A stretch of 64,000 bases of DNA, from assembly GCA_020744425.1 (NCBI GenBank), contig JAGMUV010000001.1, positions 3,224,001 through 3,288,000 of the forward strand. The letters are read 5' to 3'. The notes beneath the pieces are model-generated. The model made no database searches. It was not told the DNA's origin and saw only the letters and a list, made by a program, of their open reading frames with translations. Position numbers and translations under genes: made by a program. Below, piece by piece: positions 1-64,000 of this stretch. The first letter of the stretch is position 1. Every line of letters starts with the position of its first letter. Origin of the DNA: Dactylonectria macrodidyma. Its lineage: Eukaryota; Ascomycota; Sordariomycetes; Hypocreales; Nectriaceae.

Positions 1-264
1 GGTTGCGGAACCTAAACTTTTGGGAAGTGTAGGGTGACTAGATTAGTGATTCTGCTACTCGGCAACCACCACAAAGCACTAGCGCTCCGCCAGTTCTGAG
101 TAGAGCCTTGCTGCGAGAGCAAGGAGGAGCTACGGGGAGGTGCACCTGGCTGTCTCCTTGCTCGGCGGCGACACCCGGAAGCCCGTTAGTGACCTTGTCG
201 AGGGATTTCCCTCCGGTGTCAAATAGCCAACCCCAGCTAAAAGACGCTTTTACAGAATGTTCCA

Positions 265-352
265 CAGATCACAATCTGATCCCACACTCTGATCTCATAA
301 TCTGATCCAAAAATCTCTGCCACACTCTGATCCCAGATGTCACACTCTGATC
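265..352. repeat. Cluster of short TCTGATC repeats
   Basis: The heptamer TCTGATC or a close variant recurs about five times in under 90 bases, often as CACACTCTGATC. Spacing is irregular, so this is a clustered motif rather than a clean tandem repeat. Function unknown. Confidence 0.5.
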
Positions 353-473
353 TACAGTATAGAGTCAACGCCTACCGTTTCTGGACACGGAGAGCCAGGG
401 GGCATGGGAGTGAGCCTGTCGCTCCTACGAGCCTATCCACTCCAGTGAACCGTTCCCTAGTGAGCCCACTCCA

Positions 474-686
474 GTGATCTGTTCGATCGATTCGGTCGAA
501 CAGGGCTCCCGATTGCAGAAACACGTCAGGGAGCCTCCTAATTTTAGCGAATTGATCGACGCGTTGAGAAGTGACTGGCGCGATCTTACGCGAACGACCG
601 CAATTCGCTACATCGTTCGCAACGAGTCTTTGTTCTTGCTAAGATGTGTTAGTGCCTATTTGGACCGTTGTTTGATGCCGCCTTGA
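474..686 (+). pseudogene. Possible C-terminal fragment of a Tc1/mariner transposase
   Basis: A 70-codon frame contains a stretch of the form PPNFSELIDALRSDWRDL followed by TTAIRYIV. This resembles the end of Tc1/mariner transposases, where a helix of the type 'L-x-E-A-L-x-x-E-W-x-x-I' follows the DDE domain. The catalytic motif is not visible upstream, so this would be a remnant. Chance similarity is possible. Confidence 0.25.
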
Positions 687-839
687 CGATGATGAATTTC
701 TTCCTTCATCAGCTATTTTTATTATTTCTGATGCCTCGAGGCAAGGAACTATCGCCACCCTCGCTTTACCGCACTCCTATCGACAAATGACCTTCACTTT
801 TTATGCCGGCGCTTCAACGGGCTTCGAGCTCGACTCTGT

Positions 840-1049
840 TTGCCTGAAGCTCAGCGAATGAGATCTATCAAGTGGATTAATGGAACCAATTACATGAACA
901 TGCTCCAGGAAACGTCGAGCCATCTCATGAGCAAGCAGAAACAGATGCTGGAGAGACTCCGGGATGCTTTGGTGGAGAACCAGCAGAAAGCGACAAAGGT
1001 GATTAGCGATCAGCTGGAGATGATCCGACAACTCCAGTATCCATCTTAG
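840..1049 (+). CDS. Short helical ORF, unknown
   Basis: The 69-codon frame is rich in E, K, Q, L and M after residue 20 and would form an amphipathic helix or coiled coil. No family recognised. No clear promoter, intron or neighbour supports expression, and it may be a fragment of an older gene or chance. Confidence 0.15.
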   Translation: MPEAQRMRSIKWINGTNYMNMLQETSSHLMSKQKQMLERLRDALVENQQKATKVISDQLEMIRQLQYPS

Positions 1050-1100
1050 CAGACTACCCTTTCCTGAGTGTAGTGAACCGTCTCCCGACTAATCGTAGTG

Positions 1101-2919
1101 CGCAGCACGGAGGAATAGGTCCTAGTTATTTACTGTAAAGAAATTGTCTATAGTAACAAATATGTTTGTGTGCGAGGTGGATAAATTACAATGAGGCTAT
1201 GCTGAATATACAGATAAGAATTTATCATACGTACTTAATTCACTATTTAAAATTTGTATTATCTCGGTCAGAGAAGTGAGATATGCTTATTATAGTCCCA
1301 CTTCTTAGATTCTCGCAGTCCTCATTTTGATCCTTTCTTACTAGGTTAACTGTCTTTTAGTTCTATTTCTAACATATTAAAAGCATTATAGTGAGTTATA
1401 TTGTATTGCCCCCTCTTTCTCATTATCATTTTTTATTGCTAAGCTAGAGATAAACATTTGAAATTTGTATATAACTATAGGATTATGTGTCTCAGTAGGC
1501 TAAAGCAACACAATCCTAGGGCAGATGACATCGCTCTACGGGTAGTTCAATCTATTAAAGAATATTCCCCTTTAATCAAGATAGCTAAATATGTCCCAAT
1601 TTTAAGGCTAACCAAAGTCTATTTCCACAAATTTTCAATACTATCTCTAGTGATTATTATACTTAACTCTAAAAGTGACTAAAGAGAATATTTTACTAGG
1701 AGGTCTTAATAATAAGGGATAGTGATGCTCCCTGTTTTATATAATATATTAAAATGAAGGTTATGTTTGAATCAAGGTCATAGATCTTTCTTTTTGTTTT
1801 ATTTTATTTCCTGGCTTCTCTTATAAGACATTAGCCAGGAGGCCTGCACGCTCGATCTAGTAAATAAATACTATAGTCTACTTCTTACTTTACTGCTGCA
1901 ATACTAAGGGCGAGTTGCTTCTTTCATAAAGCCAAAAAAAAACACAGTTTCTTCACATTTTAAGCATTTAAAAACCCTTAAAACCCAATGATTTCAGAGT
2001 TGCCTAAGATCAAGCATTTCTAACTTATACAAGCTAGGAAGCTGAAATATTAATGAATATAATGCTGGCCGGCCTTAGGAGCCGGGTCCTGATTCTCTTC
2101 CCTCCATCACACAGCGCCAACCCCTAGCATAGCCACGGTGACTTTCTCTACTATTATCAGTCCCTTCGACCCGGCCGATTGGGCTGCTATCGCCCATGAA
2201 GACAATTTTCAAATCCCGTTCGAGTAAAGCTCTGCCTACTTCGGCACAGAGGTCTCTTACTAGAGTTCCAAAGAGTCTAGACTTTTAAAAAATCCTCATC
2301 AAATGGAGGACTAGCTAGACAGGCTTAGTAGCTGAGATTATGTTAATTTAGCACTGCTTGGTTGCGAGCTCTTTGTTATCTAGCACGGCTATAAAGCCTT
2401 CAAAGTCTTCGGCTAAAAGCAAAGAGCCAGGCTCCGAGGCCTCACTAATATGACCGTCATCGCTTCTTAGTCCTGCTAGATAAAGCCCGGCATTTCGAAC
2501 AGACGAGCAAAGGTTAATAATAGTCTATAAGTACTTACTTTGCCTTTAGTATTGAGGGGAATTATATCTCTATCACTATTAAGTACCTTAGCTATATTAC
2601 TAATAGCTTATCTTCCTATTACATAAGGTAAATCGTTAACTATATACTTAAATACTAGTCTTAAATATGTCTTTTATCCTATGAATATCCCTAGCCTTAA
2701 TAAAGTGATTTATAATATCTATTCAAAAATAAGATATAAATAGATTAAGCTTTCTATATAAATCCTCCACTAAAATTTTTAAATCCTAGTGTAAGAGTTA
2801 GAGCCGAAGGAGCTGTAGTCTTATCAGATAAGAGGCCACGTGACATAGGCTAGACTAGCTCTTCGGCGAGGGCTTGCAGAGCACTCGCTAAGTGAACGCT
2901 TATATACCACTCTATATAT
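1101..2919. other. AT-rich transition zone with decayed coding traces
   Basis: AT content rises sharply from about 1,130. Between about 2,050 and 2,560 a less AT-rich stretch can be read as a discontinuous frame broken by TAA and TAG, which suggests a RIP-damaged repeat. I could not assign the family. No gene is supported. Confidence 0.4.
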
Positions 2920-3049
2920 CACGGTCCAGGTTAGGACCAGGCGGTCATAACTGGCAGAACTATAATAGTACTTACTTTTCTCTTTAATCATAGTTAGAGC
3001 AATATTAACTAAGAGTGAAGCGCTTTTAGAACTAATGCTCTTAGTTTTA

Positions 3050-3236
3050 TATATATATATTTATTTAATACTTTTATGGAAATAATTTTACAAACTATTA
3101 ATATACCTAGTTATATTAAATTTGTTGTTTTATTATTATTAAATTATAATTTATATTACTTATTATAATATTGTAATTTATTAAATTATAAATATTATAT
3201 ATTTTAAATATATTTTAAAGCTTTAATATACGCTTA
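3050..3236. repeat. Left copy of a direct repeat matching 13,172-13,357
   Basis: This stretch aligns by eye, same orientation and nearly without gaps, with 13,172-13,357. Most differences are C/T or G/A, this copy being the more AT-rich. The pair brackets the gypsy pol relic and may be part of its long terminal repeats, but no TG/CA ends or target duplications could be fixed. Confidence 0.5.
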
Positions 3237-3660
3237 ATTATTATATATTAATAGCTTTTATATAATATCTTATTATATTAATTTAATTAATACTTTATAA
3301 TATTAATATATATAACTTTATTAAATAATATTAAAATAGTAATAAAAGTTTAATAATTCTATATTTTTATTTAAACTTTATAATAATAAATATAAAATTA
3401 ACTAATGTATATAATAAGCATACTAGTTAAATAAGCTTATCGAAATGACTTAAAATTAAGTCTTTAATGCATTATAAAGATCTATTGAGTTAAGTATAGT
3501 ACTCTCTTTAACTAAGAGAATAGTATTATTACTCATTATAATTAGATCTCTAAATTATATAAACTATTGGATTTAGAAGAATAGATCATTATTCAGTTTA
3601 TTCTTAACCTAGATTTATAAGGATTTCTTTTATAATTATATAGTATTAAAGAAATAGTTA

Positions 3661-4085
3661 ACGTACTTAATAAGCATGCACTGCATCCAAGTATGCGCTG
3701 CATTAAGATTTTCACCTTAAATTGCATTTTTAAAATAATTCTTAAAAATTCAAATTAAGCCGAAAATAGCTATAACTTTATATATAGCTTATTCATTATA
3801 TATATTATTTTTAAGATCTATTTTAAGTTATATATACTTATAGCGCTAGTAGTATAAAATTCGCACTGTTTTTATTAATATTTTTATTTATAACTAGCTT
3901 AATAATTTTTTTAAAAGTCTAAAAGAAATACTAGCTTATTAACTTTTTAGTTAAATATCTAAAATTAAATCCTTAAAAATCCTAGACTTATATAACCTAT
4001 TTTAGAAAATTTAAAGTTTAGCTTTTAAGGTATACAGTATACGTGCGGCGCATACTTGGATGCGGCGCATGCTTATCAAGTACGT
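3661..4085. mobile_element. TIR element, copy a (425 bp, TA-flanked)
   Basis: Terminal inverted repeats begin ACGTACTTRATAAGC and are flanked by TA on both sides (3,659-3,660 and 4,086-4,087). Inside each TIR a second variable block appears, here of the type GCATGCGCCGCATCC repeated as GTATGCGCCGCA. Both ends carry this same block. Lies in opposite orientation to copies c, d and e. No coding capacity; a MITE-like non-autonomous element is the best reading. Confidence 0.75.
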
Positions 4086-7000
4086 TAATTAATTAACCTA
4101 GTTATAAATAGACTCTTATCCTTCCTCTCTTACAGAACCTTCCTTTACTAAATCCTTTAATTATTCTACTAAGTAGTAAGATTCTTTTAGTTTCTAATAT
4201 AATTATCACTCCTTTAGCTATATATTAATTAATATAATATCAGCCTATAATTATATAGTCTATATATTATAGCTCTTTAAGTTATTAAAAAAGGCATTAT
4301 TAATAATTATTATTTTTTTCTATTTCTCTTTTTAATTAATTCTTTTAATAAGACTTACTCTATTTTAATTTCTTAAATTATATTCTTATTTAATAAAGCT
4401 TATAAGAATAAATTCTTTTAAAAGATATAATAATTAAAGATTATTAATTAAATAAGCCTTTTGTAATTAGGCTAATTAAACTAAGACTTTATTATATATT
4501 TTAAACTAAATAGATAAAATGCTCTTTATAGCTTAAGAAGTAGGCTTTAATCTTCTTTAATTCTCTTAGTTAGTATATATTATATTAGGGCTGAGAGCTT
4601 ACTAACTAGAATGACCCGGACTTTTAATTAGCTAACTAATCTGAATGCTGGTCTTAATAAAGCTATTAATAAAGATAACTAGAGTTAGTCTAAGATAAAA
4701 GGCAGAGATAACTTAGATATAGATAGTAATTAATTATATTCTTACATACCTTTATTTTTAAGTTATTAAATTATTTTTAATATTATTATAATAATATTTA
4801 TTTAATTAACTAGAATATCTGATTTATTTTCTAGCTAGTTACTTAATTATAGCTCTAGCCTTCTTTTTATCTATTTTATTTTATAAGTCTTATCTATTTT
4901 TACTTTATTATGCATTCTGCTTACTTTATAGCATCCGTTACTTTAAGTAATAGTATCCTTCTTATCCCTCTACTTAATATATTTTAAAGGTTATAGTAAG
5001 GTAATAAGCTATTAGTTTAATTAATTAATTAATCCTATTAATTAGTAGATTAATTAAGTAAGTAGTAATATTTTTAAGCTATTATAAAGACTTAAGTTAA
5101 GTATAGAAAGGGAGGTAGTATAAGTAAGTAAAGATATAGGATTAAGAGGATATAGAATATTTAATTAACTTTAAAAATAATCTTACTTAATACTTTTAAT
5201 TTAAAAATATATAATATTTTTAGTTAATTAATTAATTTTATTAAAGATAGAATAGAAATTGCCTTTTACTCTTATTTATTATATTAATTTATAATAGATT
5301 TACTATTAATACTATAAAGCATTTTATTTAATACTAATATTACTCTAATTATACTACTTATAATTAAAGCTAATATAAAAGTAAGGTAAAAAGCTATTAT
5401 AAGATAAAAGGTTAAGACTTAAGAAAAGTTTAAACTCTTATAAGTAATTAATTAAATAACTACTAATAATCTTATTATAACTATTTACTTAAAAAGCATT
5501 AAAAGTAAAGGATCTAAACTATTTATATTATCCTTACTATTTAATATTCTAATATTATTAATAATATTATTAATTATATAATTAGCTATAAAAGACTTAT
5601 TAATTACTTTAATTATTTTCTTTAAATAGATTTATATAAAACTCTTTTAATTCTTAAGACTATAACTAAGGATAAAAATAAGCAATTTAGAAAATATCTA
5701 ATTTTTAAAGCATGCTTTTACTTTCTAACTTTTATATTTACTTAATTAACTGATTTTATAATAATACTCTTTACTAAGTTATAGAACTCAGTCTAAAAGG
5801 CAATAAAAAGAGTAGTAATAAACTTATCCTTAGTTATACTTTATAAAGATATTATCCTCTTTAATACTAATATTATTAACTAATAAGTCTATAATAATAA
5901 TACTTATAGTAAATATTTTAAAAGTAAAGCTTAATTATATTACTTTAAGTATTCTAGCTTAAATGCATTCTTTAGTATAAAGACTAAGATATAAATTTAA
6001 TAAATTAAATATCTTAGCTTATATAAAAGCCTTTAAAATTATTATTAAAAATAATAGAGTGCTTAAAGAGTAATAGCCTTTATACTTTATCTATTTCTAT
6101 ATAAATAATAAAGTAAAAGCCTTAGTCTAATTAGCTATTTAATAATTTAAATAGATAATAGTTAAGATGAATTTAATAAATATATTTAAAGGCTAAGATT
6201 TAGACTCTAAGGATACTCTAGAAATAATACTTAGTTCGATAAATACTATTTAGATTTTAGAGACTGTTAATCTAAGTTCTATTTAATAACTAATATACTA
6301 TTACTCTTTCCTTATAATAATAGTTTATTTAAAGGATTTAAAGACTTCTTATTAGTCATAAGCCCTTTATTATATCCTACTCATAGAACTTATATAATCA
6401 GTTTATATAAAAAGTAATAAGAGTCTGACTGAGTTAGGTTAGATAGACTATAAGACTTTATAATAATATATCATTTCCTATTTAGATATAGATATAGCTA
6501 TTAGAGAACGATCTAGTCTTAGCTATTTATTTAATTAAATATAATTATAGTCTATAATAACTCCTTTTAAACTAGTAACCTTTTAATACTTATTATTACT
6601 AGCTTAAGTCCCTCCTTATAGAGTATAAATACTTACTAACTTAACTATTCAGTTATCTTTAGTAACTACTCTTAATAACCCTATTAATAACTTAAAATAT
6701 AGCTTTAAGTTATTATAAGTTCACTTAGCCCTAATAGAAAAGACTAACTAAGACTTAGTTATAATAATCTAGTACTAATAAAAAAGCTATAGAAAATATA
6801 ATAAAGCTATAAGGAATATTATAATTAGCTAAGTCTTAGTAAATCTATTTAATTAATTAAATAATAAATCCTCACTTATAATTAATATTACCTTATTATT
6901 TAATAAGGCAAAAGGATACTAATATTATTAAGTCTTAGGTTATTACTCTAACTAATATAAATACTTAATATATAACTTTAAAAAAGAGTATATAGAATAT

Positions 7001-9429
7001 AATTCTAAAGCCAGTTTCTATTAATTAAAAATAAGTAATAAGTAGTATTTATTACTATACTTAATAATAGCCTTTTAAAAAAAATCTTATATTTAATAAC
7101 TAATAATTATTATTTTAACTTATACTAATAATCCTCTTTATATAACTTAAGTAATAAATATTAAAAGCTTAATTAAGTCTATATATAATTAAAATCCTTT
7201 ATAATATAAATAAGAAATATTTAATAAATTATATATTATATATTATTAAACTAATTAATTAAATAAATATAATAATTACTTCTTTTATTATTTTAATAAA
7301 ATTTACTATAAGAATTAATCTAATCTTTATCTTAAGCTATTTAAAAGAAGAGAGTAAGTAATTAAAAGAGTATCTTTCTATTTACTAAGTATAAGTTACT
7401 CTTACTTTTAGAAAGGTTTATTTTAGCCTTAAAAAAAGTAATTATAAAATAATAAAAGAATATAATAATAAATAAGAAGTATTAATTAATACTTATAATA
7501 ATAAGAAGTAAAGAAGTAAGATAAAGTAAATAGAATTACTATAAAATTTTATAAATTTTATAGAAGAAGGGAATATGATTTTTAAAATAATCCTTAGTTA
7601 TTAAAAACTAGCTAATTAAATAAAATTTAGAGAGTAATTTAGAATAAGTAATCTATATTTTACTTAAGATTAATATTATAAGGCTATTACTATTTTACTT
7701 AATATAGTTAGAAGAGTTAAGATCTCTTTATTATATAATACTATTTTTAAGCTTATTAATATAAGATTAAATTAAGCTTATTTAAATAATTATATTATAA
7801 TAATAGAATAAGTTAATAAAATAGAGTTTATTAACTTTAAATAGCTAATTAAGCTATTTATATTTAAAAGAAAAGTGCTTATAGTTATAATAATATTAAA
7901 ACTAATTAATTAAATAAATAACTAATTTTATTATTAAATAGCCTTAATAACCTTATATAAAGATAATAAAAACTTATTAAAAGATTATATTAAATTTATT
8001 ATTATTATAATTAAGTTATTTAGTAAAAATCATTCTTTTAACTTAAATAACCCTATCTTTAAGTACTTTTATTTAAGATATTACTTAAGAGAAGATAATA
8101 AAAGAAAGGTCTATTTTATTAATAACTCTTAAGATTATATAAACTAAAGGAGAGTTTAATTAATTAATTAACTTTAAGTTTAATAATTAACTTTATAAGT
8201 ATATTTAACTTACTTAAGATATTATATTTATAAGATACTTTATAATTAATTATTTAGCTAGAAGTTCTTAAGAGTATTATAATAAAAGCATTAGTAGATT
8301 TAGGCTTAGAAAAGAACCTTAATTCTTATAAATAGGCTTAATACTATAGCCTTAATATTAAGCTAGTTAGTGCTTTTATAACTTCTTATTCTAAAGGGAA
8401 GATCTTAATAATAAAAAAAGTAATTATAACTTTATACTTTAAGAATATATATATATCTATCTAGCTATATATAACACTTTTTTTAATAGTTATAATTCTA
8501 TATATTCTAAAAATACTATTTATTAAAGCTAGTAGACTTATATTTAATTATTTAATTAATTAAAAGTAATTTATAATTTATTTTAATTTAAGTAATATTT
8601 ACTTAATTATACTTATTATAAGAATAGTTAAATATTATATATTATACTTAAAGAAGCAAAGTATAAAATATTAATACTACTTATAATTAATCCTCTAATA
8701 GACTATAAGCTAAATAATGTCTTATTAAAAGATAATAATATCCTTAAAAAAAGCTAAATACTTTCTTAAAAAGACTTTATAAAAGTTATTTAAATCCTTA
8801 CTATTAATATAATTATTTAATATATTAATACTATTATTAATATATAAAAAGAATTAGAATAATTAAGATATTCTATTAAAAGAAAAGAGATTAAAGAAAA
8901 ATCAGCCTTTTAATAAAGATACTTAGTATATTAAAGTAAATACTCTCTTTAAATAAAAAAGCATTAAAATCTACTTAATTAATAACTTACTATCTAATAG
9001 TTTAGTATTAGAAGGTGACTCTTATTTGAAATCGAAAAAGATAGTAAGGATTGCTTTTTAAATAGAAAAGGGAGGTAAGTATTCTGACTTCCTTATATTT
9101 AAATTCTCTACTTTAGAAAAAGAAAGTTAATTAATACAGGAATGGCTAGTAAAAATAGTTAATTAAATAAATAAGACCTTATTTAAAGAAGAATAAGATA
9201 TATTTATTACTATTTTATATAATAAGGAGGCTATACTAGCTTAAGACTTTAAGGACTATAAAAGAGTTAACTTAATAATTGCTCTTTTATAAGTTATTAA
9301 AGTTATTTTTTATAAAGCTTAGTAAGTAAGTAGTATTTCTATTCCTTTAAGACTATATTAAAAGGTTATTAACTTACTTTATTAATAACTTAAAAAAAGT
9401 ATTCTAAAAGAAGATTATAGTTCTTATAA

Positions 9430-11065
9430 GAACCCTTTTATACTTATTATAAAAAAGGATAGTAAAATCTAATTAATTAATTCAGTTATTAGAATAAACT
9501 ATATTACTATTTATAATAGCTTAAGCCTTCTAAGTACTAAGGAGTTCTTAATAAATATAGTAATATATTAAATATTATTACTCTTAAACTTCTTTTTAAG
9601 ATATAATTAAATTAGTCTATTTAAAAAAGTAAGAATTTAACTACTTTTATAATACTATTAGGCCTACTAAGAATATACACACTACTATAAGGAGTAACTA
9701 ATTCTATAGCTTAATTTATAAGGATTATTACTTATATCTTATTTAATTTAATACTAAATATCTATATAGCTTTCTTTAATAATATAATAATAAAAGGACT
9801 TACTATAACTTATAATAATAAAGAAGTTAGCTTAAGAGTCAGATAGTATATTAAAGAGCATTTAATTAACCTAGATCAGACTCTATTAAATATTAAATTA
9901 GCTAAATGCACTATTTCTATACTAAAATCACAGTTTCATAAACAAACTGCTCTAATAGTTAAGTATTTTTATAGTACTTATAAGAGATTACTAAAAGAGG
10001 CTAAAGTCATTAAAATCACTAAATAGACTTCTTATAACTCTAATATAAAAGTTAGAGCATTTTTAAGAGTTATTTGTTATTATAAGATATAAGTTATTAA
10101 ATATATAACTATTATAAAGCTATTAATAAGTTTACTTAAGAAAAATGCTAAATTTATTTAAAGTGATTTATAGGCTAAGGCTATATAAATACTAAAGAAT
10201 AAATTATTATTAGTACTTATTTTAATTATTCTAAACCTATCTTTTAATTATAAGAAGGTCATTTTTATAGCTAATACTAGTCTATTAGGTTAGGGTTATA
10301 TTCTTATATAAGTAGTAAATAGTAAATACTATTTAATAAGATTTAAATCTAGTATATAGACTTAGAATAAACATAATTATAATATTATAAAAAGAAAATA
10401 CTAAAACATTCTGCTTTTAATTAAATAGTTATATATATATTTATATAAAATTCACTTTATATTAAAGATAGATACTTAAGTCTTAGTTTATTAGTTTAAT
10501 AAGAAAAGGACAGATATCTTAAGAGTACTAATTAATAAATAGATTAGTTACTTATTACTCTTTAACTTTATAATCTAATATATACTTAGGATTAAGAATA
10601 TAATAACTAATAGACTATTTAGAAAACTATAAAGCCTATTTAATTAACTAAATTAAGAAGCTAAAGGGAATATTAAGACTTTTATTAATTAATAATTAAA
10701 CGCTATTATAGTTAACTTAGTAAAAGCCTAGTAAGAATCTTAATTATTATTAGAATCATTAAAAAACGAATATACTAATAAGCTAAGAGTCTTAAGGAAA
10801 TCCTTATAAACTCAGTAATGCTCTTAAGATATATTAGATAAAGTATATATATATCTTTACTTTAAAGTAAATAGGTTCTTCTTTTATAAAAAAACTTTAT
10901 AATTATAAATAACTTACTTAAACTGCGATCCTAAGCTAGTTATTAAGGATAAATATATATAGAAGTATTTAATTAAATTATATTATAAAAACTATAAGTA
11001 TTAAAGCTAAGAGAAAACTATAAGACTCTTAAAAGAGAGGTATTACTAGCTAAACCTCTATAAGA
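9430..11065 (+). pseudogene. Ty3/gypsy pol relic (RT, RNase H, integrase zinc region)
   Basis: Three blocks follow in standard Ty3 order. At about 9,470-9,560 a frame reads INSVIRINYITIYNSLSLL, matching the fungal gypsy RT pattern 'R-x-N-x-V-T-I-R-D-A-x-L-P'. At 10,135-10,640 the RNase H region reads KNAKFI.SDLQAKA, then a block ending in a form of 'INRWISYLLLFNF'. At about 10,920-11,060 the integrase HHCC region is seen as KTIRLLKR followed by YYW-like residues. Frames are interrupted by TAA/TAG at positions expected to be CAA, CAG or TGG. The integrase stops where a non-RIP island begins. Confidence 0.75.
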
Positions 11066-11079
11066 ATATGTAAAGGCTA

Positions 11080-11328
11080 TAGCAGTGGAAGGAGTGGAAG
11101 GAGTGGAAGGTTATTGGTGGAACTCGGCGATTGTGGGTCAAGAAATTGACCAATCAGAAAAGGGATTGAAGATTCAGAAAGAGCAGGAAAAGACGATTAG
11201 AAAGGTAGTCGGTTTGATGTGATTGGTTGAGAAATGCATGTATTGATGATTATTTTTCATCTGGACTGGCTAGAGAAAAGTCCCAGCTTTATAGAGAGAT
11301 TGCTGTCCAGTCACATGTCCAATCTAAC
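11080..11328 (-). mobile_element. Candidate solo LTR in a non-RIP island
   Basis: Read on the minus strand, the block starts TGTTAGATTGGACATGTGAC, a form common in fungal LTRs, and contains a TATA-like TCTATAAAG about 40 bases in. It ends near a GGAAGGAGT triplet repeat. Composition is normal inside a RIP-destroyed region, implying late insertion. The far boundary and target duplication are not resolved. Confidence 0.4.
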
Positions 11329-11639
11329 AGGGGATTTGGACAATTTGTCATAGTAAAACCGGGTAAGACGTGTCCCGAGTTTTAGGACTGTTAGACGTAT
11401 GTCTGATGCTTGAACTCTAACCTTATTGAAGGTTCTTATTATAGATGTCCTTTGTAGTTATAATATAAGGAAGATAGGCTTTCTAAGGCATAATATATAC
11501 TATTATAAAGCTAAAAATCAGGAGATTTTGAATATGTTATTTATAGTCTTATCTAATAAGAGCTAAAGGAGATATTTCCTTATCAGTTATATATTTTATA
11601 TATAAGGACTTTACAATTTTTATTAAAGTTTTAATTTTA

Positions 11640-11698
11640 AAAGTAGGGATTTTTAGCTTACTTATTTATTTAACTTACTTACTTATTAAGTATATTCT
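11640..11698. mobile_element. Partial end of a TIR element
   Basis: The sequence TAGCTTACTTATTTATTTAAC followed by CTTACTTATTAAGTATATT closely matches the right end of TIR copy g (45,560-45,611). The opposite end is not found at the expected distance, so this copy is truncated or disrupted. Confidence 0.4.
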
Positions 11699-12705
11699 AT
11701 AAAAAGTTAATAATAAGACTAAGTACTTTATTAAATAAAAGAACTTCTTCAAAAGTAGTAATTAATAAGAGCTTATTAAAAACCTTACTTATATATAATG
11801 TTTATTAAAGAAGTTTTACTAATAATACTAGATTTAATTAAAGAACTAATATTATTAAAATCATTTTTAAGACTAGAGGTAGATTAATTAGTCTTCTTTA
11901 AAATACTTAATAGCCTAAGATTATAAACTATCTATTTCTTATAAGTCTTTAATATAAGAAGGACTCTATCCTCCTAATTTAATTCTTATATTTATTACTT
12001 AAATAAATCAGAACTCTGCTCTTTTACCTTCTTTTTAATCTTTTTAATTTAGGCTAAATAGTTTACTATTATTACTAAAGACATTTATAATTTAGCTAGC
12101 TAGTTATAAATAAGCATAATTTAATTACTTACCTTTTCCTCCTTTTATATAAGCTTCTTCTATTAATTAATTAGCTTATTTACTAAAGAACTATTAGTAT
12201 AAATCTACTAAAAAAAGGAATGCCTTATATAAAGATATTATATAAATACTATTATAAGCTTAATAATAATAAATACATTCCTTATAATAATTAGAATAAC
12301 TAATATCCTCTATTTAATATTTAATTTTATACTTAAAATAATATTTAAAGTCTATTAATAATATACTTATTAAGCTTAGTAAAAATTTAAAAAGATTTAT
12401 ATTTAATTATCTTTTTCACTTTCTTAAATACTTTCTTTACTTTTAGTTTAATTATATACTATAGTATTATATTAATATATCTATAGATATTTAAAGAAGG
12501 AAGTTATAAACTAATATTAGAAATTATATAAGGCTTACTTATATAGCCTTAAGAATAAGACTAATAAAGAGGAGATATTATATTATAGCCCGGTCTATAC
12601 AGACTATATAACGCTAGCTAGACATACCTGCCTTACTAATTTCTAACTAATCCTATTAAATTGCAGTTCTAAACTGCGATCCTAGCTATAAATTATAACT
12701 CCTAA

Positions 12706-13080
12706 TGTCACGGCCGGCAGAAACGGAAGTACGGGGATACTTAAGGCCGGAGTGAGCAGACCCACTTTAACCAGAGTGAGCAACACTACGGACGCTTACT
12801 TACACGATGCTCCACAGGGTGAGCATCGTGAGCAGACGGGAGCAAGGCATAGTGAGCACTCTTGTATATAGTCATCTGAGAAGTGCACATCTAGTATGGG
12901 CAGCTCCTCAGCTATTAATAACACTTAGTTACATTAAGTACCTCAGACTCTACTATTTCTAGACGTAACTGACCTTATTTAAGTACGACACGCCTGATTC
13001 ATTATTATATAAACCCTTTAGATCAGGTTCCCAGCCTACCCTAGACTTACGAGCCCAGGGCAGTGTACCGATCGTCATAC
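12706..13080 (+). mobile_element. Candidate LTR fragment in a non-RIP island
   Basis: The block starts TGTCACGGCCGGCAG, resembling the 5' end of fungal gypsy LTRs, holds a TATA-like ATTATATAAACCC about 60-80 bases from its end and stops near CGATCGTCATA. It contains a hairpin-prone GATGCTCCACAGGGTGAGCATC. Composition is normal despite AT-rich surroundings. No matching partner LTR or 5-bp duplication was found. Confidence 0.4.
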
Positions 13081-13171
13081 TTAATTATAATCTAATAATA
13101 GAATTATAATTCTTAATTATAATCTAAAAAGATAGATAATAATTTTAAATTACAATCTATGAGGATATTAT

Positions 13172-13357
13172 TAGTATATAAGTATATTTATTTAGTATTT
13201 TTATAGAAATAGCCTTACTAACTATTAATATACTTAGTTATATTAAATCTACTATTCTACTATTATTAGACTGTGACTTATATTATTTATTATAATATCC
13301 TAATTTACTAGATTATAACTACTACGCACTTTAAACCTACTCTAAAGCTCTAGTATA
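13172..13357. repeat. Right copy of a direct repeat matching 3,050-3,236
   Basis: The less mutated partner of the repeat at 3,050-3,236, about 10.1 kb away in the same orientation. It retains bases such as GACTGTGACTTA where the left copy has AAATTATAATTTA, showing stronger RIP in the left copy. Confidence 0.5.
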
Positions 13358-13380
13358 AGCCTGACTGTTACAGTACTATA

Positions 13381-16302
13381 ATAAGCTTAGTATTTATTTA
13401 ATAGTAAACTATTATTTAAGTATTTAACTATAAGGATAAGTGAACTTATAAAGAGTTAATAGATTGCATAGCAATAGCCCTCGACGGTTAGCAGAAGGCA
13501 AGACCTTAGCTATTTAAAGTAAATAAGAGCACCCGCTAATATAAGAAGCTGTGTTTTCAAAGAGAAAACTAGAGTAGCGATGAATGCCTCCAGAGTTAGA
13601 CCTTTCCGATTTTAAAACACGTCTCATCCTATGTACGTCCTGATAGATCTGCTAAATGGATAGACAATATCTCGCCTGTCTCTATTAGCAAAGACGGGTC
13701 TGTTGCCTAAGTCGAGCCTTAAGAAATGATAGATGCATATCGTTATGCAAGGTTTATTGAAAAGGTGCTTTATAGAACCGCAAAGAGGCAAGGCAAAGTC
13801 ATACTAGTACTGTTAATTGTTAGTACTGTCGATCTATGAAAACGATCACTCACTGAACTGATATTTCAGATAATATTCTAGTCTATTTTTTCATTTTATA
13901 TAAGCTATATATAGTATATTCTAACTAAGGAGTTTACTTCATATTTATATTATAAGCTTACTATAGATAAACTTGTATATTAGTAGTAAGTTCCTATAGT
14001 CATCCAGGATAAGACTAAGTCAGCAGTTCAGAAGTATATTTAGAGAGGCTTTGAATTCAAACAGGCTTCTGAGAACGAATGGGTTTACCGTTCTGCCATT
14101 GATTAAAAGTTAGTACGATGGCTTTCTTAACCAGCATGCTCAGTAGTCTGCGCGATTCCTTAAAGCCGTATCAAGTATTATCGCAAGACTGGGCATGAAT
14201 GTTGAATCCTAATGCAAGTGGTTTGTCACATCCAATATAGGCCATCATTACACTACGCATTAGCGGAGTGTTCATTCCACTTTTGCCGTAGCCGTCTGGT
14301 GCGACATGGTTGCTGCTCACATAGGCTCTGGCAAAACTCAATTCCGGAAGTCATTTCAGCCGGAAAAAAATTTAACGTGTGAAATAATTTATATTAACAC
14401 TACGTCAGTCCGGACGCTACAATTAATAAATAGTCTTTCGCCCTTCTCGCCCTTATTGTCGCAACGGTGAACCTCCTCATAGTGTGGATGTCTTTGCACT
14501 AACGTGTTTCCTCCGCAACTTGAACAAAAGTCGTAGATTGATAGAAGGTCACACGTGAGGGAAACCGAGTACTTCCTGATTTCGCAATCACATCTCGTTA
14601 TCAGCAAGAATGCTCACATTGTGGATTGTTCAGCGCTTCAGAGTACTGACCGTAATAATTGCCAAAGGAATTCTGGGCCGGCATCGCTATCACATTGACC
14701 AAAGGCCCGCTCCTCGCAGGCATAACAAAAATTCCGGCCTCGACACTTCTCTCATATCCGTATCCGGACTCAAGATCGTTTACTGGAGGCATTAGGGGTC
14801 TGTGTCAAACCAAATATCATTGTGATCGTGTAGACTAACCTGAAGTGCCGGAGAGACACAAACGAAAGCGTCTCCAAAATCCCTGTAGATGAGGCCGCGC
14901 CCAAGGGAGCGCTACGAGGACAGCCACGAGGATAGCAAAAATGCCAGAGATTGCTTCGGTAGATAAGACCATGGTTCTTTGGGGTAATTTAAAAAATGGA
15001 TTAAGATAAAGAAGATATGGAAAATTGCTGTTTCCCGGTGACGTGCAGCTTTGAGAGAGATGGTCTCTGTGTAAAATGAGGAGTAGGTCGCTAATAAGAC
15101 CAGATTTGAAATTGTTGGTCTGGGATGGCCTACGCCCTTCTCCCCTCAGCGGAACCCCTAAGAACCCCTGCCATCACCCACTGGCCCGCTATGCTTTCAC
15201 GTACATCACAGCCCCCGTTACAATCAACCTTCCCACAACTCGACACCTTCGCCCTCGTCACCCCTTCCCCCCCTCAAAACCATAAAAGCCAGAGCATCCG
15301 GCCGTTGACTTCTCTTCTTTATTCTCCATCAATCTTCAGACTTCTTTGGGATTCTCTTTTCAACTACTACCAACACTTCTCTCGATCACCCTCTCCTCAA
15401 GCTCTCTTACACTTGGTTATGTTTGTGGATATCCACTAACTTTAACACCTTAACTTATACCTCTCACTTTATTAGTAAGCCTCTACTCTCTACCCCTCTA
15501 CTCTTAATAAGTAGGTCCTAGTACTATTTATTCATAATAGTTAGTCCTTATGATATAGAGTCTTAAGTTTATTCCAGCATTTTAAATATTCAGCATGTAT
15601 TACTTTAATCCTATTAGTCGTCTTACTTAAAATGGCTAATGCATGCGCGCACTCATTTTAGATGATTAAGTCTGACAGCACCTTGATCCAGTGGGTTTGC
15701 TAACATTGCTATTCTGGGCCTTACTGGATGATCTTTGAGTGCGCTTACTACATAGGCAACCATTATAATTTCTAGCATCCCGATTGGCTGAGCTGGGGAG
15801 CCTGCCAGCCCTCCTTCGCATTCCCGGCCTGGTTTAGCCCCCCATCCCATCCCCCAATCTCGTCCCCAGCTCATCCATCCTATGCCATCATTGCGCGCCA
15901 TCTTTCTCTCACCAATTCGGACATCGGATATCGGGCTTGACGCTGGGGGTGGCCCATCCATCCTCCATCCCAACCCTCCTCCATGTACGTCCAACCAGCC
16001 GGCTGCTGCAAACTGGGCCCTGGGCTGGATTGGATGGGCTGGGTGTGGGTTCCTTGGTTCCTTGTCCTTTGTCCACAAACCCCTTTGCCTAGTCGGGCGC
16101 CCTCGAAAAAGAGCCCTGTCGTGTTATTCGGGGACACCTCTCTAGTCAGTCACCCAATCCGGGGAGACCAAGCCTCAGCGCACCAAAACGCCCATTTTCT
16201 ACATATAACCGACGGTATATGGGCTACTATAAAGAAAGAGCCTCTTCGTCATTCCCCATCATACAGCTTAGAAGCAACTCCTTTTGATTAATATTACAGA
16301 GT
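13381..16302. other. Long stretch without a recognisable gene
   Basis: Composition alternates between AT-rich and normal. Overlapping open frames on both strands at 14.39-14.80, 15.08-15.44 and 15.65-16.29 kb have no recognisable domain, no consistent introns, and biased pro/his/arg composition typical of chance frames. A 58-bp segment near 14,223 is homologous to 58,076-58,133 and is listed separately. The 200 bases before 16,303 hold a TATA-like GTATATGGGCTACTATAAA. Confidence 0.45.
14223..14280. repeat. Dispersed repeat shared with 58,076-58,133
   Basis: TTTGTCACATCCA, then CACTACGCATTAGCGGAGTG, aligns with TCTGTCACATCCA and CACTGCGTATTAGCGGAGTG at 58.08 kb. On the minus strand both copies would encode M-x-TPL-x-RS-x-x-M-x-YI, so this could be the start of a duplicated gene or part of an unknown repeat. 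Confidence 0.5.
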
Positions 16303-16794
16303 ATGATATCCTTCCTAACGGATGCTGTCATAACTATCATTTCTAGCGCTTTAGGGTTACTGGTTGCTATAGTAGGCGTTTGGTTCGGGTACTAGGCTGT
16401 GAGCATCCCCAGGCAGTGGGGCCACTACCTAGAGGCCTTGATGCTAGCGGACAATCCCCTGTCGACATTACTAAGTATATTAATGAGGAATTTGGATAAT
16501 AGCGTAGTGCTCCTAGCTTATCTGGATGTTGCATACTTACGATAGGCTTCAGGAGGGCCTAAGATAGACGGGCGTCTTCAGATCCCTTTTCGTGCTAGAA
16601 CCCTGCCCAGTTAAGTGAGTGACCGTCCCCTTACGGTGGGTAGAATTGGTGCACTCTACCCCCATACAAAACCGTTATATACTACCTGCAAAAGCTAACC
16701 ACTATTCCTTAAAGCAGGGCACTTAATTAGTGTATTGACTGCATTTCTAAGCTATAGCCTGAGATCACTCTACGCCTATCATCGCTGCCCCTAA
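16303..16794 (+). pseudogene. RIP-killed relic of a small membrane protein
   Basis: One frame runs 163 codons from ATG to a TAA at 16,792. It begins MISFLTDAVITIISSALGLL, a clear hydrophobic anchor ending in VWFGY at residue 30. Four internal stops (the first TAG at 16,393-16,395) can each be explained by CAG or CAA becoming TAG or TAA. Between stops the codons look protein-like. Family unknown. The plan, an N-terminal membrane anchor after a TATA-like ATATGGG leader, is similar to the short ORF at 31,233, which may be a distant relative. Confidence 0.45.
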
Positions 16795-17799
16795 ATGAGA
16801 ATAGAATGAAAAAAGGGGTATTAATAGAGATATAATAATATTAGCTAAGGAAGGAATTTAATTATAATAGGGGAATCTGCCTTATATAAAGCGCTTAGAA
16901 TTCTGAATATATACGATGCTATATTAGTAGGAGGACGATAGAGCGCGGAATCTGTATTAGATACGAAGTCAGTATTCTTATGACCTATATATAAACCTAC
17001 TTATAATAAAAGGGTAATACTAGTAGTAGTAAAGCGAATCGAATTAACAGAAGAATTTCTAGTCTAGTAGCGCTGTTTTCTAAAGAACGAGTATTGAAAC
17101 GTTAGGTATTGCAATTTGGATGAGGGATGCCGCAGCGAGGACAAGGATCAATGCTGACTTTCATCCTACTATAGCCGTAATAATACTTAAGGTGATGTTC
17201 ATTTTACTGTAGAGGAAAATCTCTATGGATGGATTTTGAAAATATTAACCTAAAGATCGAACTTAATATTAAGAGCAAACCGAAGAAAAATAATACTTAA
17301 ATGGTGGCGCGTTGATAATACTCCTGCATAATCCGAAAGCTCCTGAGGAACTGGAGCAGAGATCGGAAGAGGTTCTTGGCTATATGACACATAGATCTTC
17401 CGACTCCTCTCAAGTCTCTCGCCTCAGGTTTTCCGGGTGTAACTACAATGTACATTCCGATGCGCAAATATAGACGCATTTTTATTCCCTGTCTACGAAG
17501 TCTTTCTCGCCTGTGTTGATGTACCTAAGTGAATTGACTTGATATAGTATATGGAATGACCTTGAGTACACTCTTATATGTTCGATGGTATAAACTCGTT
17601 TTGCACGCTTGACCCACAGACATCAGCTTCCTCTCCCACATTGGCACGATGGGTAGAACGATAGAAATGGCTCGAACTGACGTTTAGATACAAAAATGGA
17701 AGGAAGAATGTTTGTCATTGAAGTTTCTTATTATGTAACTAGGCTCGAGTTCGCAATCATCTTGTAGGAAAAATATCAACCAATGAATCAAGAAGAGCC
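16795..17799. other. Intergenic DNA downstream of the HET gene
   Basis: AT-rich with interrupted short frames. I see no gene, RNA or element end. It includes the 3' flank of the HET gene that ends at 17,800. Confidence 0.4.
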
Positions 17800-18775
17800 T
17801 CACCAAACCTTTCCAGCATCGCATTCCCGAGACACGTAGCCTGCTTCCACTTCCCCAGCTCCTAGCCTTTCATATCCCCCCCAACCTGGTTTCTCTCGAA
17901 CAACAAGGATGTAGTAAGTCCTCTGAAGGTCTTTCTTCCAGTATTCGTCGCCGCTCACGCCAACAACAACACAATGTCTGAACTCAATCTGGTCCGCCAC
18001 ATCGAACCATAAAAACCCCACTTTCTTTGTATCATCGAAAATGGCATACTCTCTCTTCCTTTGTTCCACCCGGCAATTTTCAAATTGCCTTATTTTGGCG
18101 ATTAACGCCTTCCCATCGTCAGCAAATCCAAGATCCGCAGATTCCGGTACCAGGAGAGGCCGCCCCGCACCCGAGATAAAGTCAATACCTCCAGAATATG
18201 CCATCCAAGACCATGATGGCACCATTCGATCTCCGTAGTCAACCGGGGCCTTCTTTTCCTCATCGGTCCGCTTCCACAGGAGAAGGTTACTGAGAAAGCA
18301 ACTGATGATCCCGTATCTCGCTTCAGTCTCTAACACATGTCCTATGCGCTTGATCAGGCTGTAGATTGCAGTATCCCTGTCGGATTCAACGGTAAGACCG
18401 CACTGTGAATACTTCTTGAAAAGGAATCGGACAAAATCAATGGCATGTGAATAGCCTGACTGCTCGAGTCGACTAGGAAAGTAGGGATCGAGAACGAAAC
18501 GTTGCCTTCCGGGCGGCCTGGAGTAATGTGAGAACAGAGCGCGCGTATAACCTTTGACTGCAGACTTACGGTTCCAGTTTTGTAAACTGTTCGCATCGTA
18601 CTCCCTTCCCGCACTCCCAATACGTATGTGTCGCAGCAAAATGGATAATTCGGCGGGATAGCACACGTTCTTGCAGGACCCAAGCTCTATTGCTAAGGGC
18701 TCCTCTATCCACATCTTGGTTGAAGTCGCAAGCACAAGCCGATCTACCCGGAACACCTCGGATCCCAATATATTG
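17800..18775 (-). pseudogene. HET-domain gene, 3' half (cut off by hAT insertion)
   Basis: Continues the HET protein beyond the transposon. After the insertion point the frame reads GIRGVPGRSACACDFNQDVD then RGALSNRAWVLQERVLSRR, the classical 'RGWVLQERLLS' block of HET proteins, with HFAATHTYWECG. A 52-bp intron at 18,518-18,569 (GTAAGT...CAG) joins exactly in frame to PPGRQRFVLDPYFPSRLE. Later blocks include FLFKKYSQCGLT with DRDTAIYSLIKRIG and RMVPSWSWMAYSGGIDF, also typical of the family, ending at a stop at 17,800. The reading frame is clean: no stops or RIP damage. The half lacks the HET catalytic-like N-terminal region, now 4.6 kb away at 23.4-24.0 kb. Confidence 0.88.
18518..18569 (-). 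other. Intron in the HET 3' half (52 bp)
   Basis: The donor GTAAGT (first base 18,569) follows GAACC and the acceptor CTCCAG ends at 18,518. Reading through gives an immediate TAA. Splicing restores P-PGRQRF in phase 2 and the family's expected sequence. Confidence 0.85.
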
Positions 18776-18796
18776 CAGGGGTCTGCATCTACCCAC
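18768..18796. repeat. hAT left end: 8-bp target duplication plus TIR
   Basis: ATATATTG (target copy) is followed by CAGGGGTCTGCATCTACCCAC. The TIR differs from the right end at one position in about 20. Confidence 0.92.
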
Positions 18797-18999
18797 TTCT
18801 ATCCACAACCACCTCAACAGTGATAGAATAGATGACTTACTAAGCCGACCTGAAGTTGAATTGATAGAAATAGACCCTATCTATCAACGTAGATGCAATC
18901 TACAGTGATACAGAACGCCTTAAACGCCACACCGGATCAAGGATATCCCGCTAGTATCAGCCTTACAATCCCTTAACGCTATCATCAGACCATCCACCC

Positions 19000-21480
19000 C
19001 CATTTCCCTCATTAACCTGCTGGCCCAGTTCATCCTTAAGCGCCTCGATCTCTGTACTCCTAAGGGCGATCCTATCGTAGTCTTCCATTAAGCCGGCCTT
19101 AATCCATGATCTGATCGTCTAAGCGGTAGAGATCATATCTATTCTAAGTTGTGTCCGCCGGATTGTGACTATAGATCTAGCAGCTGAGAAGGTCCTCTTA
19201 TACTTAGCGGACATTAGAGGCATATTAAGTACGTTAAAGGCCATCTTAGCTAGCCGGGGATATTTAAACTAGCGTTCTATCTAGTACCTTACTGGATTAG
19301 CCTTTAGGGAGAGCTCTAACTCCTAGATAGAGAGTAGCTAATGATTTAATTCATTAGCTAGTAGTATAAGTGCTTATAATCTACTACTAAGTTTGCATTT
19401 TAAGCAGATAACTCGCTCTTCTTTATTAAGATCTAAATCTTCTAAATTTATAAAAGTAGGAGATAATACATTCTAATAAGGATTAGGATTATAATCTTAA
19501 TATTACTATACCTAAAGATTATAGACTATCTTCTTTAACTTAGCTGCCTATTTATTACCTCTCTTCTTAGCTACTTAAGCTTTAGAGGGTAAGAGGCCTT
19601 AAGTAAGCTAATCCTTAAGGGCATTAAGAAAGTATCTAAAGCTAAGGCCAGAGTAAAGGACTATAGTAGTATAGTATATTAGTAACTTAGTAATCTTAGC
19701 TTAATATGAATTAAGCTTATCCTAAGTAGTATTAATATAGCTTTAATAATAATTCAGCTCTAAGTAACTTTATACTTTAATCTTAATATTTTTAAGCTTA
19801 TAAAGAAGGTACTTAAATGATAAGAAGACTCTTTAGATACTACTAAGCTGACTCTTCTTACTTTTATAATGAACTCAGAGCTGGTTATCGCCTTCTAGCT
19901 TCTTAACCTGCTTCTTAAAGTGCTTTAAGATATTATAAAACCACTGGATTGCATTCTAGTTATCCTTATTAAGAAGGTTCTTATTATTAAAGCATAATGG
20001 CTTCTTGCTTAATAGATAGAGACCTATAAGAAGACCCCTCTAGCATTAAAAATGAGATTGCCTAATTATAAACTATAAAGCCACTTTACTAATAAGTTCT
20101 TTAATATATGGCTATAGATTAAGAGCCCATTATATTATATAGAACTAAGAGAGCTACTAAGTAGTATTATTAATGACTATATTAAGGATCCTAGGGCAGC
20201 CTGCCTCCTTCTAGATATTGCGCAAGTAGTCCATTATTAGCTAAGATCAGTGTATCCAGACTATAAGATTGTGTAAGCAGCTAATAGGTCCAAACTTCCT
20301 CTAGCTATCAAAGTCATTAATATCAATACCCTTAAGGAGATAGTATTCCTTTAGAAATAATAAGGCACAAGTCACTAAGTTAATAATATGCCTAAAGTAA
20401 TAAATCCAAACCTAGAGAGGGTTAAGACTATTAATCCCCTTAAGCACTAAAAGCTTTACTAATACTATATCATTATTTAAAGCATTATTAACCATAAAGT
20501 AGCCTAGTTGCCTTAAGTTAGTTACTAGACTAAACTCCCTTAAGACCTTTATGACCTAAGTAGCGATATTAACCCTAGTATGATTCCCTTCTATATAAAG
20601 TAGATTAAGGAGAACCTTCTTTAGCTTAAACATAGTAGAATTAAAGAACTAAGCATTAATAGTAAAGAAACCATACTAATTATAGAATATCTATCTATTA
20701 AAAGCAATATAGACTTACTTAGGGCTCTATATTAATACTTCTATTATCTGGCTCTTATACTTATAATAGTTATATAAGATCTGTTTCCTAACTGCCTAAA
20801 AGCCTGGCATTGCTTATTAGATTATAACTTAAGGGTTAATATAGTAGAAGGCAGTATAGAGGGCTAGGTTGCTAGTAGTAGTAAAGAGCAGGTTAGTCTC
20901 TATAAGCCAGTTAATAATTAACTGCCTAAACTTCGTCTTATTAAACTGCACAATCTGACTCTATTTAAAGGCTTCTTCTGCTTTTTATTTTCTTATAAAA
21001 GCATTAATTGTTAGCTGCCTTTATAGTATTAACTTTCTCGGCTTATACTTAGCGGCTTGCTCAGGGTCTTCTAAGAAGATCTTATGCTTACTTATTAGAT
21101 GCTTATATACATTCTCCGGATTCATAGCAAAGAGTGTATATAGATCTTCTAGTAGTATCTTTATAAAGGAACAGACCTTATAGAACTAATGGATCACCTT
21201 CGGATTATCTTTCACCCTTTAGACTTAGAAGCTATAGTCCTAGAACCACCTTCTTATTATTCCTTGCTTCGTTATAAGGCATATAGTATTATCTCTAACC
21301 TTATACTATTAAGGGATATTATCCTAGGTCTAGTGGCTGTCAGGGGGGTCAGAGGATAAGGTGATACTGGTCTTACTTAAGGGAGGGTTCGGAGGGTTAG
21401 AGGACGGCTAGTTAAATAGTCTAGAGGAAGATAAGCTGTCTTAAAACATCTTAGTAATATTAATTAGGGAGATCTTAAGG
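19000..21480 (-). pseudogene. hAT transposase relic
   Basis: Reading the minus strand from about 21,480 downward gives hAT-type blocks interrupted by TAA/TAG. These are an N-terminal NPENVYKHLISKH stretch at about 21.1 kb, then FTTTSNLALYTAFYYINPQ at about 20.9 kb, NSTMFKLKKVLLNLLYIEGN with HTRVNIAT at 20.6 kb (family pattern 'G-x-H-x-G-x-N-I-A'), and LGYFMVNNALNNDI at 20.5 kb. The last is normally 'GYF-x-x-DNA-x-NND'; here the conserved first Asp of DNA reads Asn, a G-to-A change. Stops fall mainly where CAA, CAG or TGG are expected. Not functional. Confidence 0.85.
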
Positions 21481-23160
21481 GATTTAAGGAAGAATTGGAT
21501 ATGATCTCAGACTGCTATTAATTAAGGTAAGAAGAAGGAAGACATTTTAATAAAAGCAGAGAAATTTATATAGTAAAAACCCTTATTAGGCTTATAATAT
21601 TATAAGAAATACGATAAGATGCATTTATTAATTATTAAAAACATAAGGAAAAGCTATTATTTAAGACTAATTATATATATCTTTTACTCTAGCACTTGCC
21701 GCCCTAGAAGGCCTAGAAGGGTACTATAAAGTCCACTTATATTAATACTGCAAATAATCAGCTATAGTCTAAAAATAATAATCAATCGACTTATATCATT
21801 TTTCTAAATTGATTAATATTAGCTTTATAGTCTCTAGATGATTTTTTTATACTTAATTAATTTATTTTTTAGTATTAGGCTTATCAGCCTTGTCTTTAGG
21901 CTTATTAGTAGAAGGATTATTTAGTAGCTAAATTTTAGTATAGACTGCTTACTCTGCTTATTATAGGGTATGCACCTTAGTATCCTTCTAAATAACTACT
22001 GACTTAAAATCTATATATCTTAAAGAACTAGTTAATAAGGCAAGGTATAACTAAGTAGCTAGTATAATTAAATCTAGTGAAATTCTCTCTATATAATAAT
22101 AAATTTATCTTCTTTACCTAAGCGCATTATATTATTTATATTAATATAGACTAGAAAATAGATAAGTTTCTTAAGAGATACTAACTATAAAATTAATAAT
22201 TTAAGCAGGCTGCTAACTAAGGTGCTTAGATCTAAATGAAAAATACATTAATTAGCATTATTTATACTAAAAATTACTTCTTTTAAATAGAATTATCTTA
22301 ATCTTATTATATAGTATAGTCTAGTAAGGCATTAGAAGTTATAATATTTTACTTAATTACACGTATCTCTAGCCAAGTAGTAAACACGCCAGACCACTAT
22401 AAGGCTAAAAAACCCACCCAGAGCGAGTTCTTATATAAAATAAGATTAATATAGTCTTATATTACTAACTAACTTAAGTAAAAATCAGAAGGAAAGCCTA
22501 TAGGGTTATAGGAGATTTCCTAATAGAGCTTAAGTAAGACGGGTATTATAAGCACGCTCACCTTACCTAAGCTCAGTTTCTCCTTTAACCCTCCTTAGCT
22601 TATTTTATAGTAGTATTCTATTAATCCTACTACGCCCTAGCTCTAGAGCCTAAGTATAATGACCTAAGGTATAGTAGGATTATTAGAACACCTTCCTTTC
22701 CTTAAGGCATCTTCTTCCTAATCTTACTAAGGCCCTGCTCTAAGGATTAATTATAGAAGATAGTTATTAATAGTCTTTAGTAAATAAGAGTAAGTTAGAT
22801 TAGGTTAAATAGCTAAGGAAGGGAGTAGTTAGATTACTTTTATCCTACTATACTACGTTATTAAAAGCAGAGTGATTTATTATTATATATATAGTTAGGT
22901 AATTATTAGGGAGTATGCATACTATCTAATAGATTAGCTAGCTTAAGAATAGAAAGATTAATAGAAAGGAGGCAGGACTAAGCTACTCTGCCTACCTAGT
23001 TCTATCCTTCTATACTATATACTATTAGTATATTTCCTATATATTACTCTATTTAGGATACTTATCTTTATCTATTAATTACTTTTTCTTACTTATATTT
23101 ATATTATTAAGCGATATTAATAGTAGTTATTAATCTACTAGTCTACTATAAAATGGATAT
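21481..23160. other. 5' part of the hAT element, no coding block recognised
   Basis: RIP-mutated and stop-rich in all frames. It lies between the transposase start and the right TIR and presumably held the transposase 5' region and sub-terminal repeats. No domain could be read. Confidence 0.4.
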
Positions 23161-23397
23161 AACTATCTACATAGGGTGCCTCACGAAATTGCTAGCGTTA
23201 TGAGGTTTTAGTATATCATTTGCTTACCAGATTACTAAGCATTTAATATATATATATATCGATGATTCTTAGCAATCTACCCACTTGAATCTACGTTAAT
23301 AAGGCTGTAGTAGAGGGGATAGAAGCTTGGCAGTAGGCAGGGTAGAATGGGTAGAAAGCACAGCTTTCTATCAATAGTAGATAGTGCGTCTACTTTT

Positions 23398-23427
23398 GGT
23401 GGATAGATGCAGACCCCTGATATATTG
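23398..23427. repeat. hAT right end: TIR plus 8-bp target duplication
   Basis: GGTGGATAGATGCAGACCCC with TG, then ATATATTG. The reverse complement matches the left TIR CAGGGGTCTGCATCTA exactly for 16 bases. Confidence 0.92.
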
Positions 23428-24024
23428 GGAATCCAGGCCCCGCTTAAGGAAGCCATCTCCCCAACCACCCGCTGAACTCGCTGCAATGGTACAGAAGGCA
23501 GAGGCGAAGACGTTTTCCATTTCCCCAGCCTCTTTTTGCCAATCGCCGTCGTCTCCTTGAATTATGCAAACCGAATCAATCCAGAGATATTGCTTCCCAA
23601 GTTCTCGAGTCGTCCGAACCGCATCCTGAAACGTCTGTGGTAGATCATCGCAGCTGAAACCCTGCAACCGCTGTTGGTGGGTTTCTCGAGTGGTGCAGAA
23701 TCGCTCCTTTTCTTCATTCGTTGGAGCACCCCAGCAGTGGGAGAGCACAACATAGTCCCCTCGCGTAGCTTGGTTCTCAACGAGTGTCAATTTATTGGGC
23801 TCACCAATAAAGATAACCCTTGTCGGCCAATATTTCTCTCTTCCTTTTGGCAACTTGCATTTATCGTGCTTTTGGTCGCAGTCCCAGAGCCACTCGCGCA
23901 ATAGCTGGAAGTATGGAGAGCCGACAGTAGAGTCGGGGGAGACAGCATCTTCGGAAAGGATATTAAATGGTAGTTTGTTGAAAAATTGTCGAGCAAACAG
24001 ATGGTCAATCTCACGCCTCCAAGA
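23420..24024 (-). pseudogene. HET-domain gene, main 5' exon (HET core)
   Basis: The exon begins after an AAG acceptor at 24,025 with SWRREIDHLFARQF and contains the HET domain (Pfam PF06985 by recognition). Its blocks are YFQLLREWLWDCDQKHDKC, PTRVIFIGE, GDYVVLSHCWG, LPQTFQDAVRTTRELG and YLWIDSVCIIQGDDGDWQKE, then AGEMENVFASAFCTIAAS. HET proteins trigger vegetative incompatibility and cell death in filamentous fungi and are often TIR- or NLR-linked immune-like sensors. The frame is open up to the transposon, where translation would run into the TIR and stop within about 20 codons. Combined with the 3' half, the coding length from here is 507 codons including the stop, a whole number, which supports recent insertion into an intact gene. 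Confidence 0.9.
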
Positions 24025-24090
24025 CTTGGGAAGAAGGACTAGCGTTAACATGACATGCAAGAACATAAAACATGAAAAATATATACTTAC
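24025..24090 (-). other. Last intron before the HET core exon (66 bp)
   Basis: Donor GTAAGT (first base 24,090) and acceptor CCCAAG ending at 24,025. A GTTAAC lies about 20 bases upstream of the acceptor and can serve as branch site. AAG is a weaker acceptor than CAG or TAG. The body differs from the repeat units. Confidence 0.55.
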
Positions 24091-25366
24091 CTCCTAAACC
24101 TAGAGTCAGTAATCATCGCCATCTCATCCATCTCAGAGAGGTCCACTTACATCCTATACCAATAAGAACACGCCAAAGTCAACAACCATCGCTTTCTCGT
24201 CTATCTCGGAGAGGTCCACTTACATCCTATACCAATAAGAACAGACCGCCGTCAGTAACCATTGCTATCTCATCTATCTCAAAGAGGTCCACTTACCCAC
24301 TATACCAACGAGAACAGGCCAGCGTTAGCAACCACCGCTTTCTCGTCCATCTCGGAGAGGTCTACTTACATCCTATACCAATGAGAACATACTAAAGTCA
24401 GCAACCATCGCTGCCTCGCCCATCCCGGAGAGGTCTACTTACATTCTATACCAAGAACAGACCGCCATCAGCAACTATCGCCGCCTTATCCATTTCGGAA
24501 GGGGCCACTTACCAACTATACCAACAAGATCAGACAGCCATTTGAAATCATCGCTATCTTTTTCATCTCAGAGAGGTATACTTACGAACTACCCCAATAA
24601 TCACACTAGGGTCAGCAACCATCGTTATCCCTTCCATCTTGGAAGGGTCCACTTACATCCTACACCAAGAATAACATATCCAAGTCAGCAATCATCGCCA
24701 TCTCATCCATCTCAGAGAGATCCACTTACACTCTATGCCAACAAGAACACACAAAAGTCAGCGACCATCGCTTTCTCATCTATCTAGCAGAGGTCCACTT
24801 ACATCCTATGCCAACAATCACACCATAGTTAACAATCATCATCGTCACGTCAATCTCAGGAAGATCCACTTACCCGCTACACCAGCGAGCACATTAACGT
24901 CAGCAATTATGACCATCTTGTTCATCCCGGAAGGGTCCACTTACATCCTTTAACAATAAGACCACGCCAAAGTCAGCAACCATCGTTTTCTCGTCTATCT
25001 TAGAGACGTTCACTTACAAACTATACCAGTAATCACACTAAGGTCAGCAACCATCACTATCTCATTCATCTCGGAAGGGACCACCTACACACTATACCAA
25101 CAGAAACAGACTGCCATCAGCATCCATCGCAGAGATGTTAGGAAGATCCACTTACCCGCTACACCAACAAACACACCAAGCTCAGCAACTATCACCATCT
25201 TGTTCATCTCGGAAGGGACCACTTACATCCTATACCAACAGGAACAGACTACCATCAGTAACTATCGCCACCTCGTCCATTTCAGAGACGTCCACTTACC
25301 CGCTACACCAACGAACACACCACAGTCAGCAGTTATCATTCTTTGCTCACATGATGCACATACCTC
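24091..25366 (-). repeat. Tandem array of 18 intron-like units with 3-nt spacers
   Basis: Eighteen units of 60-73 bp (mostly 73 and 71). On the minus strand, the HET direction, each runs GTAAGT, about 40 bases of body, a branch-like RCTRAC/GCTGAC in most units, about 20 bases, TAG, then three bases and the next GTAAGT. Donor first bases lie at 25363, 25299, 25226, 25155, 25088, 25017, 24944, 24873, 24802, 24729, 24656, 24585, 24512, 24442, 24369, 24296, 24223, 24150 and 24090. Seventeen of 19 donors are GTAAGT; the others are GTAGGT and GTATGT. Acceptors are TAG in 18 and AAG in one. The three bases vary freely (GAT, CGG, TGG, TTG, TTC, AAT, AGT, TTT, TGT, GAG). All length differences lie inside the bodies, none in the junction. 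Reading: a chain of tiny introns separated by one-codon exons. Confidence 0.85.
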
Positions 25367-25424
25367 CTATACATTGTGATTAACGTCTGCGAATGGGGTG
25401 TGTGAAGCTTAACTGTACACATAC
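25367..25424 (-). other. Predicted intron upstream of the array (58 bp)
   Basis: Donor GTATGT at 25,424 and acceptor TATAG at 25,367, followed by the microexon GAG and the first array donor. Branch candidate GTTAATCAC. Body sequence is not obviously a copy of the repeat unit. Confidence 0.45.
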
Positions 25425-25427
25425 TAG

Positions 25428-25483
25428 CTGTAACTTGGTTAGATCTAAATGTTATGGTTTGGCTGGGGCTTAAGACCCACTAC
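25428..25483 (-). other. Predicted first intron of the HET gene (56 bp)
   Basis: Donor GTAGTG at 25,483 (alternative GTTTGT at 25,487), branch CTAAC 11 bases before the acceptor TTACAG at 25,428. It is followed by the three bases CTA and another GTATGT donor, the same TAG/CAG-NNN-GT arrangement as the array. Confidence 0.4.
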
Positions 25484-25717
25484 AAACGTATGATGAATCT
25501 GAGACGCTTGCTTATCTCGAGATGCCATATCTAATGACTTAAGTTTCGTACCAGGCTTGAGCATCTCTGGCAATCGAGAAGTGGACGGCCGATCTAGCTT
25601 TTTATCGTCCGAGGTAAGATTAGGCAGAAACCCACTAACGCGAAAAGCCGCCGGGGCCTCAGCTCCGCCACAAAGAGGGCTGGATTGACCTCTCAAAAAA
25701 TTTTCATCCACACCCAA
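25484..25717 (-). CDS. Candidate first exon of the HET gene
   Basis: An ATG at 25,717 opens 78 codons to a possible donor at 25,483, leaving phase 0. The sequence (MGVDENFLRG..., later LDRPSTSRLPEMLKPGTK and ASQIHHTF) matches no domain I know. Support comes from position, from phase agreement with every microexon and with the HET core exon, and from a promoter-like CRE and TATA pair 120-146 bases upstream. Without splicing the frame stops at 25,445. It could instead be an unrelated short ORF. Confidence 0.35.
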
Positions 25718-25836
25718 GCCCGATAACTTGCATGAACGTATATCGATGTGACAATATCAGGCAGGATGGATTGATTGATACAGCTTGGGGACAATAGAAT
25801 CTCTTGTCTTCCTCTCTGTCTAGGTGGAAAGCCAGC

Positions 25837-25863
25837 TATTTATCTCGGGCCTTGATGACGTCA
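25837..25863 (-). promoter_or_regulatory. CRE palindrome and TATA-like box upstream of the HET gene
   Basis: TGACGTCA, the perfect CRE/ATF-CREB site, lies at 25,856-25,863. On the minus strand it is followed 12 bases later by ATAAATA (25,837-25,843), about 120 bases before the candidate ATG. The arrangement fits a bZIP-responsive promoter; function is inferred. Confidence 0.45.
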
Positions 25864-26331
25864 TTGAGATGCCACAACCTGACTTGAAATGCTCAGGAAA
25901 GCGGAGGCAGATGTGATGGCCTTTCGTGGCTGGGGCTGTGCAGGACATCACCGCCAGGCAGCCTGTAAGGCCCGAAGCCTCTCGCTAACAGGCAGACATG
26001 AGCAAATAGGGATTAGGATGAAGAGGCGGATTTTGCTCCAGCATCCAATCGCGCGACCCAGCGGAGCCGGGTGAGCTTCGCCGCGGAGGCTCCCCTGCTG
26101 GGTGAGCCGGGCATCATCCATGCAGGCTCTGATGGTGGCCTCTGACGTAGGTACGCAAGAGTGGCTGCTTTTACTATTTATTTCCTTTCGGCTAGCCTGG
26201 GAAAGCCTTCGGCTGACTCATCAACTCTGCGTCTCTCGGGGACAGTTGCTGAATTTGCATCGAGGATGTCGAATAGACCGAACGACTAGCCTAAGGATTG
26301 AATCTCTATCTGAGAAGCTATCCGCCTTACT
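25864..26331. other. Intergenic region between the HET and ankyrin genes
   Basis: Normal composition. It holds the upstream region of the HET gene and the 3' flank of the ankyrin gene, both on the minus strand. The plus-strand frames at 25,889 and 26,102 look like chance. No element ends seen. Confidence 0.45.
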
Positions 26332-28876
26332 CTACGACAAGAAAGACCTAAGTAATTCTGCGGTAGCAAAATGGCCATTATTCGATGCCCTTCGCAAAGC
26401 ACGCTCGTACTGACCTCGCCCAGACTCCGAAATATCTGCGCCGGCATTCTTTAGTAGCTGCACCATATCAATCCTTCCATGCTCTGCGGCACCTTCTAAT
26501 GCCGTGCGTCCTTCATTTTCCGCCGGTTCCGCATCGACGTCGGCTCCCTTTTCCAGCAGGAGATGCGCTATACCGACATAGCCACCAATGGCAGCAAATT
26601 GAAGTGCCGTAGCGCCAAAATTCTTTGCTGGCGGCAAATTCACATTTGCGCCGTACTCGAGGAGGACTTCCACAAGCTCCAAGGAGCCATCCCGACACGC
26701 AATCTGCAAGGGACCGTGCGGACAGTGCCTTGTTGTTGCGTTTGGGTTTGCTCCATGTTGCAGGAGCGCCTTGAGAATTTCACAGTTCTTCTCCATTGTC
26801 GCGTTCTGCACACTAGTTCCAATGGGGTGATTTGTGCGTAGGTTCCCGGAATACCACTGGTAAGTCTTTGTGCAAGACGAGACGATATCCGGATCCTGGC
26901 CATGGCTCAGAAGAATTCGGACGGTTTCCGGGTTCCCTTCAAAAGCTGCCAGTTGCAATGGCGAGTAAGCTGTTTCTGGCGGCAGTTCTTCATTCGTCCT
27001 TGCTCGCGTCTCGAGGATGATCCTCACACACTCAGGATCTCGCTGATGGATTGCTTCTAGAAGAGTTGTGTATGGACCGCGGTGATTGTCTTCGGTAAGG
27101 GTGTCGGGGTTTGCGCCAGCGTCAAGGAGTGATCGCAAGAACTCCTGACGGTGAGCTACAGATGACTTAAGAGCGTGATGTAAGCTGTTTGAGAAGGCAC
27201 GTACGTCAACAATGTTACTCTGTAAGATCAGACGGAAATTATTCAAGTGGCCTCTATCCACAGCCGTTTGGAGAGCCACGTGCAAGGTATTTCTTCTGCC
27301 TCTTCGCTCCTCGGTTGATAGTTTCTCCACGAGCAGCCTGAGCAAGACTGAATCTTCATCATCCGCAGCTGCCTTTAGAGCAAGCTCATCGTTCACTTCA
27401 GCTCCTTTTTCGATAAGCCACTCAGCAGTCGAAATCATTTTCCGTTTTACAGAAGCCCAGAGAGGCGTTTTGTATGGCAGTCGTCTGTCGTGCTGGCTGC
27501 TGGGGTTTACCGATGCTCCGAGTTGCAGTAATTGGTCGACAATCGCCCACTGTTCTTTGAAAATAGCTGCAGCAAGGGGAGAGCACCACTCGCCGAAAAA
27601 GTAGTGGCGCCCCAAGCTGTCTCGAGAGGCATGTGCCATGAGGAGCTGGATAATATCGTGATCTCCGCAATGGATTGCTTTGACAAGGAGATTTCCTCTC
27701 TTCGGAGTTTCGACTTTTGCTCCGCGGTCCAGTAGTTTTTGGACGAGTTCTCTGTGTTCGCCTTCGATGGCAAGCATTAGTGGTGTGTCCTCCGTGTCCC
27801 CCGCGTTCACATCAGCGCCAGCTATTAGGAGCACATCTACCGTCTCCAGGTGGCCCTGACGAATTGCAACTTCAATCGAAGAACCAAGGGCCGATGCAAG
27901 AGAATCTTGAGGCAAGATGTTGCTTTGAAGCAAGCAGACAAGCGGATCCTGACAGCCTCCGGCGCAGCACTTTTTAATCGCCTCTCGTAGGGCGCTGCAG
28001 TTTCCGTCGATGTTTGAGCAATCGTATGATCTGGTAAGGCTTTTGAGGCCGGCACACGCTCCTATCCGTATTGCAGCCAAGATCATAGCCCTCCTCTTCT
28101 GTGTCTCCGTTGCCCTTCGGGATTCCATATACCAAAGCTCATCGTCTGTCGTTGGCCATTCGTCGGGAGTGACAGCCCATTCTGGAAAGTCGGCTTCTGA
28201 TTCCAAAAGTTGACAGAATGTGTCATAGTCCTGTGCTTCGATGGCGGTGTCGAATGAGTAACGCGTTGGTTTCGCACCTGCGGACCACAGGGCGTCGATC
28301 AGGTCCCTGTCTTGGGCGAGGATACCAAGATCAAATGGCGAGTAACATTCAAGGTCCGGATGCTCCTCGCAATAGCCGTCGCAAGGATGGCAAGTCTTGT
28401 GATCATTGACGTCCACTCCAGCCATGATGAGCCTCTTCGCGGCTTCAAGTACCCTCGAGACTTTCCTCGGATCTCTACTCCATCCCAAGCGATCCGCTAG
28501 TGTTTCGCACGTGCCACGCCCATGGACCACCGAAACGAAACGCTCTGATGAGTTGTAGAGGCATTCTCGAAGTGCTGACCGAGCACCGTCGATATGGAAG
28601 CTAATCTCAGCGCCCTTGCTAATGAGGAAGTCGACCAGCTCCGGACATCGGAATGATGATCCCAAGGTCAGGGCTGAGTGCTTCTCACATATTAAAGAAT
28701 ACCAGCGGTACTGGGGGTCTGCTGTCTTGCGCCATTCTTTCAAGGAATATTCCGTGTTGTCGGGGTCCGCCGCAATTGCGTTAACGTCCGCACCGGCGTT
28801 CAGAAGTTCATGAATCAGCGTCAGTAATGCTTCCACTTGATATCGTTTCTGTTCAGTACTGAATTTTGTGGTATTA

Positions 28877-28912
<36 letters not shown>

Positions 28913-30258
28913 CCGTCGTTGCTGTCCGAAACGTCTCTGGCGCCGGTCCCAACAGCTTCAATGGTGGCCTCCTCGGCAAGAGGACGACTCCAAAACTCCC
29001 CAAAACAACCATAGATAGCGAAAAGTAACGGACTACAAGACCATCCAAATTCCGGATAGTCAATTTGCGCTTTAGCTCGCAGCAGTTCTTTGACCAATTT
29101 CAAGTTGCCATTGAAACACGAGTATTGTAAAGGCCGGAGAGGAATTGGACATCCTTCATGCACGCAGTTGTTCGCGTTCGGATCTGCTCCTGCGTCGAGA
29201 AGAGTACTCGCCAAAAGAACGTCCCCTTCTTCGACGGCTAGCCGAAGTAGACCTTGGAGAAGTGCTTGGTTTGATGGATCTTGGAGCAGTCGAATAATGT
29301 CTGGGCCAAATGTACCCAGACTCATAAGCCATCTGTAGATTTCCTTCCGGTTGCCATGGCCTGGGAAGTTGTTAGAGATCGCGTAGGCCATCACCTTGAG
29401 TATCTGAGTGGATGTGCTGTGGTAGATATTGTCGAGGGTAATGCTTGAGCCAGGCACCTCCTTTTCAAATGCCGAGATTGGTAGGAGTGACCTAGCCGCA
29501 ACAAGGATGCGATCAGACGTCGAGCTCTCGTGGTTTCCGCACAGGATGGAACCCATTGTGGAAACACTTGCCGTGAACGGCGGGGGGGGTTCTTCAAAAT
29601 TGGTGGAGTCAGCAGGTGGATCCCTCAAGCGATATCCAAATTGCCATCTTACCAAAAAAGATCAGCGTGGACCGTAGAAATTGGAGAATAGGTAGCTCCT
29701 GGAACACTCTCCGAAACACAGGATAGGGAGGAGGGGTGCAGATCTGGACGCCAGCAGGTGTCGCGGGCGATGTTGCTGCATCAGGTTCTACAGAGTTGTT
29801 AAGCTGGAGTGACAACTGGAAACGACCTTCTTCAGCAATAATTACCTCTCGCCATGTGCAACCTCTCTAAGGTTGTCATGTAGCCATGACGGGATGACTC
29901 TTTCCGGACCTTTGCGGCAGGTACTAGCGCTCCCCTCCAGAACACGTTGCTTTCCTTTCCCTCCAGTTTTCGTTTACCGAGTCTTGACGTGATGATCGGG
30001 TAGTTCCCTCCGGGCATATTCTTCTCAAAACCCCATTGCTGAAATCGATATTCGTACTGGCGTTTGCTAAGATACTGTTAGTTGGAAAGCTTTCTGCCGG
30101 GGAATTATAGGAGCTTGCCTTGCACGGAAGCCGTAGCGAAGTTTCATCTTCTCGATTACCCCCGAGGGCCCGCACAAGGGAAGATCCTCAAGGATATAGA
30201 GGGTATGGATAACGTTCCTCCATCGCTCCCACTCCTCAGATGTAAGAGACATCGTCAT
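26332..30258 (-). CDS. Clr5-domain ankyrin-repeat protein, four exons
   Basis: Exons 30,258-30,119, 30,066-29,846, 29,787-29,653 and 29,591-26,332 give 1,251 codons plus stop. The N-terminus is a Clr5 domain (residues about 4-62): SEEWERWRNVIHTLYILED, EKMKLRYGFRA, then after the first intron SKRQYEYRFQQWGFEKN. After a low-complexity linker come many ankyrin repeats from about residue 280 to the end, with typical TPLMLAIEGEHRELVQKLLD and LLEKGADVDA signatures, and an acidic DDGDDDDDDDDD run near residue 395. Clr5-ankyrin proteins are abundant in Pezizomycotina; their role is unknown, probably protein-binding scaffolds or incompatibility-type regulators. The start is the ATG before TMSLTSEEW. 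Intron 1 appears to be GC-AG. The gene is not RIP-damaged and has no internal stop. Intron 3 uses an AAG acceptor and is the least certain. Confidence 0.85.
29788..29845 (-). other. Second intron of the ankyrin gene (58 bp)
   Basis: Donor GTAATT, branch CTTAAC, acceptor TGTAG; phase 1 on both sides, joining MAR to E-PDAATSPATP. Confidence 0.65.
30067..30118 (-). other. GC-AG intron in the Clr5 domain (52 bp)
   Basis: Donor GCAAGC after AG, branch CTAAC, acceptor TTAG. Splicing turns RARQAPI into R-A-S-K-R-Q-Y-E, the exact Clr5 consensus. No GT donor nearby gives this join. Confidence 0.75.
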
Positions 30259-31232
30259 GACAACCCCGATGTTGCAGGGTGGAGAGGTGGTCAATGAAAG
30301 CCGTATGGAGGCGAGGGTGGTGCTTGTCGCTGAGGATGTCCAAGTGTTGCTGCTAGCTAGAAAGCAGTACGCAAGCACAGCATATATGTGCTGTACATGT
30401 AAGGTATCAGCCGTCTCAGTCGCACTTTAGAAGCCAGACGAGACTTGCTGGGCAAACGCAGAGGGGAGAGAAAGACTGCTTGTGGCAACGGCAATGGGTC
30501 AGAATGGTGAGGATTAACAGCTAAGAAGTCGCAGCAAATGAAGGAATTCCGCCTCTACTTAAAAGTCTCAGCCCCAGTAGTCTGTAGACATGTAAGCCTC
30601 CGTCCTGATTGGTCACGCCCAGAATCCCACCGCATGGAGCTGGGAGTTTGTCGATGATTCGCTTAGTCCACAATCCCAGTGGGTCCTCAGCACAGACACG
30701 CAGCGGTAAGGGCAGGCTTCTGCACCGCCAAGTGCAGAATCACAGAACCAACCCAGACACCAAACAAGCCCGCCCCCATCGAGACTACGGGAGCTAGCTC
30801 TCAGTGGCCGATTCCAGAATCCCAGCTATTCTTCTCGGCCCAAGCGGCGGAAAAGGACACTGCCTCGCCCAAGAAAATACCGCTACTTCTCAAGGGCAGA
30901 CTGAGAAACCCGATTCGTTCATGCCAGTATCCCAATGCTGTCCCCACAAGGCCCCCGAATCGGACCCTGGGGGATTGTCAGACACGCCAACCGCAGTGTG
31001 GTCTACATCCCTTAACAGCCACTCTAAAACCTTCCATGTCATTCCTCCACGCACAAGTTCTCAAAGCCGACCACGAGCTCCTTCTAACGATTACACTCTT
31101 CATATGGGGATATAGCTACAATAGTCAAGACAACCCAACACACCTCCGCAAAGGCTGCATACCACTATCAATCGACTGCTCGACGTTCTCTTGGCCTGAC
31201 AACTCCGCCGGAATCCAAGATTGTCCAACAAG
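30259..31232. other. Promoter region of the ankyrin gene and upstream DNA
   Basis: Contains GCACATATATGC about 120 bases upstream of the ankyrin start, a possible TATA region. On the other side, plus-strand CATATGGGGATATAGCTACA at about 31,099 may serve the short ORF at 31,233. Overlapping frames at 30.6-31.2 kb have no recognisable domain. Confidence 0.35.
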
Positions 31233-31385
31233 ATGCAAATGACGATCGAGGCGATCATCGCTGCCGTCGCACTCGTAGTGGGACTTCCTCCGGCGATGTA
31301 CACCCTTTGGAAATGCTGGAGACGTCGCCGCGAGCAGCGACTTCGTTGCGGTACGCCACGGCCTCATCATTTCAGGCTGCCCTAA
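31233..31385 (+). CDS. Short membrane-anchored peptide ORF, 50 codons
   Basis: MQMTIEAIIAAVALVVGLPP is a hydrophobic anchor of about 20 residues, followed by WKCWRRRREQRLR, a strongly basic stretch that would stay in the cytoplasm, and a stop after 50 residues. Unknown family. It begins just before the RIP block. The anchor-first plan resembles the broken relic at 16,303. It may be a truncated longer protein, because codons after the stop continue protein-like for a while. Confidence 0.35.
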   Translation: MQMTIEAIIAAVALVVGLPPAMYTLWKCWRRRREQRLRCGTPRPHHFRLP

Positions 31386-31770
31386 CATGGCTAACAAGAC
31401 GCTCCAGAGGAAGAAGGCATCCTTGCCCCCAGACGAGCGCTGCACAATCCCAGACACCGGGTCTTCTCACCTCCCTTGGGCAGTCGAACGATGGTCTTCA
31501 TGGGTCTCTTGGTCGAAAACGGGGCATCCGCGTTTGCTATGGGCGAACAGTTCACAGAGTGATATTACTCCTCATAGGTGTATGAAGTAGGGCCAGGGTT
31601 TAGCTAAATATAAAATGTCTTTATAAAAAAACCTATTTCAGAATTTAACATCTAATCTCTATATCTTTATTAATATTAAAGATAAAAATCTTAGAAAGTT
31701 TTTATAAAATACCTTTTAATATTAAGTTATATAATATATATTGCAGAGATCACACACTCATCATATCACT
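31386..31770. other. Boundary into the second RIP block
   Basis: Normal composition until about 31,600, then AT-rich. The 92-codon plus frame ending at 31,585 overlaps the short ORF in another frame and is not convincing. Confidence 0.35.
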
Positions 31771-31996
31771 TGTTAGAACACGTTGGGTATAGGATACAAG
31801 AATCTTAGAAAGCGTATAGAATAGCTAGAGGATATAGGAGGTTTTTTTTTTCTTAAATACAGTGCGTGCCTTCTTAACAGTCATTTTAGCGACCTTATTC
31901 CTCTAGTTAATCAGTTGCTAAAGCTGGCTTGCTAAGAATGCGATGTCTTATATTATAATATGTGTTATATTCTGTTATAACTTACTAGTAGTAACA
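31771..31996 (-). mobile_element. Copia-type LTR with polypurine tract
   Basis: The 226-bp block has matching ends TGTTA...TAACA. On the minus strand it starts TGTTACTACTAGTAAGTTAT and is immediately preceded by GGTCTTAGAGGGGG, a polypurine tract. That makes it a 3' LTR whose element body lies toward higher coordinates. The partner LTR was not found, so the element is incomplete or buried in the RIP block. Confidence 0.6.
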
Positions 31997-33746
31997 CCCC
32001 CTCTAAGACCAGACTCTTAATAATGGCTTAAGGCTATTTAAAGCCTCCTTTTTCTAACTATTCTTAATTTTTTATTGTATGTATATTTATTAAACTATTA
32101 AGGCTCTTATAATCTTCTAGAGCTAGTAAAGCTCTTATAGTCTTAGTATTTTATATTATATTTACTTAAAGTAAGGTTATTTATAATTTAGATTTATTAT
32201 ATAATCTTTTAGCCTTAGAGCTTTTGTTAGAATCTTATAACATATGTAACAAGCGAGCGGCGCACATATACTGTACACTTAAAACTCTAAACTTAAATTT
32301 TTTTTTAAATAGCCAATATAGCTCTAGAATTTTTAGACATTTAATTTTAAATCTTTAACTAAATAGTTAATAAGCTAGTATTTTTTTTAGACTTTTAAAA
32401 AACTTATTAAGCTAGTTATAAGTAAAAATAATAATAAAAATAGTGTGAATTTTATACTACTAGTATAATAAGTATTTATAGCTTAAGAAAAATGTTAAAA
32501 ATAATATATATTATAAATAAGCTAAGTTTAGAATTTTAACTATTTTAGGCCTAGTTTGAAATTTAAAGAATTATTTTAAAATCGTGATTTAAGGTGAAAA
32601 TCTCACTGCGCCGCTCGCTTGTCTGCGCCGCTCGCTTATCATATACGTTATGTATTTTTCTTAAATACCTATTAAAATGCCTTTCTAGGCTTAAGGCAGT
32701 ATTTTTTTAGTCTTACTCTATTTTTTAAGGTTAATATATATAAAGACTATAAAGTTAAATATTTATAAATAAGTAGTACTAAGCGTAGTATTTTTATTAA
32801 GCTTAAAGTCCTTATAAAAGAGCTTATAAAGAGTTTTACTTAAAAGCCTTTATTATTATAATATTATAAATATATATTATAATAAAAATAATATCTTTTT
32901 AAAGCCTAAGATTAATATTATTATTTATTATTATAGCTCTAGCTTATTTTTATATAACTTATATAGCTCTTTTAATAAAGCTATTCTACTTATACTTATA
33001 AGGCTATATAATTATTATTTAATAATTAATATATTTAAAAAAAGGCCTTAGTCTTCTTATAATTACTTTAAGAGTATAGTTTATAACTTTATAGTTATAA
33101 TAAGCTAGCTATCTATACTATAGTTCTGTTTCCCGTTTCTTCTACTTTATTATAAAGACTTTCCTATTAGCCTTAGAGCGCTATTTTATAAAGCTCTTAA
33201 TAGCTTAAAAAAAGAACCTTCTTTTTTATATATTAAGAGTAATTATAATCTTATTCTTAGTATTAAAGATATTATTTTAAATTATATAGTTACTTAAAAA
33301 GTATACGCATTTACTAAAGAGCACATTTAGTAAGAATTCTCTAACTAGAACTATTTTCTTAAGTATTATTATCTTTATTAGTCTTTTCTTATTGTATAGT
33401 TATAACGGTTGTGCTAGACCGCTGTACTAGGAGGCAAAAAATTGGTTAATAATCGCTATAGTAGTGATCATCTGGGCATATTACTATACTATAGGGCCCC
33501 TATCGCTCTTTAGTAAACCAAGCCATAATAATAGTATTATGACTATAATTCTAACTATAAGTAAGTAAACTATTCTTTTACTTATTATTATTAAGATAGA
33601 TTAATTAAGTTTAATCTATTTATCTTTTTTAAAATACTTTTTATTATTAATAATATATATATTTATACTAGAATTTTATAATTAGTAGTCTTTTTAATTA
33701 ATTTAAGTTAATTTAGTTAATATAAAGTAATTAATAAAGATACTTA
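31997..33746. mobile_element. RIP-degraded DNA after the copia LTR
   Basis: TA-rich and stop-rich, holding TIR copy b. A less mutated island at 33,400-33,540 contains the near-palindromic pieces GCTATAGTAGTGATC and CTATACTATAGGGC. No domain was read. Confidence 0.45.
32240..32648. mobile_element. TIR element, copy b (409 bp, TA-flanked)
   Basis: Right end on the reverse strand: ACGTATATGATAAGCGAGCG, with the block AAGCGAGCGGCGCAGAC present twice; left end ACATATGTAACAAGCGAGCG with one copy. TA flanks both ends. Core contains the family sequence GTGTGAATTTTATACTACTA. Confidence 0.75.
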
Positions 33747-34079
33747 ACGTACATAATAAGCGAGTGCAACTATTGAATTTTGACCAATAGGCCAAAAACG
33801 CAGCGCGCTACTTATATAGCACGTTCCTGCCCTAATTGGGTACACATGACCCAATCTAACACGCCCCTTCAGTGTGAGGCCTATAGTTAGGCATTATGCT
33901 AGAAATTCTCTTCAGTCATACCTGGTTCTCGAACACCGGATCTCTTAAGTAGCGTGCGCATAAGTGGATAGCTCAATCAGGTAGTTACAGGCTTTTAGGA
34001 TTTAGTAATCCACACCTCTGAGACTCTTAATTATTGGATTTTAACCAATAGGCCAAAAACGCAGCGCGCTACTTATGTA

Positions 34080-35461
34080 CAGTGGGGGGAAAAAAGTTCC
34101 GACACACTTTTCCGTACCCCGCTTTCCCTTGACCTACACCAAAACCATCATCAACTTCAACCACACGTTGTGCTTCCAATTTAAGTCCAAATGTCTCCTA
34201 AGCCACATCATTCTCCTCACAAGAGAACGAGGATCGTTTGGAGATACAATTCGGGCATATCAGCCGCCCGAATCGCCCGTGAGGAGGGCGTAAGTCGGCA
34301 CGCAATTTACGGTGTGGTACGCCGGTATCAAGAACAACAATCTGCCCGGGATCAACCCAGACCCGGCCGTCTACACAAGCTTATAAAGAGGGATTTGAGG
34401 CGGGTGCTGCTAGTGATAGGAAGAGACCCTCACATTGTTATTAGTGAGCTTATCGAAGAGGCCGGTTTAAGCTGTCATGCTAAGACTTTAACTTCCACCC
34501 TCCGGCGGGAAGGGATCATGCACTTCCAGTCACTTTTACGACCGTTCATAAGCCCAGAGACAGCGAGAAAACGTCTACGGTTTGCTCATCGATATATCAA
34601 CCAGTCTGAGGAATCTTGGAGCCGTTGGACCTTCTCTAATAAAACAATCATAGCTCGCGGCGAGGGTCAGAGACGCACTTAGGTGTTCTATAAACCGGTA
34701 TGTGTCGCGTTTGCGATTGCGGCTCTTCTAATAATTCCTAGCATGAGAGACTATTCAGAGATAATGTTCAGACCCGGGTCACGCCTACACGCCACTCACA
34801 GATGTTCTTCAGCGCCTTCAACTGCCGCAGGAGGCTGCCGATGGTGCCACTTTACGGAGATCCAGAATCTGAACGTGGTGGTGTAACGGCACGCCGCCTG
34901 CTCGAGTGCTTAAAGCAGCACCTTCCTCGTATTGTCACAAGGAACAGCCTCTTCCAGCACGATAATTCGAGCCTATTTACGAGTCGCCTCGTCTGTAACT
35001 GGATCTATGAATGGTGTGAGAGTTGGAGGGCGGAGGTAATAGACTGGCCTCCGTACAGCCCTGACCTCAACCCCATTGAAAATCTATGGGCAATACTAAA
35101 AGAGAGGATCTGTAAGAGGTATCCGGAACTTACTTACATACCTAAGAATGAGGCATTAAAACAGGCTCTTATTAATGCCGCGATTGAGATTTGGCCGCAA
35201 ATTGAAGATGAAGTGGTCTATAACCTAGTCAAATCCATGCACTCCCGGCTTGCAGCTGTCATTCAGGCCAACGGCTACTATACTAGGTATTGAATGTATA
35301 ATAAGAATCTATGATTAAAGGGCTTCAAATTGATATATATTACTATTTAATTGAAATTTAATTAAATGCATAATAGCAGATTGAAATGCACCCTTCATTT
35401 AGTGAAGGTACTAGTACACCGGGTTGACTCGGAATGTGTCGTTATTAAATCGGACCCACTG
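34080..35461 (+). mobile_element. Tc1/mariner element (1,382 bp) inside the TRIM LTR
   Basis: CAGTGGG...CGACAC at the left and GTGTCG...CCCACTG at the right form imperfect TIRs, flanked by TA (34,078-34,079; 35,462-35,463). The undisturbed first LTR preserves the empty site at 33,817-33,818, proving insertion at TA. Confidence 0.93.
34191..35293 (+). pseudogene. Tc1-type transposase, inactivated
   Basis: The N-terminal half (34,191-34,682) has a helix-turn-helix region RIVWRYNSGISAARIAREEG and SRHAIYGVVRRYQ. It ends FSNKTIIARGEGQRRT followed by TAG. Family members have FSDE here, so the first catalytic Asp reads Asn and the next Glu reads Lys, and a Trp codon has become TAG; all are G-to-A. 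After a frame change the C-terminal half (from about 34,802) has FQHDNSS, the second Asp, and WPPYSPDLNPIENLWAILKE, giving the third acidic residue of a DD34E triad, then ICKRYPELTY to a stop at 35,293. Stop, frameshift and catalytic loss make it non-autonomous. Confidence 0.9.
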
Positions 35462-36040
35462 TAGCACGTTCCTGCTCTAATTGGGTACACATGACCCAAT
35501 CTAACAGCAACAGACAAGGGTACGCAACACTTGAACTTTATACCTTAAAGAATAATTTTCAAAAAAATTCTTAAAAATTAAATTTAAGCTAAAAATTACT
35601 AAAAACTAGGAATTATATTTATTAAGTGAGAATATATAAGATACAAATTTCTAGAATTTTATATATTTTTATCTTTTAACTTATTAAGAAAAAATCTATT
35701 TATACTATGTATCTTATTATATCTAGCTTAATAAGCTATTTAAAATTATAAGAAAAATATATTTATTATATTAAAATATACTAAGCTAAAAAATATAGCT
35801 TATATAAGCCTAATAAATTTATTATTAGTTTTAGATTATTTAAAGTAAGTTATTTTTTACTATACAGTGCATTATTACACTCGCTTGTTTATTACACTCA
35901 CTTATTATATACGTTAATTTAAGTATTAATAATATTATTATAATTTTAATGTTTTTATTAGTCTTATTATATAACATACTCCACATATGAGTGCAATAAA
36001 CCAGCGAGTACAATATAGCACTATACAGCTAAAAATATAA

Positions 36041-36233
36041 TAAACTAGCCTTATAATAACTATAAGTAAGCATTAATTATTAAATTAATATCCTTAAAGG
36101 AGAGTTATTTTACTTATACTAATCCGCCCCTTTTAATAATATACTATCCCTTAGCTAATAAGCTAGGCGCAGTCTGTTTGCAGACTGTATGTAGACTTAT
36201 TACTAAGTATAAGCAAAGCTCAAGCCTATAACA
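36041..36233 (-). repeat. Gypsy 3' LTR (193 bp)
   Basis: Pairs with 43,856-44,048. The polypurine tract lies at 36,235-36,248. RIP differences include TGTTTGCAGACTGTATG here against TGCGCGCAGACTGCGCG in the other LTR. Confidence 0.75.
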
Positions 36234-36748
36234 TACCCCTTTTCTCTAGGTCGCCCGCTCTAATAGCTTAGTTATATATAGGCTTAGCTAAACTAAGATC
36301 CTATTCTAATACTTATAATATCTATACTACTTTTAATTAAAATTTAGCTTAATTTTTATAAATCTTAGTTCTTATTAATAAAAAGTTTAATATACTATTT
36401 ACTATATATAGACTATAGTTAATAAAAAATTTAATATATAGTACTAATTTTCTAAGTATTTTATAAATTATATATAGAATTACTTTAATATATATATACT
36501 TTAAAAAAACTTTATATTCTGCTTTATTACTTTATTATTTTTCTTTTTTTATATACTTTAACTTCTTTTTACTTATAGTCTTATTTCTAATACTCTTTCT
36601 TTATTTATAACTTTTCTTTATTAAGCTCCTTATTATACTCTTATTATATTTTAATCTTATCTTTATTATTATTATATAAGTTCATTTTTTCTTTCTTTCT
36701 TTTAATTTTAATATACTAATTATATTTATTTAGTATTTACTATAACTA

Positions 36749-37173
36749 ACGTATGTGATAAGCATGCGGCGCATCCAAATATGCGGCGCACTTATACTAT
36801 ATACCTTAAAAGCTAAACCTTAAATTTTTTAAAACAGCCTATCTAGGCCTAAGACTTTTAGGGATTTAATTTTAAATCTTTAATTAAAAAGTTAATAAAG
36901 AATCATTTTTTTAAATATTTAAAAAAAATTATTAAGCTTGCTATAAATAAAAATACTATAAAATACAGTGTGAATTTCATATTACTAGCGCTATATATAT
37001 ATATAATATGAGAAAATTCTTAAAAATAAAGTATAGTAAAAATAAGCTAAGTATAAATTTATAGCTATTTTAAGCTTAGTTTGAATTTTTAAGAATTATT
37101 TTAAAATTGTAATTTAAGGTGAAAATCTCAATGCGCTGCATACTTGGATGCGCCGTATGCTTATCATACACGT
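36749..37173. mobile_element. TIR element, copy c (425 bp, TA-flanked)
   Basis: Left ACGTATGTGATAAGCATGCG with GCGCATCC; right, reversed, ACGTGTATGATAAGCATACG with GCGCATCC. Both ends carry the GCATGCGGCGCATCC-type block found also in copy a but not in d or e. Confidence 0.8.
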
Positions 37174-37488
37174 TACTCTTAAAAGCAGATTATTATTAAA
37201 TAATAGTAATAATCCCTTTACTTTTTATTATAATTATAAATTCTTATATATAGTATATCTTCTTCTTATATTTACTTTACTTATAGTTTATTAATATTCT
37301 ATAGCTTTTTAAATATATTATAAATAGCTATTTTATTAAAAGAGACTTTAATAATAAGGCTAATACGCTTTTATCTTAAGTAAAGGCTATATGCTTTTAG
37401 TATATTTATTAACTTACTTATAGTAATAAGATAGAATATATCCTTAGCTAAAGTAAAGGCTACTAAGCTTATTATATTACTTATTATA

Positions 37489-37913
37489 ACGTACTTAATA
37501 AGCGAGCGCTATAACTAAGCGAGCGCTGCACTTATACTATATACTTAAAACTCTAAACTTTAAATTTCCTAAAATAGGCTATATAGCTTTAAGATTTTTA
37601 AGGATTTAATTTTAAATATATAATTAAAAAGTTAATAAACTAGTATTTTTTTTAGACTTTTTAAAAAATCATTACACTAGTTACAAATAGTAATAGTAAA
37701 ATAGATAGTGCGAATTTTATACTATTAGCACTATAAATATATATAACTTAAAAAAATTCTTAAAAATAAGATATTTTATAAATAAGTTAGATTAAAATCT
37801 TACCTATTTTAAACTTAGTTTAGATTTTTAAGATTTTTTTTAAAATCATAATTTAAAGTGAAAATCTCACTATAGCGCTCGCTTATTTACAGCGCTCGCT
37901 TATTAAGTATGTT
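37489..37913. mobile_element. TIR element, copy d (425 bp, TA-flanked)
   Basis: Left ACGTACTTAATAAGCGAGCG with CTATAA and a second AAGCGAGCGCT; right, reversed, ACATACTTAATAAGCGAGCG with CTGTAA and a second AAGCGAGCGCT. Inner core shared with c and e. Confidence 0.8.
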
Positions 37914-37976
37914 AACTATATTTAAGTAAAGTATTTACTAATAATAAATCCCCTTTTTTACTAAGCTTTATATAAT

Positions 37977-38168
37977 TTAGTTAATACTTCTTAATATAAT
38001 AGTTATATTATTATTACTACCTGCCCCTATACTACTAACTATTCTAATTATAAGGCCATTCTCTTTACTAACTTTATTTGCCTTACTTATAATTAGTATA
38101 AAGCCCGTATTATTATTAAGCAGTCTCCTAGTTACCCCTAGCCTGCCTTCGCTCTTCTTAGCACTCAT
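37977..38168 (-). pseudogene. Surviving open fragment of the gypsy 3' region
   Basis: A 63-codon frame (SAKKSEGRLGVTRRLLNNN, later NGLIIRIVSSIG) escaped stops within the relic. Sequence and place suit a retroelement protein's C-terminal part, but the domain is not identified. Confidence 0.3.
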
Positions 38169-41100
38169 ACTAGTATTATAAGTATTAGTAGCTCTTTTAT
38201 AAAATAAGCTCTTATCTTTATTACTTAAAACCTCTTCTCTATCTTACTCTTATATAGTTCTTCTTCTATTTACTAATAATAAGTAACTTACTAATATTAA
38301 TAATATTAACTTACTTAGTAATTAATTTATATTATTATTAAAAGAATATATATTATTTAATTAAGCCTTTATAACTTTAATATTTATTCTTTTTCTTACT
38401 TCTTACTCTCTTTACTAACTATTACCTTTAGGACTATTAAATTAATATAAAGTATAATTATATTATTTATAAAGAGAAGTATAAGTATTATTAATTAGTT
38501 AGTAATGCTTAATATAATTAGACTTTAGTTACTATTACTTAGGTTTTAGTTTATATAACTCTTAAGGGTTAGAATCAGGCCTAGCCTAATAATAGATCAT
38601 TTAATATCTCTCCTCTTTTCACTCTCTAGTTTTCTAGCTAGTCTTACTATTCTATGTCCCTTTATTAAGAAGGGCACTAAAATAATGCATTATATTATAA
38701 TTAATCCTCCTTTACTTAAGATAGTAATAATAAAGTACTCTAAGTTATTATCCTCCTCTTTCTTCTTATTTAAGTAATAGTTTAATGAATTTTACTTTTA
38801 GTATTAGTATATATATAGTTTATTATTTAATTATATATTCTTTTAAGTCTTTTTATACTTATTTAATACTTATATATTTTAAAATTATTCTAATAATTCT
38901 TATATTAATTATAAATAGCCTTTTTATTTAATTAGTACTTTATACTTATTATATCTTTTAGTATTCTTTATTATAAGAATCGTTTTTATATAGTATTTTA
39001 TTTTTAACTCTTTTTTACTTAGTTAAGTAATTTACTTTAAGTTTAATTAGTAATTAATTAGGATTTAAAAAAAGAGTAAATTATTTATTACTCTTTTTAT
39101 TAAGTCTATATAAAATATTAAATAGATTTTATTTAGAATATTAAGTATTACTATTAAAAGGCTTAGTATTATTATTACTATATACTTAATATAAATCTAA
39201 TTAAGCTTTTTATTTAAATAATTAGTTTTAATATTATATAAGAATAGCTATATATAATTACTAATTTAAAACTATTCTATTAAATATTAAGCCTTATTTA
39301 TTAACTCTATTTACTACTATTAAGTATAAGCTATTATAACTTATATAATAGCTATTCTTTTTTATAAGTAAGTAAAGAATATTAATACCCTTCTCTTTAA
39401 AAATAATATATTTATAGCTAGATATTCTTTATATTAAATAAAGTCTATATTAAATCTATTAAAGAGTTAGTTTAGGCTTATTTTTATTATTATTAAGTTC
39501 TAGTTATTTAGTATTAATTAGTAAGCTACTAAGTATATAAGCCAGTCTATTTATATAAAGTTTATAATAAGCTATAAGATTATTTAAACCTTTTAATTCA
39601 CTCTTTTTATTTTACTATTAGTTTAAGAGTAATAAGCTATTAATAATAGTTACTTAGAGCTAACTAATATACATAGTATAGTTTAAAAGTCACTTACTCA
39701 GTCTAAGCTATAATTAACGATAATTTACTTTAAAAACCTATAGAACTACTATTAATAGTTTTTAAATCGCTCTATATATACTTTTACTACTATTAATATT
39801 ATTACTTTTACTTAAATATATTTTAATAGCTTATTAATAATTACTATAAAATAGTAAGGGCTTTCTTTAGTTACTATTAGTAAGTCTATTATAAAATTTA
39901 TTAAAATCTAAATCTAGAATCAGTTTATAATTAGTAAAAGTTATAAAAAGCCTTAATAGTATTATTATAAAATATACTTACTATAATAATAGTAATTCTA
40001 TATAAATTTATAAACTATTTATAATATACTATTCTAATAATAGCTATATTATAGTAATTAAAATATAATATTCCTCTTTAAATATTTTAATATTATTAAT
40101 TTATATATTTATTAAATTATTATTATAATTAGGGGTTCTTATTATAAGAGCTATAACTAGTTATAATATAGTAATGCCCCTTATTTATTAATTTTATAAT
40201 CTATAATCTACTTATAGGTTTTTATATCCTTAGGAAAATGCTATATACCTTCTTAAATAGTATTAAGTTAAGCATAATATACTCTATCTTTACTTATACT
40301 CTAATCTTATATTTTACTAAAGAAATTACTTAAGAAGATATCTTTTTTACTTAAAAGTATATATACTAATACTTTACTTATCTCTATTATATAAATACTA
40401 ATTAAGTATATAATACTAACTATTTATATCTTATCCCTCTTTATATTCTAACTATTCTATAATAATATATCTAAGTGAAGTATTTTAAATCTAAAGTAAT
40501 AATATAATATAAAATAAAAGTATAATAATATTTCTACTTATTATACTTATTATTCTAAAATAAGATATAAGTATATAAAATACTCTAAGTTTTTATAGTC
40601 TATAATGACTATAAATAGCTATATTATACTCTTTAGCTTTATAACTTATACTTCTAAGTAAGATATAATTACTTATAACTCTTTATTATAAATTATATAA
40701 TTCTTTTATACTAATATTAGTTTTATAGAGTAGTAGGCTATAGGATATAATATCCTATCCTTATTATACTATAAGAAGCATCCTTTTAGTACTTAGTCTA
40801 AACTATCTGCCTTTATTATTATATCTTAATCTAGGTCTTATTCTATTAATATAAAGTATATAATGAATATACTTTTAAGTGTTTTAAATACTCTATCCTC
40901 TTTCTTACCTTATTAAAAAAGAGTATTCTTTTTTTATAAAATAAATAAGAGAGTCTATAATCTTTAAAAAATCTTTTATGAAATTATAATAAAAGTTTAT
41001 AAAGCTTAGAAAGCTTTAGACACTTTAAACCTAGGTTAGTAGCTCTTATTCTTAAATAGTAGTAACCTTTTTAAGGTTAAGACAGATCCCTACTCTTACT

Positions 41101-41379
41101 TTAATAATAAACCTTAAGTATTTAACTTCTTTTATTATAAATATGTATTTATTAATATTAATATTTAGCCTAGCTTCTTTTAATTATTTTAAGATAACCC
41201 TTAACTTTTTTATATAGTTATTATAACTACTTTTAAAGTAAACTAAGATATTATTAAAGTATACTATTATAAAGTCACTTAAGTATCTATTTAATGCTTT
41301 ATTAATATAGTATTAGAAGGTTATTAATGCTTTAAAGAGTCTGAATAAGCAGACTAATCACTTAAATAGCCTAAAATAA
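38169..41379. other. Gypsy interior, downstream of RT, unreadable
   Basis: RIP-saturated, no ORF of 60 codons. By position it should hold RNase H and integrase; individual motifs could not be read with confidence. Confidence 0.45.
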
Positions 41380-41630
41380 ATATAGAATACTATTAACTTC
41401 TTATCCCTTTTTATAATCTAAATGCAGTAAAAGGCTAAGCATATATCTAGCTTTATAAACTACTATATGCTTATAAGACTATAAAGCATTTTCTTAATAA
41501 GTAGCAGTAAATACTAGTCCTAGTCTATAAGCTTATTTAAGGTTTCGTAATCTATATAAAACCTCTATTTACTTTCTGGCTTTTTAATAAAGAGGACTAG
41601 TATTATAGCTAATAAAGAGCTTATTTAAAT
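41380..41630 (-). pseudogene. Ty3/gypsy reverse-transcriptase relic
   Basis: The minus strand reads ILVLFIKKPESK, then RFYIDYETLNK, then KLDICLAFYCI, the order of Ty3 RT blocks '[34 protein letters not shown]'. Stops interrupt the frame at expected Trp or Gln codons. Places the element on the minus strand. Confidence 0.75.
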
Positions 41631-43855
41631 CTATCCTTTATCTATAAGGCTTATAATCTATTACTAGAGTTTAAGTAAGTAGTCTTATAATATATTATAA
41701 AGCAAGCCTTATAATAATTTTAATATATACTTATTATTATCCTTCTATAACTAGATATAGTAATTAAGAGTGCCTTAGTATAAGAGTAGCCTATTTACTT
41801 TCTCTTTATTAAATAAGTCTATTAAGTCTTAAACTTATATTAAGAGCTTCTTTAATAATACTACTCTCCTTACCTTTAAGAAGGCCTTTCTTTTTACTTA
41901 TATATCTATAATTATATCTATCTTATAAATACTTATAATTAGAAATAAGCCTTTATATTCCTTCTATTTCCTTTTTTATTAAATAAGTCTTATAAATATA
42001 TATCTTATAATCTTTATTATATTACTAATATTAAAGCAGCTAAGGAGTTCTCTTATAATAAGGTTCCTAGCCTCTTTAATAATAAGTTTACTTTTACTTA
42101 TATAAAAAAAGATATTATATATTCTTATTTAAAGGACTCTTAGAATAATATTCCATATAAGGCTTAGAATTATATAAAGTAAGGCTAAGTACTTCTATTT
42201 ATTAATATTTAACTAACTTTATATAAAATATATTATATATTAGTTCTTTAATTATCTTATTATTATATTAAAAACTTAAGAAGTTAGAAAGCAGACTTAT
42301 TCTAAACTTAATTTCTAAGCTATTTATTTATTAATTATATTATAATAATTATAATTACTATTTACTTATATTTATAAAAAGCTAGTATAATTAAAAAAAA
42401 TAAGTATAAAAAAAGGTAGTTTATTTATTCTATTTTCTATCTTTCTATCTTCTTCTTCTATTAAGACTAGCTCTTTTAAAAGTATAATTAATAAGTTATT
42501 TTACTTTTATATAAATTTTAATTTAAAAGTATAGAGTTTTCTAACTTAAAGTCCTCTTTTACTAAGTCTCCTCCTTTATTAATACTTATAATATTTACTT
42601 ATATTAGCCTTATTATTAATACTAAGTTATAAACTATAATATAATATATATTCTTCTTATATTAAAAGTAAGATCTATCTTCTTACCTTTACTATATCTC
42701 TTCTTATAATACTTATACTACTTATTACTACTATTACTAACTTCTGCACTTAGGCTAGGCCTTCTTTAAGCCTTGAGTTATTTATATTAAGTTAATACTA
42801 AATATTAGAATATTACTATCCGCATCTTTCTATAAGGCTGGTGCTAGTACTAGAGCCAAGGCTTGAGGCCTCTAAAAGCATATATAATAACGGTCTTCTA
42901 ATACTAATATCTTAATATCTATAGTTATACTTCTATAAGAAGTAATAATTATAGTATAGTTATTCTATAAGACGTTTTAACTTAAATAGCACTCTTTTAT
43001 ATACTTATTTAATCCTTAGTATAATTATACTAACTTTATACTATCCTCTTATTATAAGCCTCTTATTTATACTAATATTTACTTAAAGTATATAATATAC
43101 TTAGAAAAAGACTTATCTTTACTTTATTTTATTATCTTAAGTTCTATTTAAGCTCTTTCTATATAGTGATTATTTTTAAAAATAGATTATATATATATAA
43201 AGAACTCTTTTAAATTATATTTACTTATTATACTTCTTACTTTATAAAAGATAATAATCTTTTTTTATAATCTATTTAATATATTTCCTAAATATATTAT
43301 TATTAGTTCTTATAGCTTTTAATAAAGCATTTATCTTTTTTAAGTTTATATTATATTATTACTAATTATAATAAGAGTATTTACTTATTATTATTATACT
43401 TTAGTCTATTTAATAATAGCTTTTTCTTAATATAAAAGACTATTATAAATAAGAATACTTATATTTAGAGGTTTATAATATTTTAAAAGGTATTTATTCT
43501 AAGTATAAGTAAATAGCTTATTATAATATATTCTAATTTATACTAATTATTAAAAGTATATTTATTTATAATAAATTAAAGAGTATTATATTCTATTATA
43601 AGTATTAATACTTATATATTAATTATTATAAATAGTAATTATAATTAGATTATAGTATTATATAGTTCTTCTTATTAAATATTAAATATAGTCTAATTAG
43701 TTTAGATTTATTAGAATTAGTTCTAAATTAACTCTTATAATAATATTATATTATACTATAATCCTTTTAATATAGTTATAATTAAATTTGCTTTTAAAGC
43801 TACTTTTTATTTACTTTTTATAATTAAGTTAACTTTTAAAGGATATTAATTATAA
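41631..43855. other. Gypsy interior, gag-protease side, unreadable
   Basis: RIP-saturated. By position this should hold gag and protease; no zinc knuckle or DTG-type active site could be read. Confidence 0.4.
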
Positions 43856-44048
43856 TAGACTAGCCTTATAATAACTATAAATAAGCATTAATTATTAAAT
43901 TAATAATCTTAAAGGAGAGTTATTCTATTTATACTAATCCGCCTCTTTTAATAATATACTATCCTCTAGCTAATAAGCTAAGCGCAGTCTGCGCGCAGAC
44001 TGCGCGCAGACTTATTACTAAGCGCAAGCAAAGCTCGAGCCTATAATA
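43856..44048 (-). repeat. Gypsy 5' LTR (193 bp)
   Basis: Equal in length to the other LTR and less mutated. Contains a TGCGCGCAGAC direct repeat. Confidence 0.75.
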
Positions 44049-44061
44049 AAAAATAGCAATA

Positions 44062-44487
44062 ACGTGTATAATAAGCGAGTGGGACAAATAAGCGAGCGTG
44101 ACACTTATACTGTATAGCTAAAAGTATAAACTTTAAAATTTCTAAAATAGGCTATAAAGCTCTACGATTTTTAGGAAATTAATTTTAGATATTTAACTAA
44201 AAAGTTAATAAGCTAGTCTTTTTTTTATATTTTTAAAAAAATTATTAAGCTAGTTATAAATAAAAATAGCAAAAAAAACAGTGCGAATTTAATACTGCTA
44301 GCGCTATAGGTATATATAATCTAAAAAAAAGTCATAAAAATAATACATTTTATAAATAAGTTAAACATAAATTTTTAGCTATTTTAGGCTTAGTTTGAAT
44401 TTCTAATGATTTTTTAAAAATCGTGATTTAAGGTGAAAATCAGAGTGTCACGCTCGCTTGTTTGTCCCACTCGCATATCATATACGT
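44062..44487. mobile_element. TIR element, copy e (426 bp, TA-flanked)
   Basis: Left end carries AAGCGAGTGGGACAAATAAG then CGAGCGTGACACTTATACTG; the right end, reversed, carries ATGCGAGTGGGACAAACAAG then CGAGCGTGACACTC. Both ends share the GTGGGACAAA block seen in no other copy. It lies between the gypsy LTR and the right part of copy f. Confidence 0.8.
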
Positions 44488-45170
44488 TATACAACTTTCT
44501 AAAATAGGATATTTAATTCATAAAAGTCTACAAAAATTATTATTAAGTATTTAAATATAAGAGAAAATATATAAGATTTTTTTTAAAATTTTAATTAATT
44601 TCCTATATAAAGAAATAAGTAACTACACAGTGCTAATAAGCTTTTTCTTAATAACTTTATTAAAAAAAATTAAATAAAATTTAGAAAATTTTCTTTATAA
44701 ATACACTTACCTAATTAACTTTATTTAAAAATATTAGCTATTTTAAGCTTAGTTTGAATTTTTAAGAATTTCTTTTATAAATATTAGTTAAAGATATAAA
44801 ACGCTAAGACATACTTAAGTATTACACTCACTGGTTTATTACACTCGCATGTGGAGTACGTTAACTTTATTATTAAAAATTTAATTATAACTAGTTATAA
44901 TAGCTTATTATTTATAATCTTAACTTTTATAGCTTTTTTAACTTTAATAAATCCTTATAAACTCTCTTAATATTAATTTTACTATTTTTAGAAATTATAT
45001 AAACGAATATATTACCTTTATTTTATTTAGCCTTACTAGCTACTTTTTAAAGATATTATATATATTATTCTAATTACTAGCTTATCCTTATTCTTCTTTT
45101 TTATATTATTACTAGTTTTTTCTTTTTTTAACTTTAAAAAATACTTTATAATATAACTCTTTTCTTTATT

Positions 45171-45611
45171 ACATACTTAATAGATAAGTAAGCTAGACAA
45201 ATGAGTAAGACACTTTACAATTTTCTAGTATTTATACCTTAAATTAAAATATCTTTAAAATATTCTCTAAAATTAAGATTAAAAGTAAAATAGCTAATAT
45301 TATAAAATTAACTCTATTATATATTAAAGACTAAATATAAATTTTCTTAGACTTTTTAAAAAATTACTTAATAAGCTATATTTAAAATGCTTATTTATGC
45401 TATATACTTAACTATTCCTATATAAAGAAAAATTTTTAAAGATTTAAAAAAGTTATTATGTAGATTTCTTTTTAATTATATAATTAAAATTATATTTATT
45501 TTCTTTTTAATAATTAGATAGCTAATTTTAAAATTTTAAAGTTTAGCCCTTTTTAGTATATAGTATTTATAGCTTACTTGCTTATTTAGCTCACTTACTT
45601 ATTAAGTATAT
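45171..45611. mobile_element. TIR element, copy g (441 bp)
   Basis: Left ACATACTTAATAGATAAGTAA, right reversed ATATACTTAATAAGTAAGTG. More diverged than the others; the left flank is TT rather than TA, probably mutated. Confidence 0.6.
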
Positions 45612-46765
45612 TACTTAATAAGCCTTTTATTTATATTTACTTTTTATAAAAGAGAATTTATTATAAAGTAATTAAACTTAGTTAATAAATAACTTTTTAT
45701 TTAAATAATAATATTAAAAATAAGTTTTATTAATAATATTTATTATTTAATTTTCAATTTTTTTCACTTTTTTATATTATATTAATATAGCTTATTATAA
45801 TATTTATAATTAGCTTATAATATATTATACATTTAAAAACCTTTCTTTATTAACTTATTAATATTTTAAGCTTAAATAGTTATATTATTCTCTTTTTAAA
45901 AGATTAAGTCTTTATTATTTATATAGATTGTAATTATATTAGCATTTTAAATTAATGTTAATAAAATATTAATAAACATTTTATAATTACTTAATATATC
46001 TTTCTTATAAAACTTTTTAATATCTAAGAATTAGTATTTTAATACTAACTTTAACTCCTTAATTTTTATAAAATTAAAAAAGTCTTAAAAGTCTTCTCTT
46101 TTAGCTTTTATCTTTAGAGTTTTAAACTAAGTAATTTAGTCTTTTTTAATAATTAAACTAATATTTAACCTAATTAATATAGTTTTTAATAAGTATTTAA
46201 TAAATATTTATTTATAATCTATACTTAATTTAATAATTAATTATATAGTAAATAGTATATAAGACTCTTAATTATTAAAAAGCTAGTATAGTATTTAGAA
46301 GATCCTTTTTTATATATACATTATGTACATATAAAGTTAGGAAGGATCTTAGCTATAATTACTTAATTAAGACTAAAGTAGGAGCTTAAGGCATCTATAC
46401 TAATAGCTAGTTATAACTGCCTTCTTATTTAGGCAATACTTAGTAATAGCTCAGCGACCTATTAGCCGCGCCCCGGATGTCATTATGTAACCCCCTGATC
46501 TGATACTTTATACATGATCCAATCTCATAGTAATTCTGCACCTATGATGCCTTAGACACCGGTATTACTGATGTGGATAACATCCTGCAGGGAGTTGTTA
46601 AGTGAAGGCCTCTAGACCGTTGGTATAGCCACTCGTCGCCTTTAAGGTAATCCGTCAGCTAAATTGCCACCTCTGTTGTCTGGAATTCCCCTGTATACAA
46701 AGAAGAAAAAATCCCCTCTCTTTTGTCTGTGCGATAAAATCAAGGACGGGTGGGCTACTTATGGC
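45612..46765. other. RIP-rich DNA then gene-proximal unique DNA
   Basis: AT-rich to about 46,370, with no readable domain; normal composition afterwards with no ORF of note. It contains the 3' flank of the following minus-strand gene. Confidence 0.45.
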
Positions 46766-48115
46766 CTAAGCGACGCCCTCATGGGAACTCAGGGAAGCTT
46801 CGTCTCCTTCTCTTGACGGTAGGGGATGCGAATTCGCAGTTGAGTAAATTGTTTGTAGTGGTCTCGCATTGCACGAGCTGGAACTACTTCCAAAGACTCT
46901 TGGGAAGTATCTCCGGAGGAAGGGCTTTGCAAAAGGCATACAGGCGCATACAATAGCAATATGCACTTCAAACGACCTAGAGGCGCGACGTCAGAGAGCA
47001 CGTAGTAAATGATACTGTGTCCTGACCCCAATATAGCGGTGGGAATAATTTCCCACGTAATATCCGTGGACTGAAGCAAGTCGACTGTCGTCTTTGCTTT
47101 GATGAGACTGATGATCAAGATACTGTTATGTGTATTAGTGCGAGGGGATTCTTCGGCCGTGAGAACGTACAAGCCTCCTGTCATCATCACTATCATGACG
47201 CCAATCTTTTGCGGCATAGGGAGTACTAGTCCATGCAGGATGAAAAATGGAAGAAGGAGAATTACTGCATCAGTGACAGAATTCATGACCGCGTTAAAAA
47301 CACTTAACTTCACCCAGTCGATACAAACGCCGTCGGTAATAGTAAGGTCCCAGTATTTCTCGAGTGGCTGGCAGGCATAGACCCATTCGAATGATGATAT
47401 AATACTGTAAACGATAGTAAGTACCATAACAGAGCTAATTACCGCTCTGAGTTTGCCCGGCAGTATGAATCGGAGGTAGAAGGCCAAGATGGAGAGCTTG
47501 GTCAACATGATTGACATTCCGTAGAATACTCCGTTAATCGCACCAATCTTGGACGAACCATATATCAGCAACAGAGACAACTGAAGTAGATAGACGAAGG
47601 GCACTGGGGTCCTTACTTTGAGGCAGTTAACGTTAAATACTGAAAATGGGATATCCCATAAATGACGCCCAAAGCCATACTGTGTTGCTATGAAGGGTTA
47701 AGCTAAAAAGCCAAATAAACTTACTATGAAGAAAGCTTACTAAAAAATAGGGTTATAGAGAAAATTAGGGCAAAAATCTAAACACGAACCGAAGTTATAA
47801 CCCCAGTTCAAACATTAACTGCATTCTGGCAGACCAACCCATGAAATCGCTAATAGATCTGTAATATTAATACTAAAATCCTGGATTGAAGAGCAAAAAA
47901 TACTTACAGTCTGTCATTCCTCGCTGATGTGTAATGAACCAAGCCGTATAAAGCCGCATGAACACGGAGACCGTTGAGATGATTGCAAGAACGATGTTAG
48001 GAATGATGATGGCATACGCCTTATTTGGTGGGTTCTCAAAGTCTGGCGTTACGCCTGGCGGAGGTGGCGAAGCGCCGACGATTGTATCTCGCCGCCAGAG
48101 TAGTAAAGTAGCCAT
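46766..48115 (-). pseudogene. PTH11-like 7TM (fungal rhodopsin family) gene with one stop
   Basis: Exons 48,115-47,908, 47,849-47,790, 47,687-47,027 and 46,976-46,766 total 380 codons. Exon 1 gives PPPPGVTPDFENPPNKAY and TM1 IIIPNIVLAIISTVSVFMRL. Exon 2 gives SISWVGL...CLNWGYNF. Exon 3 gives TQYGFGRHLWDIPFSVFN, YGMSIMLTKLSILAFYLRF, CQPLEKYWDLT, CIDWVKLSVFNAVMNSVTDA and MPQKIGVMIVMMTGG. Exon 4 gives EVHIAIVCACMPFAKPFLRR and a Ser-rich tail. These are the standard blocks of the integral membrane family related to PTH11 receptors, acting at the plasma membrane in signalling. Exon 2 contains an in-frame TAA at 47,815-47,817, explained by CAA to TAA. Unless exon 2 is spliced otherwise, the gene is broken. 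Confidence 0.75.
46977..47026 (-). other. Third intron of the 7TM gene (50 bp)
   Basis: Donor GTCAGG, branch CTCTGAC, acceptor CTCTAG, phase 2. Skipping it would replace the conserved last TM and IVCACMPF motif with unrelated sequence. Confidence 0.7.
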
Positions 48116-48717
48116 TGGCTGACTCGAAGAGGGTTCAAAATACGGGCTCGGGTAACTTTCAGTGGGATGAGGCGAATAAAATAAAGACAATTCCCGCCTC
48201 GCCAAGTGCGCCGACATCTAGATGTATTACGGTCTCTGTGCTTCGCTCTAGGCGAATTCGGGGGCGATGGCACTCCTCCATCAAGTGGTATGGCAATTCG
48301 AATGGCACATCTTAGTTATATACCGTCAACCCCGTCACGTTATACAGTGTTTACAACACCGACCCAACTGTTTGGCGTAGGCGGAATCAGGAAGCACATG
48401 TCTGATGTCGCAGTCGCGAGTCATGTCATGCACTGAATCAATAGCAGCGTTAAGCCAGTTTTGCTGTGGCTTGCATAGGCTCTATGTCTAGCCGCTTTGG
48501 ATGTCACGAATATTGGGGACCAAATTATTGCACCCCTCGTCACCCCCTCATTCATAACGCCACAGTGTGACAGTATGAGCTCAGGTTTTAAACACGCCTA
48601 CGCCACCAATACAACCTCAGTCAATTTCTTGTTTATATTGCTTTTTATTATCATTGTCATCATTAGGGGCTTTTCCCCCTGATCTTTTGAGGGTTTTGAC
48701 CGCCGTGGTGGCTAATG
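48116..48717. other. Upstream region of the 7TM gene
   Basis: An upstream in-frame ATG at 48,217 would add 34 residues, less likely than the start at 48,115 because homologs begin shortly before the PPPPG motif. No other gene seen. The stretch ends at a truncated zinc-cluster relic. Confidence 0.4.
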
Positions 48718-49201
48718 CTATTCCAAATCTGCTGCCACAGGGCTCCTTGGCCAACAAACATGTTTTCCAATGCGGCTAGAGTCGAGATGTGAGATTGTCA
48801 CGTTGAACAAGTGAGGTGTGAGGTTGACAGTGGGAAGCCAGAGAGACTCACCTACTCGTTCGTTCAAGCTCTCGATGGCGCCAGTGCGCATCCCAGGCTT
48901 CGACTTCTCCTGGTCATACACACAATCGATTCCTGCCAATCAAGGGTCACTGGTTGCGCCTGGAGATTAGAAAAAGAGACATATGCAAACCTAGCTTCAA
49001 GCAGCTGGAGCACGGCTGGTCCCTCGAGCACTTTGCTTTTCGGCGTGACACGAGTGGTATGATGGGTCGGCGGCCTCTTCCTTGTCCGCGAGCCTGCCGC
49101 TTCGGCTGAGACCCGTCGTGAGCGGCATTCTCGGCGGCCAGCGGTCCGTCTTCAGTGTGTCCACCGTGAGATGGAGTCTCCATGATGGGGGCAAGTTTCA
49201 A
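48718..49201 (-). pseudogene. Zn2Cys6 transcription-factor relic, N-terminal only
   Basis: The minus strand reads RRKAKCSRDQPCSSCLKL, then after a short intron (GTTTGC...CTCCAG) IDCVYDQEKSKPGMRTGAIE and SLNERV, the classic second half of a zinc cluster plus its linker. The first Cys pair is damaged: the second Cys codon TGT is readable only in the next frame, one base being lost between it and RRKAKC, and the first reads TAC where TGC is expected. The activation domain is absent: sequence after ESLNERVGESLW turns into unrelated DNA by 48,718. A truncated, frameshifted gene. Confidence 0.65.
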
Positions 49202-50056
49202 AGGCGCGAGATTTGGAACGGACTGATAAGCTTGGTGCCGTCATGGAGGAGAGAGAGATAAAAACGCGGTCGCGAAAGAGTGGCTTTCTGCGGGGTCTCA
49301 TGGGGTCTTCTCTCATACTACTGCGTACTATGAGACAACTACGGAGGAAGAGCTCAAAAGTCCTTGCCGCGCTAAAATCAAGAAGAAGCAAAAACGTCCC
49401 CAAAACTGGGCAAGGGTGAGGATCGTGGAAACAGCACAGAAGACGAGCTTCCTAGTAGGGGATCTAGGTACAAGAGTTCGCTTCACAGCCAAAAGCGGGT
49501 GAAAAACTTAGCCAGTGGAAAGCGCACATTCTGCATGATCAGTATCTTGCGTCTCCCAAATATGTAACTCAAAGTAGTTCTAGGTAAATAACGACATACA
49601 CAGCCCCACCTACATCGTACAGTGCAAGGCTGGCGACAAGTATAAAATACGTTGCTCTAGGTACGTGCATACTCCATCGCTGAACGGCCATTGCGCGCTC
49701 CATCTCCACCGTACATAACTTCACCTCGCCCTGCAAGTCTAACTGCCTCCACTTCGCCTGCTCGATCCCCTGCTTTAGCGCTTCTGGTGTCTCTGGTTGA
49801 AGTCCCCCCCCGGTAATTGAGCTACTGAGGGTGATACTTCCTGCGGGTATTTGATAGTGTCATCTTCTCGTCTCCTCGCCGCCTGACTCCGACTTACAGA
49901 ACCGAAACCGTTGCCATAGCGCACTGAAGAACAGCCGCCGGTTGCCTTCCTTCCGCATTGGGGAGAAGAAAAGAAACAGAGACACACACAAAACAAATAA
50001 ACATACGAAAAAATCGAAGGGCTGGTTGCCAAGTTGCTTCGCGATGGAGCCTGATG
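49202..50056. other. Intergenic DNA between zinc-cluster relic and WSC gene
   Basis: Short overlapping frames on both strands, no domain. It contains the 3' flank of the WSC gene. Confidence 0.45.
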
Positions 50057-50821
50057 TCAGGGCAATTGTGACACTTGTGCATCATCTAGCTCTGCCCTAA
50101 AAGAATGGCTTTGGACCTCTGTTAGCTGGGCGTCTGCTGCATCCCTCGGTTTCCTCTTGATTTGGAAGGTCGGAGGTTCTTCTAGAGTTAGCTGCGACCT
50201 GTTCTCTCTTTTGCGACGGCACCATAGTACGAAGATGCAAAGAAGGGCCATGCCCAGTACGCCTGCAACCACAGCTACCCCAATCAATGCTGATGTGTTT
50301 TGCGAAGTAGAGCTAGATGAAACCGAAGAGGCGGAAGTTCGAGTCGTGTCCGTCTTCACACCACTTACAGAAGAGGAGGCTGTTGAAGAGGCTGAAGCCG
50401 GTCGAGGAAAGACACCGGAGGGTGTGAAGCCAGATCTCACGCGATAGACCTGGATCGCCCAAAAACCTCCGCATAACTGGTTCTTGCTAGAGTCAGAGCA
50501 GGTATATAAGCAGCCTCCGCCTTTGACACTGTCAAGATCCCGAGTGGGATCATCTCCACAGAAACACTGGTCGCCAGCTTGAACTCCAAGATACTTGTAG
50601 TATCGGTCCGAGGTGATCCAATCGCTGCAATAGTGTGCGCATTTCTCGACTGACATTTCCATGTCGGTTTGAAAGGCTCTGTTGAGGAGCCGGTTCTTCT
50701 CATCATTGTAGCAGCCCAGATATTCATATCCGGGCAAAGTAGCTACAGTAGGCGAGGCGGAGGAGATGGAGGCGGGGCCGATGCCGCCGCAGCATTTGGT
50801 CTGGCGTGATGAGAGCTCCAT
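50057..50821 (-). CDS. WSC-domain membrane protein, 254 aa
   Basis: Residues about 30-125 form a WSC domain: GYEYLGCYND, CAHYCSDW, YKYLGVQAGDQCFCGDD, GGCLYTCSDSSKNQLCGG and FWAIQVYRV, with the expected cysteines. A Ser/Thr-rich stalk (about 135-180) suits O-mannosylation, then a membrane segment ALIGVAVVAGVLGMALLCIF, a basic stop-transfer WCRRKREN and a cytoplasmic tail. This is the plan of cell-wall integrity sensors of the Wsc type or secreted-domain WSC proteins at the plasma membrane. The odd point is the N-terminus MELSSRQTKCCGG, which is no signal peptide, so the true start may lie in an unseen upstream exon or the gene may have lost it. Single exon otherwise intact. Confidence 0.8.
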   Translation of the reverse strand: MELSSRQTKCCGGIGPASISSASPTVATLPGYEYLGCYNDEKNRLLNRAFQTDMEMSVEKCAHYCSDWITSDRYYKYLGVQAGDQCFCGDDPTRDLDSVKGGGCLYTCSDSSKNQLCGGFWAIQVYRVRSGFTPSGVFPRPASASSTASSSVSGVKTDTTRTSASSVSSSSTSQNTSALIGVAVVAGVLGMALLCIFVLWCRRKRENRSQLTLEEPPTFQIKRKPRDAADAQLTEVQSHSFRAELDDAQVSQLP

Positions 50822-51195
50822 TTATCGGGCCAGATAGAAGATATATCTCGGATCCACAGGATTTCATAAAGACCGGTGTTAAGAGAATGAAATACTTTGT
50901 GATGGTGGCAAACTCTCACGTCACATGAAAGGCAGCATCCCGCACTCTCATTGGGTCGGAGTCTGACTTCTCAAGACCGCGGAACTTGCCGTAACTTCCT
51001 CGTTTCCCGTAGGCTGGTGGGCTTTGAGCATGTGACTCTAGTGAAAAAGCTTCCTGACGCTTTCAAATCCAAACGGACGGAGCATATCCGAGTTCTCAAT
51101 ATATTATCATTGTAGCTCTTAGCGTGGTCAGTGGATCACCAAGATCCGCTGCCTATCGCCAAACCATCCGACGCCAGGGTGGCGAACGGAGTTTG
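50822..51195. other. Upstream region of the WSC gene
   Basis: Normal composition. I searched by eye for an exon encoding a signal peptide on the minus strand and found none. Confidence 0.4.
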
Positions 51196-51230
51196 TTATG
51201 TGCTTCCTCCGTATAAGAGGAAGCACATAA
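51196..51230. repeat. Perfect 14-bp inverted repeat with 7-base loop
   Basis: TTATGTGCTTCCTC, loop CGTATAA, GAGGAAGCACATAA. It could form a stable hairpin in RNA or DNA. It lies in a 440-bp stretch open on both strands. Function unknown; no U tract follows. Confidence 0.8.
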
Positions 51231-51296
51231 ACTTTGTTGAGCATGTCTGGTCGCCATGTCGTCGTCTGGTCCTTGTCCATGTGCATAGTAGGTCGT

Positions 51297-51310
51297 GGGT
51301 TCAAAACCCC
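51297..51310 (+). other. tRNA-like B-box (GGGTTCAAAACCCC)
   Basis: The motif matches the T-arm of tRNAs (GGTTCRANYCC). No complete cloverleaf surrounds it, and the only A-box-like TGGTCAGTGG lies about 170 bases upstream. It may be a tRNA-derived SINE fragment or chance. Confidence 0.25.
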
Positions 51311-51702
51311 GCCGGAGCCGACTTCCATTTTTCGGAAGAGACCCCCGCCTTGGGTTACAGGCGGCCCAACGGTCACATACCGTGCCCGCACGTGATTATT
51401 CACACCCAGCGTGAGCCACAGTATAATGAGGCGCGGCCGCAAACTGGGAACCCGCCCCACCACATAGAGGTCGCTGCGGCGCAAATCTCCTCGTCCAACG
51501 CTTTGCCCAACGGTGGTCCTAATGAACAATTTTATGTTGCATTTCAATTTATCTCTTTATGCACAGAATGATCAGGACTTGGCCTCTGATGGCCCTCTAT
51601 TGACAACCATGGCCCATATCGTCTGCTGTTGCGCCACAGCTTGATCCCTCAATCCCAGTTGTAGAAGAGAAGACACCAAATTATCATGCTAATTGATTCT
51701 GC

Positions 51703-51780
51703 CCTATTCACCTTGGCCAAGTCCTCAACGGAAGATATAAAGTTGCTACAAAGCTAGGCTACGGTGCCAACTCAACTGTA
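51703..51780 (+). pseudogene. Fragment of an SRPK-type protein kinase
   Basis: The frame reads PIHLGQVLNGRYKVATKLGY then GANSTV, matching the start of fungal SRPK-like kinases ('HPVHLGD-x-F-NGRY-x-V-x-x-KLG-x-G-x-x-STVWLARD'). After STV the match stops (VECERGANQC) and a stop codon follows within 20 codons. No catalytic HRD or DFG is seen. A short remnant. Confidence 0.6.
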
Positions 51781-53160
51781 GAGTGCGAACGAGGCGCGAA
51801 TCAATGTCGATATCAACCCCCCCATCATCTATAGGAAGCCATCAGTATCCGTTCTTTCTTTCGCCGCCAAAGATCTTCGTCGAATCTACCTGTTGCACGA
51901 GTCGAGCCATGAAGAGCTGCACCGCTTGCTATGCCTGGGTAAATTGGCGGCGGGTCATGACGCCCCATTTCGGTATGGAACGGGGCCGTCATGTCGTGAC
52001 TGTTTTTTGTTGACACAGATTAAAATCCTCGGGGACTTTGGTGGAGTAGGTTTGGGGTACGGATGAGCCGAGTCAGGTGGGATTCAGGCAACTTGGCTTT
52101 GTAATGGTATTTCGATCCATCGCCGCTGCCAAGGTAGAGAATATCGCATCAATTGGAGGTGTACGAGGAAACTCTTGGTCAAATATTCCAAGAGGCGGCG
52201 GCATGGAGTGGGTATTTGCCGAGACCTATCTGAAACACTCATTCAACGAAGAAAACAAGGGCTGTGAGTCCCCCGAGCCCTATTCGCACCAAGGCTTTGA
52301 ACTAAGTCATAACCCCTGATTGCATGAAATCTCCCGGTTCGGACTGTTCTAGGTGGCCGTCTTTTGGTGATTCAGGAGTCGTTGAACCCCAGGTTTCTTT
52401 GCCACCTAGTGGCTGATATCAGCGGAAGTTATGAACTCCTCTTTGGACTACATTGGTAGCAGGGGTTGGTATTTTACTTGAACCGCATGTCGAATGCATT
52501 AATGATACAATCCTAGTGCCATATCTGGATCCTCTCATGCAGGGCTTGTAGCCCTTTTGGTATGGCCAAGTTTGGCTCCGAGGTGAGAGTCCGAACCCGC
52601 GGTTAGGGGAGCGGACAAACCCGCCGCGGACGCCACCTAAACTCGTCTCTATACACTGTTCCTTTTAGCGGCGGAGGCTTGTCGTGACGGTGTCCCTCAG
52701 TACGCGGGATTGATGCGCTGCTTCCGAGACATCACATGCTGCCAATCGCCGGATCTCAGAAACCGTGTCCGAAACTCGGCTACACTCCAGTGATCAGTAA
52801 TGACTAGTCCGTGAACCCGCCCGTTAATTTCCTCTCGGCCTGTGTTATGCCGGCGGCAGGTAACCAGCGGTACCGAGAGCCCCTGGTGGAAGAAACCGAA
52901 CCCGCGGTCCTCAGGTTCACCCCACAATGCCCACTGGAAGAAAGACCGGCCAGTATCCAGTCCGTGTGGCCCTTTGCTGAAGTTTCGGGCCTAGTGGCGT
53001 CGCCTATATGCGAACTACGTCTTGCGCGTCGCTCGAGGAGAGAAGACGGACTCCAGAGGAGGCTGACCCTTCCAAATTCGTTCTCGGCACCCCCGCCACT
53101 CAGCCGACAGAACCGAAGATTATGTCATTGCCTGGGTTAGAAGTCTTGAGAATGTGGACC
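51781..53160. other. Intergenic DNA upstream of the glycoside hydrolase
   Basis: No gene is recognised; the frames at 51.78, 52.08, 52.70 and 52.81 kb have no family. Two copies of CGAACCCGCGG (about 52,593 and 52,883) recur elsewhere in the region. A CGG-N-CGG arrangement near 52,600-52,615 could bind zinc-cluster regulators. Confidence 0.4.
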
Positions 53161-53168
53161 TATAAATA
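53161..53168 (+). promoter_or_regulatory. TATA box of the glycoside hydrolase gene
   Basis: TATAAATA, 88 bases before the ATG at 53,256, in a CT-rich leader (CACTCCTCG, CTCTCCCTCC) typical of fungal transcription starts. Confidence 0.6.
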
Positions 53169-53255
53169 CATCATCACCTGCCACTCCTCGATGATGTTGC
53201 ACTTTGACATGCCCCAGTCGCCTTACCCTTCATCAAAAGCTCTCCCTCCTGCGCC

Positions 53256-56200
53256 ATGAGCTCCAGATTTTATACTTTGTCATTGCTATTATGCAGTGCC
53301 ACAACGGCGGTCCTGTGTAATGTTTTAAACGATTTTAGTTCTCCTCCCGCTGAATATCGCCCCAAGTTCCGATATTGGTGCGTTCGTTCCACCAGAAGCT
53401 TTGCCAGCCCGGTAACCTAGACTCTAACGTCCCTCCCATGACAGGTTCCCCGATGCCGAGGTTGATGTTAATGCCGTGGTTCGGGATGTTGGCGAGATCG
53501 CAGCCGTCGGCAGCGGTGGTCTTGAGTTTCTCCCGTACTACCAGTATCGTTCGCCCTCAGCAAACTGGTCACAGTATAGCTACGGTTCCGATGCCTCCCG
53601 TGCTGTGCTGAGAGCCGCCATGGAGGCCGTCGACAAGCATGACATTCTGTTTGACTTCGCCATTGGCGCGAATCAAGGCCAAGGTGTGCCTGCGAAGCCG
53701 GAGAGCGTGGGCTTGTCTCTAGAGCTGGTTCGACAGCCCCTTTTCTCGTTGTCTCATCCTCGAGTACACGTCAGCTTACTTTGAATACCAGGCATATGCC
53801 AACGTCACAGTCGAGCCCGGTCAAGCCTTCAACGGGACGCTTCCTCAATCGACACAGCCGCACGACCCAGCTTTGGCCTTTTTCATGCATTCCTTGGAAG
53901 AGTTTGGTCAACAAAACCTGTCTGCGGTCCTAGCGGTGGAGACCATTGACGACCCGACGTCCACGGCTGGTGTCGTCACAATTGGGCGTGTTATCGATCT
54001 ATCAAATGAAGTGGACTTCAAATCAAGATATCTTTCGTGGACACCCCCAGACGACAAGCAGAAGTGGCGTTTAATGGCATGGTATCAACGATACACTAAC
54101 CAAAGAGCTATTGATCCAGCCCCCAATGCCACCAACATCATACAGAATGGGTCCTGGGTCCTCGACCACTTCAGTGCTGCGGGTGCCGAAAGGCTTACGA
54201 GTTTCTTTGATGATTACCTCGTACCCGAAGAAGAAGACAAAGCCTTGTTGTCACGGGTCGGCAATTACGGTCAGTTTGAGACCTCCAGGGCGAGAAGTCT
54301 CGTCAACTCTCCATGAATCAGACTTGTGTTAATCATTCCTTATAGCATGGCAAGACAGCATGGAGATGCAGTCAGCACTGTGGTGGACACACGGGTTTTC
54401 TGAGCAGTTCCACGCCCTTCGGGGATACGATATCCGCCCATGCCTGCCTTTCCTCATCCGGCGAGATACATTTTGGGCGGCCCAGACTTTGCCTTATGGA
54501 GAGTCCTTTGAGTCTCAAAATTCGACGATCGCTGAGCGCTGTAACGACGATTATCGCATCACTTTGCAGCATGGCTACGAGGAGTATATCAGGGCCAACG
54601 CCGAGTGGGCCAGATCAAAAGGTCTTGAGTACTCCAATCAACCAGCGTACAACCTGCCGCTGAACATGGTATGTGATACTGCTGCAACTGAGTTGCCTGA
54701 ACTATTTTGACAGTTATGTAGCTTGATTCTGTCAGTTTAGTCGATGGACCCGAAGGCGAGTCGTTAGGATTTGACGACAACCCTGATTTGTATCGATACA
54801 TGGCAGGTCCTGCTCATATGGCAGGAAATCCTGTCATCTCCTCAGAATGCGGCGCTGTTCAAGGGGCTGGATACACACAATCTGTCCAAGACCTGCTCTG
54901 GCATGTGCACCGCGGGATGGCGACTGGCATCTTTATGAACGTCTTTCATGGCTATGCATACTCGGGTACATTCTTTAACACCACTTGGCCTGGGTATACT
55001 GTCTTTGCGTATACTTTCACGGATATGTGGGGGCCAAGGCAGCCGGCTTGGAATCATATCAACGACACTATTGCCTATATCTCCAGGAACCAATTTATCA
55101 GCCAGACAGGTACGCCCAAAGTCGACATTGCGTTCTACCAATATGCGGCACCTTTTCGCAAGGTGGTTTACGGAAGCAACAATCTCGAGCACCTCGGATT
55201 TACTTACGACTACCTCGGCCCAAAAAGCCTTTCCCACGATGCTGCCGTGATAGAAGGTGCTTTGCTCGCCCCTGAAGGGCCCTCTTATAAGGCTCTGGTC
55301 TTCGCCAACCAGACCAAGCTCACACTCGATGCGGCGAAGCAAGTCAAGTCCTTCGCTGAGGCCGGTTTTCCTATCTTCATTATCGGGCGGACAGACTTTC
55401 ACAGCGCCGGCATGAAGGCAGATGAGCCCGCTCTCGTATCCAGAACCATGAACGAGGTTCTTGCTCTCAGCAATAGCGTGACGATTCTCGATTCGGTAGA
55501 AGAACTCCCCGCAGCGCTTGCTGCAAAGAACATTCGCCCGAGAGCCGCTATTCCTCACGAGGGCGCTGATTCAAGATGGTACTCTTTCTGGCGCAGCTCG
55601 CCAGATGCCGAATTTATCTTCCTGTATAATGACGGCTCTAGCACCGACACCTTCAATGTTGAGTTTGAGAACGTTGGCGCCTTGGTTCCTTTTATTCTTG
55701 ACGCTTGGACTGGCAATGCCTCGCCTCTCCTACAATACACCGTCAATGACGGGAAATTAGTAGCCCCGATCACACTTGCATCCAACCAGACCACCACCAT
55801 CGCTTTCTTCAAGTATAGCGGGAGGGGATCAAGCGTGTCTGCTCTCCCACGCCCATCGCGCAATGTCGTCACAGCCACTTCAGGCCATGTCAAGGCACTA
55901 GCGTACTCGCGTAGTACCAACAAGGGCAAGATTTTGGCTCATCTCTCTCAAGGCAATTCGACAATTACGCTCTCAAATGGCATCGTCCTTGAGTTCGAAG
56001 CATCCCCCCCGGGCGCCACGTTGCTCAAGTCCTGGGACATCACTGTCAACGACTGGCAAAGTCATAGTGATAGGTACAGCATGAAAACTGTCGTTACGCA
56101 ACACAGCTTCCCTAACAGCTCGCTGGCTCCCTGGAAGGATTTGGACCCGGCAAATCTTGGAGACACAAGTGGAACAGCAGACTACGTTGCGACATTCGAA

Positions 56201-56557
56201 ACCCCGTCGACAGCTTCCAACCAACAACTGGGAGCTCGTTTGCATTTGGGTCCTATCACAGACTCTGTGCGCCTCTGGGTAAATGCAGCCAGAGTTTCCG
56301 CTGATTTAACGAGTGCCGGTGATATCGTGGTCGACATCACGAATGAACTGGCGCCTCCAGGCAAGAATAACGAGATTCGCATAGAAGCAGCTTCTACCTT
56401 GTACAACCGAGTTCGAGCGGAGAAGGATTCAATCTGGACCTTCGGCTCGGCTGCGTCGGTCGCGGCAGGGGCATATTACGAGGCGAATTTGCCTCTCTCT
56501 TATGGACTTGTTGGGCCTGTTTTCATCGAATGGGTACAGTTGGTCAGCGTTGTCTAG
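53256..56557 (+). CDS. Secreted glycoside hydrolase, GH106-like (alpha-L-rhamnosidase type)
   Basis: Five exons (53,256-53,377; 53,445-53,727; 53,792-54,269; 54,346-54,668; 54,722-56,557) encode 1,013 residues. Residues 1-21 (SSRFYTLSLLLCSATTAVL) are a signal peptide. Then come the family blocks PPAEYRPKFRYW-FPDAEVD, VGSGGLEFLPYYQY, ILFDFAIGANQGQGVPA, SMEMQSALWWTHGF, GYDIRPCLPFLI, EYSNQPAYNLPLNM, SLVDGPEGESLGF and GPAHMAGNPVISSECGAVQG. Near residues 910-985 a sugar-binding jelly-roll LHLGPITDSVRLWVNA and VVDITNELAPPGKNNEIRIE closes the protein. Secreted fungal proteins with this plan are placed with GH106 or GH2-like enzymes removing rhamnose from plant polymers; the assignment is by recognition. 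All introns keep frame; no stops. Many N-glycosylation sites (NVT, NGT, NAT, NGS). Confidence 0.88.
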
Positions 56558-57169
56558 GTTATTTCTTATTCTGCCACAAATTCAGTGGTGGCATATTGTA
56601 CTCATAGATTCCAGAGCCAAGGTCAGGGGTTCTTTTGTTGAAAAGGGGCTTTGCAACAGTAGCTGGCAGGACGCCACACTTGTGGCTGGACCTCACTGTT
56701 GGGCAGGAATATTTGAAGGGGCCTCCCTCAAGCAGGTTGAGGGGACCTGAGTTCAGTTTTATCTACACGGGAACCTACGTACTGCAGGAACAGAGCTTGG
56801 TTACTTTTTGAAACACATTCACTCTGCTGTTTTGTTACTACACTCTTGATAGGTGACTGTGCGGGAATGGGCAGAAACGAGACGAGTCAAATGTAAAGCG
56901 AGGGAGCTCATGGGCTTCCGAGGGGTATGAGTTCAGGTTCTTAACTTAACTTTCCATCTCTGCAGTCTTGGCAGCACATCCTTTTGTATGGATGCGAACG
57001 CGAAGCTTTGGCGGGTTCGACTCGGCCGAATCCCATGGTCGTGGTGCGATAGGATGCAGCCAGTTGGCCTTACAGAGCGATGGAAAGCGAGTTTAATGCA
57101 ATTTCATGAAGTTCTTCATGAAGCTTGTTCTCGTCGCTCCCAATGATATGACGAAGAGGGGCGGTGAGA
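56558..57169. other. 3' flank of the glycoside hydrolase gene
   Basis: No gene seen. A CTCAAGCAGGTTGAGGGGAC motif and scattered frames only. Confidence 0.4.
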
Positions 57170-57189
57170 TCCGAAGTAAGACGTGAACC

Positions 57190-57867
57190 CGCGGGATTGT
57201 GGGGACCCCACAAATGCGTGTTCTCAGACACCAGGCAGATGCATTATATTAGCGGTACTGGGCTGGAATTGTTCATTTTTCAAGATTGCAGAGCCGCCAC
57301 TAGTTCAAAGCCCGCTACTCGGGTGCCTTGTGGCCGTCGGTGGCCTTCCGGTCCTCGGGGAACAAAGAGTTCTTAAATGCCCGGATTGCGATCGAGTACA
57401 TCTCGTCTTTCTGCTCGCAATAGGCCGGTCCAGATCGAATCCAGCAGGGTTCCCTTCAACCCATCTTAGCTTAGTGTATCCTCCACATCGTCTATTGCCG
57501 CTGGAAAAGGATGCTCAGGCCCCTTCCGATAGTTTGCATCCAGGACCATTATCTTATTTTCAACCGCCACTCGGGTGCAAAACTCATGGTCTAGGCCCAG
57601 GCTGTCGACAATGAAGACACTGCCATGCCAGTTGATTAGAATCGGCTTCTGGAAATCGGAAGAGAGTGCGTCTCCGTCTGAAGGCAGATACAGCCAAGCT
57701 TCGATGCTTCGACCAGAGTCCCGTGAAGGTATCCACACGAGATGTCGGTTGGTAGTCGCAGGAACGCGCATGAATGGACGTTGTCGCCAAGCCGACAGCA
57801 CCCTGATCACTGCGATAATGAGCCTAAGTCGGAATTGGCTGAACAAGTCGGATATAGCCATAGTCAA
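57190..57867 (-). pseudogene. Alpha/beta-hydrolase (esterase/lipase) relic
   Basis: From ATG at 57,867 the frame reads LVWIPSRDSGRSIEAWLYLP, then KPILINWHGSVFIVDSLGLD, the oxyanion HGS block, then VLDANYRKGPEHPFPAAIDD and VEDTLS followed by TAA. The family continues 'EDTLRWV'; here CTAAGCTAAG at 57,465-57,474 is a 5-base duplication that shifts the frame, after which RWVEGNPAGFDLDR is readable. The next expected block, the nucleophile elbow GxSxG, is missing, and a C-terminal-like KDEMYSIAIRAFKNSLFPED follows in another frame. Two or more lesions: not functional. Confidence 0.75.
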
Positions 57868-58075
57868 GGATATTATAGGTTGGCGCTGCCGCTATTTTCG
57901 CTGATATACAATACAAAAATACTCGAAAGTTGAAGATGAGCTGGAAGTTCTGCCAAAGAAGCAGAGGGAGGCCGCTCGCCAAATCGTAGGAAGAGGTGGC
58001 AGGTATTTAGCGGCGCTATCCTGTGTTCCAGAAGCGCCGCCTCGGTCAGCCGTAATGCGTTCACCCGATTGGTAT

Positions 58076-58133
58076 CTGTCACATCCAGTATATAATCCAT
58101 TACTGCACTGCGTATTAGCGGAGTGCGCATTCT
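58076..58133. repeat. Dispersed repeat shared with 14,223-14,280
   Basis: TCTGTCACATCCA and CACTGCGTATTAGCGGAGTG. The minus-strand frame starting MRTPLIRSAVMDYI (58,127) continues without a known domain for about 85 residues. Confidence 0.5.
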
Positions 58134-58376
58134 ATTTTGGTGTAGTGGCAAAAATGCAACAGTACCGTTTGTATGACCCGTTGATAACTCCCTCGGATTC
58201 AGTGCGAAACCGCGGGTTTGCTTGGCCGATCACGCATTGATGGCGGATCCTGCCGTGAAATAACCTGGCCATTCTTCATTTTTATTTCTTCTTGCAAGGG
58301 ATGAAAACTTTTTGGACGAATGATTGAAGAATGCTAGCAAAAAACGTGGCTATAATAACATCGCAGCCATAAGCCT

Positions 58377-59359
58377 TCAACAGCTTGACATCGGCCTTCC
58401 AAGCTCTAGACCTCCATCGCTCGATAGATCGCCCTCCCCTCTCATTCGATCCAGACTCTGTTTCTTCGATTCTAGGCCATCGATATACCAAATCAAGAAG
58501 ATGGCCATCACAGAGGCCATCAGCAAAGTGTCGAAGACATAGAGAAATGCCTCGTGCTTGATAAGATAGCCTCCATTGCCTTGAATGAACTCAACTATCC
58601 GGAAGACACTTCGAAGGAGTATGATGCCGCTTGTTGAGTAAAGCACATATAAGTGCCGCCTCCACGGAATGGCTTCCTGCAGGGTCATGTCAATTGGATT
58701 TTTGAACATCCGCTGATGAAATACGATGGCCGTGAACATGAAGAAGACGAAGATGATGGCTTGTACGAATAGCCCGGTAATGACCACCTTTTCGCCGACT
58801 TTGAATAGCTTGTACGAGGTCATTGCCATGCTCCCACCACTGGCTTGAATGGAGAAGGCGACAATGTCTCTTCTGACAAAAATCCTTGTGATTTGATTGA
58901 CGGGAATGAGAGAGAGCTTCTCCGCACGGCAGGTGCGGATTAGGCGCCCTAAAATCATGTAGAGAGATGCAGCGTAAAGAGCGGGCGCAAGCAGAATGTA
59001 GGAGTTCTGCATGGCAAATGGCAGGACATTCTTCTCGTTAAAGTGACTCTAGGTGCGGAACCCGTAGCCAATCAGTTGAACTGTTGTAGCTATCCTGGTC
59101 AGCACAGTGTTCTTTCCTCAGATACTAGTGCCCTGGGTGTGGGCTACGGATGAAGGGGCTAGATTGTAAACCTACAAATGCCACCAACGGTAAAAGCGAT
59201 GAAGTAGCGCGCACGGTGCTGAATGAGACGCCCAATATGGAGCGCCGTCAATATGGCAAAGATGGCCAGAGCTGCAATTGAAGCTGGTAGGGCTGGCGTA
59301 TAGTGGTAAAGAACGTAGGACCACTCCTCAGGAGCCTCGTTTCTCGAAGATTCTGACAT
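58377..59359 (-). pseudogene. RTA1-like lipid-translocating membrane protein with one stop
   Basis: Exons 59,359-59,176 and 59,080-58,377 (intron 95 bp, GTAGGT...CAACAG, phase 1) give 295 codons plus stop. Exon 1 reads YHYTPALPASIAALAIFAIL and RARYFIAFTVGGI. Exon 2 reads FQLIGYGFRT, then TAG, then SHFNEKNVLPFAMQNSYILL and APALYAASLYMILGRLIR, FVRRDIVAFSIQASGGSMA, FRIVEFIQGNGGY and a final TM, the RTA1 family pattern with about seven TM segments. RTA1-type proteins act in lipid translocation and stress or drug resistance at the membrane. The TAG at 59,049-59,051 interrupts it between RT and SHFN; a CAG-to-TAG change would explain it. Otherwise intact and well conserved, so the lesion is recent or a suppressible variant. 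Confidence 0.78.
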
Positions 59360-59660
59360 TTTCCTTCTTTCCGGGAGAGGACGCAAGCCAGCGATTGTGC
59401 AGGACACAACTTGCCAATTCCAGGTCGCGACTTTGAGCCGAAGATTCTTGGGTTACGGGAAGTGGATGGGTGTTGAATCCTCTGCGAAGGATGTTCTAGA
59501 GTTTGGTGACGAGGGAAGACTGTCGAGTATGGAACGAGAGGAATACTGGACAGGTTAAATAACTATCGGAATGCACCTATTTCATGGAATTCTTGGGTGC
59601 AGTACTGGGCTGCACCGAGTATGCTAAACTTCAGAAAACTGTGTGTGTACATTTGAAATG

Positions 59661-59853
59661 CGAACCCGCGGCTGGAACCCCATACGGCAAGAGTTGTTGT
59701 TTAGGCAATGTCTACTTGAACCAGATTTTGCGTCGGCTGGGCCGACAACCCGAGATGGGGACTAGTAGTGGGTCTGGCGAACGGAGATGCCGAAGGCGGT
59801 GGCTGGACGGTCCAGTGTTCTTTCTATTGAGCACCTGAGAATCCGCGGGTTCG
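59661..59853. repeat. Inverted repeat CGAACCCGCGG, 193 bp apart
   Basis: CGAACCCGCGG at 59,661-59,671 and its reverse complement CCGCGGGTTCG at 59,843-59,853. Related copies: about 52,593, 52,883, 57,185 and a near match at 58,205. They may be ends of small inverted-repeat elements. No target duplication seen. Confidence 0.45.
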
Positions 59854-62612
59854 TATATTCATCTCGCCTACCCCTTTCCCACCCGCCACCGATAGTCACT
59901 GTAGCACCATTGGCCTCCCATACACCACCCCGCACCGACAATAGCCATCTCACGACACTCAGCAGGCATACAGCCACGATTACCCGCCCGGGCTGCCGCC
60001 ACTGGGGTCGCGGCTACCTCCTTGGTGTTAATAGTTTGCCTGGCGGGCTCTACAGCCAGGTCTTATTCGCCAGTTGGAGAATGAAGAGAATCTAAGCGGT
60101 CAGGCAAAACGGTGGAATCCTTGCAAATATGGTCAAGTCTCTAAATCAATACTGTATAGATTCCTTTTTTTCTCCTTCACTGTGTCTAAGGTGGTGGTGT
60201 ATAACTTATTTCGCTTTCTAGCTAAGTTTTGCCCACAGGTAGTTGCTGGGTTGCTGCCGCTCACGGCAGGCAGCTACAAGGCGCTCATTAGTATTTCTTA
60301 ATTGTCATATGCTATAATTTAGGTACGACATACCGCAAATATCATCTCCCCTAGGACACAGTTAATTGGGACGATCAGTGATCGACGCCGGAAAACTTAC
60401 CAATATTGGTTGCTCACTATGGTAGGCGGACACCTCCGTTCTGTCTCGATGTATTTGGGGCACCATGACTCCACAAGGTAGTAGTGATGTTGGCAGCTCA
60501 GCTCCTTCTGTTATTGTTAGCTTGCGAGGGTAGTGCCCACCATATTACATACGTAGATATAATTGCACATGATAGTAGAGGGATGTGTTGTAAGAAAATG
60601 GAACGGAGGATCGATTGCGGACCTGGGCAGCTAGAGAGCCAGAGATGGTTTCCTTTATGATAGTAATAACGGTCAACCCTCAGCGTGCCGTTTTCGGCGA
60701 GGACTAACGAACGAGCGAGATGGTGCTGCCACTTAGCGGCAACACCACTGAACCCGTCACTATTCAGGGGTCTCAATACCAGTCAGCCACATAGTGCTAG
60801 AACAAAGTTAAAAAAAAAAGATCTAGGAATGGTCCCCAACTTGATCGGATGAATTATCCCTTTCGCCTTAGTCTGCCGGTAGCTTAGAATCTCCCTCGTA
60901 TAATTTTTAGTCCGTGGTAGCGCAGGCCGTTCTCGACCTCTGATACGTTTCTATTTTGCCTAAGACACGTAACCATCTTTTAGCTCTTCTAGGATCCCTG
61001 CCTAACAAGACGCGATCGTTATCTTAGTTAACGAACATCACAGCACCCATACTCTCTGCAAATGTCCACGCGTCCTTTGTCTATAGGGGGCTAGCTGTTT
61101 AGCTTATGCAGTATCTATTTTTTTTTTAATGTAAGCGATGCGGAGATAGGTTCGGAGAGACATATTCGGCCTCAAGACATAATACGGACCCTCGACCAAT
61201 TACCACAAGTAAGATAAAAAAAAAACTTTACTAGTTAAGCATTAAGAAAATGTTAAGTGACGTATTATCCGGTCAAGTCTGAACTTAATGTCAGACATGC
61301 TAGCAAACTTCATCAGTACATTTCTAAAGATAATCTCTCGAGTATTTAAGTACCTGCTTCTCCGTCAGCCTTACGCAACACCCAAATCTTTACGTATAAG
61401 AACTGAGTAAAGAATAGGAAGGCCAGAAACAGACCAACTCCGGCCGATATTTATGCTATGACATCGATCTTTCGTAGGGGATGATCAAAATTAACTTCAT
61501 ACTTAGGAGGCGCCGTCAAGAAGTCGGGGACCCCGTGAGCAGTTAAATCTAGACGAGCCATGGCCTTCCCATATGCCGTTGACGAATCGCTACCCCGGTT
61601 TCCTCCTTCCCGGCGATCGGGTGCGATATAGTGAGGTTTATGGTGCAAATAATAATAATGTTTTCGGGTCGCCGGCGTCACAAGACGTAGACCGTCATCT
61701 CATTTCCACTGTAGGTGCGGAAACCTCGTACCCTAGAGTTCAGAGAATTATAGAAGAAAATTAGCAGAAACTATTCGGCACTTGCTGCCAGCATAACGAC
61801 GAAAAGATCACGGCAGAGGGTGCCGTTATGGCGTTATGTGCCGTCTGTGGTTCGTTGTCTCGCCATTCCAGCCCGATTCGACCCTTGATCCTCCCTAGAA
61901 TTAACCACAGGGAATTTACGGCCAGGTTCATCTTGAGGTGCTTGTTCACATATCCTCATCTCTTCCCATGTCTTCAGAACTCGTATTCGCTTAGAAGATT
62001 CCTGCCTACCGTACCGCTGGCGGCGTTTATCAGCAGTCCCCTGAACCCCCTGCGCTCCAATCATGGGTCAATGCTGCTGCTGGGAGGAGAACCACTATAC
62101 TAGCGCCTCCCAGAACACCTCTAAGTCGGGCTTCCCGTTTAATTTAGTCTTCTTAGCAAGGCCTGGAAAGTCTTTAATAAAACGATAGAGCGAATCGGTT
62201 AGGTTAGCTGCAGAGAGTTATGAATCCTTCCTGCTGTAACTCGTATTGCAATCGTTATCACAAGTCGTTGTCCACTCTAGCTTGAAGTTATCCTCTACCT
62301 CTGCATTAGTCGCCGTATTCAGCTTTTGAAGTGATAAAAGCCCTTTCTACACCCGCAATGTTCTGAACTGTGGGGCCCAGTCGCACCTCACATTCCCGAC
62401 GGGCTGGAAAATATTCCTGCATCAGTAATGTTTGTCGCCTTGAGGATACCCGAAATAGAAATTCCAGTGGATTGACATCACAGACATATCCTAGTATCAC
62501 GGTGCAGCCTTTCGTCCCACAGGCACTCGCCCTCTGTCGCCGTCGCCGACTCTTAACTCGCAGTCTCGCTGTCACGGCTTGACGTTATTGACATATTCCC
62601 AACGCCCAACTG
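59854..62612. other. Long stretch without a recognisable gene
   Basis: Many short frames on both strands, none with a known domain or supported splice sites. Homopolymer tracts at about 60,810, 61,121 and 61,216. The minus frame at 61,451-61,681 has some protein-like composition (MARLDLTAHGVPDFLTAPPK) but no assignment. Confidence 0.4.
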
Positions 62613-63861
62613 TTGAGTATTCTTCTCGTCTGGCAAGCTTTTGTGGCGATAATCCCGCGCGGGGTAACTCTCCTGGCCATCCCCAAATCGGCCTCGACAA
62701 CCTCCCACAACAGGGACTTGATCGGCTTGTTCGATCTTGAGCTGGACAAAGCCACCTACCACTCGACGATTGTGTCCCTGGCAGACAGGTTGCACACCAA
62801 GGGCGCCTCCTTAACTCTGGTTTTTGCTCGTACTGCATGGAAGCGGATGCTAACAGCGAAAGTGAGTCCACACGATATATTAACATCTCCATATCGAGAT
62901 CATCTTCTGGCACTGGGCTTAGGGGACTTAGTGATTGTTGGATCGAGCATACGGGCGCCTCTCTGTCCGGCCAACTAAAACAGGACAAGCGCTCCCTCCA
63001 TGTTACCCAGAAGTCTTCCCATCGACGCAACGCCTGTTCCGCTCGGCCGGCGCCGAGGAATCTCAGACCTGGCGCGAATCGCCTCGGACCTGACCTGGGC
63101 ACAGAAGAGAGTAGAGTTCGATAACTTTGCCCGGTCCCGGGCATACCCCTCTCCGCCCATGTCAGGGTCTCTGCCTCTTCCCACGAATCCATTTCAAGTG
63201 GCCGGCGGACGTGGTCAAGCGCCAGGTAGTTATTCAACTAGGAATTCCCAAGATGGCTACTGGGGAACTCCGAACCAGCAGTCTCCGATAGATTCCCGAG
63301 GACTGCCAAACGCGCCCCCATCGCTACCCAGATTATTCCAGCAAGAACAGCAAGAAGCAATGCTATCCCCGTATCGCCGGCCCGAAGAAACCCTAGCCAG
63401 ATCTGGCCCGTATGTTCAACCAGGAGTTCCAGGTATGTCCCAGCAACCGGGCTATCTGCCCGCAGGCGGACCCGGCACTCCAGGACCACATCCTGCGCCC
63501 GGCCGTCCTCTGGTTGCCGAGGAGCAGCAGATAGCCTCACCCAAACCCCAGGTGAAGACCAAGTGCCATGTGGCATCGGCCTGTGTACCATGCAAACGGG
63601 CCCATCTCCGGTAAGAGCTCCTGTAGGTTTGGACACCCCTTGTACCAAGTTGCTGACTGGGTGATAGATGTGACGGTGCGTATTCCCGATTGCATCCCCA
63701 CCCCCTCGATTTCTTTTATTGCATTGCATGCAACTCCCGAGTTCTGCAGTATATCAACAGGGTGGCAGCGCCCCCCAATCCAACCCAACTTATCTGGGAA
63801 AGCAGGGTTTCACCAGTATCGATGGCACTTGAGCTATAGGGGCAGCGCCACTGGTTTGTAA
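62613..63861 (+). pseudogene. Degenerate Zn2Cys6 regulator, partial
   Basis: One plus-strand frame runs from 62,613 to the donor at 63,611, broken only by TAA at 62,976-62,978 (CAA to TAA possible). The part after 63,000 reads LPRSLPIDATPVPLGRRRG, ISDLARIASDLTWAQKRVEF, long Pro/Gln/Gly-rich stretches, then HVASACVPCKRAHLR, the first half of a zinc cluster. A 57-bp intron (63,611-63,667, GTAAGA, branch GCTGAC, TAG) joins to CD; a second (63,676-63,760) joins G to WQRPPIQPNLSGKAG, where a normal cluster has 'QRPCSRC-x-SNGK'. Two expected cysteines read Pro, so DNA binding is probably lost. It looks like a decayed copy of a widespread fungal regulator; a real gene copy should exist elsewhere. 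Confidence 0.55.
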
Positions 63862-64000
63862 AGGGTGTAACCTAAAGAGGGAGCCTGTTTTGGACCTGAA
63901 ACTTCGACCTGAACGTGATAGATGACTGGTTCGCCAGCTAAGGTTAAGAGATAGTTGATAACATGGCGTTGGAAGACTTCGGCTCGAAAAGAGCCTGGAT
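63862..64000. other. Window end
   Basis: No feature is readable in the last 139 bases; whether the zinc-cluster relic continues further cannot be judged. Confidence 0.4.

Follow-up and report, generated by a model that had tools for sequence, protein, structure and literature searches.

In the present study we describe an array of three-base spacers and short introns at the 5' end of a HET gene of Dactylonectria macrodidyma. We consider it probable that this array constitutes a chain of real spliceosomal introns and one-codon exons, multiplied in tandem, which would furnish self/non-self recognition proteins with a hypervariable peptide. The array lies in the window, i.e., the whole stretch of 64,000 nucleotides analysed here, which is situated on contig C1 of a genome assembly of 77.3 Mb in 77 contigs, and arrays of the same build occur in two unrelated immunity families of this genome, HET genes and NLR genes. 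In five arrays the donors are nearly constant and the three spacer bases are, column by column, the most variable part of the unit; stop codons are avoided in the spacers.

Architecture of the array and fate of its host gene

Between positions 25483 and 24025 of the minus strand, 21 introns and 20 three-base spacers follow one another, which bears out the initial annotation of about 21 tiny introns separated by one-codon spacers, and the unit lengths of 60-73 are as it had claimed (Table 1). Both exons flanking the array are in phase 0, as had been supposed for all the microexons: the first coding exon (25528-25484) ends in phase 0, and the HET frame starts at 24024. Read in this phase, the 20 spacers translate to LERDRCFDRDSDFLNDWDDE. 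By inspection, the HET genes on C2 and C8 have similar starts (MASTGGQ... and MATKFS...), and there, too, the same exon ends in phase 0.

The acceptors preceding the 20 spacers are TAG in 18 cases, CAG in one and AAG in one, and the donors following them are GTAAGT (17), GTATGT (2) and GTAGGT (1). The earlier count of two deviating positions among 114 is correct for the 19 donors then considered, and becomes three among 120 once the first donor is added. A branch-site motif is present in 18 of the 19 units. The retention of donor, branch site and acceptor in nearly every copy supports the view, already put forward from the letters of the window, of an intron with one codon that was multiplied in tandem, and this view is further backed by the one-codon format in the paralogous HET gene on C8 and in the NLR genes. 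The tandem-repeat score is higher at a period of 144 than at 73, which implies that units were also duplicated in pairs.

A minisatellite coding in another frame is ruled out because three does not divide the common unit lengths (68, 70, 71 and 73). The spacer lengths in the 211,513 bases scanned for chains (see below) likewise rule out stwintrons, i.e., introns nested in one another, and exons of zero length.

The HET domain of the host gene is interrupted by an insertion, which we take to be of hAT type from its ends and from the length of its target duplication (8 bp, ATATATTG, at 18768-18775 and 23420-23427). Beyond it, a HET match (C1:3242575-3242730, window 18575-18730) resumes the query at residue 253. 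Because this element splits the gene, the HET gene of the window is broken, and this copy no longer codes for an intact protein in this strain. An ORF of 1,107 aa (26332-29655), in which ankyrin-like repeats were noticed by eye, immediately precedes the HET gene and has the same orientation.

Table 1. Coordinates of the window array, its host gene and short chains elsewhere in the genome (window positions unless a contig is named)
Feature	Position	Strand	Remarks
First coding exon	25484..25528	-	15 codons, MASRDKQASQIHHTF; by eye; ATG at 25528; also within an ORF
Intron 1	25428..25483	-	donor ambiguous, GTAGTG at 25483 or GTGGGT at 25480
Array	24091..25427	-	19 introns (57-70 nt) between 20 exons of one codon
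Spacer codons 1-5 (first bases)	CTA 25427, GAG 25366, CGG 25302, GAT 25229, CGG 25158	-
Spacer codons 6-10 (first bases)	TGT 25091, TTT 25020, GAT 24947, CGG 24876, GAT 24805	-
Spacer codons 11-15 (first bases)	AGT 24732, GAT 24659, TTC 24588, TTG 24515, AAT 24445	-
Spacer codons 16-20 (first bases)	GAT 24372, TGG 24299, GAT 24226, GAT 24153, GAG 24093	-
Tandem repeat	24104..25331	-	TRF: period 73, score 690; period 144, score 856
Last intron	24025..24090	-	GTAAGT ... CCCAAG
HET exon	23420..24024	-	PF06985, E 1.3e-25; cut by the insertion at 23419
Insertion, presumably hAT-type	18776..23419		4,644 bp; terminal inverted repeats CAGGGGTCTGCATCTA... (CAGGGGT)
Rest of HET gene past the insertion	17800..18767	-	ORF
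Short array on C24 (L041)	C24:372399-372789		same architecture; one further junction with a nine-base spacer
Seven one-codon exons, HET paralog on C45	C45, codons at 2322921-2323363		N E Y R F T P, then LNDNWDY
Seven one-codon exons, HET paralog on C11	C11, 1088010-1087581		R D Y G L T N, then LDDSWKY

Recurrence of the one-codon format in the genome

The pattern TAGNNNGTAAGT-N45-62-TAGNNNGTAAGT (TAG-NNN-GTAAGT twice) is matched 88 times genome-wide, and its reversed control not once. All 88 matches fall into six clusters, which hold, when looser donors are admitted, 20 codons on C1 (the window), 9 on C2, 43 on C8, 52 on C15, 4 on C24 and 23 on C52. By their unit bodies, C1, C2 and C8 form one related group (median alignment z 4.0 for C1 against C2 and 3.0 for C1 against C8), C15 and C52 form a second (median z 9.9), and there is no relation between the two groups (z 0.6 for C8 against C15, 1.2 for C1 against C15); the exact three-base spacing has therefore been kept in at least two independent families of units. 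The bodies on C24 are unlike either group (z 0.8 and 1.2).

In the window, on C2 and on C8, the array occupies the 5' end of a HET gene. On C2, 8 stops fall within the HET match, and this copy is a probable pseudogene; the HET exon on C8 has none. The host on C52 is an NLR of SesA-NACHT-type-ankyrin build (SesA PF17107, NPHP3_N PF24883 and Ank, with NACHT PF05729 below the cut-off), and its array is placed between two successive ankyrin matches. The host on C15 is an 84% paralog of this NLR, and its array is flanked, as judged by eye, by phase-0 exons. The array on C24 is flanked by two ORFs that gave no Pfam match, and an ORF near it we take to be helicase-like, of the Pif1/Helitron kind. The genome holds at least 150 HET matches, so that, within the reach of our searches, few HET genes carry an array.

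Introner-like elements, which are dispersed at many unrelated genes, do not account for these units, the 88 matches being confined to six clusters. When the arrays of C1, C52 and C24 and part of that of C8 served as queries in similarity searches, no dispersed copies appeared among the matches listed, these being lower bounds, and a scan of viral contigs with the C8 unit tail gave 0 matches. Among the NLR paralogs, the two on C14 and those on C29 and C19 had no chain within their 9-kb loci. The HET copy at C15:805026 (L049, C15:800500-808500) likewise has no chain; at the place expected for its 5' part there appears by eye a helicase-like sequence, presumably Pif1/Helitron-like.

As a control of the spacing, we scanned both strands of 211,513 fetched bases for chains of AG-N(k)-GTRNGN junctions, spaced at 48-110 nt and with k ranging between 0 and 12. 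Four or more junctions in a row appeared at k=3 only; these chains make up 13 rows (overlapping ones counted) from the window and nine loci, which had been chosen for arrays or paralogy, so that the result is not a genome-wide rate. At k of 0-2 or 4-12 there was no such chain in the 211,513 fetched bases, and chains of two or three junctions numbered 5 at k=3 and 0-6 at other values. "Recursive splicing" in its strict sense, i.e., a zero-length exon with the acceptor joined to the donor, had been offered as one outcome of the array; it finds no support, as the fetched sequence contains no chain of four or more junctions at a spacer of 0. Genome-wide, the pattern with a variable spacer of 0-14 gave at least 186 matches, against at least 127 for the reversed control.

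Chains of one-codon exons also exist where the introns are not repeats of one another. Two HET paralogs, on C45 and C11, each carry seven one-codon exons, followed directly by the exon leading into the HET region, and the residues Y3 and T6 are common to both chains. Their introns are mutually dissimilar, within or between the genes (median z 0.05, 0.44 and 0.39); the CTRAY motif is found in 14 of the 16, two donors on C45 are off consensus (GTAGGA, GTACGG), and one on C11 reads GTAAGG. The exon upstream of the C45 chain has kinase-domain homologs, the best of which join kinase and HET domains, and that of C11 is kinase-like by eye. At the site of the chain, two Fusarium proteins (P0121 and P0122) among 19 aligned homologs read 'PYRTR' or 'RYRTR', and in the other 17 this place is gapped or its residues do not align; the conservation of residues in these chains is suggestive rather than decisive. 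In addition, an NLR paralog on C13 (L046, C13:440500-449500) shows by inspection, at about 4,330-4,745 of the locus, exons of 9, 9, 3, 3 and 3 nt at the position of the C15 and C52 arrays, and this short chain is a possible intermediate.

Constant junctions around variable codons

The array units carry the signals of U2-type fungal introns, namely a GT donor, a CTRAY-like branch site and an AG acceptor. Taking the six arrays together, 140 of their 145 units have a branch motif, usually 22-25 nt ahead of the acceptor; the donors are nearly invariant but include a few off-consensus forms (GTAAGC, GCAAGT). For units with the motif, the first AG past the branch A is the end of the unit in 38/40 cases on C8, 48/51 on C15, 12/18 on C1, 13/21 on C52, 5/7 on C2 and 3/3 on C24; of the 21 exceptions, 20 lie 5-6 nt past the branch A and one lies at 15.

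Equal substitution at splice motifs and body positions had been named as an observation that would speak against spliceable copies. In the window, the donor columns have a mean entropy of 0.13 bit, lower than all 53 six-column body windows, and the spacer columns reach 1.60 bit, higher than all 56 three-column body windows, in agreement with the earlier remark that the spacer bases are among the most variable. The same holds for all five arrays with at least 8 units: no six-column body window is as low as the donor (0 of 46-53), and no three-column body window is as high as the spacer (0 of 49-56). When entropy is taken over whole trinucleotides, the spacer ranks first on C8, C15 and C52, is tied on C2 and is not first on C1 (2.96 bit in the window, the body maximum being 3.54), the latter because the bodies of the C1 array have themselves diverged; in the number of distinct trinucleotides on C8, the body-window maximum equals the spacer's 12.

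Per-site divergence of spacer and body is 0.68 and 0.17 on C8, 0.64 and 0.20 on C15, 0.73 and 0.21 on C52, and 0.67 and 0.36 on C1, the ratio ranging from 1.9 (C1) to 4.1 (C8), and where the bodies of two C8 units differ at only 3-5 positions, the codons are unlike in 88 of 97 pairs. Changes in the bodies are mostly transitions (transition/transversion ratio 1.7 to 3.9) and those in the spacers mostly transversions (0.29 to 0.74), an opposite bias which indicates that a single mutational process does not explain both.

There is no stop codon in 151 spacers, where shuffled columns lead one to expect 7.8, a result reached by 0.015% of shuffles; with distinct codons counted once per array (n=61), 0 stops stand against 3.2 expected (2.3% of shuffles), and such shuffles are non-independent trials, the units of an array being related. 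In composition, the predicted peptide is acidic on C1, rich in E, M and T on C8, and rich in S, E and Y on C15.

The codons behave in a further, distinctive manner. Whenever two spacers of the same array encode the same residue, they do so by the identical codon in 104 of 104 pairs on C8 and 133 of 133 on C15 (237 in total), where shuffled columns would give differing codons in 34 and 24 pairs, respectively; on C1 and C52, codons differ in 2 of 26 and 4 of 22 such pairs, the shuffles giving 4 and 8.5. Codon identity is only slightly associated with the body of the preceding unit (p 0.002-0.018), and less so with that of its own unit (p 0.03-0.64). Since same-residue codons are always identical on C8 and C15, despite differences between the unit bodies, codons in the large arrays act as discrete cassettes that are copied whole, for which shuffling by recombination fits better than stepwise mutation.

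Use of the junctions in deposited gene models

Where the spacers predict EPTVEMDEEMIDEWMMEMRDEWAMIGMT, the public protein for the C8 gene (P0241) has EPTVEM-EEMIDEW-MEMRDEWAMIGMT. Threaded on the C8 DNA by a least-cost path, it takes 40 exons, 36 of them of 3 nt; of the 43 codons of the array, the path skips three and places four inside two read-through exons, of 76 and 65 nt. The first read-through exon shifts the frame, so that 11 of the three-base exons are read out of phase and the remaining 25 keep phase 0. For the C52 protein (P0001), threading with strict donors and a 45-nt minimum gave no path, and relaxed threading gave one in which 14 of 23 spacers are three-base exons, by our count 6 in phase 0, other exons measuring 12, 22 and 31 nt. 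These deposited models show that an annotation pipeline used the array junctions, no more.

Traces of the same units may be visible in other genera. The C8 unit tail, when translated through, reads LLT[PL]VVFGDI, and by eye a Diaporthe sp. model of the same HET clade (P0247) contains GAICLLTLVVFGDI twice, and a Fusarium solani model of that clade (P0250) contains LLTLVVPGDV and LLTMVIFGDI. As this motif corresponds to the C8 unit tail read through, C8-like arrays probably exist in Diaporthe sp. and F. solani; in the other 13 homologs inspected, P0241 aside, the motif was not spotted by eye. The HET proteins of P0247 and P0250 share no more than about 60% identity with the C8 query, and conservation of intron sequence across genera at such a distance would be unusual.

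Discussion

How might such an array arise and be expressed? A unit of one codon and an intron of about 70 nt would first have been duplicated in tandem, and unequal crossing-over and gene conversion may then have reshuffled the units; the difference between 52 and 23 codons in the paralogous C15 and C52 arrays is explicable by unequal exchange between units. Intron definition is favoured where introns are short and bring signals of their own, and if such introns are spliced out in sequence, one codon per unit can remain. The array introns are of this kind, so that they could be removed one after another as transcription proceeds. Since every exon is a single phase-0 codon, units can be included or skipped with the frame intact. 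The transcript would thus carry a string of at most one residue per unit, immediately ahead of the HET domain in the HET genes and flanked by two ankyrin repeats in the NLR genes, and selection is presumed to maintain both the splice signals and the diversity of codons, resulting in a hypervariable peptide. A string at these two positions would fit a part in diversified recognition, comparable to the coding repeats of fungal NLRs as the accessible text of one report presents them (PMC4986451).

Other explanations should be set against this one. The array could be a minisatellite inside one large intron, with internal splice signals that were inherited from the founding intron and are unused, and no codons would then enter the mRNA. 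Tandem repeats in introns are common, and skipping of the whole array keeps the frame open, by inspection, in the window and on C8 and C15. We nevertheless find this quite improbable, for the donors are near-invariant though the C1 bodies diverge by 36% per site, the spacers are free of stops, the exact 3-nt spacing recurs in the unrelated unit families of C1/C2/C8 and C15/C52 and again in the non-repetitive chains, and the deposited C8 model treats 36 of 43 spacers as separate exons. It is less credible still that stepwise splicing serves only to remove a long intron piecemeal and that the three bases are a steric leftover of irrelevant sequence. Such a process agrees with nearly every unit being a complete intron, and the array junctions resemble ratchet points in having an acceptor beside a donor; ratchet points, however, are zero-length exons, and no chain of four or more junctions was found at that spacing in the fetched sequence. 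An irrelevant spacer, moreover, should show stops, other lengths and no excess of variability over the intron bodies, and a stretch made solely of subdivisions would have no need for them.

The exons might also be real and the string unstructured, its composition little selected, with selection acting on the splice signals only. The differing character of the strings on C1, C8 and C15 speaks for such neutrality, as does the identity of all 237 same-residue pairs on C8 and C15, which passive duplication of cassettes would give. Indeed, discrete cassettes are unlike the product of point mutation under amino-acid selection, and to that extent count against the hypervariable recognition peptide that we favour. 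Neutrality, on the other hand, predicts spacers about as similar as the bodies adjacent to them, and the C8 codons differ in those 88 of 97 pairs with near-identical bodies; we therefore regard a neutral string as unlikely.

Beyond the single gene, we tentatively suggest, as a reading that could well prove too broad, that filamentous ascomycetes generally encode the variable part of their self/non-self receptors in a format of one codon per intron. The seeds may have been old, short chains in which each one-codon exon is unique, such as the seven in each of two HET paralogs with kinase-like upstream exons, and tandem duplication would enlarge them to 20-50 units. Recombination between units and alleles would then rewrite the peptide codon by codon, the frame never being lost, and splicing could sample subsets of the string. 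The format would be in use in several genera and in both HET and NACHT-ankyrin receptors, which are unrelated families. It suggests highly variable peptides written one amino acid at a time; the five arrays outside the window have codons different from those of the window, and four of them fall in two immunity families.

Should transcripts confirm them, the arrays would be among the longest chains of one-codon exons known, and would lie in fungal gene families of self/non-self recognition. A recognition peptide could then be changed residue by residue in an unbroken frame, and fungal HET and NLR gene models would likely be wrong at their most variable part. Exons of 3 nt are often overlooked by short-read aligners. 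Splicing research would gain a naturally occurring set of such exons, flanked by short introns, and the codon-sized microexons of one truffle family would turn out to be an instance of a wider principle.

Comparison with known systems

The closest known system is found in a truffle. According to the accessible parts of several papers, the NACHT-ANK (nank) genes of Tuber melanosporum owe diversity to 3-bp microexons, multiple to dozens in number, which are alternatively spliced (Iotti et al. 2012; PMC4986451, PMC3689799, PMC10197012, PMC9815663), and functional microexons are described as previously undescribed in filamentous fungi in the available text of another (PMC11121469). At the DNA level the Dactylonectria arrays share with the Tuber genes, so far as those accounts go, the 3-bp exons in dozens per gene (52 on C15, 43 on C8, 23 on C52 and 20 in the window), and the C52 host and its C15 paralog match the NACHT-ankyrin host type, to which the short chain on C13 may be added. 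Given the 3-bp microexons reported for Tuber NACHT-ANK genes, the C15 and C52 arrays are additional members of a kind already known. The Dactylonectria arrays as a whole differ from the Tuber system in that they also occur in HET genes (the window, C2 and C8), and in a Sordariomycete, and in that the unit sequences, the codon alphabets, the non-repetitive chains and the traces in other genera are described here from DNA and gene models; alternative splicing is what the accessible reports give for Tuber, whereas the present arrays are known from DNA and gene models. We found no report of one-codon chains in HET genes or of non-repetitive chains in the open-access literature, and a subscription paper may hold one.

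With the WD40, ANK and TPR repeats of the Podospora NWD NLRs, as outlined in the portion of the source at hand, the arrays have in common tandem repeats made uniform through concerted evolution, a few hypervariable positions per repeat and a place in self/non-self receptors; the Podospora repeat, however, is coding throughout, and the Dactylonectria repeat is an intron with a single codon (PMC4986451). Strings of tiny, mostly frame-preserving exons that vary a protein are also described for the Schistosoma MEG genes, where, in the passages available, the exons measure 3-81 or 6-81 bp, mostly 15, and the introns up to 5 kb (PMC10526429), in contrast to exons of exactly 3 bp and tandemly repeated introns of about 70 nt in Dactylonectria. 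Finally, introner-like elements and stwintrons are likewise multiplied, sequence-similar spliceosomal introns of filamentous ascomycetes, but, according to the part of the source available, they are dispersed at many genes or nested (PMC8469720), whereas the Dactylonectria units stand head to tail, un-nested, at six places in the genome.
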